From assembly GCF_030142075.1 (NCBI RefSeq), contig NZ_CP126241.1, positions 1,116,001 through 1,180,000 on the forward strand: 64,000 nucleotides of DNA. The letters run 5' to 3'. The DNA comes from Arthrobacter sp. zg-Y20 (lineage in GTDB: Bacteria > Actinomycetota > Actinomycetes > Actinomycetales > Micrococcaceae). A program made the position numbers and the translations under genes. The number at the start of each line of letters is the position of its first letter. The first letter of the stretch is position 1. Under the pieces are notes generated by a model that made no database searches, was not told the DNA's origin, and saw only the letters and a program-made list of their open reading frames with translations. Positions 1-64,000 of the stretch are shown here, piece after piece.

Positions 1-975
1 CAGGGCGGGAGCGGCACAGGCCACGAAGGCCATCAGCGGTATAACGCAGGCCGCCAGCAGCGACATGGCAGCCTGCAGCTGCGCGGCAACCTGCGCACGG
101 TCCGCGGCAAGCCGGGAAAAGGCCGGAAACATCACCCTGTTGACGGTTTGTCCGATCAACTGGACCGGTACCACCAGCACACGGTAAGCCATGGCATACA
201 GCGACAGGGAAGCGACGCCCAGTACCCGTCCCACGAGGATGTTGTCTGCGTTGCGGGAGAAGTAGGCCAGCCCGTTGGTGGCGAACACGCCGATGCTGAA
301 ACCCAGCAGGGGCCGGACCTCGCCGAGGTGCAGGTTGGGTGCCGGGCCGCGGGTGCAGGCAAGGAGCACTCCGGCCGTGACCAGGTCGGTGAGCACCGTT
401 TGGTAAAGCACGGCGAAGTAGCCGGCACCGGCAACAGCTGCGGCAATACCGGCGGCGCAGCCCATGACCGCGGCACCGACGTCGGCGGCAGCGATGCCCC
501 GGAAGCGCAGGTCGCGGGAGAGCAGTGCCCGGGGAGTGATGCTCAGGGCCTTTAGCGGGAGGGCAAGGGTGATAAGCCGCAACAGCCCGGCCAGTCCGTC
601 CACGTGGAAGAATCCGGCAATGGCAGGGGCACAGAACCAGGTCAGCGCGGCGACGGCGACGGCGAGAGCGATGTTCAGCGTGAAGGTGGCGCCGGCCGCG
701 CGGCGGCTGAGGCGGGGGCGTTGGATCAGGGCGGAGGACAACCCCTGGTCCATCAGGAGCGTGGTGAATACGATGTAGAGGCTGGCGACGCTGATAACCC
801 CGTAGCTTTCAGGTCCCAGCAGGCGTGCGAGGACGACTGCGGAGAGCATTTGGAAGCCCTGCTTGGACATGACCGCCAGCAGGCTCCAGCGAACACCGCT
901 GGCTGAGCGCGCCCCCATGCGGCTTTCCCCGCCGGGACCTGCGCTGCCGTCACGTACGGCGTTTGAGTCCGCCAC
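1..975 (-). CDS. Polysaccharide flippase (Wzx/PST family), partial
   Basis: Multi-pass membrane protein expected to flip lipid-linked oligosaccharide repeat units across the membrane. Reading the minus strand from GTG at 975 gives 325 codons without a stop up to the window edge, so the C-terminus is missing. The translation starts with a short hydrophilic leader, then a first helix region (RWSLLAVMSKQGFQMLSAVV), the family-typical LLGPESYGV turn and later VQLIGQTVNRVMFPAFSRL, both characteristic of the polysaccharide synthesis/transport family. AAGGGGG lies about 8 bases before GTG 975; an in-frame ATG at 918 is a weaker alternative. It diverges from the chain-length gene at 1229, which fits a role in the same exopolysaccharide pathway. 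Family is clear; the substrate is unknown. Confidence 0.85.
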   Translation of the reverse strand, partial: MADSNAVRDGSAGPGGESRMGARSASGVRWSLLAVMSKQGFQMLSAVVLARLLGPESYGVISVASLYIVFTTLLMDQGLSSALIQRPRLSRRAAGATFTLNIALAVAVAALTWFCAPAIAGFFHVDGLAGLLRLITLALPLKALSITPRALLSRDLRFRGIAAADVGAAVMGCAAGIAAAVAGAGYFAVLYQTVLTDLVTAGVLLACTRGPAPNLHLGEVRPLLGFSIGVFATNGLAYFSRNADNILVGRVLGVASLSLYAMAYRVLVVPVQLIGQTVNRVMFPAFSRLAADRAQVAAQLQAAMSLLAACVIPLMAFVACAAPAL

Positions 976-1228
976 TGCGTTACCCCCTTGGCCGGAGCCC
1001 GGAGGCACACCGGCGGTGAATCCCCTGCCGGGAAGAGGATCCGGGCGGGGGGAGACCTGCATCGGAACGGAACAGTATGTGCTGGAGCGGGTGCCGTCCA
1101 GAGTGTTTTGCGCTGCCGGAAACGGTAAGTAATTGTTCGGAAAAGAGCAGTATTCAGGACCCCCAAACACGTACGGACGGCGTGGTACAAATTGCGGGAT
1201 TTCACTCGTCGAGGGATTGGGTCTCGCT

Positions 1229-1873
1229 ATGAAACTTGTGGATTATGCACGTGCGTTGGTTCGGGGCTGGTGGGTGGTACTGCTGTGCCTGGCCCTTGGA
1301 TTGGGCGGGGGAATGATCGTCACGGCTCTGGTGCAGCCGTTGTATCAGAGCACCGTCACTTTTTATGTGGTGGCACCCAGCACCGAAAGGCAGAGTGCAC
1401 TCCAATCGGATGAACTGGTCCGCGGCAGGATCACCGCCTACGCCGCGTTGCTGACCAGTGAGCAGTTCATTGACCGGATAGTCAGTGCGAGCAGCGTTGA
1501 CCTGGACGCTGAGGTCGTCAAGAAAAGCATCACGGGGGTCGGAGACCCGGACACACTGACGTTGACTGTGAACGTCCGGGACCCGGAGCGGGAGACAACA
1601 GACGAGATCGCCACCCAGATTGCCGGCACGTTCGGCAACATGGTCAGTGACCTGGAAAGCGGAACATCCGCCGAAACGGTCCTGAACGTGGTGTCCGGCC
1701 CTTCCACCTCCGAGGAACCGGTCCGGCCGCGGCCGCTGGTGAATCTGGCCATCGGCGGGCTTTTGGGACTTTCGGCAGGCGTACTCCTGGTGGTGGCCCG
1801 CTCACGCGGCAGGGAGCACATGCCCGCGGCTCGGCAGACGACGCGGGAACAACCGGCAGATGTTGCACACTAG
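1229..1873 (+). CDS. Wzz/YveK-type polysaccharide chain-length protein
   Basis: A 214-residue membrane protein with the layout of polysaccharide co-polymerases: an N-terminal transmembrane helix (about residues 15-38), an extracytoplasmic domain beginning QPLYQSTVTFYVVAPS, and a second helix near residues 170-190, followed by a short basic tail. Such proteins set the chain length of polymerised surface polysaccharide. No tyrosine-kinase domain is fused. The ATG at 1229 is chosen because the first helix begins just after it; the frame is open further upstream to 1133 but that extension is not membrane-like. It lies between the divergent flippase and the downstream polymerase/ligase-like gene, supporting membership of one biosynthetic cluster. 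Confidence 0.8.
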   Translation: MKLVDYARALVRGWWVVLLCLALGLGGGMIVTALVQPLYQSTVTFYVVAPSTERQSALQSDELVRGRITAYAALLTSEQFIDRIVSASSVDLDAEVVKKSITGVGDPDTLTLTVNVRDPERETTDEIATQIAGTFGNMVSDLESGTSAETVLNVVSGPSTSEEPVRPRPLVNLAIGGLLGLSAGVLLVVARSRGREHMPAARQTTREQPADVAH

Positions 1874-1913
1874 CTGTTTCACGCTGGGCATGCTGTGGCG
1901 GAAGGCGGCCTAG

Positions 1914-3269
1914 ATGCAGCTTCTTCCCTGGATCCTCATCTGCGTTGTGGCAGCCGTGGTGCTGCGCAGGCATCCTGCGGCAGCGGCGCTCGCCGTCGTG
2001 GGCCTCTGGTTCACGGTTCCGGCTGCCGGCAGCTATCTATTGACGGGCCAGGCGGACGGCTGGCTTTCAATCCATGCCGCCACCTGGCTGATCTTCGCAA
2101 TAATGGTTGTCCAGCTGGCCTTTGAACCGCATGTGCTGGCCGACGCTGCAGCGCGCCACATCTACGCAGTAGTGGTGCTGGCCACCGTGCTGGGGGCTGC
2201 CATTCTCAGTACTGCCGTCAACGGGGAGGGCGAGGGCGGCATCCTGCTTGTAGACCAGATCGTGGCCCCGGTGCTGTTCTTCCTGTTCGTGGTGGGCAAC
2301 GCCGCCCGCGACGCGCGGGTGGTGCCGTGGCTGCGCAACGGGCTGCTGGCGCTTGCCGCGTTCGTTTGCCTGGTCGCACTGGCCCAGCGCGTAACCGGGA
2401 ACGTCCTGTTTTATGAGGAGGGCTTCCAGACCAGATACTGGTTCAACCCCGAGGGCCCTAGATGGATGGGTCTGCTGGACCAGCCGCTCACCTTATCCCT
2501 GGCGGCCTGCGTGGCGGCACCGCTGGTCGTTACCCTGCGGCGTGTATGGCAGCAGGTTGCCTTGCTTGCCCTGTTCGGAGCGGGCGTCCTGGTCAGCCAG
2601 TCCAGGGTTGGACTGGTTGTTATTGCAGCAGCGGTCCTTTTCGTGGCGGCAGCCACGCGGAAACCCGTTGCGGCCCGCATCGGCCTGGTGGGTGTCCTGG
2701 GTGCGCTGGTGGTCTGGGCTCTCTCCGGGCCCCTCGCCGAAGGCCTGCTTCACCGGTTGGAGGATGACAACGGTTCGGCTGCCGCCCGAACGTCTGCGGT
2801 CCTTACCGTGCTGAACAGGTGGCCCGAGTTTCTCTTTGAAGGGCAGGGCATCAGCGGCAGCTACCGGGTGGCAGAGCAAGGAGGGCTGGGCACCAGCCTG
2901 GAAAACTCCTTCCTGATGTACGGCGTGGACCTCGGCCTGTTCTTCAGCGTGCTGTACTTCGGCCTGCTTGCTGTGCTCGTGCTGATGAATTTCCGCCGCA
3001 CGCTGCGCAGCGGGCTGGCCGTCGCCGGCCTGCTGGCGATTGCCATTCCGCAGACCTACAGCGGACTGGCCACGCGTTCAGCTGCAGCCATCCTGCTGTG
3101 GACCGTCATTGCCCTGGTGGTAGCCGAAGGTGACCGCCGGGTGGAAACCGACAGGCCGCGCGGCACAGCGGGGCACCTCGGGACAGGGAAGCCCGCCGGC
3201 GGGGTCCATCCTCACGCGGGATCGGCGCCGCTGGCAGCCGTGCCGGTCCGGGCAGCCGGAACGGAATGA
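1914..3269 (+). CDS. O-antigen ligase/polymerase-like membrane protein (Wzy_C)
   Basis: A 451-residue protein with about ten hydrophobic segments over residues 1-410 and a hydrophilic tail. The central part carries the pattern of the O-antigen ligase/polymerase family: SRVGLVVIAAAVLF followed by a periplasmic loop with the EGQGISGSYR and SLENSFLMYGVDLG region. These enzymes polymerise or ligate lipid-linked glycans on the outer face of the membrane. The family is diverse, so whether it polymerises (Wzy) or ligates (WaaL-like) cannot be said. Start ATG 1914 follows the chain-length gene by 40 bases, and the stop overlaps the next gene (ATGA at 3266), so translation is probably coupled. Confidence 0.78.
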   Translation: MQLLPWILICVVAAVVLRRHPAAAALAVVGLWFTVPAAGSYLLTGQADGWLSIHAATWLIFAIMVVQLAFEPHVLADAAARHIYAVVVLATVLGAAILSTAVNGEGEGGILLVDQIVAPVLFFLFVVGNAARDARVVPWLRNGLLALAAFVCLVALAQRVTGNVLFYEEGFQTRYWFNPEGPRWMGLLDQPLTLSLAACVAAPLVVTLRRVWQQVALLALFGAGVLVSQSRVGLVVIAAAVLFVAAATRKPVAARIGLVGVLGALVVWALSGPLAEGLLHRLEDDNGSAAARTSAVLTVLNRWPEFLFEGQGISGSYRVAEQGGLGTSLENSFLMYGVDLGLFFSVLYFGLLAVLVLMNFRRTLRSGLAVAGLLAIAIPQTYSGLATRSAAAILLWTVIALVVAEGDRRVETDRPRGTAGHLGTGKPAGGVHPHAGSAPLAAVPVRAAGTE

Positions 3270-4774
3270 ACGGGCACGGGCATGGGCGCATGCAGCTGGC
3301 AGCTGCCGCATCCGGCGGCGCCACCGGTGCTGGAATTTCCCGCCGCAGCGTGTTCCTGTTGGCCGGGGCAGGCCTCGGTATGGCGGCCACCGGGTGCCAT
3401 GCAGGGGCCCGGGTGGCCCCGCCCGCTGCGAACAGCATCGCAACGGTGGAGGACCTGCTGACCCGCGAGCCCTTTTACGCCGCCCACCGGGGGTCGCAGG
3501 ACAACTGGCCTGAACACACGGCGGAAGCCTATCGGCGGTCGGTCGAGGCAGGGGCCGAGGCGCTGGAAATTTCCGTGCACCGGACATCGGACAATGTGTT
3601 CGTCTGCCACCATGACCCCAATACACTCCGCATGACCGGCGTCGACAAGGAAATCGCCCGGAGCACCTACGAGGAACTGCTGGAGCTGTCCAACAACGCC
3701 AAAGCCTGGCTGGGCCCGAACAGTCCCGGGGTGCCGCTGCCCAAGCTGACGGATGTGCTGGACCAGTACGCGGCGTCGTGCGTGATCTTTCTGGAGGACA
3801 AGGCATCCGGCGACCCCGCAGACCTGCTCGACATCATGGACAAGTATCCGGAACCCACACGGCACTTTGTGTGGAAGCAGTCCGGTACCGCCCGGCAAAC
3901 CCCAGCAGTGAAAGAACGCGGCTACCTGACATGGGGCTACTTCGCAGAAGACGAATCCGTCAAGCTCACGGCGCAGCTGGCCGAGCGGTTCGACCTGGTG
4001 GGACTGCATTGGAGCGCCCCGGACGGCGAGGTGGAACGGGCCGTGGAATATGGCAAGCCCGTGCTGACCTGGGACATCCACACCAGATTCGAACGGGACC
4101 GCATGGTGCGCCTCGGTGCCCGCGGCATCATTTGCGCGAACCTCCCTTATGTCACCACCGATGCGCCCCGGGCGGACGCCGACTCTTTTGCCGGCGGATT
4201 GCGTGCAGCCGGCGACCTGCCCTATGCACTGGCTTGGACCCATCAGCCGGTAATCCAACCGGCCACAGCCTCGATCCGGCTGGACCATCCGGTCAAGGCG
4301 AGTTACTGCATGGGATCCATGTGTCCGCTCAACGGCGAAGCGGGGTACAGGATCTCCTTTGAAATGCGCTGGCCGGACAAGCTTCCCGACGAGGCCGGGC
4401 ACGCCGGGCTCGCCTTCGGCCAGGCAAATGACGCGCCCTACCGCATCCGGGAGGCTGCGTCCTCCGGCGGGTACCACTTCGTGCAGCGGACGGACGGCAC
4501 CATGGAACTCTTCGGACGCCAGGCCGGCGAGACTTCCGGCTACGTGCTGGGCAGTAGCGCGGCAACGCGGCCGGTGCCGGGGGACTGGATGCGTTACGAG
4601 GTGCGCGTAACCCCGGACGAAGTATCCGTGGCACGGCTGGACGGGGACGGAGAACGGACGGTGTCCGCCCGCAACAACACGTATCGGGGCGGTTACTTTT
4701 TCCTATGCCGGAACTACGACGGGCCGCCGGCCGTGGAGTTCCGGTCCATTCGGAGCAAGCCGGCGGCGAACTAA
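3266..4774 (+). CDS. Exported GDPD-fold lipoprotein with C-terminal beta-sandwich-like domain
   Basis: A 502-residue protein. Residues 25-44 hold a twin-arginine segment (SRRSVFLLAGAGLGMAATGC) ending in a possible lipobox cysteine at 44, so it is probably Tat-exported and lipid-anchored. Residues about 70-300 have the glycerophosphodiester phosphodiesterase barrel pattern: AAHRG (H74, R75), EH at 84-85, EISVHRTSD and HHDPNT (115-120). Two usual metal/substrate positions differ: the EN pair reads EH and the ExD pair reads EIS, so activity is uncertain. Residues about 305-500 form a separate domain resembling LamG/DUF1080-type glycan-binding sandwiches. The start overlaps the preceding stop by 4 bases. 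The context suggests a role at the cell surface linked to the polysaccharide. Confidence 0.72.
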   Translation: MNGHGHGRMQLAAAASGGATGAGISRRSVFLLAGAGLGMAATGCHAGARVAPPAANSIATVEDLLTREPFYAAHRGSQDNWPEHTAEAYRRSVEAGAEALEISVHRTSDNVFVCHHDPNTLRMTGVDKEIARSTYEELLELSNNAKAWLGPNSPGVPLPKLTDVLDQYAASCVIFLEDKASGDPADLLDIMDKYPEPTRHFVWKQSGTARQTPAVKERGYLTWGYFAEDESVKLTAQLAERFDLVGLHWSAPDGEVERAVEYGKPVLTWDIHTRFERDRMVRLGARGIICANLPYVTTDAPRADADSFAGGLRAAGDLPYALAWTHQPVIQPATASIRLDHPVKASYCMGSMCPLNGEAGYRISFEMRWPDKLPDEAGHAGLAFGQANDAPYRIREAASSGGYHFVQRTDGTMELFGRQAGETSGYVLGSSAATRPVPGDWMRYEVRVTPDEVSVARLDGDGERTVSARNNTYRGGYFFLCRNYDGPPAVEFRSIRSKPAAN

Positions 4775-4870
4775 GGCAGTGCTCAGGTGCACACCGGGGT
4801 GCAGCGTGGAATGATTAGGGCATAGTCGTGTTGCGTAATGGTGCACACCTTTCCCTTCTAGGAGTCTTCC

Positions 4871-6187
4871 GTGCCCGTGGTTTCCACTCCAGTCAGCCTC
4901 CGCCATGCCGAAGGCCCGATGGACAACGCCGAAGTTGAACGCATCCGCAACGACTTCCCCATCCTGCACCAAGAGGTCAACGGCCATCCGCTGGTGTACC
5001 TGGACTCCGGGGCCACGTCCCAGAACCCGCTGAGCGTGATTGAAGCGGAGCAGGAGTTCTACGAGCAGCGCAACTCCGCCGTCCACCGCGGCGCCCACAC
5101 GCTGGCAGTTGCCGCCACCGACGTTTACGAAGACGCCCGGCAAACCGTAGCCGGTTTCATTAACGCGCGGCCGGACGAAATTGTGTGGACCTCCAACGCC
5201 ACAGAGGCGCTGAACTTGCTGACCTACGCGTTCTCCAACGCCTCGCTGGGCCGCGGAGGTGCCGCCGCCAGGCGCTTCGCCCTGGGCCCGGGGGACGAGA
5301 TTGTGGTGACGGAAATGGAGCACCACGCCAACCTGATTCCCTGGCAGGAACTGGCTTTCCGCACGGGTGCCACCCTCCGGTACATTCCGGTGGATGACAC
5401 TGGGGCACTCCTGTTGGAGGAAGCGGAGAACATTATTGGTCCCCGCACCGCCATCCTGGCGTTCTCTCACGCCTCCAACGTCCTGGGCACCATCAACCCG
5501 GTGCAAACCCTGGTAAAGATGGCGCACGGGCACGGAGCCCTGGTGGTGCTGGATGCCTGCCAGTCCGTGCCGCACCTGCCGGTGGACGTCAAAGCGCTCG
5601 ACGTGGACTTCGCCGCGTTCTCCGGCCACAAGATGCTCGGCCCCACCGGGATCGGCGTGCTGTACGGCAAGGCGGACCTGTTGAACGCCATGCCCACGTT
5701 CCTCACGGGCGGTTCCATGATCACTACCGTGACCATGGACAAGGCGGAGTACCTTCCTGCACCCCAGCGGTTCGAAGCGGGCACCCAGCGCATTTCCCAG
5801 GCCATGGCCCTGGCCGCGGCGGTGAACTACCTGCAGGAAACCGGTATGGAGCGCATCCATGCCTGGGAAACTGAACTCGGACGACGCCTGGTCAGCGGAC
5901 TGGAGCAGATCGAGGGCATCCGCGTACTGGGTCCGAAGGCGGGCGTCGAACGGATCGGGCTGGCGGCCTTCGACGTCGATGGCGTCCATTCCCATGACGT
6001 CGGGCAGTTCCTGGATGACCAGGGCATTGCCGTCAGGGTGGGCCACCACTGCGCCCAGCCCCTGCACCGCCGGCTGGGACTGGTATCCACCACCCGGGCC
6101 AGCACCTACCTGTACAACACAACGGACGACGTCGATGCCTTCCTTGCCGCGGTAGCCGGCGTCCGGCCATTTTTTGGGGTGAAGTAA
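4871..6187 (+). CDS. sufS: SufS-type cysteine desulfurase
   Basis: PLP-dependent group II cysteine desulfurase (438 residues) that removes sulfur from cysteine as an enzyme persulfide for Fe-S cluster assembly. The PLP-binding lysine is K254 in AFSGHKMLGPTGIG, and the persulfide cysteine is C394 in RVGHHCAQPL. LDSGATSQNP near the N-terminus and the EMEHHANLIPW stretch are standard for the family. GTG 4871 is preceded by AGGAG at a good distance. The sufU gene follows with no gap. No sufB, sufC or sufD is next to it, unlike the usual suf operon, and it is embedded among polysaccharide genes. Confidence 0.93.
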   Translation: MPVVSTPVSLRHAEGPMDNAEVERIRNDFPILHQEVNGHPLVYLDSGATSQNPLSVIEAEQEFYEQRNSAVHRGAHTLAVAATDVYEDARQTVAGFINARPDEIVWTSNATEALNLLTYAFSNASLGRGGAAARRFALGPGDEIVVTEMEHHANLIPWQELAFRTGATLRYIPVDDTGALLLEEAENIIGPRTAILAFSHASNVLGTINPVQTLVKMAHGHGALVVLDACQSVPHLPVDVKALDVDFAAFSGHKMLGPTGIGVLYGKADLLNAMPTFLTGGSMITTVTMDKAEYLPAPQRFEAGTQRISQAMALAAAVNYLQETGMERIHAWETELGRRLVSGLEQIEGIRVLGPKAGVERIGLAAFDVDGVHSHDVGQFLDDQGIAVRVGHHCAQPLHRRLGLVSTTRASTYLYNTTDDVDAFLAAVAGVRPFFGVK

Positions 6188-6637
6188 ATGAGTTCCGACC
6201 TGCAGCAGCTCTACCAGCAGATCATCCTGCAGCATGCCAAGGACCGGCACGGCGACGGGCTGCTGGACGTTCCTGCCGGTGCCGGGTCCGGAGAGTCCCA
6301 CCAGCTGAACCCGACCTGCGGCGATGAAATCACCCTCCGCGCGGTGATGGACGGATCCCGGCTGGATGCGGTGAGCTGGGAAGGACAGGGCTGTTCTATC
6401 TCGATGGCTTCGGCATCAGTGCTGACGGACATGGCCGCAGGGTTGGACCGGCAGGAAGTCCTCGCACTGGTGCAGGACTTCCGTGAGCTGATGCGGTCCC
6501 GTGGAACCATCGAACCGGACGAAGAGGTACTGGGGGACGCGGCAGCTTTCGCCGGTGTTTCCCGCTACCCGGCCCGGGTCAAGTGCGCCATGCTGGCCTG
6601 GGTGGCCCTGGAAGATGCGGTGCTCAGCGCGGCCTGA
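6188..6637 (+). CDS. sufU: SufU-type sulfur acceptor / Fe-S assembly protein
   Basis: A 149-residue IscU-fold protein of the SufU branch, which takes sulfur from SufS through a zinc-bound cysteine exchange. The three conserved cysteines are present: C44 in NPTCGD, C69 in GQGCSISMAS and C133 in RVKCAMLAW. The insertion between the second and third cysteine is typical of SufU and not IscU. ATG 6188 directly abuts the TAA of sufS, so the two are co-translated. It ends 32 bases before the end of a convergent glycosyltransferase gene. Confidence 0.92.
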   Translation: MSSDLQQLYQQIILQHAKDRHGDGLLDVPAGAGSGESHQLNPTCGDEITLRAVMDGSRLDAVSWEGQGCSISMASASVLTDMAAGLDRQEVLALVQDFRELMRSRGTIEPDEEVLGDAAAFAGVSRYPARVKCAMLAWVALEDAVLSAA

Positions 6638-6669
6638 GCCGCGCCGTCGTTGTGCCACCGTTGTGCCGC

Positions 6670-8253
6670 CTAACTGCTGCCGCCGCTCTTCCGCTCAAAC
6701 ACGGTGATGCGGTTGGTGGTTCCGGACCAGGCGTCCACGGCCGTGAACCCCTGCTCGACGAACCAGCGGTCTTCCGCAGCTGTCAGCTCCGGCGGGTAGT
6801 CGGCGCGGCGGACGGCAAGGACCCGGTTAATGTCTTTGATCCGGGAGGTACTGTCCTGAAGCCGCAGCGACGTCCCGTCCAAGCTGCCGTCCGCTTCGCC
6901 CGTTGCCAGGACCGTCACGTCCCGCAGGCCCTCGAAGGCCTCCGGATACGCGGTGCTGATGCGGCGCTGGGTCTGATCCACCAGCGGCCCTTCCGGGGCC
7001 CGCCGCGGCCCAAAGTAGATGCCGTTCCCCGGGTTGGCGTGGGCCTGCACATAGCCGGCCGCCCGGGCCCAGTCGGACGAGTCCTTCGCTCCCTCGCTCC
7101 GTTGTGAGAGGTAGACCGGCAGGATCAGCGCGCACAGCAGGCCAAGGGCGGCCACTGCCCGGGGGCTCCGCAGGCGCGCAAGGCCCGCTCCGATGAGCAG
7201 GGCCATGGCCGGGACCGTCAGGGACAGGTAGCGGGGATTGTAGATGGGTGAGGCGGCCAGCGAGTAAAACACAAGAGCTGCGGTAGGCACCAAGAGCAGC
7301 GGCAGCGCGAAGGCCAGCAGCGGCCGGGACGGCGCCCGCAGGGCATGTGCGGCCAGCAGCCATGCGGCACCGGCCAGGATCACCGCGGCGGGCTGCCACA
7401 GCCCGTTCCCGGACCCGGAGACTGCAGCGTTTGTTGGTGTTTCACCCAGGAACCACTGGTCCACCAGTACCTTTCGTGCCAACTGCTGCAGGGTGAGGTC
7501 AGGGGTTCCCAGCTGCCCCGCTTGGCAGACCGCTGCAACCACCACCGGAGCCCCTGCCAGCACGCCGCCCGCCGCAGCGGCAGACCATGCCCGCAATGCC
7601 CGGCGGGCCCGTGGAAGCAGCAATATGTACAGGCCGTGGGAAACCACGGCCAAAAGGACGTAGATGTTGAGGATGACACCTATTGCCGCGAGCAGGCCAT
7701 AGAGCACAAACCAGCGCCGGCGCCGCCTGCTGACACCGGCCAGCAGAGCACAGCTCAGGGCAACCGTGACGGCGGTGCTGAGAGCGAAGGAGCGTCCCTC
7801 CATCCCCATCCAGGTGGTCCTGGGCAGGACCGCAAAAACGGCTGCTGCGGCAAACGCGGTGCGGGGCCCGTCCAGCGCCCGGGCCGCCAGGTACAGTCCT
7901 GCGGTTGCGAAGCCGACGGCGATGGCGCTGGGCAGGCGCAGTGCCGCTTCGGAATAGCCGAAGACCGAGCCCCACAGGTGCATCAGCGCGTAATAGGCGC
8001 CGTGCACCGCGTCCACCTCGCCGAGCATGGACCACAGCGAGGACCAGCTTCGGGACGCAGCGGAAATGGTCACCGCTTCATCCGTCCACAATGCGGGCTG
8101 CCAGGCCAGGAACAGGGACACCGCCACCGCGATGAGACCCACTAGGACCGGCGCGGCACCTACCGCGGTTCGGTGGGTGGGACGCAGGGTGCCCGACGGC
8201 GTCAACCGGGCCGGACGCGGGTTGGAGGAGGCCTGTGCGGTGGTGTCGGACAT
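6670..8253 (-). CDS. GT39-like integral membrane glycosyltransferase
   Basis: A 527-residue polytopic membrane protein of the dolichyl/polyprenyl-phosphate-sugar-dependent glycosyltransferase superfamily (GT-C fold). After the first helix (VGLIAVAVSLFLAW) comes QPALWTDEAVTI, the acidic DE motif in the first external loop expected of GT39/ArnT-like enzymes. About ten further hydrophobic segments follow, then a soluble C-terminal domain (about residues 400-527). ATG 8253 is preceded by GAGGTG; the longer open frame up to 8499 has no membrane-like content. It is convergent to sufU and divergent from the GT4 gene. The sugar and acceptor are unknown; transfer to a surface glycan is inferred. Confidence 0.75.
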   Translation of the reverse strand: MSDTTAQASSNPRPARLTPSGTLRPTHRTAVGAAPVLVGLIAVAVSLFLAWQPALWTDEAVTISAASRSWSSLWSMLGEVDAVHGAYYALMHLWGSVFGYSEAALRLPSAIAVGFATAGLYLAARALDGPRTAFAAAAVFAVLPRTTWMGMEGRSFALSTAVTVALSCALLAGVSRRRRRWFVLYGLLAAIGVILNIYVLLAVVSHGLYILLLPRARRALRAWSAAAAGGVLAGAPVVVAAVCQAGQLGTPDLTLQQLARKVLVDQWFLGETPTNAAVSGSGNGLWQPAAVILAGAAWLLAAHALRAPSRPLLAFALPLLLVPTAALVFYSLAASPIYNPRYLSLTVPAMALLIGAGLARLRSPRAVAALGLLCALILPVYLSQRSEGAKDSSDWARAAGYVQAHANPGNGIYFGPRRAPEGPLVDQTQRRISTAYPEAFEGLRDVTVLATGEADGSLDGTSLRLQDSTSRIKDINRVLAVRRADYPPELTAAEDRWFVEQGFTAVDAWSGTTNRITVFERKSGGSS

Positions 8254-8511
8254 ACGTGCACCTCGGGCTAGGCAAGCGGTCGGGGCAGAGGTCGGGCCGA
8301 AGCGCGGGCAGGCGAAGCGGACCGCCGAACGCAGGATGCTAACAGGCCGCCGGCGGCTGGGGCACCGCAGCAACCGGTCCTCGGACCAGGGCCTGACTAG
8401 GTAGGTACGGGTAAACGGCTGAAAGTACTCCCGTAGGTAGCAAACGAGTGTTCCGCGGGCGGCGGGCGGCTTCCTAGCCTGTTTGTACGCACACGACACG
8501 GGGAGACACGC

Positions 8512-9699
8512 ATGCGCCTGGGCAGACCGTTACGAGCCCGCTCGGGCATTCTGTGTGTGCACTCTTCCAACGAGATGTACGGCGCAGACCGGGTACTGCT
8601 CCAAGTGGTGCAGTCGGTGCCGCCCAATCGCAGGGAGGACCTCGTGGTGTGGCTGCCGCGCACCCCGGGGGCCGACGCCGGCCCGGCACAGGGTGCACAG
8701 CTCAGTGACGAATTGGGACGCCTCGGATTCCGCCACGTCCGGCGGAATATGCCGGTGCTTCGACGGCGGTTGATTTCGGTACGCGGCCTGCTCCTGCTTG
8801 CCGGTCAGCTGGCTTCAGTGCTGCCGGCATTGATTCGGCTGCGCCCGCAGGTACTCTACTGCTCCACCAGTGCGCTCCTGTTGCTGGCTCCCATTGCCCG
8901 GATGCTGCGCATTCCCCGGGTGGTACTGCATATCCAGGAAATATGGTCCGGACCCGAAGCAGTGGTACTGCGGATCCTGTCCCGGTTTGCCACGGACTGG
9001 ATAGCTATTTCCCGCGCCTGTGCGGATTCCGTGCCGCCGGCCCTGCGGCATAAAGTGCACGTTATTGCCAACGGGGTGGAGGACCTGCCCGCCCCGCAAA
9101 GACACGGCGGGCCGGAGGAAGGCGGGCCGGAGACACAGCCGGACGGCCCTGCCGGGACACCGCTTCGTTTTGTGATGGCAGGGCGGTGGAATACATGGAA
9201 AGGCCATGAGTGCCTGCTGTCCGCGTGGGACGCGGGGGATCCGCCGGGAACGCTCAGCATCCTGGGCGGCCCGCCGGCCACCGGGAACGCCGTGGACGTC
9301 GCGGCCATGGCTGCCGGGCTGCGGCAACCCGAATCAGTGCGGGTGGTGGGAGAAGTTCCGGACATTACTCCCTACGTGGACGCGGCAGATGTGATGGTGG
9401 TCCCGTCCACCAGCCCGGAGCCGTTTGGTTTGGTGGCCATTGAAGCGTTCGCCCGGGGCAAACCCGTCCTGGGAAGCAACGCCGGCGGGCTGGCCGATGT
9501 GGTGACCCACGGCGTTACCGGCTGGCTGTACGAGCCCGGCGACACGGCCGGCCTGGCTACCGTCCTGCGGCAGGTGGACCGTCCCCGGGCCCTGGCGATG
9601 GGCCGGCTGGCGCGGCGCGCCTACGAGGAGCAGTACACCGCCGCTATCTTCCGGGAGAACCTCCGTGCCTGGTGGAAACAGGTGCTGGAGGAGGACTAG
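8512..9699 (+). CDS. Family 4 glycosyltransferase
   Basis: A 395-residue GT-B glycosyltransferase. The N-terminal half holds a Rossmann domain beginning ILCVHSSNEMYGADRVLLQ, and the C-terminal half has the GT4 nucleotide-sugar motif, SPEPFGLVAIEAFARGKPV, followed by GSNAGGLADVV and GVTGWLYEPGD. It probably adds a sugar to a lipid-linked repeat unit in the cytoplasm. GGGGAG precedes ATG 8512. The last bases overlap the 3' end of the UDP-glucose dehydrogenase gene: the CTAG at 9696-9699 contains the stop codons of both. Donor and acceptor cannot be read from sequence. Confidence 0.85.
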   Translation: MRLGRPLRARSGILCVHSSNEMYGADRVLLQVVQSVPPNRREDLVVWLPRTPGADAGPAQGAQLSDELGRLGFRHVRRNMPVLRRRLISVRGLLLLAGQLASVLPALIRLRPQVLYCSTSALLLLAPIARMLRIPRVVLHIQEIWSGPEAVVLRILSRFATDWIAISRACADSVPPALRHKVHVIANGVEDLPAPQRHGGPEEGGPETQPDGPAGTPLRFVMAGRWNTWKGHECLLSAWDAGDPPGTLSILGGPPATGNAVDVAAMAAGLRQPESVRVVGEVPDITPYVDAADVMVVPSTSPEPFGLVAIEAFARGKPVLGSNAGGLADVVTHGVTGWLYEPGDTAGLATVLRQVDRPRALAMGRLARRAYEEQYTAAIFRENLRAWWKQVLEED

Positions 9700-11009
9700 G
9701 GACGGCCCATGCCCCGGTAATTCCAGCCGGCCGCCCGCCAACGGCCGGAGTCCAGGACGTTGCGCCCGTCAATGATGTTCTTCTCCGCCACCATGGCTGC
9801 GGTGGCTACCGGATCCAGGCTCCGGTACTCCTTCCACTCGGTCAGGAGGACCAGGGCGTGGGCGTTCTGCATGGCGTTTTCCGTAACCGGTTCATAGTTG
9901 AGTTCCGGGAAGCGTCCTTTGGCGTTCTGCAGAGCCTGGGGATCGGTGACCGTGACGGTTGCCCCCTGCAGCTGCAGCTGCGCGGCTGCGCTGAGGGCAG
10001 GCGAGTCCCGGACATCGTCGCTGTCCGGTTTGAAGGCGGCACCGAGAATGGTGACGCGTTTGCCGAGCAGCGAACCGCCGCAGATATCCCGCGTCATTTC
10101 CACGACCTTGGACCTGCGGCGCATGTTGATGGCATCCACCTCGCGGAGGAAAGTCAGGGCCTGATCGGCACCCAGCTCACCGGCACGTGCCATAAACGCA
10201 CGGATGTCCTTGGGCAGGCAGCCGCCCCCGAACCCGACTCCGGCATTGAGGAACTTCCGCCCGATCCGCTCGTCCATGCCGATCGCGTCAGCCAGCGCAG
10301 TTACGTCCGCTCCGGAAGCCTCGCATACCTCGGCCATCGCGTTGATGAAGCTGATCTTGGTGGCCAGGAAAGAGTTGGCGGCCGTCTTCACCAGTTCAGC
10401 GGTGGCATAGTCCACCACCAACCGGGCCGTGCCGGTGGCCAGGGGAACGGCATAGACCTCGTCCAGGGCAGCGGCTGCGGCTTCACCGGCGGGGCCAGCG
10501 GGCACGCCGTACACAAACCGGTCGGGGGAGAGGGTGTCCTGGACGGCATGGCCTTCCCGCAGGAACTCGGGGTTCCACACCAGTACGGCCCCGGGTGCGT
10601 CTTCCTCCAGCTGCTCGGCCAGCCTCGCCGCCGTGCCAACGGGAACGGTGGACTTGCCGACCACCGCGTTGCCGGGCTTGAGGTATGGCGCGAGGCCGGC
10701 AACGGCGGCATCAACGTAGCGCAGGTCCGCGGCGTATTCGCCTTTCCGCTGCGGGGTACCCACACAAATGAAGTGGACATCCGCCCCGGCGGCGTCCGCC
10801 ATGTCCGTGCTGAACTTCAGCCGGCCGGTGGCCTCGGCTTCGGCCAGCAGTTCGGGAAGCCCCGGCTCGAAGAAGGGTGCCCTCGCGGCGGACAACTCGT
10901 CCACCCTGGACTGGTCGACGTCGATCCCGATGACCTCGTGCCCCAGTTTGGCCATTGATGCGGCATGAACGGCGCCGAGGTAGCCGCAGCCGATGACTGA
11001 AAGACGCAC
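9696..11009 (-). CDS. UDP-glucose 6-dehydrogenase
   Basis: A 437-residue nucleotide-sugar dehydrogenase that oxidises UDP-glucose to UDP-glucuronate with two NAD+, supplying an acidic sugar for polysaccharide. The N-terminal Rossmann motif is IGCGYLGAVHAASMA, with ICVGTPQ and KSTVPVGT further on. The catalytic lysine lies near K208 (AELVKTAANSF), and the thiohemiacetal cysteine is C264 in GGGCLPKDIRAF. All three domains (NAD-binding, dimerisation, UDP-binding) are present at full length. It is convergent with the GT4 gene and shares a CTAG stop. GDP-mannose dehydrogenase is a less likely alternative. Confidence 0.92.
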   Translation of the reverse strand: MRLSVIGCGYLGAVHAASMAKLGHEVIGIDVDQSRVDELSAARAPFFEPGLPELLAEAEATGRLKFSTDMADAAGADVHFICVGTPQRKGEYAADLRYVDAAVAGLAPYLKPGNAVVGKSTVPVGTAARLAEQLEEDAPGAVLVWNPEFLREGHAVQDTLSPDRFVYGVPAGPAGEAAAAALDEVYAVPLATGTARLVVDYATAELVKTAANSFLATKISFINAMAEVCEASGADVTALADAIGMDERIGRKFLNAGVGFGGGCLPKDIRAFMARAGELGADQALTFLREVDAINMRRRSKVVEMTRDICGGSLLGKRVTILGAAFKPDSDDVRDSPALSAAAQLQLQGATVTVTDPQALQNAKGRFPELNYEPVTENAMQNAHALVLLTEWKEYRSLDPVATAAMVAEKNIIDGRNVLDSGRWRAAGWNYRGMGRP

Positions 11010-11151
11010 ATTTCCCCTATGGATCCGGCGGATGAAGTCCCCACCAGCCTATCGTCTGGGTTCAGGCCCTATCCACACGGCAGAATCCAAGTAGCGGGCG
11101 TGCGGAAGCTGAGTACCGGCCCGGTCTGGCGCCGGTGAGGGTGTGGCCCGG

Positions 11152-12843
11152 TTAGTAAACAGGCAATGGGATATCCGCGGCCGTGTGCACGGGAATCTCG
11201 ACCCGAAACGTAGTGCCCCTGCCCAGTTCTGAAACGAAGGAAATCCGTCCCCCGTGGGCTTCCACAATGGATTTGGTAATGACCAGTCCGAGGCCCACCC
11301 CGGGGATCGCGGCCTTTTTGACCTGCCCGGTCCGGAAGAACTTCGTGAACACGTCCCGCTGGTCCGACTCGCTCATGCCAATGCCGTTGTCCTGGACCTC
11401 CAGGAGAAGGTTCCCCTCCGCCCGGCGGGAGCGGACCGTGACTGTGCCGCCGTCGGGGGAGTACTTGATGGCGTTGGAGAGGAGGTTGTCCAGCACCTGG
11501 GAAATCCGGTCCGGGTCCACCGTGGCTTCCAGGCCCGGCTCGCAATCACACTTCAGGGCCACATCTACTGCTTCGGCCCGGCGTCTGGCGCTGTCCAGGC
11601 TCGCCCGGACCAGTTCGGCGACGTCGGTGTCCCTGCGGTGCAGGTGCATGGTTCCGGAAGCGGTGGTCAGCAGGTCGGCCACCAAAAGCAGCAGGCGTTC
11701 GGCGTTGCGCTGGGCCACCTGCAGTGCACTTTGGATATGGTCCGGGACCGCCGCGGGCTCCAGGTCCTCGAGGACCAGGTCGAGGTAGCCGATGATCGAT
11801 GTCAGGGGCGTGCGCAGTTCGTGCGACACGCTGGACACGAAGTCTTCCTTGGCATTGAGGGCGTTGACCATGTCGGTGACATCGCTGTAGGCCAGGACCG
11901 ATCCGGAGAATTCACCGTTGTCGCGCAGGGACCGTGAACATACCGCCAAGGCGCGTTGGCGTTCACCGGCGCCCACCCACACAATAACGTCGGAGAAGGA
12001 TTCTTCGCGCAGTGCCCGCTGCGTGGGGCGCTGCGCATGGGGCAGTCGGGTTACCTGGTCCAGGCCGAAGATGAGGTCGTTCTCGCCGTCGGGCGAGCCG
12101 GCATCCAGGTTGGCCAGGGCATGGTTGCTTCGCTGCCGGCTGTTCATCAGGATGGTGCGGCCCTTGGCATCGAGTGCCATCACGCCCACGTCCACGGTCT
12201 CCAGCACTCCGTCCAGGAGTTGTGAACGGACACGGGTCTCCTGCAGGCTTCCCTGCAGCTGTGCTTCCGCCTCCATCAGGCGTGCGCGATGGACTTTTCC
12301 ATCGCGCTCAACGGTGGAAACCACCATTGAAGTGCCCATCATGATGATCGGAATGAGCATGGGTGCCGCCAGTTCCCGGGGCGACGAGGCTCCTGTGGTC
12401 ACCAGCGGCGCCCACAGCACCAAAGTGGTGCAGGCGTAGCTCAGCAGCCCCGCCGTGCGTGGAGCCAAACCGGACCATGCCATCCAGAAAACCGGGAAAA
12501 TCGACAGGAAACTCAGTCCGATGACCGAGGTGCGGCCGTCGTAGTACAGGCCGCCCACTACTGCGAAATCGAGCACGGGAATGATCCAGTAAGCCAGGGG
12601 CCGGTGGCGTTCCCAAGGTATCGCCACACATGCGGCCGTAAGGAAAACCAGCAGAACCAGACCGAATTGAAAGGCCGTATTGCCAAAAAGACCCGGGTCC
12701 ACCAGTGCCGCGATGGGAAGCGCCACGGCAACCGAAATAACCAGGGGCAGTTGGCTGATTAGCAGCCGCCTCCGGAGATTGAGTTCGTACAACTGCGTTT
12801 TGAAACCCAAAAGGGCTGCTAGGCGGCCTTCGAGACTGGACAT
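11152..12843 (-). CDS. Membrane sensor histidine kinase with PAS-like domain
   Basis: A 563-residue sensor kinase. Residues about 25-180 contain roughly six transmembrane helices, forming an integral membrane sensor with little extracellular mass. Residues about 185-330 are a linker and a PAS-like domain (VMALDAKGRTILMNSRQ). The phosphoacceptor box is at 335-355 with H341 (SVSHELRTPLTSI), and the ATPase domain follows with N-box NLLSNAIKYS (453-462), DNGIGM (485-490) and GVGLGL (515-520). All catalytic motifs are intact. It is divergent from the OmpR-type regulator at 12964 with 120 bases between, a likely cognate pair. The signal is unknown. Confidence 0.9.
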   Translation of the reverse strand: MSSLEGRLAALLGFKTQLYELNLRRRLLISQLPLVISVAVALPIAALVDPGLFGNTAFQFGLVLLVFLTAACVAIPWERHRPLAYWIIPVLDFAVVGGLYYDGRTSVIGLSFLSIFPVFWMAWSGLAPRTAGLLSYACTTLVLWAPLVTTGASSPRELAAPMLIPIIMMGTSMVVSTVERDGKVHRARLMEAEAQLQGSLQETRVRSQLLDGVLETVDVGVMALDAKGRTILMNSRQRSNHALANLDAGSPDGENDLIFGLDQVTRLPHAQRPTQRALREESFSDVIVWVGAGERQRALAVCSRSLRDNGEFSGSVLAYSDVTDMVNALNAKEDFVSSVSHELRTPLTSIIGYLDLVLEDLEPAAVPDHIQSALQVAQRNAERLLLLVADLLTTASGTMHLHRRDTDVAELVRASLDSARRRAEAVDVALKCDCEPGLEATVDPDRISQVLDNLLSNAIKYSPDGGTVTVRSRRAEGNLLLEVQDNGIGMSESDQRDVFTKFFRTGQVKKAAIPGVGLGLVITKSIVEAHGGRISFVSELGRGTTFRVEIPVHTAADIPLPVY

Positions 12844-12963
12844 ATAAAAGTGGAACCCCCGGATTCCGATAGTGGTAGCTCAGATTATAGGGGTGCTCCT
12901 GTAAGATACCGTGCAAGGGGAGCGGACAATCCGAAGTCTCGCTGGACAGGAAAATAAACAGGC

Positions 12964-13785
12964 ATGGAAATACAGCGCGTAGCGGTCATCGTCGAAGATG
13001 ACGCAGATATCCGCGATCTTCTCAACGCAGTTCTGCAGCAGTCGGGGTTTAAGGTCTATACGGCCCCTAACGGCTCCGAGGGCGTGGAGATGGTCCGCCT
13101 GCACAATCCCACTGTGGTGACCCTGGACCTGGGCCTGCCGGATATCGACGGATTCGAAGTGATCCGCCAACTGCGCCTGTTCAGCGACGCCTACATTGTG
13201 ATGCTCACGGCCCGCGCCGAAGAGCTCGACACCCTGATGGGCCTTGAAGCCGGTGCCGATGACTACATCACCAAGCCGTTCCGCCCCCGTGAGCTGCGCG
13301 CGCGCATCTCGGCAATGCTCCGCCGTCCCCGCGGCGAATCCGCTTCGGAAGGAGAGGGCGCCGGGTCCGGCGTGCCGGCCGGCGACGACGGCGCCGCGCA
13401 TCCAATGCCGGCCGCGGCTTCTGCAGCGGTCCAGGCCCCGCAGGCGGCTGCTGCCCCGGGCGCATTCGGGCACAACGGCCTCACACTCGACCCGGGCACG
13501 CGCACCACGGAGATCAACGGGCAGGCCGTGGAACTGACCCGGACCGAATTCGACCTGCTGCATGCACTGCTGGAAGGCGGCCGCCTCGTGCGGACGAAGA
13601 CTGATCTGGTCCGGCGCCTGCGCGGCGAGGAATATGACACCGGGTCGTTCATCAGCGACGCCGACGAGCGCACCATCGAGGTCCACGTGGGGAACCTGCG
13701 CCGCAAGCTTGGCGACGACTCCAAGTCACCGCGGTGGCTCGAGACGGTGCGCGGTGTAGGTTACCGGCTTACCCCGGCTTCCTAG
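12964..13785 (+). CDS. OmpR-family response regulator with long linker
   Basis: A 273-residue two-component regulator. The receiver domain (1-118) has the acidic pair E11/D12, phosphoacceptor D55 (TLDLGLPD), T82 and K104 (DDYITKPFRP). The C-terminal winged helix (about 172-270) ends with the DNA-recognition region HVGNLRRKLGDD and TVRGVGYRL. Between them lies an unusually long spacer of about 45 residues rich in Ala, Pro and Gly (about 122-168). Its start is 120 bases from that of the histidine kinase on the other strand, so the intergenic region likely holds both promoters. Target genes are unknown; the neighbouring envelope genes are candidates. Confidence 0.92.
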   Translation: MEIQRVAVIVEDDADIRDLLNAVLQQSGFKVYTAPNGSEGVEMVRLHNPTVVTLDLGLPDIDGFEVIRQLRLFSDAYIVMLTARAEELDTLMGLEAGADDYITKPFRPRELRARISAMLRRPRGESASEGEGAGSGVPAGDDGAAHPMPAAASAAVQAPQAAAAPGAFGHNGLTLDPGTRTTEINGQAVELTRTEFDLLHALLEGGRLVRTKTDLVRRLRGEEYDTGSFISDADERTIEVHVGNLRRKLGDDSKSPRWLETVRGVGYRLTPAS

Positions 13786-13806
13786 CCCGTCCCCCCAGGA
13801 ATGACG

Positions 13807-13839
13807 AAACCCCCGGCACGCATGGCGTGCCGGGGGTTT
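13807..13839. terminator. Perfect 15-bp hairpin, bidirectional terminator
   Basis: The arms at 13807-13821 and 13825-13839 are exact inverse complements with a three-base ATG loop, flanked by AAA and TTT. It sits between the 3' ends of the convergent response regulator and Hpt-like genes and can serve both strands. Confidence 0.9.
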
Positions 13840-13852
13840 CACTTCTTCAGCC

Positions 13853-14299
13853 CTAGAACCGGTCCTGCCGTGCCGGGCCCAGGGAATCGGTGAGGAACGC
13901 CATGGTGTCTGCGCCGCACCGGCCGATGGCTTCGACCATGCTGTCCAGTGCCGGAAAATCGTAGGCCGCCACGGCCGCTTGGGCCTCCGCGGCCAAGGCT
14001 GAGAGCCGTTCCGCGCCGGCCATGTGGCTGGAGATCTTGATGCTCAGGACCACATCCATGGCGGCCTCGAGATCCTTCGTTTCTGCGGCCCCCACCAGAC
14101 GGGCGAAACGTCCGTCCCACATGGAAATGTAGTTGCCGATGTACTGCCGGCAGGTGCGTGCTCCCATTTGCTCGCTCAAATCCAGCAGGGTGGCCAGCGC
14201 GATCATCCGGTGGGGGAGTTCAGGCATCACCGACCGCGCTGCGGCCGGCAGGCCGGGATGCCGGCTCATGGCCGGGAATGCTGGTGCGGTCGGAGGCAT
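13853..14299 (-). CDS. Hpt-like domain protein lacking the phosphohistidine
   Basis: A 148-residue, mostly helical protein. Residues about 35-140 fit the histidine phosphotransfer four-helix bundle: the segment VVLSIKISSHMAGAERL aligns with the usual AHxLKGxxxxLGA core, keeping the lysine (K88) and GA (95-96). The position of the phosphorylatable histidine is leucine (L85), so it is unlikely to relay phosphate and may bind or inhibit a kinase or receiver instead. The start is uncertain: ATG 14299 is used, but TTG 14344 has GAAGGA upstream and would add 15 residues. It is convergent with the response regulator across a terminator. Assignment rests on this motif alignment only. Confidence 0.6.
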   Translation of the reverse strand: MPPTAPAFPAMSRHPGLPAAARSVMPELPHRMIALATLLDLSEQMGARTCRQYIGNYISMWDGRFARLVGAAETKDLEAAMDVVLSIKISSHMAGAERLSALAAEAQAAVAAYDFPALDSMVEAIGRCGADTMAFLTDSLGPARQDRF

Positions 14300-14538
14300 A
14301 CCCGCTTCTGCGGGCTGGCTCCGCTGCGGGGCAGTGAAGTACAAAAAATATCCTTCGAGTGGGGGCTCGTCGAGGTTATGGATCCTGGATCGGTGCCGGC
14401 TCGGACACTTCCCGGGCCAACACCAACAGTGGCATTCCAAGCTCAGGAACGGGTGCCCGCAACGCTCAAGATCGTGGCAATATTTCAGTTGCAATTGTTC
14501 CCGCTGAATTTCGCCGGTAAGGGCATCTTTAATTGCCC

Positions 14539-15018
14539 TTAGGAAAACGGTGCCCGCCGCCGCGCCCGGGGCCGGGCATGCAGCAAATAGGCCAGGCCCG
14601 CGCCGAATACGGCGCCTATCGAATTCGCCGCCACGTCATTGACCGTCGCATAGCGCAGGGGAAGAAACACCGACTGAGCTGTCTCGATGCCAATGGACGC
14701 CGCAATACCGCACACTCCTGCCAGCCACACATATCTGCGCGGAAGGATAAGCCCGGCAAGCAGGCCGAACGGGATGAACAGGGCCACGTTGGCGGACCAT
14801 TCAAGACGGGCGTAGTCGAACCATGGCGGAAGTCCGAGCTCATACAGGCGCAGTGCGGTGTCCTGCAGGAAGGCGGCGGCTGGCCGGTCGATAGGCGAAG
14901 GCCAGAACACTGCCGCACCCAGCAACACCAAGTAGACCACCAGCACGACGGCGGCGGCCCCGCGTGCGCGTATGGAAGCGCCCGGCGGGCGGCTCATGGG
15001 TTTGTCATGACGGGGCAT
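14539..15018 (-). CDS. VanZ-like membrane protein
   Basis: A 159-residue membrane protein with four hydrophobic segments and the VanZ-family pattern NVALFIPFGLLAG, then ETAQSVFLPLRYATVNDVAANSIGA. VanZ-like proteins are widespread in Gram-positive envelope loci; the founding member gives low-level teicoplanin resistance, but the general biochemical role is unknown. ATG 15018 has GGAGGA just upstream; the longer frame to 15129 starts in sequence that does not look membrane-like. It is divergent from the SipW operon, with 214 bases between starts. Confidence 0.82.
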   Translation of the reverse strand: MPRHDKPMSRPPGASIRARGAAAVVLVVYLVLLGAAVFWPSPIDRPAAAFLQDTALRLYELGLPPWFDYARLEWSANVALFIPFGLLAGLILPRRYVWLAGVCGIAASIGIETAQSVFLPLRYATVNDVAANSIGAVFGAGLAYLLHARPRARRRAPFS

Positions 15019-15232
15019 GGGTCCTCCGGCCGGAAGAACGCTACGGTTTCCGGTGGTCGCGGCACCGGTTTGAGTCGATGTTGAGACTACCTTGTGCGGC
15101 GCTTGAGCATTGCCCCAATGTTGCCGCAACCCTGCGCCAAGCGCCCGTCGATTCTTGAGGGCCGGGCAGCAGACTTATCCCAGCGGCAGGAAAACATTCC
15201 GGGGCCAAAGACTTTCGAACAAAGGGATAACG

Positions 15233-15748
15233 ATGAAGAGCATGACCAAGGGTGCACTGGCAATCGGCATCGGAGCGGCCATGCTGCTCGGCGGCGGCGG
15301 AACGCTGGCTACCTGGAACGCGGCAGCGGACGTTGCTCCCGGAACCATCACTGCCGGCGACCTGAACCTCGGTACCACGAAGACGGGCACCTGGAGCACC
15401 GCGGCGGGTGCGCCCATCGACATCGCCACCTACCGCGCAGTGCCCGGCGATGTTCTGGTCTTCACGCAGGACATCAACGTCACGCTCACCGGTGACCAGC
15501 TCAAGGCCAAGCTTGAAATGAGCAACGTCGCAGCAGTCAACAGGTTCACCGGCAGCGCGATGCCCACCGTGACCTACACGCAGAACGGCAAGGCCGTAGA
15601 CCCGGCGCTGCTCACCAAGGACAACTCAGGCGTTATTACCGCCAAGGGCACCTTCATCTTCAACCCGAAGACCGAGGGACGCGCCGACGCAAACATGACG
15701 CTCGCCCTGAACAAGGTCGGCTTCACCCTGACCCAGGTTGTCAGCTAG
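15233..15748 (+). CDS. Exported protein with SipW-type signal peptide (TasA/camelysin-like)
   Basis: A 171-residue exported protein. The first 27 residues form a SipW-dependent signal: charged start (MKSMTK), hydrophobic core, then LATWNAAADVAPGTITAGDL, where tryptophan-asparagine right after the cleavage region is the hallmark. The mature part is a predicted beta-rich domain of about 140 residues with no cysteine, shorter than Bacillus TasA. The next genes encode a second such protein and the matching signal peptidase, so it is probably a matrix or fibre component. ATG 15233 follows AAGGGATAACG. Family assignment rests mostly on the signal and the operon. Confidence 0.75.
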   Translation: MKSMTKGALAIGIGAAMLLGGGGTLATWNAAADVAPGTITAGDLNLGTTKTGTWSTAAGAPIDIATYRAVPGDVLVFTQDINVTLTGDQLKAKLEMSNVAAVNRFTGSAMPTVTYTQNGKAVDPALLTKDNSGVITAKGTFIFNPKTEGRADANMTLALNKVGFTLTQVVS

Positions 15749-15828
15749 CACCGCTTCTCCACCCCTTGTTCAAGTCCGGGCTGTGCGCGGAGTGCCGCAC
15801 ACAGCCCAATCCCTGGAGGAAATAAACC

Positions 15829-16383
15829 GTGAAGAGTCTTCGAGCATTGAAAGGCGCCGGCCTGGTCCTGGCCGCTGTGGTGCTCGGTCTTATGACGGTC
15901 CAGGGCAGCTACGCCCTGTGGAATGCATCGGTGGAAGTGAACGCCGGAACTATTCAGGCCGCAGATTTCAACGTCCTGATCAACGACGCCAACATGGCCG
16001 ACACACCCGCGCTGGCGCTGAATCCCGGGGAGTTGAAGCGCGGAACATCCGCTTACCAGTCCGTGCGGGTAACCAACGCGGTCAACGTGCAGCCGGGGTC
16101 GCCGCTGGTGCTTCAGCCGGCCGTTGGGCTGCCCGCCCCGGGCACCCTGCTCGAGGGCAACCTCACGGTGACCGCCCGCGTCCTGAAGGCAGGTCAGACA
16201 TGTTCCGCACCTCTGGATGTTCCGCCCGGCACCCCGCAGCTCCAGACACTAGGTACCGGAGCGACCCAGACTCTTTGTTTCAAGATCACCCTTAGCACCA
16301 GCACACCGGCACGTCTTCTGGGCACTCCGGTCAGCATCCCCGTAAACCTCAGCGTGGCGCAGCTTGCGCCGGCAGCTAAGTGA
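15829..16383 (+). CDS. Second exported protein with SipW-type signal peptide
   Basis: A 184-residue exported protein. Its N-terminus (SYALWNASVEVNAGTIQAADF) closely mirrors that of the gene at 15233, sharing the W-N pair and the AGTI-A-D spacing, which suggests the two are paralogous or processed alike. The mature part is beta-rich and contains two cysteines (in GQTCSAP and QTLCFKI) that could form a disulfide. GTG 15829 has a strong GGAGG eight bases before it. The stop overlaps the signal peptidase start (TGATG at 16381), showing translational coupling. Possible fibre subunit or assembly factor; which is not known. Confidence 0.75.
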   Translation: MKSLRALKGAGLVLAAVVLGLMTVQGSYALWNASVEVNAGTIQAADFNVLINDANMADTPALALNPGELKRGTSAYQSVRVTNAVNVQPGSPLVLQPAVGLPAPGTLLEGNLTVTARVLKAGQTCSAPLDVPPGTPQLQTLGTGATQTLCFKITLSTSTPARLLGTPVSIPVNLSVAQLAPAAK

Positions 16384-17156
16384 TGGATAGGAAAACCATG
16401 TCAAGTGGCCGCAGAACAGCAGAAAAGCCTGCCAGTCCGTTGAGTTTCATCGGAACCGGCCTGAGCTACCTTGCCCTGTGCGCCACCGCGCTGATCGCGT
16501 TGGTCCTGGTAGTTGTCCCACTGGTGACCGGATCGCAGACTTACAGCGTCCTGACCAGTTCCATGGCCCCGCATTACGCACCCGGCACCTTTCTGGTGGT
16601 CAAGCCCGTTCCGTTCGAGGAACTGCGCGTGGGCGACGTGATCACCTACCAGATCGAATCCAACGATCCGGCCGTCATCACACACCGCATCGTTTCCGTG
16701 GGCACGGCCCAGGACGGCGCGCGGACCCTGATCACCCAGGGCGACAACAATGACGTTGCGGACGAGAACCCGGTGCGCGAAATCCAGGTGCGCGGCAAGC
16801 TCTTTTACGCGGTCCCGTTCGTTGGCTTCGCTGCCAACGCCCTCGGCAACTCGGACCGGGGGGCCGCCCTGCAGTGGGGCGCCGTCGCACTACTCGGCTA
16901 CGGCGTGGTTACCATGGTCCGCGGTGCGCTGGCCAAGAGGCGTGAGGACGGGGAGACGGGTGACGCCGGCAGCGGCGAGCCGGGCAATGACTCCGACGGA
17001 GCCGGGCCGGCTTCGGAATCGAATCCGATTTTTGGCACGCTGTCCCTGGACAGGGACGACATGGAGGACGATCCGGTACTGGAAGAGTGCGAGCACTGCA
17101 CCCACGGCAGCTCACGCCAGCACCTGCGCAGCCACCGGAAGCCCGTAGCCGTCTAA
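16383..17156 (+). CDS. SipW/ER-type signal peptidase I
   Basis: A 257-residue membrane peptidase that cleaves secreted preproteins. Following a transmembrane helix (about 28-50), the catalytic serine is S60 in LTSSMAPHYAPG, and the general base is H101 in AVITHRIVSV instead of the lysine of ordinary bacterial signal peptidases; GDNN near 122 completes the conserved boxes. Ser-His is the mark of the ER/archaeal/SipW branch. A second hydrophobic segment (about 140-180) precedes a long acidic cytoplasmic tail containing a CEHC motif. ATG 16383 overlaps the previous stop, although ATG 16398 is also possible. The linked substrates with alternate signals make the assignment strong. Confidence 0.92.
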   Translation: MDRKTMSSGRRTAEKPASPLSFIGTGLSYLALCATALIALVLVVVPLVTGSQTYSVLTSSMAPHYAPGTFLVVKPVPFEELRVGDVITYQIESNDPAVITHRIVSVGTAQDGARTLITQGDNNDVADENPVREIQVRGKLFYAVPFVGFAANALGNSDRGAALQWGAVALLGYGVVTMVRGALAKRREDGETGDAGSGEPGNDSDGAGPASESNPIFGTLSLDRDDMEDDPVLEECEHCTHGSSRQHLRSHRKPVAV

Positions 17157-18121
17157 TGCCTGTTTCCTGGCCGGCGAAGCGCTGGCTCACTATGGGTGTG
17201 GTCGCCAGCGCCGCCGCAGCCGTCGCCCTTACGGGCATGCCGGCTGCGGCTGCGGCCGGTGATTACCTGGCCTTCAGTACAGACGGCACCTCCTTTGCAC
17301 CGACACTGGCCACCCCTGTTTTTGACCAGGGCATCCGGCTGGTTCCGGGCAGCTCAACCGCGGGGTCCATTTGGATCCGCAACAACGGGGACGGACCGGC
17401 CCATCTCTCGGCGGGCGCCGTCAGGCCGATCCTGGACCCCGAATTGGCGGGCCTGCTTTCGGTCAGCGCATCAGCAGACGGTATTGGCGGTAATCCGGTG
17501 CTGCTTGGCGATGCCGGAGCGTGCACCTCCCTTTATCAGGGGTGGGAACTTGCCCCCGGAGAGGACGTACGCGTGCAGCTCACGGCGGACCTTTCCATCG
17601 AGGCGCCCAATGCCGCCCGTAACCGCAGCGCAGCGTTCGACCTGGTGTTCTATCTGCAGTCCACGGACATCCCGGGGACCGGCCCGGATGCCTGCGAGGC
17701 CTTGGATGGTTCGGCGGGGAACCCGGAAATCCCCGCCAGCGGCGGCGGGACGGACAACGGAACACCCGGAACGGGAACCGGCGGCAACGGCATCACCGGC
17801 ACCGATGGGGTCGCACCGACACCAAACCGCACCGGGCGGATCGCTGCCCTGTTCCAGGCCGGACAGAACACCCCGGGCGCTGCTGCAATGGCCGGTTTTC
17901 CCGCGGCCGCAGGTGAGCCGGGACAGGTACCGGGCAGCACACCGAATTTCAACGCCAACGTGGCGCCGGCAGAAGCGGGCAGGCTTACGGACGCGGCGCC
18001 GGCGGGTTTCCAGAGCACCGTTGAACCCATCATCCGGTCACTCTCGGGTACGCTCCTGATAGTACTGTCGGTGGCGTTCTTCGCCGCGGCAGGTGTCCGT
18101 CTACGAAGCAGGAGCCAATGA
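17156..18121 (+). CDS. Exported wall-anchored hypothetical protein in the SipW operon
   Basis: A 321-residue protein of no family I recognise. It has an ordinary Sec-type signal (about 1-35, ending PAAAAAG), not a SipW-type one. A beta-rich domain spans about 36-180 with a pair of likely disulfide cysteines (GACTSLYQ and PDACEAL). A Gly/Thr/Pro-rich spacer (about 185-220) and a low-complexity stretch follow, then a C-terminal helix (LLIVLSVAFFAAAG) and a basic end (RLRSRSQ), the arrangement of a membrane-tethered surface protein without LPXTG. The start overlaps the signal peptidase stop (TAATG) and the stop overlaps the next start. It could be the cell-surface anchor for the fibre-like proteins (inference). 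Confidence 0.65.
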   Translation: MPVSWPAKRWLTMGVVASAAAAVALTGMPAAAAAGDYLAFSTDGTSFAPTLATPVFDQGIRLVPGSSTAGSIWIRNNGDGPAHLSAGAVRPILDPELAGLLSVSASADGIGGNPVLLGDAGACTSLYQGWELAPGEDVRVQLTADLSIEAPNAARNRSAAFDLVFYLQSTDIPGTGPDACEALDGSAGNPEIPASGGGTDNGTPGTGTGGNGITGTDGVAPTPNRTGRIAALFQAGQNTPGAAAMAGFPAAAGEPGQVPGSTPNFNANVAPAEAGRLTDAAPAGFQSTVEPIIRSLSGTLLIVLSVAFFAAAGVRLRSRSQ

Positions 18122-18735
18122 GTACCAAGGCGCAGCAGGGGGCTGCGGAGAGCCGGGAGCGGGACCAAGTGATGGCCCCCCGTGTCGGCACCGGCCGGTT
18201 CGGCCGGCTGCGGCGGCTGCCGGGGTTCCGTACCGCCGCCGTCGCGTTTCTCCTGACGGTGGTGCTTGGACTCGGCGGAACCGCAGCATATGCCTACTGG
18301 AGTGCATCCACTGCGGCCACCATTACCGTGACACCGATGCCCAATGTCGTAAAACCGCCGGCGCCATGGTGCACCGAATCGGGCAAAATCTCATGGTCAC
18401 CGGCGGCCGGTCTGGAAACGGATGCCGCATACGTCCTGACCTTCACGGTGGGTGCAGCCAGTAAGTCCTACGCTGTGCCGCGGCAGCAGCTGACCGTGAA
18501 CCCCTCAGAGCTGCAAGGGCTGCGTTCGGCGCTCGGCACGACCAACGGCAGGACTCAGCCGATGGCGGTGAGCCTTCGAACGGCCCTTCCTAAGAGTCCG
18601 GTCTCGGGCGTCATCCAGGTTCAGGAGCCGGACATTTCCTTTCCGTCCGAGCGGGTACAGATGTGGCCCACAACGATGTCTTACACCACCAAGAACAGCT
18701 GGCTGGGTCCGTACGCGGAGTTCGGCTGCCGCTAA
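18118..18735 (+). CDS. Third exported protein with SipW-like signal
   Basis: A 205-residue protein with an extended N-terminus (about 35 residues) before the hydrophobic core [20 protein letters not shown] and the SipW-like WSAS motif. The mature part, about 150 residues, is beta-rich with two cysteines (APWCTESG and the penultimate residue). The ATG at 18118 overlaps the previous stop (ATGA), so it is the last gene of the five-gene operon. Its 3' end overlaps the convergent nhaA stop by four bases (18732-18735), leaving no room for a terminator between them. No family recognised beyond the signal. Confidence 0.68.
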
Positions 18736-20090
18736 TCCTCGCGTCCTTCGTACACATCCGGGACACCGTCATTGTCCGCGTCCAGCCGCTCTTGTTCCTC
18801 GATCGCGCGGTAGCGCCGGTTGCGTGCGGTCAGAAGGATTGATGCCAGCAGCGCGGCGAGCAGGGATGCGGCAAGGATGCCCACCTTCGCGTCGTCGTTG
18901 TGTGAACTGCCCACCGCGAAACTGAGGTCGTTGACCAGCAGTGACACAGTGAAGCCGATCCCGCCGAGAACTCCGATGCCCAGCAGGTCGACCCAGCGCA
19001 GGTCCGGGTCCAGTTTCGCCTTGGTGCCGGCGGTGATGCCCCAGGTGGTGGCCAGGATGCCCAGCGGTTTACCCAGGACGAGCGCCACGATAATGCCGAT
19101 GGCCACCGGGTCTGTCAGTGCGCGGCCCAGGCCGTCGAATCCGCCCAGCGCGACGCCGGCGGAGAAGAAAGCGAACAACGGCACGGCGAAACCGGTGGAA
19201 ATGGGGCGGAAGCGGTGTTCGAAGATCTCTGAAAGCCCCGGCAGCTCGGGGTTGGCCGGCAGCTTCCTGCGGTCCGGTCCGCGGCGCAGCACCGGGACGG
19301 CGAAACCGAGCAGGACACCGGCAACGGTGGCGTGTACGCCGGAGGCATGCATCAGAGCCCACGTAACCACGGCCAGCGGCAGCAGGATCACCCAAGCGGG
19401 CCAGGTCCGCGTGCCGAAGAACCTGGGGAGGCGCTGGACCAGCAGCGTGAAGGCCGCCAGCGGCAGGAACATCCAGAGCAGGTAGCCCAGATGCACGTCA
19501 TCGGAGTAGAAGAAGGCAATGATGGTGATGGCAATCAGGTCATCCACCACGGCCAGTGTGAGGAGGAAAATCCGCAGGGCACTGGGCAGGTGGGAGCTGA
19601 TCACGGCAAGCACGGCTAGCGCAAAGGCAATGTCCGTGGCCGTCGGAATGGCCCAGCCGCGCAGCCCGTCCGAGCCGGCGAGCACGTTTACCGCAACGTA
19701 GATCAAGGCGGGGACCACCACGCCGCCCACCGCCGCGGCAATAGGCACAATGGCCTGCCGGATGTCCCGCAGGTCGCCGGCGACGAATTCTTTCTTGAGT
19801 TCAAGTCCCACGAGGAAGAAGAAGATAGCCAGCAGTCCGTCCGCGGCCCAGGCGCCGATGCTGAGCTTGAGGTGCCAGGGCTCATATCCGATTTCAAAGT
19901 CTCGGACGGCAAAATAGCTGTCGGCAACGGGGGAGTTTGCCCAGATCAGGGCGGCAACCGTGGCGACGAGCAGCAGGATGCCGCCTACGGTTTCTTTTCT
20001 AAGGATTTCGCCGATGCGCTGTGCTTCGCCGTAGCTGCCCCGGCTCAGGACGGTACGGGGGCTGCGGGGCTTGGGTGACTCAGAGGCCAT
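18732..20090 (-). CDS. nhaA: Na+/H+ antiporter NhaA
   Basis: A 452-residue sodium/proton antiporter important for pH and salt tolerance. Membrane helices fill about residues 30-420. The adjacent aspartates that bind the ion appear in [18 protein letters not shown], and the helix IV hallmark appears as [18 protein letters not shown] 20090 follows AGGAACC by seven bases; the frame extends to 20126 with a poor alternative start. The C-terminal tail carries acidic residues ([16 protein letters not shown]) resembling a calcium-binding loop, an uncommon ending that might be regulatory. It is convergent with the SipW operon. Confidence 0.93.
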
Positions 20091-20240
20091 CAAAAGGTTC
20101 CTAACGGATTCGGGTACGGCAAACAATTGCCGACCAGACTTCCCGGCGCACCGTGAACCAGTCTACCCGGTTCTACGTTGGCGGGTGTCCCGGAAGCCCC
20201 TGCAGCGGACTCCGGGGGTCTTCAACGGTCCGGGAACAGC

Positions 20241-20276
20241 GCAACGCCCCGGAAGGAATCCCTGCCGGGGCGTTGC
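20241..20276 (-). terminator. Terminator-like hairpin
   Basis: Arms GCAACGCCCC (20241-20250) and GGGGCGTTGC (20267-20276) pair perfectly, and the inside pairs further with one mismatch. It lies just after the stop of the small membrane protein gene on the minus strand. There is no clear T-run. Confidence 0.7.
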
Positions 20277-20294
20277 GGAGAAGCAGCCGGAAGA

Positions 20295-20516
20295 TCAACC
20301 GGCCAGTGCCCGGATGCCGATCACTATGGTGGCCAGGCCGAAGACCATGGCGGAGCTGATCTTCATGAGGTTCACCGTCATGTACCGGGTGGCGGCGCCG
20401 TTTTCATCTCGGGCCTGCGGAGATTTCAGTACGTCCTTGAGGAAGGAGGGCCAGACCAGGATGGACCACAGGCCGGCGACGATCAGGACGAGGGCCAGGG
20501 GCGTGGGAAGGCTCAT
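20295..20516 (-). CDS. Small two-helix membrane protein (SCO4848-like)
   Basis: A 73-residue protein with two hydrophobic helices (LALVLIVAGLWSILVWPSFL and MKISSAMVFGLATIVIGIRAL) separated by a charged loop, resembling the actinobacterial SCO4848 membrane family of unknown function. The ATG at 20516 lies eight bases after the end of the DUF2505 gene, so both are probably in one transcript. No functional residue can be named. Confidence 0.68.
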   Translation of the reverse strand: MSLPTPLALVLIVAGLWSILVWPSFLKDVLKSPQARDENGAATRYMTVNLMKISSAMVFGLATIVIGIRALAG

Positions 20517-20524
20517 GGAGATGC

Positions 20525-21028
20525 TTAGCCCTTCCGGCTTTCGATCCACTTGCCGGCCTGGCCTGCCTGGATGGTCAGCGCCTTGCCGATCATGGGTTCG
20601 GCGGCCTTGGCGATTTTGTCGCCGAGGAACGGAATGGAGGAACCGACGTTGCCGTCGACGTCCACCCGGGTGCCTTCGGCCACTGTGACCAGGCGCTGTA
20701 CGGCCGTCACCTTAAGCGGAACGCCGCCCACGGACAGTTCAACAGCGGCTTCGCGGGTGCCGTCCGCGCCCGGTGCGGCCCACTGTTCCTTCTGGGTGAC
20801 GGTCAGGGTAGCGCCAACGAACTTCTTGGCGATATCCGGGAGGCGGTCGGTCGGCATGGTGCGCACTGCTGTCAGGACAAAGGCACCTGCCGTGTCGCCC
20901 TCCACGGTGGCCGAGACCAGGGAGCCGCCCACGTGTTCGCTGATGCTGCGCAGGAAGTCCTCGTTGGCGAAGGCGTCCGTCACGGTGGCGACGTCGTAGG
21001 GCAGGATGGTTGTTGCGTTCAGGGCCAT
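20525..21028 (-). CDS. DUF2505 domain protein
   Basis: A 167-residue protein matching the actinobacterial DUF2505 family in length and pattern: it starts with LPYDVATVTDAFANEDFLR and ends with an amphipathic helix (AKAAEPMIGKALTIQAGQAG). The fold is likely of the START/SRPBCC (helix-grip) type, which binds hydrophobic ligands, but no ligand is known. GGAGG precedes ATG 21028. The small membrane protein follows closely downstream. Confidence 0.8.
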   Translation of the reverse strand: MALNATTILPYDVATVTDAFANEDFLRSISEHVGGSLVSATVEGDTAGAFVLTAVRTMPTDRLPDIAKKFVGATLTVTQKEQWAAPGADGTREAAVELSVGGVPLKVTAVQRLVTVAEGTRVDVDGNVGSSIPFLGDKIAKAAEPMIGKALTIQAGQAGKWIESRKG

Positions 21029-21137
21029 GGGTCCTCCAGAGGTGGGTGCGAACGCCGGCTGAATAACTGCGGGCACGCCCGCCTACCGGCCAACCCTCAT
21101 CCTAAACCGGACCCGCAGCCGGCCTGTAAACGCCCCC

Positions 21138-21830
21138 CTACTGAGCGAGGGTCATGCAGCCGGCTGCTTCGCCGTTTTCGCTGCCGCCCGCCTCGAAGAT
21201 CAGCAGGGAGTGGCCGCCGCCGCTGCCCGGCAGGACCCACGGCACCGTACCGGTGGCCGTGGCATTGCCGGAGGAGTCCGTGGTGAAGTCCACGGCCAGT
21301 CCGTTGCCGCCGGTACTGTCCTGCGGATTCTGGACCAACCCGCCGGCATCGGCAGGGTCCGCTCCGCAGGTGCGCTCGTGCAGTTGCGCGGTGAAGGTCA
21401 TGTCCGGGGAGAAGCCCTGGGCGGTCAGTTCCACGGTGGTGTCCGCATTGGTCTCGGTAACGGTCACGATGCCCTCAGCGTCGTCCGGGATCAGGCCCGC
21501 GTTGTAGCTGATGGCGACCGCGTTTTCGCAGTACGGGCCGAAGGTTCCTTCGTTCAGTCCGTCGGTGGGGGATGCGGCCGGGGTTCCGGTGCAGCGTTCA
21601 TTGGCAGCTGTGCTTCCCGGGATCCCTGCCGCCTGGCAGTTCTCTTCGCCGGGGCTGTTGGGGGAGATGGTGGAGCAGGACGACGCATCCGATGCCGAGG
21701 AGCTCGAGCTGCCGGTGGCGGTGCCCCCGCCGTCGCCGTTGGTGCCGGCGCAGGCGCCAAGTGCGAGGGTGAGTACCGCCAACCCGATAGCCCGGAAGGG
21801 CGCTTTGCGTGCCGGTGCTTTGCGTGTCAT
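21138..21830 (-). CDS. Lipoprotein with SOD-like or Ig-like domain
   Basis: A 230-residue lipoprotein: a basic N-terminus, hydrophobic core and lipobox LALGAC are followed by a Ser/Gly-rich spacer. It has about seven further cysteines, suggesting disulfides. The C-terminal part (about 115-225), with FTAQLHERTCGADPADAGG, a beta-strand pattern and a late HSLLIFEA, is reminiscent of Cu/Zn superoxide dismutase-like sandwiches, but the copper histidines are not clearly there. GGAGGA precedes ATG 21830. It is divergent from mfd with 280 bases between. The specific function is unknown. Confidence 0.6.
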   Translation of the reverse strand: MTRKAPARKAPFRAIGLAVLTLALGACAGTNGDGGGTATGSSSSSASDASSCSTISPNSPGEENCQAAGIPGSTAANERCTGTPAASPTDGLNEGTFGPYCENAVAISYNAGLIPDDAEGIVTVTETNADTTVELTAQGFSPDMTFTAQLHERTCGADPADAGGLVQNPQDSTGGNGLAVDFTTDSSGNATATGTVPWVLPGSGGGHSLLIFEAGGSENGEAAGCMTLAQ

Positions 21831-22110
21831 GGGGCAATCCTCCGTTGGTGAAGGCAGCCGCAAGGCCAGCTGCCGGAAAGGAAGCTGTGGGGAACTGCAG
21901 TGACGCCAGTGCCTTTCAAGCGTCGCAGGGCGCACAGGGAAAATCCAGCAACGGATTCGATGGGAAGCGCCGGGCCGGAAAACCGTCTTTCCGCTCTCAG
22001 CGACAGGTGCGCCGGAGCCCCCAGGCAGCGGGTAGGGTGGAAGAAAACCCCGGGGTTCCGTCTGTGAACTTCGGGTATTTGCGTTGCGTCGTGAAGGAGA
22101 AAACACCCCC

Positions 22111-25100
22111 ATGAGCCTGAACGGACTGCGTGCCGCCCTCACCGAGGACCCGTCCTACGCCCGGGTGCGCACCCTTTCCTCCCGGCCGCCCGCAAACCGC
22201 AGTGAGGACCTGCAGATCGGTGCGCCGCAGGGCATGCGCGCGGCGCTGCTGGCCGAAGTTGTGGACGGCCTGGCTGCCTCGGGGGCCGGCGACGGCGTGC
22301 CCCCGGTGGTGCTGGCCGTGACCGCCACGGGGCGTGAAGCCGAGGACCTGGCCGCTGCGCTGCGCAGCTACCTTCCGCTGGCGGGCATCGAGGAGTTCCC
22401 GAGCTGGGAGACGCTCCCGCACGAACGGCTTTCGCCCCGCTCGGACACGGTGGGACGCAGGCTGTCCGTCCTCCGCAGGCTGGCCCATCCGGAAACCGCT
22501 CCCGTGCAGGTTGTGGTGGCGCCGGTGCGTGCCGTTGTCCAGCCGCTGGTGGCAGGCTTGGGGGAGCTGAAGCCGGTCGCCCTGAAGGTGGGGCAGGAGC
22601 AGCCCTTCGACTCCGTGGTCACCGCACTGTCCGAGGCGGCCTACGCCCGGGTGGACATGGTCTCCCACCGCGGCGAGTTCGCGGTGCGCGGCGGCATCCT
22701 GGATGTTTTCCCGCCCACCGAGGACCACCCCATCCGCATTGATTTCTTCGGCGACGAAGTGGATTCGATGCGCTGGTTCGCCGTCGCCGACCAGCGCACC
22801 CTGTCAGGTGAGCACATCACCCACCCCAGCGAGCTTTACGCTCCTCCCTGCCGCGAAATCCTGATCACTCCCTCAGTGATGAGCCGGGCCGCGAAACTCA
22901 AGGACCAGATGCCCGCAGCGGCGGACATGCTGGAGAAGATCGCCGGCGGTATTGCCGTGGAGGGTATGGAATCCCTCGCACCGGTCCTGGTGGACCGGAT
23001 GGTTCCACTGATGGGCGAGCTGCCCGCCGGCTCGATTGCCGTGGTGATCGAACCCGAAAAGGTCCGTGCCCGCGCCCATGACCTGGCCGCCACCAACGAG
23101 GAATTCCTTGCCGCGGCGTGGGCCACGGCCTCCGACGGCGGCTCGGCGCCGCTGGACCTGTCCGCAGGACTCACGGCGGACCTGAACGCCGCCAGCTTCC
23201 GTTCCCTGGCCGAAACGCGCACCGCTGCGCACGCCAACAGTGTGGCTTGGTGGTCCATCACGTCCTTTAACCCGGACGACGAAACCGTGCTGGATATCGA
23301 CACGCTGACCATCAACGCCCGCGAACCGCGCGGCTACCAGGGTGATGTGGCCGAGATGATGGACTTCATCGGCGGCCGCGTGCGGGACATGTGGCGCGTC
23401 GTCGTGGTCACCGAAGGCCCCGGGCCGGCAGCGCGGCTGGCCGAACTGTTCCGCGAGAATGACATCCCCGCCGCCCTGGTGGAGTCCGTGGACACCGAAC
23501 CGCGCCCCGGCGTCATCGCCATCACCACGGCCAGCGCCGGCCGCGGATACGTCTTCGACACGCTCAAGACCGGGCTCCTCACGGAAGCCGATCTGCTGGG
23601 CCGGGCCAGCGCATATTCCACGCGCGACATGCGCAAGATGCCCTCCAAGCGGCGCAACGCCGTGGACCCGCTGCAGTTGCACGAGGGCGACTTTGTGGTC
23701 CACGAACAGCACGGCGTCGGCAAGTTCATTGAACTGATCCAGCGCGCCACCGGAGCCGGCGCCAACAAGACCGTACGCGAGTACATGGTGCTGGAATACG
23801 CCTCCTCCAAGCGCGGCGCTCCGGGGGACCGGCTGTTTGTCCCCACAGACCAGCTGGACCAGATCACCCGCTATGTTGGCGGCGAAACCCCGGTGCTGTC
23901 CAAGATGGGCGGCTCCGACTGGGCCAAGACCAAGAGCCGGGCCCGGAAGGCCGTCAAGGAGATCGCCGGGGAACTGATCCGGCTGTACTCGGCCCGGATG
24001 GCCTCCAGGGGCCACGCCTTCGGCCCGGACACCCCCTGGCAGCGGGAGCTGGAGGAAGCCTTCCCCTACGTGGAAACGCCGGACCAGCTGACCACCATCA
24101 ACGAGGTCAAGGCGGACATGGAGCGCGAAGTGCCCATGGACCGCCTCGTGTCCGGCGACGTGGGCTACGGCAAAACGGAAATCGCGGTTCGGGCGGCGTT
24201 CAAGGCGGTGCAGGACGGCAAGCAGGTGGCGGTGCTGGTGCCCACCACGCTGCTGGCCCAGCAGCACATGGAAACGTTCGCCGAACGCTTCTCCGGTTTC
24301 CCGGTCCGGGTCGATTCGCTCTCCCGGTTCCAGACCGCCAAGCAGGCCAAGGCCACCATTGAGGGCGTCAAAAACGGTTCGGTGGACGTAGTGATCGGCA
24401 CCCACCGCCTGCTTTCCCAGGAGGTCCAGTTCAAGGACCTGGGCCTGGTGATCGTGGATGAGGAGCAGCGTTTCGGCGTGGAGCACAAGGAAGCGCTGAA
24501 GAAGATGCGCACCAACGTGGATGTGCTGGCCATGAGCGCCACCCCGATTCCCCGCACCCTGGAAATGTCCCTGACCGGGATCCGGGAGACCTCCACCCTG
24601 GCGACCCCGCCGGAGGAACGGCACCCGGTGCTGACCTACGTGGGTCCGTACACGGACAAGCAGGCGTCCGCCGCCATCCGCCGGGAGCTGATGCGTGAAG
24701 GGCAGGTCTTCTTTGTGCACAACCGGGTGTCCTCCATCGACCGGACCGCCGCGCACCTCCAGGAGCTGGTGCCGGAGGCGAGGATCGCCGTCGCGCACGG
24801 CCAGATGAGCGAGTCGAAGCTTGAACAGATCATTGTGGACTTCTGGGAGAAGCGCTTTGACGTGCTGGTGTGCACCACCATCATCGAGACCGGCCTGGAC
24901 ATCTCCAACGCCAACACGCTGATTGTGGACCGGGCAGACCACTTCGGCTTGTCCCAGCTGCATCAGCTGCGCGGGCGGGTGGGCCGCGGCCGGGAGCGGG
25001 CCTACGCCTACTTCCTCTACCCGTCCGAGAAGCCGCTGGGCGAGGTGGCGCTTGAACGCCTCAAGGCAGTGGCCACTCACAACGAACTGGGCGCCGGCAT

Positions 25101-25710
25101 GCAGCTGGCAATGAAGGACCTGGAAATCCGCGGCGCCGGCAACCTGCTGGGCGGGGAACAGTCCGGGCACATAGCCGGTGTTGGTTTCGATCTGTACATC
25201 CGGCTGGTGGGCGAAGCTGTGGCCGATTACCGCGGCGAGGCTGAGCAGAAGGCCGCCGAGATGAAGATCGAGCTGCCGGTCAACGCCCATCTGCCCCACG
25301 AGTATGTGCCGGGGGAGCGGCTGCGGCTGGAGGCCTACCGCAAGCTGGCTTCCGCACTGACCAACGAGGGGATCGATGAGGTCCTGGCCGAACTGGTGGA
25401 CCGCTACGGCGAGCCGCCGCAGGAAGTGAAGAACCTCATCGATGTGGCCCGGTTCCGGGTGGACGCGCGGGAAGCCGGGCTTACCGACGTTGCGCTGCAG
25501 GGCAACTTCATCAAGTTCGCCCCTGCCGACCTGCCGGAATCACGCGTGATGCGGCTGCAGCGGATGTACCCGGGGGCGCAGGTCAAGCCGGCCCTGAACG
25601 CGGTGCTCGTGCCGAAGCCGAAGACAGCGCGGATTGGCGGACGGGACCTGATGGATGCCGAAATACTGGCGTGGGCCAAGCAGGTGCTGGACGCCGTTTT
25701 CAAGGAGTAG
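22111..25710 (+). CDS. mfd: Transcription-repair coupling factor Mfd
   Basis: A 1,199-residue ATP-dependent translocase that removes RNA polymerase stalled at DNA damage and recruits UvrA. The N-terminal UvrB-like region covers about 1-480, including SWETLPHERLSPRSDTVGRR. The CarD-like RNA-polymerase-interaction domain starts near LHEGDFVVHEQHGVGKF. The helicase motor has Walker A GDVGYGKTEIAVRAAF (about 684-699), DEEQ (VIVDEEQRFGV) and motif III SATPIPRTLEMSL, followed by the TRCF C-terminal domain. The ATG at 22111 is used, with AAGGAG upstream. Full length and all motifs intact. Confidence 0.97.
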   Translation: MSLNGLRAALTEDPSYARVRTLSSRPPANRSEDLQIGAPQGMRAALLAEVVDGLAASGAGDGVPPVVLAVTATGREAEDLAAALRSYLPLAGIEEFPSWETLPHERLSPRSDTVGRRLSVLRRLAHPETAPVQVVVAPVRAVVQPLVAGLGELKPVALKVGQEQPFDSVVTALSEAAYARVDMVSHRGEFAVRGGILDVFPPTEDHPIRIDFFGDEVDSMRWFAVADQRTLSGEHITHPSELYAPPCREILITPSVMSRAAKLKDQMPAAADMLEKIAGGIAVEGMESLAPVLVDRMVPLMGELPAGSIAVVIEPEKVRARAHDLAATNEEFLAAAWATASDGGSAPLDLSAGLTADLNAASFRSLAETRTAAHANSVAWWSITSFNPDDETVLDIDTLTINAREPRGYQGDVAEMMDFIGGRVRDMWRVVVVTEGPGPAARLAELFRENDIPAALVESVDTEPRPGVIAITTASAGRGYVFDTLKTGLLTEADLLGRASAYSTRDMRKMPSKRRNAVDPLQLHEGDFVVHEQHGVGKFIELIQRATGAGANKTVREYMVLEYASSKRGAPGDRLFVPTDQLDQITRYVGGETPVLSKMGGSDWAKTKSRARKAVKEIAGELIRLYSARMASRGHAFGPDTPWQRELEEAFPYVETPDQLTTINEVKADMEREVPMDRLVSGDVGYGKTEIAVRAAFKAVQDGKQVAVLVPTTLLAQQHMETFAERFSGFPVRVDSLSRFQTAKQAKATIEGVKNGSVDVVIGTHRLLSQEVQFKDLGLVIVDEEQRFGVEHKEALKKMRTNVDVLAMSATPIPRTLEMSLTGIRETSTLATPPEERHPVLTYVGPYTDKQASAAIRRELMREGQVFFVHNRVSSIDRTAAHLQELVPEARIAVAHGQMSESKLEQIIVDFWEKRFDVLVCTTIIETGLDISNANTLIVDRADHFGLSQLHQLRGRVGRGRERAYAYFLYPSEKPLGEVALERLKAVATHNELGAGMQLAMKDLEIRGAGNLLGGEQSGHIAGVGFDLYIRLVGEAVADYRGEAEQKAAEMKIELPVNAHLPHEYVPGERLRLEAYRKLASALTNEGIDEVLAELVDRYGEPPQEVKNLIDVARFRVDAREAGLTDVALQGNFIKFAPADLPESRVMRLQRMYPGAQVKPALNAVLVPKPKTARIGGRDLMDAEILAWAKQVLDAVFKE

Positions 25711-25735
25711 GGGCTCCCCGGGGCTCCCGGGGCGG

Positions 25736-25873
25736 TCAGCCGGTCACGGCGACCAGGAAGAGTGCGGCGGCGGCCACCAGGCAGGAGACCAGGACCGCGT
25801 AGCCAATGAAGGTGATGCGCTGCTGCCGGGCCCGGTCCCGGCGCCATTCCCTGCGGGTCATCATGGTAGTCAT
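25736..25873 (-). CDS. Small single-helix membrane protein (45 aa)
   Basis: An open frame of 45 residues: a strongly basic N-terminal half (MTTMMTRREWRRDRARQQR) followed by one hydrophobic helix (FIGYAVLVSCLVAAAALFLV) and a short end. This basic-then-hydrophobic layout is typical of small actinobacterial membrane proteins. It is convergent with mfd. The ribosome-binding site is weak, and ATG 25864 or 25861 could be the real start. No function is known. Confidence 0.5.
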   Translation of the reverse strand: MTTMMTRREWRRDRARQQRITFIGYAVLVSCLVAAAALFLVAVTG

Positions 25874-25996
25874 GCAGCGAATCTAGGGAGCGCTTCATGC
25901 GTGCGCTAAGAGTAAGGGCTACCTGCTTGCCCCGGGCCGCTACTCAGTTTCCCCGGCCGCGGTCCCGCTGCTGCGGGCAGCCTGCGGTGTTAAGCG

Positions 25997-26034
25997 AGCG
26001 ATGCACCCGGGCCGGTGGCCTCGGGTGCATCGCT
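25997..26034 (-). terminator. Long hairpin after the 83-aa membrane protein gene
   Basis: Arms 25997-26009 and 26022-26034 form a perfect 13-bp stem, extended inside by a GGCC/GGCC pairing. It lies 26 bases beyond the stop at 26060 on the minus strand. There is no T-run, so it could instead protect the transcript end. Confidence 0.65.
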
Positions 26035-26059
26035 GGTGTGGTGCTGTGTGGTGCCGGAC

Positions 26060-26311
26060 CTACTCGTTGTGGGAGTAGCCCTTGGCCAGTTCGGTAGTGG
26101 TGTCCGAACGCCCGATGGTGAAGGCCACGAAGTACATGCCGCAGGCGGCAACCAGCAGGATGGCCATGGGCCAGACGTTGTCCAGGCTCAGCCAGTTCAG
26201 CGAGAAGATGGCGCCGAGGAAGACCGCAAACATCACTACGAAGGTAAGGATGTTGCTGACCAGGTGACCCTCGCCTGAGTGTGTCGGCTGCTTTGACCGT
26301 GTTCCAACCAT
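26060..26311 (-). CDS. Two-helix membrane protein, unknown function
   Basis: An 83-residue protein with a hydrophilic N-terminus, two transmembrane helices (FVVMFAVFLGAIFSL and MAILLVAACGMYFVAFTI) and a short polar C-terminus. GGAG lies eight bases before ATG 26311. It is downstream of deoC on the same strand with 40 bases between, so it may be co-transcribed. I do not recognise a family. Confidence 0.65.
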   Translation of the reverse strand: MVGTRSKQPTHSGEGHLVSNILTFVVMFAVFLGAIFSLNWLSLDNVWPMAILLVAACGMYFVAFTIGRSDTTTELAKGYSHNE

Positions 26312-26351
26312 GGAGTTCTCCGTTTCAAAAAGTGTTCAGTAGCGTTGCGGG

Positions 26352-27026
26352 TCAGTAGTCCGACGTGGCTTTGCTTCCATTAACAATAGCGATTCCGGAG
26401 CTCGCTCCGATACGCGTGGCCCCGGCGTCGATCAAAGCCTGCGCATCTTCGGCGGAACGGACGCCGCCGGAGGCCTTTACGCCCAGGTCGGGACCGACCG
26501 TGCGGCGCATCAGCGCAATGTCTTCCACCGTTGCTCCGCCGCCGTTGAAGCCGGTGGAGGTCTTGACGAAATCAGCGCCGGCGTCAACCGATGCTTCGCA
26601 GGCCAGGACCTTCTGCTCGTCGGTGAGCAGCGAAGTTTCGATGATGACCTTCAGGATGCCGCCGGCGGCGTGGACGGCGTCGGCGACGGCGGCGATGTCA
26701 CGGACCAGTGCGGCGCGGTCATTGCGGCGTGCTGCGGCAATGTCGATGACCATGTCGATTTCGTCGGCGCCGTCCTGCAGTGCACCCTGGGCTTCGAAGA
26801 CCTTGACCTCGGTGGTGGTGGCGCCCAGGGGGAACCCGATCACCGAGCAGGTCAGTACGCCGCTGCCCTTCAGGGCGTTACGGACGGTACCTACCCAGAG
26901 CGGGTTCACGCATACCGACTTGAACTGGTATTCGGCGGCTTCGGCGCAGACCCGCAGGATGTCCTCGCGGCCGGCCTCGGGCTTCAGGAGCGTGTGATCA
27001 ATGTACGAGGCAATGGGGGTAGGCAT
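26352..27026 (-). CDS. deoC: Deoxyribose-phosphate aldolase
   Basis: A 224-residue class I aldolase that splits 2-deoxyribose 5-phosphate into glyceraldehyde 3-phosphate and acetaldehyde in deoxynucleoside breakdown. The Schiff-base lysine is in DFVKTSTGF, and the second active-site lysine is in LGVKASGGVR; ADEIDMVIDI supplies the proton-relay aspartate. Length is standard. It begins 130 bases from the end of the small secreted peptide gene, with an intrinsic terminator between. Confidence 0.95.
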   Translation of the reverse strand: MPTPIASYIDHTLLKPEAGREDILRVCAEAAEYQFKSVCVNPLWVGTVRNALKGSGVLTCSVIGFPLGATTTEVKVFEAQGALQDGADEIDMVIDIAAARRNDRAALVRDIAAVADAVHAAGGILKVIIETSLLTDEQKVLACEASVDAGADFVKTSTGFNGGGATVEDIALMRRTVGPDLGVKASGGVRSAEDAQALIDAGATRIGASSGIAIVNGSKATSDY

Positions 27027-27103
27027 GGATCTATCTTGCCACAGGGGCAGTGGTGGAAAGCGGCGGGAATGCGGCGGGAGTCCCTCGGAGCCCAGGAAAA
27101 AAA

Positions 27104-27142
27104 TAAACGGCCGGGCCCCGAAATCGGGCGCCCGGCCGTTTA
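27104..27142 (-). terminator. Intrinsic terminator after the secreted peptide gene
   Basis: Arms 27104-27116 and 27130-27142 are inverse complements of 13 bases, extended by CCCG/CGGG with one bulged C and an AAAT loop. Reading the minus strand, a T-rich run follows (TTTATTTTTTTCC), the classic intrinsic form. It isolates the peptide transcript from deoC. Confidence 0.88.
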
Positions 27143-27155
27143 GAGCGGTTCGTTT

Positions 27156-27299
27156 TTAGTAGTAGCCGGGCCAGTTGCCCATCAGCTGTACATGAGTGCT
27201 GCCCGGAGCGGCCGATACAGTGGCAGCCGAAGCCGGCGCGGCCGCGCCCGCTCCGAGGAGGACAGCGGCCAATAGTGCTGCTGCACCAAGTTTTTTCAT
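27156..27299 (-). CDS. Small secreted peptide precursor (47 aa)
   Basis: A short open frame with good coding signs. It encodes a Sec signal peptide (MKKLGAAALLAAVLLGAGAA, then APASA with a likely AXA cleavage site near residue 25) followed by a predicted mature peptide of about 22 residues ending HVQLMGNWPGYY. AAGGAG lies seven bases before ATG 27299, and a strong intrinsic terminator follows the stop, so it is a single-gene transcript. No transmembrane anchor, cysteines or lanthipeptide motif is visible. The gene is divergent from the TPR protein at 27456; this pairing resembles the peptide/TPR-receptor gene pairs of Firmicutes. Identity as a signal is inference. Confidence 0.72.
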   Translation of the reverse strand: MKKLGAAALLAAVLLGAGAAAPASAATVSAAPGSTHVQLMGNWPGYY

Positions 27300-27336
27300 G
27301 GAGTGCTCCTTGGGGGAAAGTTCATTCAGGGTGGGA

Positions 27337-27370
27337 CAATTGGAGTGTAGCTATGATTAGGATCCAATTG
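27337..27370. promoter_or_regulatory. Inverted repeat between peptide and TPR genes
   Basis: CAATTGGA at 27337-27344 and TCCAATTG at 27363-27370 are perfect inverse complements with 18 bases between, so the half-site centres are 26 bases apart. It lies mid-way in the 156-base divergent spacer, just where promoters for both genes should be; TATGAT at 27352-27357 lies inside. A candidate plus-strand promoter nearer the TPR gene is TTGGTG (27389-27394) with TATGTA (27413-27418), 18-base spacing. The repeat could be an operator; no binding protein is known. Confidence 0.5.
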
Positions 27371-27455
27371 ATGTGCGGCGCGCGTTCTTTGGTGAATGCT
27401 GAGCAAATATTTTATGTAACCGTTGGACCTTGACCCCTGAAAGAGGCCTGCAGCG

Positions 27456-28484
27456 TTGGAACAGAATCCAGTCGTTATAGTCAACGAGTATCGAGCACAG
27501 CAGGCCAAGGCTGAGCATGACTATGCAAAGGCTATTGAATACTCCGCAATTGCCCGCGATGCAGCCCTAAGTGACGGCGACAAGTGGGCGTTTCACCGGT
27601 CATCTTTCAATATCGCTCATTTTCAGTACGCACTGGGACGAATGGACGACTGCATTCGCACCATTGAGGAACTCGTGAAGCATCCTGCCATAACTGAATA
27701 CCCTGAGTTGGTAGCCCAGGCCCGGACGCTGCTTGCCCACGCACTGCAGAACAACGGTGCGAGTGATCGAGCGTTCATCGCTGCCGAAGAAGCCGCAAGT
27801 CTGGTTCCGGATGAGTCGGGACAGCTCCGTTTGGTACTCCAGCATTCCATCGTTTCCACCCTCGCTGAGAAGGGTGAATCAGAAGAAGCGTGGCGGGAAG
27901 CACTCGTAATGGATACCCTGGTTGGCCCGGAATCGGGCGTAAGGGATCGCGGCATGGCTTATTGGGCCATCGGAAATGCCGGCTTTATGTCCGGACGTAT
28001 CACCGAGGGACAGGAGTATCACGACCGAGCGGCAATCGACCTCGTTCGTATCGGCGACGTGAATCTGTGGGCACTCTTTAACAAGGCTGCTGCCAATATG
28101 CGCCTTGAAGCAGGTCTCATAAACAGCGCGACACTTGAATGTGTTGAACGGGCAGAGGTTGCTATTTCGGTTGTGGGCGGCAACGTTGCGGACAAGGTGG
28201 AAATCCTCTTGGCACGCGCCCATTGGGAATACGCGTCAGGGAACTTGGAGGTCGCAGAGAACAAGCTCCGTGAGGTTGTGGCCCAAACCAAGGAGATGTT
28301 CCCGTATATTCGGGCCCAGTCCCTTCAGCTGCTCAGCGGGTGCCTGCTGCAGGCGGGCCGAAAGGGCGAGGCGCTCAAAGTCGCGCTGGAAAGCGAGCAG
28401 ATCTTCCTGGAAACCGGCGCCGCCGAGCGTGCGTTCCAAGTCCGTACATTCATTGACACCATGGAAGCAGCCCGCGAGCAATAG
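27456..28484 (+). CDS. TPR-repeat protein without DNA-binding domain
   Basis: A 342-residue soluble, all-helical protein built of TPR-like helix pairs from the first residues to the end (examples: NIAHFQYALGRMDDCIRTIE, ARAHWEYASGNLEVAENKLR, LLSGCLLQAGRKGEALKVA). There is no helix-turn-helix, signal peptide or membrane segment, so it looks like a Rap-type, and not an Rgg/PlcR-type, TPR receptor. TTG 27456 is used, with AGAGG upstream; a stop at 27438 rules out a longer form. Base composition is markedly lower in G+C than the neighbours (two sampled 60-base lines gave 47% and 60%, against 77% in one mfd line). It diverges from a secreted-peptide gene. Function is not proven. Confidence 0.7.
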   Translation: MEQNPVVIVNEYRAQQAKAEHDYAKAIEYSAIARDAALSDGDKWAFHRSSFNIAHFQYALGRMDDCIRTIEELVKHPAITEYPELVAQARTLLAHALQNNGASDRAFIAAEEAASLVPDESGQLRLVLQHSIVSTLAEKGESEEAWREALVMDTLVGPESGVRDRGMAYWAIGNAGFMSGRITEGQEYHDRAAIDLVRIGDVNLWALFNKAAANMRLEAGLINSATLECVERAEVAISVVGGNVADKVEILLARAHWEYASGNLEVAENKLREVVAQTKEMFPYIRAQSLQLLSGCLLQAGRKGEALKVALESEQIFLETGAAERAFQVRTFIDTMEAAREQ

Positions 28485-28653
28485 GCCCCTTCGAAATCAG
28501 GGTGCAACACAACCACAGGAACTCGATATTTAAGCATTGAAGGCGCACAATACAAGCACGGTCTCCGAACTACCGGCGGCGGCGCTATCAGTTATTCCAA
28601 TACGGCGAGGCATACCGCTGCATAGAGGTCCCGCGCGGCGACTTGGGGGAAAC

Positions 28654-29058
28654 ATGGCTAGATACGAGGGGCACCCGACAACGGTGCAGTACCCGCCCGC
28701 GCCCGGATCCATGGACGTTCATCTGTCCGAGGAGGGGCACCTGGTGCTTGAGCTGCCGCCGGGCGAGGTTGTGACGGGCACCATGGCCGAGATTGCGGCC
28801 GACAACATCATCAGGATGGCCAGCAGCGGTAAGTTGCCGTTGCTCCTGACCCTGTCCGGTGTCGAATCCATCACCCGGGGTGCCCGGGAGGTATTCAGTG
28901 CTGCGCGCTCCCTCTCCGCCGTCGCCGTCATCGGTGTTTCACCGGTTGACCGCGTTATCGCCAACTTCCTTCTGGGCGGGGAAGTCCAGCCCTGCCCCAC
29001 CCGTTATTTCTCCTCCGAGGCGGACGCCCTGATCTGGCTGGAACGGTTCGCCTCGTGA
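28654..29058 (+). CDS. STAS/SpoIIAA-like protein (DUF7793-like)
   Basis: A 134-residue cytoplasmic protein with an alpha/beta pattern like the SpoIIAA/STAS group: LVLELPPGEVVTGTMAEIAA, LLLTLSGVESITRGAREVF and SLSAVAVIGVSPVDRVIANF. Such proteins usually bind partner regulators. GGGGGA precedes ATG 28654. The longer frame from 28537 is not favoured. The stop overlaps the start of the GGDEF-EAL gene (TGATG at 29056), so the two are translationally coupled and probably act together. Confidence 0.65.
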   Translation: MARYEGHPTTVQYPPAPGSMDVHLSEEGHLVLELPPGEVVTGTMAEIAADNIIRMASSGKLPLLLTLSGVESITRGAREVFSAARSLSAVAVIGVSPVDRVIANFLLGGEVQPCPTRYFSSEADALIWLERFAS

Positions 29059-30632
29059 TGGCGGATCAAGATCAGGCAGCACCCTCGGCATATAACGACG
29101 ACCGGTTGAACAAGATCGTGGAGGGCATTGTCAGCATTGCCGCCGGCGATCTGTCTGCCCGGATTCCCATATCGGCTGCCCGTGACCAGGTGGACGCGGT
29201 CAGCACCGGTATTAACCTGCTGGCCGCAGAGCTGGATGACATCTACCGCGACTTTGAGCAGCGCGTGGAAAACCGCACCGAGGAATTGCGGGAGGCCCAT
29301 GCCCAGATGCAGCACATGGCACTCTCGGATCCGCTCACCGGCGTCGCAAACCGGCTGGCGCTGATGCAGGTAACCGAAGATGCGTTGAGCGAGTGGAACG
29401 GTGCGGAGCCTGCGCCTGCAATGTTGATGATCGATCTCGATGGGTTCAAAGACATCAACGACAGCTTCGGCCACAACGCGGGGGACCGCGTCCTTCAGGA
29501 GGTTGCCGTGCGGCTGCTCCGCGCGGTGCCGCCGAGGAGCACCGTGGCCCGGCTCGGCGGGGACGAATTTGCAATCCTGCTGCCGCGCGTGAATCGTTTG
29601 TCCGCCCGTGCAGCGGCAGAGCGGCTTCAGGAGGCACTGAGCATCCGTACCGAGGTGGAAGAACTGGATGTGTGGCCGCGGGCCAGCATCGGGGTTCACC
29701 TGGCCGAAGCAGGGCAGTCCGCCACCGATCTCCTCCTGCGTGCCGACACCGCAATGTATATCGCGAAGGATGAGGGCCCCGGGATGGTCCGGGCCTTCGA
29801 ACCGGTCATGCTGTATGCCCGGCAGCTGCGCCGGGACATGGTGTCCGAACTGCGCAACGCCGTGGAACGCAACGAATTCCGGCTGGACTACCAGCCGGTG
29901 GTGGACCTGGCCAGCGGGCGGATGCAAGGCGTTGAGGTCCTGCTGCGCTGGCAGCATCCCACACAGGGACTGATCATGCCGGACGCTTTTATCCCCCTGG
30001 CTGAGGAGTGCGGCGCCATTGGGGGCATAGGCCGCTGGGTGCTGCGGTCTTCCCTCGAGCAGTTGGCGGCTTGGCGGGCCGCCGGAAACGACCAGGACGG
30101 GTTCCACATCCGGGTCAACGTCTCCCCGTCTGAGTTGCAGAGCATGGACCTGGTGGACTACGTCCGCGCCCAGCTGCGGGAAACGGGAGCAGCTCCGCGG
30201 GATCTGGTCCTGGAAATCACCGAGAGTGCGTTTGTAGGCAGCGGAGACGTGGAGACGTACTCCATGAAGTCACTCAAGGCACTGGGAGTACGGCTGGAAA
30301 TCGACGACTTCGGAACCGGGTATTCCTCCATCAGCTACCTGCGGCGACTGCCCGTGGCCACCGTCAAGGTGGACCGGGCCCTGATTGCCACCATCAGCCG
30401 GGACGAAGGCCAGCTGAAATTCGTGGACGCCGTGCACCGCCTCATTCAGGCGGCCGGGATGGAAGCCGTCTTTGAGGGCATTGAAACCCGTGACCAGGCC
30501 CGCCTCCTGCGCCAGATGGGCTGCTCCAGTGCGCAGGGCTACTTCTTCAGCCGCCCGCTGTCGGCTGAGCAGGTGGGAACCCTGCTGGCCAGCGGCAGTC
30601 GTCTGCCCCTGGCCACCGAACTACTCGCCTGA
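29058..30632 (+). CDS. GGDEF-EAL cyclic-di-GMP turnover protein
   Basis: A 524-residue soluble protein. Residues about 15-60 look like a HAMP-type helical segment (IAAGDLSARIPIS) followed by a coiled coil to about 85, without any transmembrane helix. The GGDEF domain (about 88-240) keeps the intact signature ARLGGDEFAIL and is likely able to make cyclic-di-GMP. The EAL domain (about 258-505) has EVL in place of EAL but retains the glutamate, the EITES and EIDDFGTGYSS metal-binding motifs, TVKVDR and EGIET, so phosphodiesterase activity is possible. The net output is unknown. It is coupled to the preceding STAS-like gene. Confidence 0.92.
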   Translation: MADQDQAAPSAYNDDRLNKIVEGIVSIAAGDLSARIPISAARDQVDAVSTGINLLAAELDDIYRDFEQRVENRTEELREAHAQMQHMALSDPLTGVANRLALMQVTEDALSEWNGAEPAPAMLMIDLDGFKDINDSFGHNAGDRVLQEVAVRLLRAVPPRSTVARLGGDEFAILLPRVNRLSARAAAERLQEALSIRTEVEELDVWPRASIGVHLAEAGQSATDLLLRADTAMYIAKDEGPGMVRAFEPVMLYARQLRRDMVSELRNAVERNEFRLDYQPVVDLASGRMQGVEVLLRWQHPTQGLIMPDAFIPLAEECGAIGGIGRWVLRSSLEQLAAWRAAGNDQDGFHIRVNVSPSELQSMDLVDYVRAQLRETGAAPRDLVLEITESAFVGSGDVETYSMKSLKALGVRLEIDDFGTGYSSISYLRRLPVATVKVDRALIATISRDEGQLKFVDAVHRLIQAAGMEAVFEGIETRDQARLLRQMGCSSAQGYFFSRPLSAEQVGTLLASGSRLPLATELLA

Positions 30633-30670
30633 CTGCACGCCGCCGGCCAAGCGCCCTCCGCCGCCCGAGC

Positions 30671-31225
30671 TTACTTCTGTACCCGGTAGTGGAGGAACAC
30701 CACACCATTGCCGAAGCGCTGTTCCTCCACCAGCTCCAGGTCCAGGCGGAGCCCGGCCGGCAGGAAACGCTTGCCGCCGCCGATGATCACGGGGGAGAGC
30801 AGCTGCTGCACCTCGTCCACCAAGCCGGCCTGCAGCGCCTGCGCGGCGAGGGCCGCTCCGCCCACCGAGACGTCGCCGTCGGACGCCTCAACGAGGGTCC
30901 GTACGGCGTCGGGGTCGAAGTTGTGCTCCAGCCGTGTGCGCGGTGCATCCAGTTCCGTGAGGGAGCGGGAATACACCACTTTGTCCGCTGCCTGCCAGAT
31001 CCGGGCATACTCCTGGATGGCTTCGGGCTCGTCCGGCGGCACGGAATCCCAGTACGCCATCACCTCGTACAGTTGACGCCCCAGCAGAAACGTCCGCATG
31101 TTGCGGTCCAGTCCGTTGACGAAGCGGTGCACCTCTTCGTCGGGCATGCTCCAGTCAAAGGACCCGGACTCGTCCGCAATGTAGCCATCCAACGAGGTAA
31201 TGCCTGTGTAGATCAGCCGTCCCAT
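30671..31225 (-). CDS. Dihydrofolate reductase-family protein (RibD C-terminal fold)
   Basis: A 184-residue protein of the RibD C-terminal/dihydrofolate reductase superfamily: it begins with LIYTGITSLDGYIAD, has FLLGRQLYEVM, DVSVGGAALAAQAL and LSPVIIGGGKRF, which are the NADPH-binding and core motifs of this group. Members are usually of uncharacterised substrate; it is not the folate enzyme. It lies 18 bases beyond the stop of the phosphohexomutase gene on the same strand, so it could be co-transcribed. Confidence 0.85.
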   Translation of the reverse strand: MGRLIYTGITSLDGYIADESGSFDWSMPDEEVHRFVNGLDRNMRTFLLGRQLYEVMAYWDSVPPDEPEAIQEYARIWQAADKVVYSRSLTELDAPRTRLEHNFDPDAVRTLVEASDGDVSVGGAALAAQALQAGLVDEVQQLLSPVIIGGGKRFLPAGLRLDLELVEEQRFGNGVVFLHYRVQK

Positions 31226-31243
31226 GCCGGTCTCCCGTTTAGG

Positions 31244-32995
31244 TTAGAGTCCCAGGGCCGTCCGTACATCCGCCAGCACGGCGTCCAGCGCAGCGCGTGC
31301 CTTGGCACGGGCGGCCGGCAGCTCCTCGGCCGAAGCCACCGGCTCAATTACCTCGAGGTAGCACTTGAGCTTTGGCTCGGTTCCACTGGGGCGGATGATG
31401 ACCCTAGTGTTGTCCCGGGTAATGTACCGCAGTCCGTCGGTGGGCGGCAGGCCCGCGTCGCCCAGGGAAAGGTCGACGGCGGATTCCACCTCGGAGCCGG
31501 CAAAAGACACGGGAGGGTGTTCGCGCAGGCGCTGCATCATCTCGGTCAGGAGGCCGAGGTTGTCCACCCGGACGGAGAGCTGGTCGCTCTGGTGCAGGCC
31601 GTGGGCCAGGGCCAGGTCGTCGAGCTCATCGAAGAGGGTGCGGCCGGCGGCCTTCAGCGTCGCGGCCAGCTCGGCAATCAGCACACCGGCGGAGATGCCG
31701 TCCTTGTCCCGCACCAGTCCGGGAGCCACGCAGTAACCCAGGGCCTCTTCGTAGCCGTAGGTCAGCTTCGGCACCCGCGAGATCCACTTGAAACCGGTGA
31801 GGGTCTCCTGGTGCTCAAACCCGGCCGCTTCGGCGACCCGGGCCAGCAGGCGGGAGGACACGATGGAGTTGGCGAAGACCACGCCTTTACGGCTCTTTTC
31901 GCCGCGGACCTTCCACCGTCCCGCAGCGATCCGGCGGGAGATATGGCGGCCGAGCAGGGCCCCCACTTCGTCGCCGCGCAACATCCGCCATTCATCCGTG
32001 GCCGGGTCCTTGGCGGCGACGGCGGCGCGGTCGGCGTCGGGGTCATTGGCCAGGACCAGATCCGCATTCCGTTCGACGGCCAGTTCCAGGGCCAGGTCCA
32101 GCGCGCCGGGTTCCTCGGGGTTGGGGAAGGCTACGGTGGGGAAATCCGGGTCCGGCAGTGCCTGCGCGGCCACCAGCGCCACCGAGGTGAACCCGGCTCC
32201 GCGCAGCACCGACGTCATGGTTTCGCCGCCGACGCCGTGCATGGGTGTCAGCACAATGTCCAGGTCCCGCTCGGGGTAGCCTTCGGGGTGCATCAGCCCG
32301 TCCACGGCGCCGATGTAGTCAGCCACGAGGGATTCGGAGACCTCGGTGTAGCCGTCCGGTGCCAGCTCGATTGAGTCCAGCGGCGCCGTGTAATCGATCC
32401 GCGCCGCGATCTCGGCGTCGTACGGCGTGACAATCTGGGCGCCGCGTCCCGGCCCCTTGACCGTGCGGCCGCCCAGGTACACCTTGTAGCCATTGTCCCG
32501 GGCCGGATTGTGGCTGGCGGTAACCATCACTCCGGCGTCGGTGTCCAGGGCGCGTACGGCATAGGCCAGCAGCGGCGTGGGCAGGGTGCAGGGAAGCAGG
32601 AACGTCTCGATGCCGGCAGCGCCGAACACCGCAGCGGTTTCCAGCGCGAAGTCCCGGGACTTGTGCCGCGCATCGTAGCCAATCACGGCGCTGGGGGTCC
32701 AGTTGTCCCCGGCGGTGTCCTGCAGGAAGGACGCGATGCCCGCAGCCGTGCGGCGTACCACCACCCGGTTCATCCGCATGGGACCGGCGCCCAGTTCCGC
32801 CCGCAGCCCCGCGGTGCCGAATTCCAGCGTGCCGGCAAACCGGTCGGCCAGGTCGTCGGCCGCTTCGGCGTCGTTGGTTTCCAAAGCGCGGAGCACGGCG
32901 CGCAGTTCCGCCGCGGTATCGGTGTCGGGGTCACTCGCTGCCCATGCTTTTGCTGCGGCAACGAGTTCATCCAGTTCAACGGAATTCATAGTCAT
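31244..32995 (-). CDS. pmmB: Phosphohexomutase (phosphomannomutase/phosphoglucomutase type)
   Basis: A 583-residue alpha-D-phosphohexomutase that moves phosphate between the 1 and 6 positions of hexoses. The catalytic phosphoserine loop is VMVTASHNPARDNGYK, the metal loop is DPDADRAAV and the phosphate-binding loop is RPSGTEPK. ATG 32995 with AAGG upstream is preferred; TTG 33016 is an alternative. It is followed by the DHFR-family gene and preceded by purine nucleoside phosphorylase, the same neighbours as the actinobacterial pmmB. Whether mannose or glucose phosphate is the main substrate cannot be told. Confidence 0.88.
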   Translation of the reverse strand: MTMNSVELDELVAAAKAWAASDPDTDTAAELRAVLRALETNDAEAADDLADRFAGTLEFGTAGLRAELGAGPMRMNRVVVRRTAAGIASFLQDTAGDNWTPSAVIGYDARHKSRDFALETAAVFGAAGIETFLLPCTLPTPLLAYAVRALDTDAGVMVTASHNPARDNGYKVYLGGRTVKGPGRGAQIVTPYDAEIAARIDYTAPLDSIELAPDGYTEVSESLVADYIGAVDGLMHPEGYPERDLDIVLTPMHGVGGETMTSVLRGAGFTSVALVAAQALPDPDFPTVAFPNPEEPGALDLALELAVERNADLVLANDPDADRAAVAAKDPATDEWRMLRGDEVGALLGRHISRRIAAGRWKVRGEKSRKGVVFANSIVSSRLLARVAEAAGFEHQETLTGFKWISRVPKLTYGYEEALGYCVAPGLVRDKDGISAGVLIAELAATLKAAGRTLFDELDDLALAHGLHQSDQLSVRVDNLGLLTEMMQRLREHPPVSFAGSEVESAVDLSLGDAGLPPTDGLRYITRDNTRVIIRPSGTEPKLKCYLEVIEPVASAEELPAARAKARAALDAVLADVRTALGL

Positions 32996-33029
32996 GATGT
33001 GTACCTTGCTGGGCAACGGCGGAGCGCCG

Positions 33030-33830
33030 CTAGATCCGGTTGATGATTTCGGCGAGCAGCTTGGAGATGCGGGGGCCGGCGGCCTGCCCGGCTTCCAGCA
33101 CCTCCTGGTGGCTCAGGGCCACCGGGCTGATGCCCGCGGCGAGGTTGGTGACCAGGGAGATGCCGAAGACCTCCATGCCGGCGTGCCGGGCAGCAATGGC
33201 TTCCAGTGCGGTGGACATGCCCACCAGGTCTGCGCCGATGGTCTTGGCGTATCGGACCTCGGCCGGGGTTTCGTAGTGCGGGCCGGTGAACTGCGCGTAC
33301 ACGCCCTCGTCCAGGGTGGGATCCACGCTGCGGGCCACCTCCCGCAGGCGCGGGGAGTACAGATTGGTGAGGTCCACGAACGTTGCCCCCTCCAGCGGGG
33401 AGGTGGCCGTGAGGTTGATGTGGTCGCTGATGAGCACCGGGGTGCCGGGTTGCCAGGCCGGGTTCAGGCCGCCGCAGCCGTTGGTCAGGACCATGACCTT
33501 GGCGCCGGCGGCGGCTGCGGTACGCACACCGTGCACGACGGCGCGTACTCCCTTGCCCTCGTAGTAATGGGTGCGTGCGCCCAGGACCAGGGCACGCTTG
33601 CCGTCGGGAGTGAGCACCGAACGGATGGTGCCGACGTGGCCCTGAACGGCAGGGGCGGAGAAGCCGGGGATGTCGGAGGCGGAGAGGGTGGCAGTGGTCT
33701 CGCCGATGAGCTCCGCTGCTTCCCCCCAGCCGCTGCCGAGAACCAGGGCAATGTCATGGGAGGGCACACCGGTGTGCTCGGCAATGTAGTCGGCGGCCTG
33801 CTGGGCAAGTTCAAATGGGTCGTTAGTCAC
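33030..33830 (-). CDS. punA: Purine-nucleoside phosphorylase (trimeric type)
   Basis: A 266-residue purine salvage enzyme that splits inosine and guanosine with phosphate. The family motifs are [47 protein letters not shown] and [13 protein letters not shown], all in order, and length is that of the low-molecular-mass trimeric class. GTG 33830 is the start; the ribosome-binding site is weak. It is divergent from lpdA, and 35 bases separate its stop from the start of the mutase. Confidence 0.93.
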
Positions 33831-33921
33831 ACCTACAACCTACCGTCTTCACACGCTGGCCGGGTGCGGGGCCGGCGGCGCCGTTTGAGCGCCGTCACGG
33901 GATGGGACACAATAGAGCCTT

Positions 33922-35328
33922 GTGACGAGCCAACTAGATTTCACTGCCCGGAAAATTGCCATCCTCGGAGGTGGCCCCGGCGGCTACGAGGCCGCCCTGG
34001 TGGCCGCATCCCTCGGGGCGGACGTAACCATTGTCGAGCGGCAGGGACTGGGTGGCTCTGCGGTGCTCACCGACGTCGTTCCCTCCAAGACCCTCATCGC
34101 CACCGCCGATGTGATGACCCGCATGACTGCCGCCCGGAACCTGGGCGTTGAATTCGGCGATATTGCCAGCCCGGTCTTCGCTGACCTGAAAGTGGTCAAC
34201 CACCGCCTGCTGGCGCTGGCCAAGGAACAGTCCAATGACATCCGCCGCACGCTCGAACGCGTGGGCGTAAAGGTAAAGATCGGTGCCGGCCGGCTGCTGA
34301 ACAACACCACCATTGAGGTCACGGCCGACGACGGCACGGTCGAAACCGTCGAGGCCGAGGCCCTGCTGATCGCGACCGGCGCCAACCCCCGCGAGCTGGA
34401 CACCTCCCTGCCCGACGGTGAGCGCATCTTTACCTGGAAGCAGATCTACAACCTCACCGAGGTGCCCGAACACCTGATTGTCATTGGTTCCGGCGTGACC
34501 GGAGCCGAGTTTGCCAGCGCCTACAACGGCCTGGGCACCAAGGTCACGCTCATCTCCAGCCGCGACCGGGTGCTGCCGGGCGAGGACGCGGATGCCGCCG
34601 TCGTACTCGAAGACGTGTTCCAGGCCCGCGGCATGACGGTGCTCAGCCGTTCCCGCGCCGATTCGGTGAAGAATACCGGCGACGGCGTGCTGGTCACCCT
34701 TTCCGACGGCCGCACCGTGGAAGGCAGCCACTGCCTGGTGGCCGTGGGCGCCATTCCCAACACCGCCGGCATCGGCCTGGAAGAGGCCGGGGTGCAGCTG
34801 GATGACCGCGGCCAGATCAAGGTCGACGGCGTCTCCCGCACCACGGCGCCGAACGTGTATGCCGCGGGCGACTGCACCGGCGTCTTCAACCTGGCGTCCG
34901 TGGCCGCCATGCAGGGCCGCATCGCCGTGGCGCACCTGATGGGCGACGGCGTGAAGCCGCTGAAGCTCAAGCAGGTTGCCTCAAATATCTTCACGTCACC
35001 GGAAATCGCGTCCGTGGGCGTTTCCGAAGCGGACGTTGCCGAAGGCCGCTACCAGGGCGACGTCATCAAGCTCTCGCTGCACACCAATGCGCGGGCCAAG
35101 ATGATGGACGTCAAGGAAGGCTTCGTAAAGATCATTTCCCGCAAGGGCTCCGGCACCGTGATCGGCGGTGTGGTTGTGGGTCCGCGTGCTTCCGAGCTGA
35201 TCTTCCCCATCGCGCTTGCCGTGACGCAGAAGCTCCACGTGGATGACCTGGCGAACACCTTCACGGTTTACCCCTCGCTCACCGGCTCCATTTCCGAGGC
35301 GGCTCGGCGCCTGCACGTACATATGTAG
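33922..35328 (+). CDS. lpdA: LpdA-type NAD(P)H quinone reductase (flavoprotein disulfide reductase family)
   Basis: A 468-residue FAD flavoprotein. The FAD motif is ILGGGPGGYEAA, and the NAD(P)H site is IGSGVTGAEFAS; the second FAD motif is YAAGDCTGV. The disulfide usually found in the family is absent: the segment corresponding to GGTCLNxGCIPSK reads GGSAVLTDVVPSK, and the C-terminal HPxxSE is not conserved. This is the hallmark of the mycobacterial LpdA (Rv3303c) group, which reduces quinones and not lipoamide. GTG 33922 has a poor ribosome-binding site. A strong intrinsic terminator follows. Confidence 0.9.
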   Translation: MTSQLDFTARKIAILGGGPGGYEAALVAASLGADVTIVERQGLGGSAVLTDVVPSKTLIATADVMTRMTAARNLGVEFGDIASPVFADLKVVNHRLLALAKEQSNDIRRTLERVGVKVKIGAGRLLNNTTIEVTADDGTVETVEAEALLIATGANPRELDTSLPDGERIFTWKQIYNLTEVPEHLIVIGSGVTGAEFASAYNGLGTKVTLISSRDRVLPGEDADAAVVLEDVFQARGMTVLSRSRADSVKNTGDGVLVTLSDGRTVEGSHCLVAVGAIPNTAGIGLEEAGVQLDDRGQIKVDGVSRTTAPNVYAAGDCTGVFNLASVAAMQGRIAVAHLMGDGVKPLKLKQVASNIFTSPEIASVGVSEADVAEGRYQGDVIKLSLHTNARAKMMDVKEGFVKIISRKGSGTVIGGVVVGPRASELIFPIALAVTQKLHVDDLANTFTVYPSLTGSISEAARRLHVHM

Positions 35329-35346
35329 CGTTTTACGCTTCCCCAT

Positions 35347-35391
35347 CCCGCGTCCGCGGCGGAGTATTCCGACCGCGGGCGCGGGTTTTTT
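35347..35391 (+). terminator. Intrinsic terminator after lpdA
   Basis: A 13-bp stem (35347-35359 with 35373-35385, one G-T pair) is followed by six T residues, 19 bases after the lpdA stop. Confidence 0.93.
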
Positions 35392-35507
35392 GTGCCCGGA
35401 ATATGACAAACGCCGAAACATTGTCCACTATCTGGAATCGAATCTCAGATAACGGACGCCGTTGCCTACGATGTGGATACTTCAATTCCTCTTGCGAAAG
35501 ACTCCCA

Positions 35508-36923
35508 ATGCCTACTACGAATCGTTCTGCGGAAGCGGTGCCGGCCAAGGCCAATTCGAAGAGCCGCGTGATCGTTGCCAGCCTGATCGGCACGTCCATT
35601 GAGTTCTACGACTTTTACGTTTACGCCACGGCTGCCGTCCTGGTCTTTCCCCGGCTGTTCTTCCCGAACGCGGAAGGTGCCACAGCCCTGCTGAGCTCGT
35701 TTGCCGTCTTCGGGGTGGCCTTTATTGCCCGCCCGCTGGGGTCGATCATCTTCGGGCATTTCGGAGACAAAGTCGGCCGCAAGGGGACCCTGGTGGTCTC
35801 GCTGCTGACCATGGGCATTGCCACCTTCCTGATCGGGTGCCTGCCCGAGGCCAAGGACGGGTGGGTCATCCTGGCGCCGGCGCTGCTGGTAGTGATGCGC
35901 TTCGCCCAGGGCCTGGCCCTTGGCGGGGAGTGGAGCGGCGCTGCCCTGCTGGCGACCGAGAACGCACCGGCCAACAAGCGCGCCGTCTGGGGAACATTCC
36001 CGCAGCTGGGCGCTCCCATCGGCTTCATCCTCGCCAACGGGTTGTTCCTGCTGCTGAGCTTCCAGCTCACCCCCGAACAGTTTGACCAGTGGGGCTGGCG
36101 CGTGCCGTTCCTGGCCAGCGCCGTCATGGTCATCATCGGCCTGTACGTGCGGTTGAAGCTGGTGGAAACCCCGGCGTTCCAGAAGGCCGTGGACTCCGGC
36201 GAAGTGAGCAAGCTGCCGCTGGGACGGGCGTTCCGCTTCAGCTGGCGGCAGATGATTGCCGGCACCTTCATCATGCTGGCCACCTATGTCCTCTTCTACC
36301 TGATGACTACCTTCACCCTCACCTACGGCACTGCGGCGAAGACGGAAGAGGCGGCACGTGCCGCCGCCGAGAAAGCCAACAAAGCCTTCGACCCCGAGAC
36401 CTTCTCGGCGGGCCTGGGCTATGCCCGCAACGACTTCCTGATCATGCTGATTGTTGGCGTCGTGTTCTTCGGAATCTTCACCCTGGTGGCCGGGCCGCTG
36501 GCGGAGAAGTTCGGCCGCCGCAAGACCCTGCTAACCGTGACCGCGGGGATCTTCCTTTTCGGCTTCACCTTCGCGCCGCTGTTCTCCGGCGGCACCGTGG
36601 GGGTCATGACCCTGCTGATCATCGGCTTCACCCTGATGGGACTCACCTTCGGTCCGATGGGCGCCATGCTGCCGGAACTGTTCCCGACCAACGTCCGCTA
36701 CACCGGCTCCGCCATTGCCTACAACGTCTCCTCGATCCTGGGTGCGGCCGTGGCACCGTTCATCGCCGTCGCCCTGTGGCAGGCCGCAGACGGCAGCCCG
36801 TGGCTGGTGGGTATCTACCTCAGTTCCATGGCGGTGCTGACCCTGGTGGCACTGTTTGTCACGAAGGAAACCCGCGACGTCGACTACGAGAACAACACCA
36901 GTGAGGCCGTGAAGGTCCGCTAG
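35508..36923 (+). CDS. MHS-family major facilitator transporter
   Basis: A 471-residue twelve-helix secondary transporter of the metabolite:H+ symporter group. Diagnostic stretches are GTSIEFYDFYVYATAA at helix 1, GHFGDKVGRKGTLV in the loop between helices 2 and 3, ALGGEWSGAALL at helix 4, and FGRRKTLL in the second half. Such proteins import organic acids, proline/betaine or shikimate; the substrate here is unknown. ATG 35508 is preferred because the cytoplasmic N-terminus is of normal size; the ribosome-binding site is weak. It follows the lpdA terminator and ends at another terminator, so it is a single gene. Confidence 0.88.
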   Translation: MPTTNRSAEAVPAKANSKSRVIVASLIGTSIEFYDFYVYATAAVLVFPRLFFPNAEGATALLSSFAVFGVAFIARPLGSIIFGHFGDKVGRKGTLVVSLLTMGIATFLIGCLPEAKDGWVILAPALLVVMRFAQGLALGGEWSGAALLATENAPANKRAVWGTFPQLGAPIGFILANGLFLLLSFQLTPEQFDQWGWRVPFLASAVMVIIGLYVRLKLVETPAFQKAVDSGEVSKLPLGRAFRFSWRQMIAGTFIMLATYVLFYLMTTFTLTYGTAAKTEEAARAAAEKANKAFDPETFSAGLGYARNDFLIMLIVGVVFFGIFTLVAGPLAEKFGRRKTLLTVTAGIFLFGFTFAPLFSGGTVGVMTLLIIGFTLMGLTFGPMGAMLPELFPTNVRYTGSAIAYNVSSILGAAVAPFIAVALWQAADGSPWLVGIYLSSMAVLTLVALFVTKETRDVDYENNTSEAVKVR

Positions 36924-36958
36924 GCAGGCTCCGGCCGACAGCTGTTCAGCGGCAGGGC

Positions 36959-36991
36959 AAAGGCCCGGTTCCCCCAGGGAGCCGGGCCTTT
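36959..36991. terminator. 15-bp terminator hairpin
   Basis: Arms 36959-36973 and 36977-36991 pair over 15 positions with one G-T pair and a CCA loop; the ends are AAA and TTT. It separates the convergent MHS transporter and accA3. Confidence 0.9.
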
Positions 36992-37064
36992 CCGTTGTGC
37001 TGTGTTGTCTCGCGCGCGGGCCTGTGTTGCCCTGGCGCGGGCCTGTGGGCCTGCGGGCCCGGGC

Positions 37065-38876
37065 CTAGTCGGCGATGGTGGCGATGACGGCGCCGGCGGA
37101 CACGGTTGCACCGGGCACCGCCGTGAGCCCGGTGACGGTGCCGGACTTGTGCGCGGTCAGCGGCTGTTCCATCTTCATGGCCTCCAGGACGACCACCAGG
37201 TCGCCCTCGCGGACGGCCGTCCCGTCCTCCACCGCCACCTTGACGATGGTGCCCTGCATGGGCGAGGTCAGGTCATTGCCGGCTGCTGCCGCGGAAGCAC
37301 CGCCGCGGGAACGCTTGCGGCCCTTGCCGCTGCCGCCGTTGCGGGCACCGTTGGACGCGCCGTTTCCGGCACCGCCCAGCCCGGCGGGCAGCACAACCTC
37401 AAGCCGTTTGCCGCCCACTTCCACGGTCACTCGGCGGCGTTCGTCGTCGTCGTTCGCTTCGCCCGCCTCGCCGCTCCAAGCCGGCAGGGAGTTGACGAAC
37501 TCGGTCTCGATCCAGCGGGTGTGGACACCGAAGCCGGTTTCGGAGGTGAAGGCCGGGTCGGCCACCACGGCGCGGTGGAAGGGCAGGACGGTCGGCATGC
37601 CAACGACGTCGATCTCCGCCAGGGCGCGGCGGGCACGCTGGAGCGCCTGGCTGCGGGTGGCGCCGGTAACAATCAGCTTGGCGAGCATGGAATCGAAGTT
37701 TCCGCCCACCGTTTCGCCGGCCTCAATACCGGAATCGACCCGGACGCCGGGGCCGGTGGGCAGCTTGAACGCGGAGACTGTGCCCGGCGCCGGCATGAAG
37801 TTGCGGCCCGGGTCCTCGCCGTTGATGCGGAATTCAAAGGCGTGCCCGCGGATTTCCGGGTCCCCGTAGCCCAGGCCTTCGCCGCGGGCAATGCGGAACT
37901 GTTCGCGGACCAGGTCCAGGCCGGTGACTTCCTCGGACACCGGGTGCTCCACCTGCAGGCGGGTGTTTACTTCCAGGAAGGAGATGGTGCCGTCCGTGCC
38001 GACCAGGAACTCACACGTGCCTGCACCCTGGTAGCCGGCCTCTTTCAGGATGGCCTTGGACGCCGTGTACAGGCTGGCCGTCTGTTCCTCGGTGAGGAAC
38101 GGGGCGGGGGCTTCCTCGACCAGCTTCTGGTTGCGGCGCTGCAGGGAGCAGTCGCGGGTGGAAACCACAACGACGTTGCCGTAGGCATCGGCCAGGCACT
38201 GGGTTTCCACGTGCCGCGGTGCGTCCAGGAAGCGCTCGATGAAGCACTCGCCGCGGCCGAACGCCGCAGTGGCCTCGCGGACCGCGGAGTCGAACATCTC
38301 GGGGATTTCCGCGCGGGTGCGGGCCACCTTGATGCCGCGTCCGCCGCCGCCGAAGGCAGCCTTGATGGCCAGGGGCAGGCCGTGCCGGTCAGCGAAGTCC
38401 AGCACGTCCTGGGCGGACTCGACCGGATCCGGGGTGCCGGGTACCAGCGGGGCGCCGACCTTGGCGGCAATGTGCCGGGCCTGGACCTTATCGCCGAGTG
38501 AGGAGATGGCGCTGGGGGAGGGGCCGATCCAAGTCAGGCCGGCGTCGATGACGCGCTGGGCAAACTCGGCGTTTTCGGAAAGGAAGCCGTAGCCGGGATG
38601 GATGGCATCTGCGCCGGAGCGCGCCGCGGCGTCGAGGATTTTGTCCATGTCCAGGTAGGACTCCGCGGCGGTGCTGCCGCCCAACGCGTAGGCCTCATCG
38701 GCGAGGCGTACGTGCAGCGCGTCCCTGTCGGGGTCGGCATAGACGGCAACGGCGGCAAGGCCTTCATCACGCGCTGCGCGGATTACCCGGACGGCAATTT
38801 CGCCGCGGTTGGCAATGAGGATCTTGGTGAGTGCCTTGGCGGAGGTCGCGGCAGGCTCGGGGATGTTCTGGCTCAT
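37065..38876 (-). CDS. accA3: Acyl-CoA carboxylase biotin carboxylase/BCCP subunit
   Basis: A 603-residue alpha subunit that carboxylates its own biotin with ATP and bicarbonate. Biotin carboxylase covers about 17-460 ([55 protein letters not shown]). The C-terminal biotinyl domain carries K568 in [11 protein letters not shown]. It will partner with accD and accE further along, and BirA should attach the biotin. ATG 38876 has AAAGGAG upstream, about eleven bases away. In Mycobacterium tuberculosis the equivalent is near maf; here a DUF559-type gene lies between. Confidence 0.95.
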
Positions 38877-39234
38877 TGGTGCACTGGCTCCTTTTGATCT
38901 GTTCGGAGCCTAGCGCGGTTTTGTGGTCTCGGGCCATAATGCGTGCTGTTTCTGCGTGGGACGCGGCTGTTCGTTGTGGGGATTCTACAAAGACAGACGG
39001 CTTGCCCGCCGCTTCGGCCGCGGTGCTCCTTCCGTGCAGCTGGTGCCGCCTGCGCCGCTTCGGCCCACCTTCTGCGCAGCTGATGCTGTCTGCGCGCGGC
39101 CGTGGTGCACCTTCCGTGCAGATGATGCTGTCTGCGCCGGCCCGAACCAGCATCAGCTGCACACAGGCCGCGTCCGAGCCCGGCGAGGCTGTGGAAAACG
39201 GCTTTGCGGGCTAAGGGCAATCTGTAATAGAGCC
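38877..39234. other. Intergenic stretch with the 41-bp-period repeat array
   Basis: The 358-base gap between the accA3 and DUF559-type gene starts. No credible gene was found. Its first part should hold the accA3 promoter; from 39023 on it is filled by the repeats described separately. Confidence 0.7.
39023..39164. repeat. Three direct repeats at 41-bp period plus inverted partial copy
   Basis: Copies begin at 39023, 39064 and 39105, each about 33 bases, exactly 41 bases apart. The shared core reads about CTTCCGTGCAGCTGATGCTG then TCTGCGC; the first copy is most diverged. An inverted partial copy (CAGCATCAGCTGCACAC) is at 39148-39164 and can pair with the third copy. A period of 41 is not a multiple of three, so this is not coding repetition. 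A further inverted copy lies downstream of the DUF559-type gene. Confidence 0.8.
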
Positions 39235-40206
39235 ATGCCGAAGCCGCAGCCCTTGCCGGAGCAATTTGCCGCCCCCTTTGCATACTCAGAGGCCAGGGCC
39301 GCCGGGCTGAGTGTTGCCCGGCTCCGCGCATCGGACCTGCGTACTCCCAGCAGGGCAGTACGGGTTCCCCAGACGGCGGTGTTTGACCTGGCGGCCGGGT
39401 GCCGCCCGTACCTGCAGATGCTTCCGGACGCCGTCATCAGCCACGGAACAGCTGCCAGGCTGCACAGGCTGGCCGTGCCGCGCAGGATTACCGAGGAACC
39501 CCTGCTCCACCTCAGCCGGAGCCCGAAATCCGCGCCCCCGCGACGGCGCCATATCCGCGGGCATCGGCTGGTACTGGCATCCAACGAGGTTACGTATATT
39601 GCGGGCCTTCCTGTCACATCGGTTGGCCGTACCTGGCTGGACTTGGCCGGTGTTCTGTCCATCGAGGAGCTCGTCATGGTGGGGGACCAGATAGTGAGCG
39701 AACACCACCGCAATTTCGGGCCACCCCGCCGGCCCATGGTTCCGCTGGCAGAGCTGCGGGACCTGGTCGAGCGGCGGTCGGGTACACCCGGCGTGCGCCG
39801 CAGCCGGCAGGCGTTGGGGCTTGTCCGGGTGGGGGTGGACTCCCCGCCCGAGACCCGGCTTCGGTTGATGCTGGCCAAACATGCCGATCTGCCGGAGTTC
39901 CTGCCAAACGTTGCCCTGCTCGATGACTACGGGCGGCCGCAGGTCTGGACGGACTTGGGCTGCCGGGAATTCCGCACCTGCCTTGAGTACGACGGTGCGC
40001 ACCACCTCACTCCGGACCAGCAGGCACGGGATCACTACCGCGACCTGAGGACTGCCGAACTCGGATGGCACCAGGTGAAAATCAGCCGGACCGATCTGGC
40101 CCAGGGATCGTTCCGGGTCGCGCCAAGGTGCGGCGGGGACTGGTGCTGGGCGGATGGAGGCCATTGGGCTGATGCGGCCCGCGCCTGCCACCTGGTGTGC
40201 AGCTAA
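39235..40206 (+). CDS. DUF559/AbiEi-like endonuclease-fold protein
   Basis: A 323-residue protein. The N-terminal part (about 8-45; FAYSEARAAGLSVARLRASD) resembles the winged-helix domain of AbiEi-like antitoxins. The C-terminal part (about 230-300) has LEYDGAHHLTPDQQARDHYR followed by WHQVKISRTDL, the pattern of DUF559/Vsr-like PD-(D/E)XK nuclease folds. Such genes are scattered through actinobacterial genomes, with no clear biological role. ATG 39235 is chosen, since upstream sequence is a repeat array. It is inserted between accA3 and maf and bracketed by short repeats, suggesting a mobile or recently gained unit. Confidence 0.7.
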   Translation: MPKPQPLPEQFAAPFAYSEARAAGLSVARLRASDLRTPSRAVRVPQTAVFDLAAGCRPYLQMLPDAVISHGTAARLHRLAVPRRITEEPLLHLSRSPKSAPPRRRHIRGHRLVLASNEVTYIAGLPVTSVGRTWLDLAGVLSIEELVMVGDQIVSEHHRNFGPPRRPMVPLAELRDLVERRSGTPGVRRSRQALGLVRVGVDSPPETRLRLMLAKHADLPEFLPNVALLDDYGRPQVWTDLGCREFRTCLEYDGAHHLTPDQQARDHYRDLRTAELGWHQVKISRTDLAQGSFRVAPRCGGDWCWADGGHWADAARACHLVCS

Positions 40207-40221
40207 TGCACCCTGAAAAGA

Positions 40222-40252
40222 GTGCAGACAGCATCAGCTGTACGAAAGGTGC
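40222..40252. repeat. Inverted copy of the upstream repeat
   Basis: The reverse complement of 40222-40252 matches the core of the repeats upstream of the DUF559-type gene (CAGCTGATGCTGTCTGCAC, preceded by GCACCTTTCGTA). It begins 16 bases after the stop of that gene, so the gene is flanked by copies in opposite orientation. Confidence 0.75.
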
Positions 40253-40293
40253 GCGGGGTGGGGTGCTGCAAACCGCCGTCGGGAGCCGAGGAC

Positions 40294-40929
40294 CTACTTC
40301 CAGAGATCGATGATCCGCACCCCTGCACTGGACAGCAGCTGGCGCAGCGTGGACACGGACAGCCCGACGACGGCGTGCGGGTCACCGACGACCCGCTCGA
40401 TGAAGGCGCCGCCCAGGGAATCGATGGTGAAGGATCCGGCCACCTGCAGCGGCTCGCCCGTGGCGATGTACGCCTCGATTTCCTCATCGGACAGCTTGGC
40501 GAAGTGCACCTCGGCGGAGCTGACCGCGCCGAGGGTTGCGCCGGACCCGTCCTCGTCGTTGTCGCGGCAGTCCACCAGCCAGTGCCCGGTGTGCAGCACC
40601 CCGGAGGAACCGCTCATGCGCCGGATCCTGGAACGGGCGACGTCGGCCTCCCACGGCTTGCCGTGCGCCTCGCCGTCGAACTCGAACACCGAGTCGCAGC
40701 CGATCACCAGGGCGCCGTCCGCCTCCGGCCGTGCGGCCACGGCTTCGGCCTTGGCGCGGGCCAGCAGCAGGGCGGTGTCGTGCGGGTCGGTCAGCCCGTA
40801 GCGGGCGGTGACGGCATCTTCATCCACGTCGGATACAAGGACCGTGTGGGCAATGCCGGCGTCGGTCAGCAGTTTGGTGCGGGCGGGGGAGGCGGAGGCC
40901 AGGATGAGGCTCAGGTTCGGGTTGGTCAC
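40294..40929 (-). CDS. maf: Maf-like nucleotide pyrophosphatase
   Basis: A 211-residue Maf/Ham1-type pyrophosphatase that hydrolyses nucleoside triphosphates to monophosphates, thought to clear modified nucleotides. The substrate loop ILASASPARTKLL is present near the N-terminus, with an alanine where the family often has arginine; GCDSVFEFDG, SFTIDSLGGAFIERVVGDP and VVGLSVSTL are conserved. GTG 40929 is the start. The gene sits in the conserved acyl-CoA carboxylase neighbourhood of actinobacteria. Confidence 0.92.
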   Translation of the reverse strand: MTNPNLSLILASASPARTKLLTDAGIAHTVLVSDVDEDAVTARYGLTDPHDTALLLARAKAEAVAARPEADGALVIGCDSVFEFDGEAHGKPWEADVARSRIRRMSGSSGVLHTGHWLVDCRDNDEDGSGATLGAVSSAEVHFAKLSDEEIEAYIATGEPLQVAGSFTIDSLGGAFIERVVGDPHAVVGLSVSTLRQLLSSAGVRIIDLWK

Positions 40930-41011
40930 GGCATCCAGCCTAGTGCCGGCGGAAGCCGCCGGGAAAACGCCGCCGGAGCCGGTTCAGCCAGCCCGGCCGG
41001 CCGTTAACGCA

Positions 41012-41042
41012 GCAGGGCCGCCCCCCAAGGGGACGGCCCTGC
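41012..41042. terminator. GC-rich hairpin between maf and the symporter
   Basis: GCAGGGCCG (41012-41020) pairs with CGGCCCTGC (41034-41042), and the inner CCCC/GGGG extends the stem. It lies just after the symporter stop on the minus strand. There is no T-run. Confidence 0.75.
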
Positions 41043-41055
41043 CAAAGCGGTGAAC

Positions 41056-42480
41056 CTAGCTCCTGACACCCGCTCCGGGCACCTGGATGGCGGTTTGCTC
41101 CGCAGCGGTCCGCACCGGGTCGATCTGCTCCGAGTCGTCCGCAAACGGGTCGCCCTCGCGCTTGGCGTTGTAAAGCTCGGCATCCAGCAGGCCGTTGCGC
41201 TTGGCCACCAGGGTGGGAACCACGGTCTGGCCGGCCACATTGACGGCCGTGCGGCCCATGTCCAGGATCGGATCGATGGCCAGCAGCAGCCCGACGCCGG
41301 CCAGCGGCAGGCCCAGCGTGGACAGCGTCAGGGTCAGCATCACGACGGCGCCGGTGGTGCCGGCGGTGGCGGCTGAACCCAGCACGGAGACCAGGGCAAT
41401 CAGCAGGTAGTCCGTAAAGCCGAGGTCAATGCCGAAGAACTGTGCCACGAAGATCGCGGATACGGCCGGGTAGATCGAGGCGCAGCCGTCCATCTTTGTG
41501 GTGGCGCCCAGGGGTACGGCGAAGGACGCATAGGCCCGGGATACACCGAGGTTGCGTTCGGTGACGCGCTGGGTCAGCGGCAGTGTTCCCACGGAGGAGC
41601 GGGACACGAAGGCCAGCTGGATGGCCGGCCAGGCGCCGGAGAACCACTGGCGTACGGACAGGCCGTGGCTCTTGATCAGTGCCGGGTAGACGCCGAACAG
41701 GACCAGGAACAGGCCGATGTAGATGGTCAGTGCGAACATGCCCAGGGAACCGATGGTGTCCCAGCCGTAGGTGGCCACGGCGGTGCCGATCAGGCCGACG
41801 GTGCCCACCGGGGCCAGGCGGATGATCCACCACAGCACCTTCTGGATCACGGCCAGCGCCGACGCGTTCAAGGCCAGGAACGGCTCGGCGGCCTTGCCGA
41901 CCTTGAGGGCGGCGATGCCGACGGCGATGGCGATCACGAGGATCTGCAGCACGTTGAAGCTGACGCTGGTGCTCACGTCGCCGCTCTCGGCGACCTTGGA
42001 GCTGGCACCCAGGCCAAGGAAGTTGCCCGGGATCAGGCCGGTGAGGAAGCCCAGCCAGCTGCCCTGGCTGCCGTGGAAGTCCTCCTGGGCGACGTCGGCA
42101 TTGTTACCCGGCTGCAGCACGGTGCCCAGCACCATGCCGATGACCACGCTGATCAGTGCGGTAAGGGCGAACCACAGCAGGGTCTGCCAGGCCAGCCGTG
42201 CCGCGTTGGAGACGGCACGCAGATTCGCGATCGAGCTGACGACGGCCGTGAAGATCAACGGCACAACGGCGGTCTTCAGCAACGAAACGTAGCTGGTGCC
42301 GATGGTGCTCAGGGTGGTGGTCAGCCAGTTCGGCTCGTCACCGTTGGAGCCCATCGACTTGGCCAGCAGGCCAAGGGCCAGGCCGGCGATGAGCGCAGCG
42401 ATGATCTGCGGCCCGAAGGACGTTGCCCACTTGGGCAAACGCCGGGCGGGGGAATCAGGGGAGGAGGTCTGTGTGGTCAC
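41056..42480 (-). CDS. Dicarboxylate/amino acid:cation symporter (DAACS family)
   Basis: A 474-residue symporter of the glutamate/C4-dicarboxylate family. After six N-terminal helices, the re-entrant loop region appears as AFVSRSSVGTLPLTQRVTE, with the glycine-rich helix stretch FAVPLGATTKMDGCASIYP and the second hairpin GTTGAVVMLTLTLSTLGLPL; DPILDMGRTAVNVAGQ supplies the conserved helix-8 motif with the aspartate and Asn for Na+ and substrate. Glutamate/aspartate or C4-dicarboxylates are possible. GTG 42480 is the start; the ribosome-binding site is weak. It stands alone between terminator-like hairpins. Confidence 0.92.
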   Translation of the reverse strand: MTTQTSSPDSPARRLPKWATSFGPQIIAALIAGLALGLLAKSMGSNGDEPNWLTTTLSTIGTSYVSLLKTAVVPLIFTAVVSSIANLRAVSNAARLAWQTLLWFALTALISVVIGMVLGTVLQPGNNADVAQEDFHGSQGSWLGFLTGLIPGNFLGLGASSKVAESGDVSTSVSFNVLQILVIAIAVGIAALKVGKAAEPFLALNASALAVIQKVLWWIIRLAPVGTVGLIGTAVATYGWDTIGSLGMFALTIYIGLFLVLFGVYPALIKSHGLSVRQWFSGAWPAIQLAFVSRSSVGTLPLTQRVTERNLGVSRAYASFAVPLGATTKMDGCASIYPAVSAIFVAQFFGIDLGFTDYLLIALVSVLGSAATAGTTGAVVMLTLTLSTLGLPLAGVGLLLAIDPILDMGRTAVNVAGQTVVPTLVAKRNGLLDAELYNAKREGDPFADDSEQIDPVRTAAEQTAIQVPGAGVRS

Positions 42481-42603
42481 GGAGAAGACTCTAACGGCGG
42501 ACCACTACCAGACCTGCCTTGAAGTTGCGAAATATTACGCCGGCCAAAACGGGTGCTTTGCAGGTAGCGCGCTGCAGGCCCGCGGCGTCCTGCGGAGAAA
42601 GGG

Positions 42604-42633
42604 CAGTGCCCCGGGGTATTCCCCGGGGCACTG
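42604..42633. terminator. Perfect 13-bp hairpin terminator
   Basis: Arms 42604-42616 and 42621-42633 are exact inverse complements with a TATT loop. It lies 39 bases after the stop of the DUF885 gene on the minus strand. Confidence 0.85.
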
Positions 42634-42671
42634 TGACGAACCTCGCACTGGAGGAAGGCGCCGGAACCGGG

Positions 42672-44399
42672 TTAGTTCCCCAGCAGGGCCCGCCGCAGGG
42701 TGTCCAGGCCCACCGAGCCCAGCTGCAGGGCCCGGGTGTGGAAGGCCTTCTCATCGAAGGCGTCCCCTTCGCGGCTGCGGACCTCGTCGCGGATCTGCTC
42801 CCAGAGCCGCTGGCCCAGCTTGTAGGACGGCGCCTGGCCCGGCCAGCCGAGGTAGCGGGTGAACTCGAAGTTCAGCTGGCCTTCGCTGATGGTCAGGTTT
42901 TGCCTAAGGAAGTCGTAGCCCTTCTCGGCTGTCCAGGTGCCTTCACCCCAGCGCTCGGGAATATCCAGTTCCAAGTGGACGCCGATGTCGAAGACCACGC
43001 GGGCCGCGCGCATCCGCTGGGCATCAAGCATGCCCATCTTGTCGCCCGGATCGCTGAGGTAGCCCAGCTGATCCATCAGCCGCTCGGCGTACAGCGCCCA
43101 ACCTTCGCCGTGGCCGGAAACCCAGCAGATGTTCCGCCGCCAGTCGTTGAGCAGCCCGCGCGCCGCCGTCGCCGTGGCAATCTGGAGGTGATGCCCGGGT
43201 ACGCCCTCGTGGTAGACCGTGGTGGTCTCCTGCCATGTGGTGAAGGTGTCCTCGCCCGCAGGAACGGACCACCACATGCGCCCGGGCCGGGAGAAGTCAT
43301 CGCTGGGGCCGGTGTAGTAGATGCCGCCCTCCTGGGTGGGGGCGATCATGCACTCGATCCGGCGCATGGGTCCGGTGATGTCAAAGTGCGAGCCGGCCAG
43401 GTCTTCCACGGCGCGGTCCGCCAGGTCCTGCATCCAGGACTGCAGCTCATCGGTGCCGTGCAACTGCCGGGCCGGATCCTCGTTCAGGATGTCCATTGCC
43501 TCCTGCACAGTGGCGCCGGGGCGGATCTGCTCCGCTACGGCTTCCTGTTCGGCGATGATGCGGTCCAGCTCTTCCACGCCCCATTGGTAGGTCTCCTCCA
43601 GATTGACGGAGGAGCCCAGGAACCGGCGGGACATTAGTGCGTAGCGTTCGGCGCCGACGGCGTCCTTCTCCGGCGCTGCGGGCAGCATCTCGGATTCCAG
43701 GAAAGTGGCCAGGGACAGGTACGCGCGGCGGGCGGACTCGGCGCCGGTGCGCAGCTCGGCCAGCAGTGACTCGGGGAGGTTTTCGCCGCCGGGCAGGGAT
43801 GCGTTGGCGGACAGGGCGTCGAAGAACCCGCCGTCCTCGGCATAGGCGGAAGCCTGCTCGATGACAATCTTGACCTGCCGGCGGGCCGGCACCAGCGACT
43901 GTTCCAGTCCGCTGCGGAGGCTGGTGATGTAGCCCGCGACGGCGTCGTCGACGTTGTTCAGCCGGCCGGCAATGTGGTGCCACTGCTCCTCGGTATCCGT
44001 GGGCATCAAATCGAAGATGCTGCGGATGCCTTGGGCGGGGGAAGCGATGTTGTTCAGGTCCGACAGGTCCCAGCCGGATTCGTGGATCTCCAGGTCCAGG
44101 CCGAGGCGCTCGTGCATGGCGTCCAGGGTCACACGGTCGACGTCGTCCGCGGGTTCCAGGCCGTCCAGGCGGCTGAGCGTTTCCCGGATGGCTTCGGCGA
44201 AGGACTCCAGGCCTGCGGGGGAATAGTCGCCGTATTCGGTTTCCCGCCCCGGGATGCCCAGGGAGGTGGCAAGGGACGGATCCAGGTCGAGGAGGGTGGC
44301 GGTGTATGCATTGGCCACGGCGTCGATGGCAGTGGGCTGGCGCGCCGGCGCGCTGGCCGCGGTGGACATGGGCTCGGAAGATGATGTCTGTTGGCTCAC
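42672..44399 (-). CDS. DUF885 family putative metallopeptidase
   Basis: A 575-residue mostly helical protein of the DUF885 family, related in fold to M2/M3-like zinc peptidases. The zinc site pattern is TTVYHEGVPGHHLQIA, with a downstream glutamate in GHGEGWALYAERLMDQLG. No signal peptide is visible, so it is probably cytoplasmic and may degrade peptides; the substrate is unknown. An internal ATG at 44369 (MSTAAS) is an alternative start. It is not part of the conserved carboxylase block in mycobacteria and appears to be an insertion there. Confidence 0.88.
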   Translation of the reverse strand: MSQQTSSSEPMSTAASAPARQPTAIDAVANAYTATLLDLDPSLATSLGIPGRETEYGDYSPAGLESFAEAIRETLSRLDGLEPADDVDRVTLDAMHERLGLDLEIHESGWDLSDLNNIASPAQGIRSIFDLMPTDTEEQWHHIAGRLNNVDDAVAGYITSLRSGLEQSLVPARRQVKIVIEQASAYAEDGGFFDALSANASLPGGENLPESLLAELRTGAESARRAYLSLATFLESEMLPAAPEKDAVGAERYALMSRRFLGSSVNLEETYQWGVEELDRIIAEQEAVAEQIRPGATVQEAMDILNEDPARQLHGTDELQSWMQDLADRAVEDLAGSHFDITGPMRRIECMIAPTQEGGIYYTGPSDDFSRPGRMWWSVPAGEDTFTTWQETTTVYHEGVPGHHLQIATATAARGLLNDWRRNICWVSGHGEGWALYAERLMDQLGYLSDPGDKMGMLDAQRMRAARVVFDIGVHLELDIPERWGEGTWTAEKGYDFLRQNLTISEGQLNFEFTRYLGWPGQAPSYKLGQRLWEQIRDEVRSREGDAFDEKAFHTRALQLGSVGLDTLRRALLGN

Positions 44400-44456
44400 A
44401 AAGGTAGCCTAACCGCAGAGGCGCCCGGCGGGCCTAATCGCCGTTCCGCAAGGGGG

Positions 44457-44696
44457 CTAACGGAAGCTGCGCCGCCAGGAGCCCGGCCCGGGGGTCGGCT
44501 CGAGCCGGAGCATCCGGCGCCGGGCCCAAATCCGGTGTGCCGGGCGCGGTGCCGGCAGCACTGCTTCTTCAGCCGCCAGCCCGGCGACGACGGCGGCCAG
44601 CGCCGCGAGCTCCTCGTCCGTGGGGTTGCCGGCCACCACGGAGAGCAGGGGTGCATCGGGGGCCGGCGACTCGGGGGATAGGTCCGCGGTGCTCAC
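44457..44696 (-). CDS. accE: Acyl-CoA carboxylase epsilon subunit
   Basis: A 79-residue protein matching the actinobacterial carboxylase epsilon subunit: [20 protein letters not shown], an Ala/Pro-rich middle, and a basic end with W-x-R-R and PGSWRRSFR. It stabilises or activates the alpha-beta carboxylase complex. GTG 44696 overlaps the accD stop (TGTGA), so it is translated with accD. Confidence 0.9.
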
Positions 44697-46288
44697 AGCG
44701 GCATGTTCCCGTGCTTCTTGGCCGGCAGGGCGGCGCGCTTCTCGCGCAGGGCCCGCAGCCCGCGGATCAGCTGCAGCCGGGTTTCGGAGGGGGCAATCAC
44801 GGCGTCCACGTATCCGAGCTGGGCGGCCTGGTACGGGTTGAGCAGCTCGTCCTCATACTGCTCGATGTACTGGCGGCGGACGTCTTCGACGTCGCCCCCG
44901 GCGTCGGCGGCTGCCTTCAGCGGCGCCCGGTAGAGGATGTTGACGGCGCCCTGGGCACCCATCACGCCGATCTGCGCGGTGGGCCAGGCGAGGTTGAGGT
45001 CGGCGCCCAGCTTCTTGGAGCCCATCACAATGTAGGCCCCGCCGTAGGCCTTGCGGGTGATGACGGTGAGCTTGGGGACGGTGGCCTCGGCGTAGGCGTA
45101 GAGCAGCTTCGCGCCGCGGCGGATGATGCCGTTGAACTCCTGGTCCTTGCCCGGCAGGAAGCCCGGCACGTCCACGAAGGTGAGGATGGGAATGTTGAAG
45201 GCGTCGCAGTTCCGGACGAAGCGTGCGGCCTTCTCAGAAGCGGCGATGTCCAGGGTGCCGGCAAACTGCATGGGCTGGTTCGCCACGATGCCCACGGTGT
45301 GGCCTTCGACCCGCCCGTACCCGATGATCACATTCGGTGCGTAGAGGGCCTGCATTTCCAGAAAGTGGCCGTCATCCAGCACGTTCTCGATGACGGCCCG
45401 GATGTCATAGGGCTGGTTGGCGGAGTCCGGGATGAGGGTGTCCAGGGCCAGGTCCGCCTCGGTGGGTTCCGGATCGGAGTCGAAAGCGGTCAGCGGTGCT
45501 TCGGCAAGGTTGTTGGACGGCAGGAAGTCCAGCAGTTCGCGGACGAACTCGATGGCGTCCTCCTCGTCCGAGGCGAGGTACGTGGACGTGCCCGTGGTGG
45601 CGTTGTGCTGGCGGGCACCGCCCAGGGTTTCCATGTCCACGTCTTCGCCCGTGACCGTCTTGATGACGTCGGGTCCGGTGATGAACATGTGGGAGGTCTT
45701 GTCCACCATAACGACGTAGTCGGTCAGGGCGGGGGAGTACGCGGCACCGCCGGCGGAGGGGCCCATGATCAGGGAAATCTGCGGCACCACCCCGGACGCA
45801 TGCACGTTGTTGCGGAAGATGTCAGCGAACATGGCCAGCGACGCGACGCCTTCCTGGATGCGGGCGCCGCCGCCGTCGAGGATGCCCACCACGGGACAGC
45901 CGGTGCGCAGCGCGAATTCCTGCACCTTGACGATCTTCTCGCCGTTGACCTGGCTCAGGGAACCGCCGTACACAGTGAAGTCCTGGCTGTAGACGGCCAC
46001 GGGACGGCCGTCCACAGTGGCGTAGCCGGAAACCAGGCCGTCGCCCAGGGGCTTCTTCTTTTCCATCCCGAACGCGGTGGAGCGGTGGACAGCCAGTGCA
46101 TCGAACTCCACGAAGGACCCGGCGTCGACCAGCAAACCGATGCGCTCCCGGGCAGTGTGCTTGCCGCGGGCGTGCTGCTTCTCGACGGCGGCCTGTCCGG
46201 AGGGCAGCTCAGCCTCGGCCTGGCGCCGCCGGAACTCGGCGATCTTGCCTGCGGTCGTGTGCAGGTTCGTGTCCTGGTCGATGCTCAA
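44693..46288 (-). CDS. accD: Acyl-CoA carboxylase carboxyltransferase subunit
   Basis: A 531-residue carboxyltransferase beta subunit (propionyl/acetyl-CoA type) that moves carboxyl from biotin to acyl-CoA. The two crotonase-like halves are present: [20 protein letters not shown] and [15 protein letters not shown] form the acyl-CoA oxyanion hole, and [20 protein letters not shown] with [13 protein letters not shown] the carboxybiotin site. TTG 46288 is the start, since CGGAGG lies six bases before it and the protein then begins MSIDQDTNL as expected. It is coupled to accE and divergent from an SDR gene; the 5' region contains a nested inverted repeat. Confidence 0.94.
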
Positions 46289-46419
46289 GAAGGCCTCCGG
46301 GTGCCGGTCGAGTAGCGCGGGAACCTTCCGGCGGGAAGGGCCGTGCTGGGCGTTAAGTAGGTTCCGCACAAAATGCGTGCGGTTTACGGGGTGTGGTTTA
46401 CCCAGTCTAGTGAGCGCCT

Positions 46420-46465
46420 GCACCGGGACTGAGTGTAGAAATCCTACAATTTCGCGTCCCGGTGC
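46420..46465. promoter_or_regulatory. Nested inverted repeat in the accD/SDR spacer
   Basis: Outer arms GCACCGGGAC (46420-46429) and GTCCCGGTGC (46456-46465) are perfect inverse complements of 10 bases. An inner pair TGTAG (46434-46438) and CTACA (46444-46448) has almost the same centre. It lies between the divergent accD and SDR starts, about 130 bases upstream of accD. It may be an operator for a fatty-acid regulator or an RNA hairpin in a leader; nothing decides this. Confidence 0.55.
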
Positions 46466-46549
46466 TTGGTCCGGCGCAGATGTGGGCCGACATGCGGACA
46501 CGATGTTACTGACGGGTAACTTAGCTGTGGTGTGTATTACTGTCGAGGC

Positions 46550-47407
46550 ATGAGCACACCCAACAGCACCCCGGAAACGGCGTCGCGGTCCCTGGCCGGA
46601 CGCACCATCCTGATGTCCGGCGGCAGCCGCGGCATCGGACTTGCCATTGCCCTGCGTGCCGCAGCGGACGGCGCCAACATTGCAATGCTCGCCAAAACGG
46701 CGCAGCCGCACCCCAAGCTGGAAGGCACGGTCTACACCGCCGCCGAACAGTTGGAGGCTGCCGGCGGCAAGGCCCTCCCGATCATCGGCGACGTGCGCCG
46801 CGACGAAGACGTTGCCCGCGCGGTCCAAGCCACCGTGGAACAGTTCGGCGGGATCGACATTGTCCTGAACAACGCCTCGGCCATTGATCTGTCCGGCACG
46901 GACGCCGTGACGATGAAGAGCTATGACCTGATGGCGGACATCAATACCCGCGGCACCTTTATGCTGTCCAAGTTCTCCCTGGACGCCCTGCGCCGGTCCG
47001 ATAACGCCCACATCCTGACGCTCTCCCCGCCCCTGAACATGGACCCCAAGTGGGCCGGCAACTACCTCGCCTACACCCTGGCCAAGTACGGAATGTCGCT
47101 CACTACGCTCGGCCTGGCGGAGGAACTGAAGAACGACGGCGTGGCGGTGAACTCGCTGTGGCCGGTCACCGGCATCGACACCGCGGCAATCCGCAACATG
47201 CCCGGCGGCGACAAGCTGGCGGCGGCGTCGCGCAGCGCCGACATCATGGCCGATGCTGCACATGCCATCCTGACCCGGCCCAGCAGCCAGTCGACCGGCA
47301 ACTTCTACACCGATGAAGCCGTCCTCCGGGAGGAAGGCATCACCGATTTCAGCCGGTACGCGCCGGGCGTGCCCGCAGAGTCGCTGATGCTGGACTTCTT
47401 CCTCTAG
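46550..47407 (+). CDS. Short-chain dehydrogenase/reductase (HSDL2-like)
   Basis: A 285-residue SDR oxidoreductase. The NAD(P) motif is [19 protein letters not shown] appears at the usual place, and the catalytic YxxxK is [10 protein letters not shown]. The long segment [20 protein letters not shown] after beta-2 is the mark of the HSDL2/SDR group, which often acts on lipid-like ketones. ATG 46550 has GAGG very close, so translation may be leaderless or weak. It diverges from accD, which fits lipid metabolism; the substrate is unknown. Confidence 0.88.
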
Positions 47408-47467
47408 CCGGGCCTGCACGGAACCGGGTGCCCGTCAATGTCAGGGCGCCCGCGTAAGATCGGATGC

Positions 47468-48355
47468 ATGCAACTGCACTACTCCAGCATGGAAAGACCG
47501 GCCCTGGATCCGGACCGCCTGCGGGCGGCCCTGGTGGCCCCCGCCGGCCCGTATGCGGAGCTGGAAGTAGTACAGGAAACAGGTTCCACCAACACGGACC
47601 TGGCCGACGCCGCCCGCCTGCGCCCCTGGGAGGTTCCGGACCTTACGGTGCTGACCGCCGAACTGCAGAACGCCGGCCGGGGCCGGATGGACCGCAGCTG
47701 GGTGGCACCGGAACGGTCCTCCCTGTTTGTCAGCGTCCTGATGCGGCCGGTGAACCGGGACGGGCGCCCGCTGCCCACGGACTCCTACGGCTGGCTGTCG
47801 CTGCTGGCTGCGCTGGCGATGGCAGAGAGCATAGCCGCCCGCACCGGCGTGGAAGCCCGGCTGAAATGGCCGAATGACGTGATGGTGGACGGACGCAAGC
47901 TCGCCGGGGTGCTGGCGCAGCTGGTTCCCTCCAGCGACGGCGCACCGCCGGCCGTAGTGGTTGGTGCCGGCCTGAACGTGAGCCTCACCGATGAGGACCT
48001 GCCGGTTCCCACGGCCACCAGCCTGCTGATGGAGTATGCCTCCACCACGGACCGCAACATCCTGCTCCAGGACTACCTGCTGGCCCTGGCGGACGGCTAC
48101 CGCTTGTTCTGCTCCGTAGACGGAGACGCCAACGCCGTGCCCGCAGGCGGGCAGGACTCGCTGCGGGGCCGGGTTACCGCACGGTTGACCACCCTGGGCC
48201 GGGACGTGCGTGCCGAGCTGCCCGGGGGCGGAGCCCTCCTGGGCCGTGCTGCGGCGCTGGCGCCCACGGGAGCCCTCGTTATTGTCGATGAGCAGGGGCA
48301 CCCGCACACGGTCAGCGCCGCCGATGTGGTGCACCTGCGCGCCGGGCAGGCCTGA
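47468..48355 (+). CDS. birA: Biotin--protein ligase (no DNA-binding domain)
   Basis: A 295-residue biotin protein ligase that activates biotin with ATP and attaches it to the carboxylase alpha subunit. Motifs are QETGSTNTDLAD, QNAGRGRMDRSW (the biotinyl-AMP loop) and LKWPNDVMVDGRKLAGVL; a small C-terminal domain follows. The N-terminal helix-turn-helix of E. coli BirA is absent, so it is a monofunctional enzyme. ATG 47468 is chosen; ATG 47489 is possible. Placement near accD, accE, maf and accA3 is the standard actinobacterial arrangement. Confidence 0.93.
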   Translation: MQLHYSSMERPALDPDRLRAALVAPAGPYAELEVVQETGSTNTDLADAARLRPWEVPDLTVLTAELQNAGRGRMDRSWVAPERSSLFVSVLMRPVNRDGRPLPTDSYGWLSLLAALAMAESIAARTGVEARLKWPNDVMVDGRKLAGVLAQLVPSSDGAPPAVVVGAGLNVSLTDEDLPVPTATSLLMEYASTTDRNILLQDYLLALADGYRLFCSVDGDANAVPAGGQDSLRGRVTARLTTLGRDVRAELPGGGALLGRAAALAPTGALVIVDEQGHPHTVSAADVVHLRAGQA

Positions 48356-48359
48356 GCAT

Positions 48360-48968
48360 ATGAGGACCGGACTGTCCCTTTTCGGCAGGCGGTGGGCGGT
48401 GCGCCTGAGACTGTATCCCGGCGAACACCTCATAACCGCCGGACGCCCGCACGCCCGTTCTCTGTGGAAACCGCTGGTACTGGCCGGAGTCACCGGTGCC
48501 GCCGCCGGATACGCATACGGCTGGCTCGGCCGGGACAGCCTGCCCGGGCAGCTCGGCGAGTGGAGTCCGTATCTGCAGCCCGCCGTCGCTGCCGTGGCCG
48601 TGCTGCTCCTGCTGCGCTACTGCGTCCCGCCCGTGCTGCGCTGGTTGGCCGGCCGCATCATCCTCACCGACCGCCGGCTGATCCAGCGCCAGGGGGTGCT
48701 GCTGCGGCGTGAGCATGAGATTGCCCTGGCTGCCATCTACCAGCTGGAAATACGGCAGTCCGTGCCGGACCGGATGCAGGGAAGCGGCACGCTGGTGCTG
48801 GACCTCGGACACGGGCGGGTGATGCAGTACCCGGCGGTGCCCGAAGTGCACCGCTTCCGGTCGCTAGTGGTCTCGGCCATAGGCCAGCTGCCGCTGACCG
48901 CCATGTTTGATGGTGTAGATATTGATTCAGACGGGGGATACGACTACGAACGGAGGGACAATGACTGA
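48360..48968 (+). CDS. Membrane protein with bacterial PH domain
   Basis: A 202-residue protein: two transmembrane helices (about 38-58 and 70-90) followed by a bacterial pleckstrin-homology-like domain (about 95-180) with IILTDRRLIQRQGVLLRREH, the usual start of DUF304/YdbT domains. ATG 48360 comes four bases after the birA stop and it overlaps the next gene by eight bases, so birA, this gene and the cyclase form an operon. This matches the position of the membrane gene next to birA in mycobacteria. Function unknown. Confidence 0.85.
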   Translation: MRTGLSLFGRRWAVRLRLYPGEHLITAGRPHARSLWKPLVLAGVTGAAAGYAYGWLGRDSLPGQLGEWSPYLQPAVAAVAVLLLLRYCVPPVLRWLAGRIILTDRRLIQRQGVLLRREHEIALAAIYQLEIRQSVPDRMQGSGTLVLDLGHGRVMQYPAVPEVHRFRSLVVSAIGQLPLTAMFDGVDIDSDGGYDYERRDND

Positions 48969-50133
48969 CGCAGGCCACGGCGAGGCCGGCGCCGCCAGCC
49001 ACCCCGAACCCCTGTCAGTGCCTGCCGATTCCGTGCCGGCGGACCCGCTGCAGGCCGCAACGGCGCCCCGCCCGGACTATTCGGCGGCGGACACGGGTAC
49101 GGAAATTGACCGGGAGGACGTGCGCAGGCTCGAGGCGCAGCTGATCGGCGGTCCGCGGACCTTGAGGCGCCGTGAAGCTGCCGCCGAAGCGGGCGTCTCG
49201 CTCCTCTCGGCCCGCAAGCTCTGGCGCGCCATGGGTTTCCCGAACCTCGACGACGACGCGGTCTTTTTCACCGAGCAGGACCGGGAGGCGCTCAGCACCG
49301 TGATTGAACTGGTGCGAGACGAGCAGCTCACCGAGGAAGCGGCCATTTCCATCATGCGTTCCATCGGCCAGATGACGGACCGCATGGTGGTGTGGCAGGT
49401 TGAAGCACTGGTCGAAGAAATGGTGGCTAGGCGCGGAATCACCGACGCCGAGGCCCGCAAGAACCTGGTGGCGGCCCTGCCCGATTTGATTGAACCGTTG
49501 GAAAAGACGCTGGTCTACGCCTGGAAGCGGCAGCTTAATGCGGCTATCCAGCGGCTGGCCCTGCGCGCCGAAGCGGGCCTGGCCAGCCACGACGGCAGCG
49601 CCTCGGATGATGCCCCGCTGCCGCTGGCACGGGCGGTGGGTTTCGCTGATCTTGTCTCCTACACCAGCCTTTCCCGGCAGATGAACGAGAAGACCCTGGC
49701 GCAGATGGTGCAGCGTTTTGAGCACAAGTGTGCCGAGATCATTTCGGTGGGCGGCGGGCGGCTGGTCAAGACCATCGGCGACGAAGTGCTCTTCAATGCC
49801 GAGACACCTGAGGCCGGTGCCGAAATTTCACTGGCACTGGCGAAGGCCTTCACCGAAGATGAGCTGCTGCCCTCGGCCCGCGTATCCCTGGTCTGGGGAC
49901 GCGTCCTGTCCCGGCTGGGAGACATCTACGGCCCCACCGTGAACCTTGCCTCCCGGCTGACGTCCCTGGCCGAGCCCGGCACTGTGCTGACCGATGCCTC
50001 CACCGCGGCCGCGCTGAAGGACAACCCGAAGTTTGTCCTCATCCCGCATCAGCCGCGCAACGTGCGCGGGTTTGGTGAAATCCACCCGGTGACTTTGGCC
50101 CGCGGCACCGGATCGGGACTGGTCCTGGACTGA
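48961..50133 (+). CDS. Class III adenylate/guanylate cyclase (Rv1264-like)
   Basis: A 390-residue cytoplasmic cyclase. The N-terminal half (about 40-205) resembles the autoinhibitory, pH-responsive domain of mycobacterial Rv1264, beginning with an HTH-like helix set (RREAAAEAGVSLLSARKLW). The catalytic domain (about 222-385) keeps the metal aspartates (VGFADLVSYT and KTIGDEVLF), the substrate lysine in VKTIGD, and the transition-state Asn/Arg in GPTVNLASRL, so it should be active on ATP. CGGAGG precedes ATG 48961, which overlaps the PH-domain gene. The reaction product and trigger are inferred from the family. Confidence 0.9.
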   Translation: MTDAGHGEAGAASHPEPLSVPADSVPADPLQAATAPRPDYSAADTGTEIDREDVRRLEAQLIGGPRTLRRREAAAEAGVSLLSARKLWRAMGFPNLDDDAVFFTEQDREALSTVIELVRDEQLTEEAAISIMRSIGQMTDRMVVWQVEALVEEMVARRGITDAEARKNLVAALPDLIEPLEKTLVYAWKRQLNAAIQRLALRAEAGLASHDGSASDDAPLPLARAVGFADLVSYTSLSRQMNEKTLAQMVQRFEHKCAEIISVGGGRLVKTIGDEVLFNAETPEAGAEISLALAKAFTEDELLPSARVSLVWGRVLSRLGDIYGPTVNLASRLTSLAEPGTVLTDASTAAALKDNPKFVLIPHQPRNVRGFGEIHPVTLARGTGSGLVLD

Positions 50134-50303
50134 TTCCGGGTCCCTCCGCGGCCCGCCCCGCGGCCCGTTCCCTTGGGCAGTGACGCAAGTTACCTCCAGA
50201 TGAGATCTGTGTAACACTATGCGGTGGAACTGTGGTGTCCGCTCCCTGTCTCGGGGGTTGCCGGACCCCTTTCCGCTGCAGGTCAAAACCAGGGGGAAAC
50301 ATC

Positions 50304-53300
50304 GTGGCAGCGCATGGGGGAAATGCACGTCTGCTCAGCCGCAAGCGGCGCAGGGCAGTGTCGGTTGGCTCGGCCGTTGCGGTCACCGCAGGGCTGGTGA
50401 CCGGAGCACTGCTGTATCCGGGGTTCGCCAGCGCCGATGTGGACTTGAACGACGGCGGGGTCTGGGTCACCAACCGCACCCAGGGCATGGTGGGCCACCT
50501 GAACTACCCTTCCCGGCTGCTCGACGGCGGTTACACCGCGAACAGTGACAACTTCGATGTGCTGCAGAACGCCGGCACCGTCTTCAACCTCAACACGGAC
50601 CAGTCCAAGGCCAGCCCGGTGGACGTGGCCAACGTGGCTCGCGGGGCCGAAGTGCAGCTTCCCGGTGCCGCCGAGTTTTCCTTCGGCGGGGACACGGTTG
50701 CCATTACCGACCCGGCCCAGGGCAGGGTATGGATCACGCCTGCCAGCGACGTCGGATTTTTCAGCGAGGACGACGCGAAACCGGTGCTTGACGGGAAACC
50801 CGGCGTGCTGGCTGCCGTCTCTTCAGAGGACCACGTTGTGGTCGCGGCGCCGTCGGACGGGATTCTTTACACGTTCGAGAAGGACGAGGACGGTGAGTTC
50901 GGCGAGCCCGAAACCCGGGAAGCCGCCGCCCTGAAGGACTTCAAGGACGCGCAGATTGCTGCAGTCGGGGCCCGTCCCGTGGTGCTGAACACGGAAACCG
51001 AAACACTGCTGCTGCCCAACGGTGAAACCGTCAGCATTCCGGAGGGGAAGAACGCGAAGCTGCAGCAGAGCGGACCGGAGAGCGAGTTTGTCGCCGTCGC
51101 CACGGAGGATGCCCTGATCCTGCAGCCCCTGGACGGCGGGAAACCGGAAATCACTGAGCTCGACTCCGGCGGCGGCGGCGCAGCGGCTCCGGTACGGCTG
51201 GGCGACTGCGTGTACGCGGCATGGGCAGGCTCAGGGACCCATGTGCGGGACTGCGGCAACGACGCCGAGGACACCCGCGAGGACATCCCCGGCCTGAGCC
51301 CGTCTTCCGAACTGGTTTTCCGCGTGAACCGCGACGTGGTGGTCCTCAACGACGTCAACGGCGGCGGCGTATGGCTTGTCCTGGAGAACATGCAGTTGGT
51401 GGACAACTGGGGGGACGTCATTCCGCCCGAGCAGAGCAATGACGACGATGAAGAGGAGGCTGCCAGCGAGAACCCGGTCAATGCCCTGCCGGACCGGACC
51501 ACGGACAACCGTGCGCCGGTGGCCTCGGACGATACTGTGGGAGCCCGTGCCGGGCGGACCACCATCCTGCAGGTCCTTGAAAATGACAGCGACCCCGACG
51601 GCGACCTCCTGACTGCTTCCGTGGTGGGGGATATGCCCATGGTGGGCGGCGTGGAACCCATTTACAACGGCGCAGCCCTGCAGATCGTGGTCCCGCTTAA
51701 TACCCCCGCGGGAACAGGAACCTTCACGTACCAGGTCAGTGACGGCCGCGGCGGCACGGACACCGCCAGCGTGAGCGTACGGGTAGTGGGAGCCGGGGAA
51801 AATACCCCGCCTGAACCCCGCCGGAACACGAAAATCCTGTTGGAACAGGGAAAATCGGTTAGCCAAAACGTCCTCAACGACTGGAAAGACGCCGACGGGG
51901 ATGACCTGGTCCTCATCAGCGCGGAGCCCACGGAAGATGGAGACCAGGTCCGCCCTGCCTCCGACGGCCTGCTGGACTTCCGGGACGTCGGGAAAACCCA
52001 GGGTGTCAAGGAAGTGGCCATCACGGTTTCCGACGGTACTGACGAAGTCAAGGGGACCGTCACCTACGACGTGCGGCCCTCAGGCGTCCTTCCGCCGGTG
52101 GCCAACTTTGACCACGTCACTACCACCGTGGACCAGCCCGTTCAGATGTTCCCGCTGAAGAATGACCTGGATCCGGCAGGAGGCCAGTTGACCCTGGCCA
52201 AGGCCGAGGGCGAAAAAGGCGTGGTGGTCACCCCGGACTACCAGACCGGGTCCATTGGGTTCATGCCAACCGAGGCGGGCACCTACTACATCGAATATCT
52301 GGTGACCAACGGGCCGCAGAGCGCCAGCGGGCTGATCCGCGTTGATGCCAACCCGTCCGGCCGGGGAGGAGTCCCGGTGGCGGTGCGCGACGTCGCCCTG
52401 CTGCCCCGCGGCGAAAGTGTCCTGGTTGACGTCCTGGGCAATGACACGGACCCCACCGGCGGGATCCTGGTGGTGCAGTCTGTCCGCACTCCCGATGACG
52501 CGCCGGTGAACGTGGCAGTGCTGGACCGGCATCTCCTGCAGATCCATGACACCCGCAGCCTGCGCCAGCAAATGACCATTGAGTACTCCGTCTCCAACGG
52601 CACTGCCGCCAAGACGGGCGAGGTGAACATCATTCCGGTGGAGCAGCCGGCCACCCTCCTGCCCCCGACCGCCGGCCCGGATGAAGCAGTGGTGCGGGTG
52701 GGCGACGTCGTCACCATTCCCGTGCTTGATAACGACTCCTCTCCCACCGGCGGTGAGCTGACACTGAATCCGGTCCTGCCGCAGCCTGTTGACCCGCAGG
52801 ACGGGCAAATGTTCGTCTCCGACAACAAGCTGCGGTTCGTGGCCGGGCAAAGTGCCAAGACGGTGTATGCCATTTACGAGGTCTCCGACGAGACGGGCCA
52901 AAAGAACTCTGCGCAGGTACGCATCAATATCCGGCCCCGCGACGATGAGAAGAACACACCCCCGGTGCCGGTGAACGTGGAGGGGCGCGTTGTTGCCGGA
53001 ACCACCGTGCGTATCCCCATTCCGCTGGACGGGCTGGATGCGGACGGTGATTCCGTGGTGCTCAACGGAATCGGCAGCGCTCCGACCCGCGGTGCTGCCC
53101 TCGCCGGCCCGAATTACATCGACTACACCGCCCTGGCCCAGGCCGCAGGGACCGATTCCTTCACCTACACCGTCCGGGACCGCTTGGGCGTGGAAAACAC
53201 CGGAACGGTCCAAGTGGGAATTGCACCCGCTGCACAGGCCAACCAGAAGCCTGTGGCAGTGGAGGATACCGTGACGCTCCGTCCCGGGCGGTCCCACGCG

Positions 53301-56300
53301 GCCTCGGTGCTGCGCAACGACTCCGATCCGGACGGGGACCCCATCTCCCTAAACACCGCAGCGGTCACCGGCAGCGACCCGGCGCTGGAGACGCGCACCG
53401 ACCTGTCCCGGGTCCTGCTGAAGTCGCCCAAGACACCTGGCGCGTACGGCGTCACCTACGGCGTTAAGGACAACAGGGGAGGGGTGGCAACAGGCAACGT
53501 GATGGTGGTTGTCGACGAGGACGCACCCCTGCTGCCGCCCACGTCCCGGGATGACCTGGTGGACGCATCCGAGACCCGGGACAAGAGTTTCGTGGAAGTT
53601 CCCGTGCTTGAAAATGATGAGGATCCGGACGGGCTGGCGGACGATATGTCCGTACGGATCATGGGCGACTATCCCTCCGCTTCGGTTTCCGGGGGGAAGG
53701 TCCGGGTGGACCTGACCAACGAGGCGCAGATCATTCCCTATACGGCGGAAGACCAGGACGGCGGCACCTCAAGCGCCATCATCTGGGTGCCGGGCCTGAG
53801 CACGCAGTACCCCATGCTGCGTGAAGGGGAACCCTTGGAGGTGCAGGCCGGAAGCACCTTGGACCTGAACCTTAAGTCGCTCGTGGTGGTGCGCAACGGC
53901 CGCACTCCAAGGATCACCACCGCAGAGCACGTCCGCGCCATTGGCACGAAGGACGGGGGAGCCCGGATCATGGGTGCCTCCTCGCTCCGATACGCCCCGG
54001 ACCCTGACTATTCCGGTCTGGGATCGGTGACCTTCGAGGTCACCGACGGCGCCGGCCCGGAGGATCCCGAGGGGTTGAAGGCGACCCTGACGGTCCTCGT
54101 CAACGTGATTCCGCTGCCGGAGCAGAACTACCCGCCCACGATCAGTTCGGGATCACTCGAAACGGCCAAGGGCGAGCCGGAGGTGACCCTGGACCTGGCC
54201 GGCCTGGCATCTGATCCGAACCCTGAGGATGCCAGCCGGCTGCGCTTCAAGCTGGCCGCCGACGTGCCGAACGGTTTTGACGGCGAAATCGACGGCAGTG
54301 TCCTGAAGATCCGCGCGGCCGATGATGCGGCGGTAGGAACCACCGGGGAACTGTGGGTCTCCGTATCGGACGGCCGCGGCGAACCGGTGCGGGGACGGGT
54401 GGACCTCACGGTTATCGCCTCCATGCGTGCACTGCCCGTAGCGGCCGACGACGTCGTCCCGGACGCAGTCCAGGGACGTCCCGTGACGGTGCCGGTACTG
54501 GACAATGACTTCAACCCGTTCCAGGACCGCCCGCTTGAGATTGTCGAAGTGCGGTCCGACGCCAACGGCACCGCGGTCCTGCAGGGCTCGAATGTGGTGG
54601 TGACACCGGGATCGGAATTCGTGGGCAGCATGAACGTCCAGTACATCGTCCGGGACCGGACGGGTGAGGTGAGCCGCCGGGCCGCCGGCCAGATCCGGCT
54701 CACCGTACAAGGCAAGCCGAATGCTCCCTCCACGCCCATGGTTGAATCAACCCGCAGCCGCACCGTTGTGCTCGCCTGGAATCCGCCAGCAGCCAACGGT
54801 TCGCCGATTACCGGTTACACAGTCACGGCAGCCAACGGATTCAGCCAGGCCTGCCCGGCAACCACGTGCACGCTTACCGGGCTGACCAACAACGTGGAGT
54901 ACGTTTTCAGGGTCACGGCGTCCAACGCCCACGGCACGTCCGCGCCGTCGCCCACCTCCGCCGTGGCGCGCCCGGACACCCAGCCGGGGCGCCCGGCACC
55001 GCCCACCTTGGTTTACGGTGACCGGGAGCTGAAGGTTGCCTGGACTGCGCCGCCGAACGACGGCTCGCCCATCACCGGCTACGACCTGCAGATTTCCCCT
55101 GCCCCGCCGAACGGAGCGGTACAGAAATCCGCACCCGCAGCGGGCGGCACCCTGGTGTGGTCCGGGTTGGATAACGGCACCAGCTACCGGGTGCGGATCC
55201 AGGCCCGGAACTCCGCTCCGGATCCCTCCGAATGGAGTGATTATTCAGCCCCCGAGCATCCCAATGGACTGCCGGGCGCGCCCGGCGCACCGAGCACGTC
55301 CTCGGCACCAAGCGTCGGGAAAGAATCCCAGCTGACCGTGGAATGGGGTGCCGCTCCCGGAAACGGGGCCGAAATCCTGGCCTATCAGGTGTACGAATAC
55401 CAAGGCAGCAACCTCATTCGCACCATTCCGGCCGGCAGGGAAACCCGGGTGACCATCACCGTCCCCAACTCGGAGCAGGACTACTCCTACGCCGTACAGG
55501 CACAAAACCGCTCAGGATGGGGCGAAACCGGGCCGCAGTCAGCGCCGCGGCGGGCCCGCGGTATTCCTGACGGGCCGCCCGCTCCCGTCTTGGAGCCGGC
55601 GGAGACCGCTGGTGCCGGCCGGGCAGTCAAGGTCACCTTCCAAGAGCTGAACGCATCCCAGCGCAACGGCGCCAAAGCGGACGAAATCGCCTACGTGGCG
55701 GTCTTTTCCAACGGAAACCGGCAGCAAGTCCGAAGCGGAGACGTGGTGCGCGGGTTCACCAACGGAGGTACGGTCAGTGCCCAAATCATGGCAGTGGTGA
55801 CCGTCCCGGGCTCTACATATGACGGTCAGCCAGGACCGCCATCGGGCGACGTCATGCCTTACGGGGCGCCGGGCCTGCCCACGGTGACAGGCACCGACGG
55901 GAAACCGCTGAAACTCGGAGGCACGGTCACATGGACCCCACCGGATTCCGGAAGTTTCGACGTCCATCATCTGGAGGCACGAAAGGACGATGAGCCGTTT
56001 ATCCCGGTCTACTCAGACAACACGGTCCTGGGCAAAGACAAGCTGAACGAGGCGCACTCGTTCGAGGTACGCGCCGTGAACTCCAGGGGTGAGGCCGGCG
56101 CGCCGGTCAAAGTAACGGTGAACAGCGGCCGTTATTACGCGGGCACTGCGACTGCCCACACCTGCTGGCGCAACCCGGACGACTCCGTCAGCGGCGATTG
56201 CAGCGGTTGGGGAGGCGTGGACGCAGGTTCAGAGGTCCAGGCGGAGTGCACCGGCATGTGGAAGGGCGAGACGTGGTTGCGTGTGCCCGGACGCGGAGGG

Positions 56301-56387
56301 CGCCCCGCATACGTACTGAACCGGGACGTGGCACCTGCCGAGGGCAACGCTCTCAGCCAGATTGGGAACTGTCCGGCCACCTGGTAG
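50304..56387 (+). CDS. Giant surface protein with about ten Ig/cadherin-like and five FN3 domains
   Basis: A 2,027-residue exported protein. A basic start and a hydrophobic helix (about 20-45, ending ALLYPGFASA) act as signal or anchor. Residues about 46-390 look like a beta-propeller-type domain. Then come about ten repeats of 90-100 residues of the tandem-95 kind, marked by VLENDSDPDGDLL, PLKNDLDPAGGQL, VLGNDTDPTGGIL and VLRNDSDPDGDPI, which usually bind calcium. Residues about 1470-1950 hold about five FN3 domains (GSPITGY motifs). The last 90 residues have three cysteines. GTG 50304 with GGGGGAAA before it is the start. It heads an operon with MoxR, DUF58, a transglutaminase-like protein and a phospho-signalling set, so it is probably the exported client or scaffold of that system. 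Confidence 0.85.
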   Translation: MAAHGGNARLLSRKRRRAVSVGSAVAVTAGLVTGALLYPGFASADVDLNDGGVWVTNRTQGMVGHLNYPSRLLDGGYTANSDNFDVLQNAGTVFNLNTDQSKASPVDVANVARGAEVQLPGAAEFSFGGDTVAITDPAQGRVWITPASDVGFFSEDDAKPVLDGKPGVLAAVSSEDHVVVAAPSDGILYTFEKDEDGEFGEPETREAAALKDFKDAQIAAVGARPVVLNTETETLLLPNGETVSIPEGKNAKLQQSGPESEFVAVATEDALILQPLDGGKPEITELDSGGGGAAAPVRLGDCVYAAWAGSGTHVRDCGNDAEDTREDIPGLSPSSELVFRVNRDVVVLNDVNGGGVWLVLENMQLVDNWGDVIPPEQSNDDDEEEAASENPVNALPDRTTDNRAPVASDDTVGARAGRTTILQVLENDSDPDGDLLTASVVGDMPMVGGVEPIYNGAALQIVVPLNTPAGTGTFTYQVSDGRGGTDTASVSVRVVGAGENTPPEPRRNTKILLEQGKSVSQNVLNDWKDADGDDLVLISAEPTEDGDQVRPASDGLLDFRDVGKTQGVKEVAITVSDGTDEVKGTVTYDVRPSGVLPPVANFDHVTTTVDQPVQMFPLKNDLDPAGGQLTLAKAEGEKGVVVTPDYQTGSIGFMPTEAGTYYIEYLVTNGPQSASGLIRVDANPSGRGGVPVAVRDVALLPRGESVLVDVLGNDTDPTGGILVVQSVRTPDDAPVNVAVLDRHLLQIHDTRSLRQQMTIEYSVSNGTAAKTGEVNIIPVEQPATLLPPTAGPDEAVVRVGDVVTIPVLDNDSSPTGGELTLNPVLPQPVDPQDGQMFVSDNKLRFVAGQSAKTVYAIYEVSDETGQKNSAQVRINIRPRDDEKNTPPVPVNVEGRVVAGTTVRIPIPLDGLDADGDSVVLNGIGSAPTRGAALAGPNYIDYTALAQAAGTDSFTYTVRDRLGVENTGTVQVGIAPAAQANQKPVAVEDTVTLRPGRSHAASVLRNDSDPDGDPISLNTAAVTGSDPALETRTDLSRVLLKSPKTPGAYGVTYGVKDNRGGVATGNVMVVVDEDAPLLPPTSRDDLVDASETRDKSFVEVPVLENDEDPDGLADDMSVRIMGDYPSASVSGGKVRVDLTNEAQIIPYTAEDQDGGTSSAIIWVPGLSTQYPMLREGEPLEVQAGSTLDLNLKSLVVVRNGRTPRITTAEHVRAIGTKDGGARIMGASSLRYAPDPDYSGLGSVTFEVTDGAGPEDPEGLKATLTVLVNVIPLPEQNYPPTISSGSLETAKGEPEVTLDLAGLASDPNPEDASRLRFKLAADVPNGFDGEIDGSVLKIRAADDAAVGTTGELWVSVSDGRGEPVRGRVDLTVIASMRALPVAADDVVPDAVQGRPVTVPVLDNDFNPFQDRPLEIVEVRSDANGTAVLQGSNVVVTPGSEFVGSMNVQYIVRDRTGEVSRRAAGQIRLTVQGKPNAPSTPMVESTRSRTVVLAWNPPAANGSPITGYTVTAANGFSQACPATTCTLTGLTNNVEYVFRVTASNAHGTSAPSPTSAVARPDTQPGRPAPPTLVYGDRELKVAWTAPPNDGSPITGYDLQISPAPPNGAVQKSAPAAGGTLVWSGLDNGTSYRVRIQARNSAPDPSEWSDYSAPEHPNGLPGAPGAPSTSSAPSVGKESQLTVEWGAAPGNGAEILAYQVYEYQGSNLIRTIPAGRETRVTITVPNSEQDYSYAVQAQNRSGWGETGPQSAPRRARGIPDGPPAPVLEPAETAGAGRAVKVTFQELNASQRNGAKADEIAYVAVFSNGNRQQVRSGDVVRGFTNGGTVSAQIMAVVTVPGSTYDGQPGPPSGDVMPYGAPGLPTVTGTDGKPLKLGGTVTWTPPDSGSFDVHHLEARKDDEPFIPVYSDNTVLGKDKLNEAHSFEVRAVNSRGEAGAPVKVTVNSGRYYAGTATAHTCWRNPDDSVSGDCSGWGGVDAGSEVQAECTGMWKGETWLRVPGRGGRPAYVLNRDVAPAEGNALSQIGNCPATW

Positions 56388-56431
56388 CACCACGACTAAC
56401 TACGAATCAAGCAACTGGAGATAAGAACAAC

Positions 56432-57409
56432 ATGGCAATGACCCAAGAACAGGCAGCATGGTTTGCCGAGACCTTTGAACGCCTCACGGCCAACGTGGGG
56501 CAAGCGGTGCTGGGCAAGACCGACGTCGTGCGGCTGGTCCTTACTGCCATGCTGGCCGAGGGGCATGTGCTGCTCGAGGACGCACCGGGTACCGGCAAAA
56601 CCATGCTGGCCCGGTCCCTGGCAGCGACCGTGCAGGGCTCGAACTCCCGCATCCAGTTCACCCCGGACCTGCTGCCTTCGGACGTCACCGGCATCACCAT
56701 CTACGACCAGAAAACCCAGCTGTTCGAGTTCCACCGCGGGCCGATCTTCGCCAACATCGTGCTGGCCGACGAGATCAACCGCGCCTCGCCCAAGACCCAG
56801 TCCGCGCTGCTGGAAGTCATGGAGGAATCGCGGGTCACGGTGGACGGTGAAACCTACACCCAGGATCGGCCGTTCATGGTCATCGCCACCCAGAACCCGA
56901 TTGAACAGGCCGGCACCTACCGGCTGCCCGAAGCCCAGCTGGACCGTTTCCTGATCAAGACCTCCATTGGCTACCCGGACCACGAGGCCACGCTGGAACT
57001 GCTTTCCGGCTCCTCCACCCGGGACCGGTCACTTGCCCTGACCCCGGTCATCACCACAACGGCCGTGCGCGACATGGCGGAGCTGGGCACCACCGTGCAT
57101 GTGGAACCCGCAGTGCTGGAATACATTTCCCACCTGGTCTCGGCCACCCGTACGGCTACCGAAACCCGGCTCGGCGTCAGCGTCCGCGGCGCCCTCGCCA
57201 TGGTCCGGGTGGCGAAAATCCGGGCTGCATCCGAAGGGCGGAACTATGTCCTGCCCGACGACGTAAAGGCACTGGCGCCGGCGGTCTGGACGCACCGTCT
57301 GGTCATGGATCCCGAAGCGGAATTTGCCGGAGCCAGCCCCGAGGCAGTCCTGCTGTCCGTGCTGGCCGATGTACCCGCACCCCAGCAGCGTGCAGAGGCG
57401 CAGGCCTGA
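56432..57409 (+). CDS. MoxR-family AAA+ ATPase
   Basis: A 325-residue AAA+ ATPase of the MoxR group, which usually acts as a chaperone for assembling protein complexes together with von Willebrand/DUF58 partners. Walker A is EDAPGTGKTMLARSLA, Walker B region LADEINRASPKTQSALLEVM, with ATQNPIEQAGTYRLPEAQLD for sensor 1. ATG 56432 is used; ATG 56438 is a close alternative. It follows the giant protein by 44 bases and precedes DUF58 with three bases between. Confidence 0.94.
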   Translation: MAMTQEQAAWFAETFERLTANVGQAVLGKTDVVRLVLTAMLAEGHVLLEDAPGTGKTMLARSLAATVQGSNSRIQFTPDLLPSDVTGITIYDQKTQLFEFHRGPIFANIVLADEINRASPKTQSALLEVMEESRVTVDGETYTQDRPFMVIATQNPIEQAGTYRLPEAQLDRFLIKTSIGYPDHEATLELLSGSSTRDRSLALTPVITTTAVRDMAELGTTVHVEPAVLEYISHLVSATRTATETRLGVSVRGALAMVRVAKIRAASEGRNYVLPDDVKALAPAVWTHRLVMDPEAEFAGASPEAVLLSVLADVPAPQQRAEAQA

Positions 57410-57412
57410 TCC

Positions 57413-58771
57413 ATGCCCAACATCACCAAGCGCGGCGCCCGCCGGGGCCGGCGCGCCGCAGTCCAGTTGCGCCGTCGTTTCCAGCGCCTGCGCCGGACCA
57501 TGCAGCGCTCGGCTTATTGGCGGGCCGCAGCGCCAAGGCTTGCCCCGGCAGCCCGCCGCCTCCGCCCGGTCCTGGCCCGGACCGGAAGCCTCGCAGCAAC
57601 CGCTTCGGCAGGATTGCGCGCAGGCGCCGCCGCCGTCAGCCCGCTCGGCTGGCTGGCTCTGGGGCTCACTGCCATGTTCTGGCTGCTGGGAGCGGTCTTT
57701 GACTGGCAGGAGGCCCTGGTTGCCGCCGTCGGTTCCGCCGTCCTGCTGGTACTGGGAACCGCCTTTGTGGTGGGACGGCTGTCCTACAACGTCGAGCTGG
57801 ACCTGGCCCGCACCCGGGTTGCCGTGGGCGACGCTGCGGTTGGCAGCCTGAGCATCACCAGCACTGCGGCTCGAACCTTGCTGCCGGTGACCTTTGAACT
57901 GCCGGTGGGCAGCGCCACGGCCGCCTTCGAACTGCCGCGCATGCGCCCGGGCCAGACCCATGAAGAACTGTTCAGCATCCCCACCCGCCGCCGCGCGGTC
58001 ATTGTGGTGGGCCCGGTGGAATCCGTCCGCCAGGACCCGCTGCGGCTGATCGGACGCCGCGTCACCTGGGCGGACCCCGTGGACCTGTATGTGCATCCCC
58101 GCACCGTGTCCCTCAGCGGATCCACAACGGGGTTCATCCGCGATCTCGAAGGGGAACCGACCACGGACCTGTCCAGCTCCGACGTCGCCTTCCATGCCCT
58201 GCGGGCTTACGTCCCCGGTGACGACCGCCGGCATATCCACTGGAAAACAACGGCCAGGACAGGCGCCCTGATGGTGCGCCAGTTCGAGGAGACCCGGCGC
58301 TCCCACGTCGCGGTGGCGCTGTCCCTGAACACCGCCGAATACTCCTCCGAAGATGACCTGGAACTGGCTGTGTCCGTTGCCGGTTCACTGGGGCTGCAGG
58401 CATTCCGCGAACAGCTGGCACTATCGGTGCTTTCCCAGGACGGGCCGATCCGGTGCACAGCGCCGGGAACCATGCTCGACGGTCTGACCGAAGCGCAGGG
58501 GCAGGAACGGACCCCGGGGATTGTTGATTTGGCCAGGACGACGGCGGACGCAGTTCCCAACGCTTCCGTGGTTTTCCTGGTGACCGGCACCGAACCCAAC
58601 GGTGCGGCACTGCGGTCCGCGTCCACCAAGGTTCCACCGGGCATCCGCTGCATTGCGCTGCGGTGCGGCGCCGGCCTGGAACCGGCCCTGGCTGCCATTG
58701 GTGACCTGGCCGTGCTGGACGTAGGGAACCTCGACGGCCTTCCGGCCGTACTGCGGAAGGCTGTGGCATGA
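57413..58771 (+). CDS. DUF58 protein
   Basis: A 452-residue protein. An arginine-rich N-terminus (about 90 residues) precedes two membrane helices (about 80-125), and the rest is cytoplasmic. The DUF58 motif is ALRAYVPGDDRRHIHWKTTA followed by GALMVRQFEETR. DUF58 domains are von Willebrand-A-like and work with MoxR ATPases. The stop overlaps the next start (ATGA). The arginine-rich leader is longer than typical. Confidence 0.9.
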   Translation: MPNITKRGARRGRRAAVQLRRRFQRLRRTMQRSAYWRAAAPRLAPAARRLRPVLARTGSLAATASAGLRAGAAAVSPLGWLALGLTAMFWLLGAVFDWQEALVAAVGSAVLLVLGTAFVVGRLSYNVELDLARTRVAVGDAAVGSLSITSTAARTLLPVTFELPVGSATAAFELPRMRPGQTHEELFSIPTRRRAVIVVGPVESVRQDPLRLIGRRVTWADPVDLYVHPRTVSLSGSTTGFIRDLEGEPTTDLSSSDVAFHALRAYVPGDDRRHIHWKTTARTGALMVRQFEETRRSHVAVALSLNTAEYSSEDDLELAVSVAGSLGLQAFREQLALSVLSQDGPIRCTAPGTMLDGLTEAQGQERTPGIVDLARTTADAVPNASVVFLVTGTEPNGAALRSASTKVPPGIRCIALRCGAGLEPALAAIGDLAVLDVGNLDGLPAVLRKAVA

Positions 58772-61242
58772 GTGCCGGGCTAACCGGCCCCAGGCCGAAC
58801 GCCCTGATGCCGCGGCTGGCGGACTGGGCGCTGCTCACCGCCATGCTGTCCCTCGGGGTACTCGGCTTCGGCCCAACCTTCGGATGGGATCCCCGGTTCC
58901 TGGTTGCCGGTTTGGGCGGCATCCTGCTCGGGCTTGGACTCGCGGAAACTTCTGCCCGGCTCCGCTGGGGCTTCTGGGCAACCACCGGCGCTGCCGCCGC
59001 AGCGTACGTACTGCTGGGGAGTGCCTTTGCGGCTCCCCGGGAAGCACTGGCCGGAATTCTCCCTTCCTTCGCCTCCGTCCGGGTGATCGTGCTGGGCGTG
59101 GTGTTCGCCTGGAAGGACCTGCTGACCATTGCTCCGCCGGTTGGCTCAGCCGCCGGGATGCTGGTGGTTCCCTTCCTGCTGGCGTTTGCCTGCGCCCTGG
59201 TCTCCGGGCTGCTGGCCTGGCGTGCCAAGCGTCAGTACTGGGTGCTGCTTCCTGTGGTGCTGCTGTTCACGGCTGCGATTGCCCTGGGGACGGATCAGGC
59301 CCCGCTGCCGGGAATCCGCGGCGCGCTGCTGATCGGCCTGCTGATGCCCTGGCTGGCCTACCGGCGAGAGCTGCGCCGCGGGACCGTGGAGACCGTTACC
59401 CTGCAGAGCCCGGCGCGGACCGGTGCGGCAGCTCCCATGGACGCCTCCCGGCGCAGCCTGCGCGACGGGCCGGAGCAGGTGTCGGGAGCAGCAAGGGCTG
59501 CCCGGGCCCGGCGCCTGGGCTTCGGTGCCGCGGTGCTTGCGGTGGCCCTGGGTGCTTCCGTAGGCGTGGCCCCGCTGCTGGACCAGGGGACCGACCGGAA
59601 GGTGCTCCGCGACGTCGTCGAGCCTCCCGTTGACCTCTTTGACTATCCCAGCCCGCTCACGGACTTCCGGCGGTACGTCAAGGATGAACCGGATACCACC
59701 CTCTTTACCGTGGAAGGCCTGCCCGAAGGCCAGCGGATCCGCCTGGCCGCCCTGGACGCCTACGACGGCGTGGTGTACAGCGTTGATCCGGGCACGGACG
59801 GAAACTTCACCCGGGTCGGTGACGCCCGATCCGACCTGGTCCAGGCCGGCGGCGAGGGCACGGAAGCGCACCTCAAGATTACGGTGGGCGAGTACCGCGG
59901 GGTCTGGGTGCCGGCCGCGGGCCTGGCAACCGGTTTCAAAGTGAACGGGGAGCGGGCGGCGGAGTTGGCCTCCGGCCTGTACTACAGCGAAACCTCCGGC
60001 ACGGCGTTGACGGTGGCCCAGCTGCAGCCCGGGGATTCCTACGAAGCCAACGTGCTGCTGCCGGACGAGCCCGACGACGCGCAGCTGGCGCAGTACCGCT
60101 TCTCCGGCACACAGCTTCCCCGGGTCTTCAACGACCCGCCCATACTGGGGTCCAAAGCCGCCGATTATGTGGGCGACGAAGCCCGCCCGGTCCAGCGGGT
60201 GCGCCGGCTCCAGCAGATCCTGGCGTCGGAGGGTTACTTCAGCAACGGCAAGGAAGGGGAAACACCGTCCCTGCCCGGGCACGGAGCTGCCCGTCTGCAG
60301 ACCCTGATGGACGCGGACCAGATGGTGGGTGACGACGAGCAGTACGCCGTGACCATGGCCCTGATGGCACGCAAGCTGGGCATTCCGGCGCGTGTGGTGA
60401 TGGGCTTTTATCCGGACTGGGACGAGGTGGACGATCCGTCCGCACCCTTGGAGATTACCGGCGATGACGTGCACGCATGGGTGGAAGTGGAGTTTGAGCA
60501 CGTGGGCTGGGTGCCGTTCTTCCCGACCCCCGACGAGGACAACGAGCCCGTCCCCCCGCAGCAGCAGCCCAAGTCCACGCCCAAGCCCCAGGTCCTGCAG
60601 CCGCCGCCTCCGCCGCAGGAGCCTGCCGAGCTGCCGCCGGACACCAACGCGGACGCGCAGGAACCCGAGGAGCAGCAGGAGGACTTCTGGGCCACCTTCC
60701 GCTACTGGCTGCGTTTGGTTGGGCTGGCTTCGCTGCCGCTCGTCATCCTTTTCGGTCCGCTGCTGCTGATCCTGCTGGTCAAGCTCCGACGGCGCCGGAA
60801 GCGGCGCCGTACCGGCCCGCCTTCGCGGCGGGTCGGAGGCGGCTGGAACGAGGTGGTGAGCATGGCAACGGACCTCGGTGCCAAGCCGCCCAGCCGTGCC
60901 ACCCGGCGCGAACACGCTGCCCTGCTGCAGGACTCGTTCCCGGCGGCAGCCGACTCCACGGTGCTGTTGGCACGCCGTGCCGACGCCGGCATTTTCGGCC
61001 CCGGAGAGCCTTCCGAGGAAGAGGTCGAGGAGTACTGGAAGCAGGTGGAGGAACAGCTGGGTGCCATGACCGGTTCGGTAGGGTTCTGGCGGCGGCAGCG
61101 GGCAAGATATTCCCCGCGGTCCCTGCTGCTGGATGCCCGGATGCGGACCCGCCGCTTGAGCCCGGGCCGATGGGCGCTGCCGTCGGTTAGGGTATGGAGG
61201 AGAACTAGTAAGCCAGATCACTTTAGTGATACTTCCGGATAG
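58768..61242 (+). CDS. TgpA-like transglutaminase-fold membrane protein, catalytic residues missing
   Basis: An 824-residue membrane protein. About six helices (20-220), one more near 250, and an extracytoplasmic region containing a transglutaminase domain (about 470-590), then a Pro/Gln-rich stretch, a further helix (about 650-675) and a cytoplasmic tail. In the catalytic domain the histidine is present (H569, DDVHAWVEV), but the cysteine position (GxCEQFA in active enzymes) reads GDDEQYA with D523, and the aspartate of the FDPTP motif is F585 (PFFPTPDE). It is therefore probably not a transglutaminase or protease but a scaffold. The start overlaps DUF58. Family certain; loss of activity is an inference from the residues. 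Confidence 0.85.
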   Translation: MSAGLTGPRPNALMPRLADWALLTAMLSLGVLGFGPTFGWDPRFLVAGLGGILLGLGLAETSARLRWGFWATTGAAAAAYVLLGSAFAAPREALAGILPSFASVRVIVLGVVFAWKDLLTIAPPVGSAAGMLVVPFLLAFACALVSGLLAWRAKRQYWVLLPVVLLFTAAIALGTDQAPLPGIRGALLIGLLMPWLAYRRELRRGTVETVTLQSPARTGAAAPMDASRRSLRDGPEQVSGAARAARARRLGFGAAVLAVALGASVGVAPLLDQGTDRKVLRDVVEPPVDLFDYPSPLTDFRRYVKDEPDTTLFTVEGLPEGQRIRLAALDAYDGVVYSVDPGTDGNFTRVGDARSDLVQAGGEGTEAHLKITVGEYRGVWVPAAGLATGFKVNGERAAELASGLYYSETSGTALTVAQLQPGDSYEANVLLPDEPDDAQLAQYRFSGTQLPRVFNDPPILGSKAADYVGDEARPVQRVRRLQQILASEGYFSNGKEGETPSLPGHGAARLQTLMDADQMVGDDEQYAVTMALMARKLGIPARVVMGFYPDWDEVDDPSAPLEITGDDVHAWVEVEFEHVGWVPFFPTPDEDNEPVPPQQQPKSTPKPQVLQPPPPPQEPAELPPDTNADAQEPEEQQEDFWATFRYWLRLVGLASLPLVILFGPLLLILLVKLRRRRKRRRTGPPSRRVGGGWNEVVSMATDLGAKPPSRATRREHAALLQDSFPAAADSTVLLARRADAGIFGPGEPSEEEVEEYWKQVEEQLGAMTGSVGFWRRQRARYSPRSLLLDARMRTRRLSPGRWALPSVRVWRRTSKPDHFSDTSG

Positions 61243-61249
61243 GGCGTGA

Positions 61250-62161
61250 ATGAACTCCGACGAAACGACATCCCCGGATACCGATCTGCATGCCGTGTTC
61301 GGCTACGCCTCCGACCGCGGACTCCGGCGGGAACTCAATGAGGACTCGCTGATTGCCGCAGATCCCATCTTCGCCATAGCCGACGGCATGGGCGGGCACG
61401 AGGCCGGGGAGGTGGCGAGCAGTATCTGTGTCCGCACCCTGGGCGACTCCGAGATAGTGGGCAGGCACCTGCCGGAGGTTTCCGCCGAGCAACTCGAGGC
61501 ACTGTTGCAGGAGGCCGACCGCCGCATCCGCGAAGCCACCGGCGGACGGGCCGGCACTACGCTGACCGGCGCCGTCCTCGTCCGGGAGGCGGGCAATCCA
61601 TACTGGCTGGTATTCAACGTGGGGGATTCCCGTACGTACCGGCTCAGCCACGGCGTGCTGGAACAGATCACCGTGGACCACAGCGAAGTCCAGGAACTGG
61701 TGGACCTGGGCCAGATCACCGCCGACGAGGCACTGGTCCATCCCCGCCGGCATGTGGTGACCCGCGCCCTGGGCACGGGCAACGACTCAGAGGCCGATTT
61801 CTGGTTGATTCCGGTGGAACCGGGAGACCGGCTCATGGTCTGCTCCGACGGCCTGACCGGCGAGGTTGCCGACGGGCACATCCTGCAGATCCTGACATCC
61901 GTGAGCAGCCCGCAGGACGCCTGCGCCGCCCTGGTGCAGGCAGCCCTGCGTTCAGGCGGACGGGACAACATCAGCGTTTTGGTCGTGGATGCCGAAGGCG
62001 GTCCTGACGTCCACGAATCAGCCGCCATCACGCTGCCGGGAATGGCGATGGAAGAACAGGTCACGTCGCCGCGGCACGCAGCCGGCGCAACGGCCGTCAG
62101 CCCCGACGGCGCGGCCCGCGCAGCCGAAGGCGACGCCGAACAGGGAAGGGCCGCAACCTGA
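61250..62161 (+). CDS. PP2C-type Ser/Thr protein phosphatase
   Basis: A 303-residue PPM/PP2C phosphatase. Metal-binding motifs are present: NEDSLIA, FAIADGMGGHEAG, VGDSRTYRLS, CSDGLTGEV and GGRDNISVLVVD. No signal or membrane helix is seen, and the last 60 residues are disordered. It likely opposes the kinase at the end of the operon. ATG 61250 follows the previous stop by seven bases; the stop overlaps the FHA gene start (TGATG). Confidence 0.94.
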   Translation: MNSDETTSPDTDLHAVFGYASDRGLRRELNEDSLIAADPIFAIADGMGGHEAGEVASSICVRTLGDSEIVGRHLPEVSAEQLEALLQEADRRIREATGGRAGTTLTGAVLVREAGNPYWLVFNVGDSRTYRLSHGVLEQITVDHSEVQELVDLGQITADEALVHPRRHVVTRALGTGNDSEADFWLIPVEPGDRLMVCSDGLTGEVADGHILQILTSVSSPQDACAALVQAALRSGGRDNISVLVVDAEGGPDVHESAAITLPGMAMEEQVTSPRHAAGATAVSPDGAARAAEGDAEQGRAAT

Positions 62162-63768
62162 TGGAGGGGCTCCGCTACCGATCCGGCACCTGGATCTGCT
62201 TGGTGCAGGACTCCCTCCTGTGCCTGCTGCCCCCGGATACCGGCGAGGACCGTGTGCAGGAGATCTGGTCCCTGCTCGGCACGAAGCCCGCTTTGGACCG
62301 TGTGTTTTCCGCGGTCTCGGGTGGACTGGGCACCAACCTGGCGGACATGCCTGCCTTCGGTGTCCTTTCCCTGGGGGAGCGCCGGCACGTGTTGCTGCGC
62401 GGTCCGCTGGAACTGCAGCAGGCCGGTCACAGCGAACCGGCAGCGTCCGGTGAATTCGTCACCACGTGGAGTGAACGTGTCCTCAGCGGGCCCGGTCGAT
62501 TCACCATGCGCGTCACTGCTCCCGCCGTCGCTGGAGCGCCGGGGGCAGGTATGCTGCTGCCCTTGGAAAGCGGGATAGCACTGGTCTCGGTGCTTGAGTT
62601 CGATTCAACGCAGGATGCCGGCCCCCGGGCCGGTGCTCCCGCCCGGAGCCTGCCCGGAGCAGGGGAACCCGGCGAAACGGCGCCTGTTGAGGCAGCGCCT
62701 GTCGTTGTGGCGGCTCCGCCTGCTGCAACTGAGCCTGTCGCTGTGGCGGCTGCGCCCGTTCCGCCGGACCCGGCGGTTTCGGCGGGGCATGCCCCCGACG
62801 CGGACGTCCGTGAGCCCGGCCGTCACCGGGAAGCTCCGCGGACCCCGGAAGCTGCAGAGGCGGAGAACCCTGACCTCGGACTGACCGTCCGCCCGCCCGA
62901 GGAGACCGAGGCGCCGGCGGAAACGGTGGACCCCCGGGACACCCTGCAGCCGACCGCCTCCCTGCAGTCGACCGCCTCCCTGCAGACGGCCGCCTCGGCG
63001 TCGCCGGCCGGGCAGCTCATCGATTCCGTGCCCTGGCTCCGCAACGGCGCTGCCGCAGCCGCGCCGGCAGCGCCCAAACCGGCCCCCGCTCCTGCACCGC
63101 CGGCCCCTGCCCCCGTCCCTGCACCGCCGGCCCCTGCCCCCGTCCCTACACCGCCGGCCCCTGCCCCCGTCCCTGCACCCCCGGCCGCCACCGGCCTGGA
63201 CGTACTGGACCTGGACGACGCCGACCTGGACCACGACGGCGACACGATCATGAGCAGCGACCTCGCCAAGGTTTTGCCTCCGCCGGCGCCGGACAGCCGC
63301 CCGAACACGGCTCCCACGGTGCTGGCCCGCACCTGCCCCTCCGGGCACGCCAACCCTCCCACCCGGTCTGTATGCGTCCTTTGCGGCCAGCCGCTTGGCG
63401 AGGACCCGCAGCCGCTGCCCCGTCCGTCCCTGGGCACGGCAGTGTTTTCCACCGGGCAGGTGGAACCGCTGGACAAGAACATGGTGATTGGCCGGCAGCC
63501 TTCAGTGGCCCGTACTCCGGGATCGGTGATGCCGCGCATGGTGCAGGTGCCCAGCAGCGGCGGCGACATTTCACGCTCCCATGCCGAGATCCGCCTGGAA
63601 GGCTGGCACGTTATGCTGCGTGACCTGAACTCCACCAACGGGACCGTCATGGTCCGTGAGGGCCAGCTGCCGCACCGGCTAGGCCAGAGCGAGGCCGTGA
63701 TTGTGCTCGACGGTGACGTGGCGGAGCTCGGCGACGGCGTCTGGGTGCGGTTCGAGGGCCTGGCGTGA
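62161..63768 (+). CDS. FHA-domain protein with zinc-ribbon and Pro/Ala linker
   Basis: A 535-residue cytoplasmic protein. An N-terminal domain (about 1-140), beginning MEGLRYRSGTWICLVQDSLL, is of no family I can name. A low-complexity Pro/Ala linker runs about 155-375 with short tandem repeats. A zinc-ribbon-like cluster follows (from about residue 392: CPSGHANPPTRSVCVLCGQP). The FHA domain (about 420-533) has VIGRQPS, DISRSHAEIR and LNSTNGTVM, the phosphothreonine-binding residues. It should bind phosphorylated partners, likely substrates of the operon's kinase. It overlaps both neighbours by 1-4 bases. Confidence 0.88.
   Translation: MEGLRYRSGTWICLVQDSLLCLLPPDTGEDRVQEIWSLLGTKPALDRVFSAVSGGLGTNLADMPAFGVLSLGERRHVLLRGPLELQQAGHSEPAASGEFVTTWSERVLSGPGRFTMRVTAPAVAGAPGAGMLLPLESGIALVSVLEFDSTQDAGPRAGAPARSLPGAGEPGETAPVEAAPVVVAAPPAATEPVAVAAAPVPPDPAVSAGHAPDADVREPGRHREAPRTPEAAEAENPDLGLTVRPPEETEAPAETVDPRDTLQPTASLQSTASLQTAASASPAGQLIDSVPWLRNGAAAAAPAAPKPAPAPAPPAPAPVPAPPAPAPVPTPPAPAPVPAPPAATGLDVLDLDDADLDHDGDTIMSSDLAKVLPPPAPDSRPNTAPTVLARTCPSGHANPPTRSVCVLCGQPLGEDPQPLPRPSLGTAVFSTGQVEPLDKNMVIGRQPSVARTPGSVMPRMVQVPSSGGDISRSHAEIRLEGWHVMLRDLNSTNGTVMVREGQLPHRLGQSEAVIVLDGDVAELGDGVWVRFEGLA
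62944..62997 (+). repeat. 18-bp tandem repeat, three copies, in the FHA linker
   Basis: Three consecutive 18-base units beginning CTGCAG encode LQPTAS, LQSTAS and LQTAAS. Copies at 62944, 62962 and 62980. This in-frame repeat is likely to vary in copy number between strains. Confidence 0.8.
63094..63174 (+). repeat. 27-bp tandem repeat, three copies, in the FHA linker
   Basis: Three 27-base units at 63094, 63121 and 63148 are identical apart from one base at the start of the third. They encode APPAPAPVP-type nonapeptides. The near-identity at DNA level points to recent expansion. Confidence 0.85.
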
Positions 63769-64000
63769 ACAAAAAGCGGGCTCCCGCACCACCTCCGGAA
63801 ATTTCCGGCTACCGCTACCTCCGGCATCTCGGTTCGGGCGGCTTTGCCGATGTATACCTTTATGAGCAGGACCATCCCCGGCGCCGGGTTGCCGTGAAGG
63901 TACTGCTTTCGGACCTGCGGACGGACAGTGCCAGACGCAGCTTCGAAGCCGAAGCGAACCTCATGGCACAGCTGTCCTCCCACCCCTACATCGTCACCAT
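63765..64000 (+). CDS. Ser/Thr protein kinase, partial (N-terminus)
   Basis: Only the first 78 codons are in the window. GTG 63765 overlaps the FHA stop (GTGA). After a short Pro-rich leader come YRYLRHLGSGGFADVYLYEQ, the glycine-rich ATP loop, RVAVKVLLSD with the ATP-anchoring lysine, and the glutamate of helix C in RRSFEAEANLMAQLSSHP. These are the N-lobe marks of a Hanks-type kinase. It likely works with the PP2C and FHA proteins just upstream. The catalytic loop and any membrane or extracellular part are beyond the edge. Confidence 0.93.
   Translation, partial: MNKKRAPAPPPEISGYRYLRHLGSGGFADVYLYEQDHPRRRVAVKVLLSDLRTDSARRSFEAEANLMAQLSSHPYIVT

Follow-up and report, generated by a model that had tools for sequence, protein, structure and literature searches.

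Within the window, here the whole 64-kb stretch of DNA analysed, in a genome of 3.53 Mb on one contig, a small propeptide gene and a gene for a TPR protein stand back to back, followed by genes for a DUF7793 protein and a GGDEF-EAL enzyme. The features are as follows:

27104..27142, minus strand: intrinsic terminator hairpin 3′ of the propeptide gene, with a U run (−34.8 kcal/mol, z −5.2)
27156..27299, minus strand: propeptide gene, 47 aa (ATG at 27299, stop at 27156; MKKLGAAALLAAVLLGAGAAAPASA / ATVSAAPGSTHVQLMGNWPGYY)
27165..27182, minus strand: predicted signal core MGNWPG, positions −3 to +2 about the Trp (from the consensus of 259 cores)
27225..27299, minus strand: Sec-type signal peptide, residues 1–25 (by eye: MKK, hydrophobic stretch, ASA)
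27306..27311, minus strand: ribosome-binding site AAGGAG of the propeptide gene (from the sequence)
27335..27356, no strand assigned: conserved intergenic block between the propeptide and TPR genes (DNA alignment of 10 loci)
27456..28484, plus strand: TPR protein of 342 aa lacking an HTH, proposed as the peptide receptor (TTG start at 27456, stop at 28484)
28654..29058, plus strand: DUF7793 protein, predicted STAS/SpoIIAA-like fold (Pfam 3.1e-14; start read from the sequence)
29055..30632, plus strand: HAMP-like/GGDEF/EAL protein, proposed output (Pfam; HAMP match just below the cut-off)

As the original prediction had it, a 47-residue signal-peptide frame is present here together with its ribosome-binding site and terminator hairpin. 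Cleavage after ASA, judged by eye and by a crude rule, would leave a predicted mature remainder of 22 residues (ATVSAAPGSTHVQLMGNWPGYY) carrying a single copy of the core. The start codons of the propeptide gene (ATG) and the TPR gene (TTG) are presumed ones, and the intergenic block might, at a guess, be the propeptide promoter; a sigma-70 consensus scan gave no match at this block. The propeptide hairpin was absent from the output of a simple terminator scan, whose total (2, against a shuffle mean of 2.1) showed no excess, and an RNA element search returned nothing above the gathering score. Among the 39 small signal-like frames of the window, the propeptide alone contains a GxWP core. The same frame rule, applied to 103,034 bases of 16 paralogue loci, yielded 32 frames, one with GxWP, which is taken to be a frame nested in rpfB at locus L211. 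No convincing second copy of the propeptide was found in its own genome, the next match having an E-value of 0.21.

The neighboring gene was described beforehand as encoding a 342-residue all-TPR protein without a DNA-binding domain, and this description stands: Pfam returned solely TPR-type matches and no helix-turn-helix (HTH) domain. The AlphaFold model (pLDDT 94.3, pTM 0.85) contains 17 long helices and one short one, arranged as eight helix pairs and an end helix, with no membrane segment. A reading of invariant Trp and Asn residues as groove contacts was dropped, the register of the repeats being unsure. The two 1-kb steps covering the gene have G+C contents of 0.563 and 0.603, compared with 0.600–0.708 in the other 62, so the lower G+C originally noted is confirmed; the separate ancestry read from it is not, because the gene lies between DeoC and DUF7793/GGDEF-EAL in every one of the 29 genomes from its genus, taken as Arthrobacter sensu lato (Micrococcaceae), indicating that it was inherited there and is fast-evolving. 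Indeed, the TPR protein is the fastest-evolving among the genes compared in the genus, with the window-type proteins of the 28 other genomes being 32–57% identical to that of the window. Carriage by a phage or a plasmid was rejected, with no relative confirmed in viral_contigs and neither phage nor plasmid matches at the limits used, as was a known defence protein (no PADLOC match at E 0.01).

A search of 148 whole genomes with the TPR protein gave matches in 58, including all 29 of the genus, and in each of these 29 a divergent secreted frame adjoins the window-type TPR gene. This constancy, together with the frame being the sole GxWP frame of the window, makes the pairing more than chance. 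Collection of relatives with the receptor profile—those with names being nearly all Arthrobacter and Paenarthrobacter—gave 151 distinct receptor frames, many of them near kin of one another, of which 121 lack and 30 carry an HTH motif. A divergent secreted frame with WP or FP, as the frame rule demands and for which the counts are valid, was found beside 134 of the 151 (one doubtful), that is, beside 113 of the 121 HTH-less and 21 of the 30 HTH-bearing receptors; one of the latter, L071, looks spurious. The eight HTH-less misses comprise two contig edges (L111 and L113), an internal stop (L048), two members of a deep branch (L073 and L074), two rpfB-ksgA paralogues (L002 and L201), and L096, the first of two receptors, for which 1.1 kb upstream was seen and the second of which has the frame; by the same rule, nine of the 30 HTH-bearing receptors have no such frame beside them. 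A first pass on the 80 named loci had found the frame in 76, missing it at L129 and L148 (both HTH-bearing), L111, and L096. The TPR gene is thus not commonly found without a secreted frame, a point on which the original prediction depended.

Receptors with a WP propeptide were observed across 14 genera of the family. A single further case comes from a different family of the same order, where locus L195 (2758-2934) holds a receptor-propeptide pair with three copies of TVGGSWPT; the system is therefore not confined to the window's family. Locus L082 (contig WNZI01000017.1), from a record labelled Vibrio cholerae strain 35D, has a receptor of the Arthrobacter type along with a propeptide containing VGNWPY and a GGDEF-EAL gene; mislabelling or contamination of the assembly is the likeliest cause. 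Tandem-duplicated peptide-receptor units, with each receptor having its own pheromone type, were observed at four loci of related strains (L219 1543-4500, L220 2096-4999, L091, and L106).

Across the relatives, the propeptides share a layout of a well-conserved signal peptide, a variable middle, and a core at the end. The core beside receptors approximates [VIT]-G-[NWDS]-W-P-[NDHY], often in two to eight tandem copies; examples include VGDWPH or VGNWPH in L055 and L058, PAVGNWPDRF in L068 and L069, VGNWPDPMTYKTT in L193, and ATGWWPN in L112. In 259 cores, every copy included, G occupies position −2 in 229, W or N position −1 in 201, and N, D, or H position +2 in 205; the central residue is W in 254 and F in five, the P being set by the search rule ([WF]P) rather than independently observed. 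At least two WP copies are present in 20 of the 21 precursors beside HTH-bearing receptors (2–8 copies) and in 39 of the 113 beside HTH-less receptors (2–6 copies).

In the 59 precursors with at least two copies, the repeat copies within one precursor—compared over the four residues around WP, with W and P left out—gave a pN of 0.009 and a pS of 0.470 (ratio 0.02), and the linkers of the same precursors gave 0.357 and 0.456 (ratio 0.78). Since the copies are nearly fixed as protein while the linkers drift, the core is the selected product. Between genomes (138 related pairs), pN/pS was 0.11 for the signal (first 25 residues), 0.38 for the spacer, and 0.15 for the core, and 80 distinct six-residue cores were found among 134 precursors. 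Selection thus holds the copies of one precursor alike, with cores differing between precursors, and the propeptide frame is under purifying selection; conservation of the 47-residue frame, which had been in question, is thereby established along with its presence in 29/29 genomes.

Two checks originally proposed fared differently: co-occurrence of the two genes in close genomes is complete (29/29), whereas co-variation of receptor and core is weak. In the genus, the partial correlation (rho) of receptor and core distances was 0.19 given DeoC (p 0.007) and 0.03, not significant, given GGDEF-EAL, with core distance tracking GGDEF-EAL distance (rho 0.55) better than receptor distance (0.35). This correlation, being weak and vanishing under the GGDEF-EAL control, was set aside as support.

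A sister group of receptors carries an XRE HTH domain, which is absent from the window's branch; in one related receptor, L031, the HTH_3 match reaches 1.5e-07. On a receptor tree of 151 rows, built by a quick method and rooted at the midpoint, the HTH label needs two changes, and one loss of the HTH domain may have occurred in receptor history. Conserved pairing, tandem cores, and this HTH-bearing sister group together support the candidate RRNPP-like peptide-receptor pair of the original prediction, and the peptide and TPR protein very probably constitute such a pair.

Every genus genome has at least one further TPR match besides the window-type gene (29/29 with at least two). In the 16 genomes inspected in sequence, a second TPR gene lies between rpfB and ksgA, and at these 16 loci (L002, L201, and L204–L217) the 1.5 kb preceding it contained no divergent secreted frame; WP-containing signal-like frames antisense in rpfB at L205 and L212 were excluded from the counts. 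In the window's own genome, the paralogue (L002 1468-2688; G000:C1) has an HTH-like start outside Pfam recognition, and no propeptide beside it.

The DUF7793 frame downstream of the receptor gene overlaps that of the GGDEF-EAL enzyme. Its model (pLDDT 79.6) matches SpoIIAA-like folds, and the protein is possibly a partner of the enzyme. A solved DUF7793 relative, PDB 3bl4 (Arthrobacter sp. FB24, Arth_0117, deposited as of unknown function), is 40% identical in alignment and superposes poorly on the model (TM 0.35). The GGDEF and EAL motifs of the window enzyme are intact. Its genome contains exactly one GGDEF match (E 0.001) and two EAL matches, the other EAL match (G000:C1:277660-278322) lying in an open frame of 285 residues that has no GGDEF match and is a candidate for a stand-alone c-di-GMP phosphodiesterase. 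Each of the 29 genus genomes likewise has exactly one GGDEF match at E 0.001, never more than 3 kb away from the window-type TPR gene.

With a close relative of the enzyme defined by E 1e-90 or better, GGDEF-EAL lies within 6 kb of all 42 HTH-less receptors with a peptide that were checked (37 of them within 1 kb), and within 6 kb of none of 24 HTH-bearing receptors (only 11 of which test proximity, as the genomes of the other 13 lack such an enzyme), none of 29 genus paralogues, and none of four other matches. Among the named loci, 73 of 80 have the gene, downstream of the receptor in 55 and upstream in 18, with both motifs intact in 72 of the 73 and the remaining match partial. DeoC is confined to the genus loci (29/113), while GGDEF-EAL is present in 100 of 113 flanks and on either side, so the link between receptor and GGDEF-EAL survives rearrangement. 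The linkage could reflect descent of one cluster, yet gene order and the other neighbors change.

The distribution of the enzyme bears on how an HTH-less receptor might act. The target of such a receptor could instead be a transcription factor, reached for instance through association with the rpfB-ksgA paralogue, with GGDEF-EAL merely a member of the regulon; the presence of at least two TPR matches in every genus genome and the existence of HTH-bearing receptors paired with peptides of this kind would suit such an arrangement. However, Pfam does not recognise the HTH-like start of the paralogue in the window's genome, and the contrast of 42/42 with 0/24 and 0/29 better fits contact with the enzyme or co-function, making action through a transcription factor rather unlikely. 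Also considered was a secreted antimicrobial or other exported effector, with the TPR protein as an immunity or handling factor, since a fast-evolving protein next to small secreted frames whose ends vary also fits a bacteriocin-immunity pair. Against this stand the modelled TPR superhelix without a membrane segment, the like short cores repeated up to eight times, the constant link to a c-di-GMP enzyme, and the absence of a PADLOC match; tandem-core propeptides combined with HTH-bearing sister receptors make signalling much likelier, and an effector is very improbable here.

Polysaccharide genes adjoin the locus in several other genera. At L224 (4191-8281), L225 (2952-7127), and L226 (3030-7223), the receptor and GGDEF-EAL genes are separated by those for a GH18-like/CBM5_12 protein and a membrane GT2 synthase, and an exopolysaccharide output under c-di-GMP is possible at these loci. 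A GT2 gene is also found beyond DUF7793 in L124, L139, L146, L150, and L156. One case counts against the proposed tie between the peptide-receptor pair and the enzyme: in G079, a GT2 synthase stands beside GGDEF-EAL and no HTH-less pair was seen on that contig. The GT2 and GH18/CBM neighbors would fit a peptide with an extracellular or membrane target, for instance the polysaccharide machinery, and a TPR protein that is an unrelated scaffold of the c-di-GMP enzyme. That is highly improbable, given that no GT2 match was obtained at E 1e-60 in the 29 genus genomes, which retain the peptide, and that HTH-bearing receptors with WP peptides have neither GGDEF-EAL nor GT2 in the flanks examined. A GT2 synthase was accordingly rejected as the output in the window's genus and remains a lead elsewhere.

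The window locus is probably a peptide-pheromone system in which the TPR protein reads a re-imported peptide and controls c-di-GMP turnover by contact. A short precursor, whose frame and selection were computed, would be encoded by a dedicated gene and leave the cell through Sec. A short C-terminal peptide around GNWPG would then be cut free by signal peptidase together with other proteases, as would several like copies per precursor in many relatives, the cores being repeated up to eightfold and conserved within precursors at the level of sequence and their maturation predicted. An oligopeptide ABC transporter would take up the peptide, five SBP_bac_5 matches being encoded in the genome; processing and import are assumed by analogy. 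As suggested by the pairing, the fold, and the paralogue-specific pairing, the peptide would bind to the neighboring TPR protein, on the concave side of its superhelix. The absence of a DNA-binding domain from this branch points to action by protein contact, and from the computed linkage we infer that the target is most likely the neighboring GGDEF-EAL enzyme, possibly via the STAS-like DUF7793 protein, with c-di-GMP set by cell density. As the direct output, c-di-GMP is given an even chance or slightly better. In the sister loci, a like peptide would directly switch transcription through the XRE HTH receptor. The broader proposal, a separate Actinomycetota pheromone family built on GxWP, one branch of which has no DNA binding and contacts the sole diguanylate cyclase of the cell to convert density into c-di-GMP, is evenly balanced.

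Short-peptide communication via TPR receptors has been described for Bacillota. According to the available portion of one study, RRNPP_detector was applied to complete Firmicutes and viral genomes, and signals in Actinobacteria are typically small molecules made by enzymes (PMC10075063). Word searches found no c-di-GMP, diguanylate, or GGDEF in the text of PMC10075063, and no word starting with "actino" in PMC12700828 and PMC9765709. The available portion of a quorum-sensing review on Actinobacteria contains no such peptide-receptor pair (PMC4748050), and that of a study on Rap systems of Bacillus phages reports tandem pheromones, several per precursor (PMC11343458). No paper on such a system was found among the literature matches listed (PMC, with preprints and most subscription journals outside its scope), and the four core motifs searched as text strings gave a single, unrelated paper in the PMC literature. 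Thus, the window locus and its relatives look like a new peptide communication system, although an earlier description is possible. If so, a peptide language would be added to part of the large phylum Actinomycetota. The window's genus, with its one GGDEF gene beside the pair in 29/29 genomes, is an unusually simple setting for asking how a population signal sets c-di-GMP, and the predicted peptides are short and readily synthesised.

Among known systems, the RRNPPA systems of Bacillota (Rap-Phr, NprR-NprX, PlcR-PapR, Rgg, PrgX, and AimR) likewise pair a cytosolic TPR receptor with an adjacent small exported propeptide. RRNPPA receptors exist in HTH-bearing and HTH-less forms, the XRE HTH being absent in Rap, and both forms are found here as well; the window protein, with 342 aa and a TPR superhelix, falls within the RRNPPA receptor range of ~250–500 aa. 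Kinship by sequence, searched among solved structures, was not detected: receptor profile A1 matched 14 PDB sequences at E ≤0.01, namely generic TPR and designed proteins and AfsR, and no RRNPPA receptor. Foldseek with the TPR model gave no RRNPPA entry in the best 50 matches listed and several in a second look, and the resemblance in fold is unspecific, with higher scores for LGN and O-GlcNAc transferase. The system would therefore seem to work like RRNPPA without detected sequence kinship, differing in its occurrence in Actinomycetota, its GxWP-built core, its divergent receptor and propeptide genes, and the c-di-GMP enzyme beside its HTH-less branch. The known targets of Rap, from the HTH-less branch of RRNPPA, are Spo0F, ComA, and conjugation regulators, whereas the neighbor of the window receptor is a GGDEF-EAL enzyme. 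For the enzyme side, the closest parallel drawn is SiaC-SiaD of Pseudomonas, in which SiaC is a STAS-like partner of the diguanylate cyclase SiaD, with SiaB and SiaA as the kinase and phosphatase of SiaC. The DUF7793 model is similarly STAS/SpoIIAA-like, with its gene overlapping the GGDEF-EAL gene, and the SiaB-SiaC entry 6kko is among its weak matches (E 0.05); control is by a kinase and a phosphatase there, and would be by a peptide and a TPR protein here.
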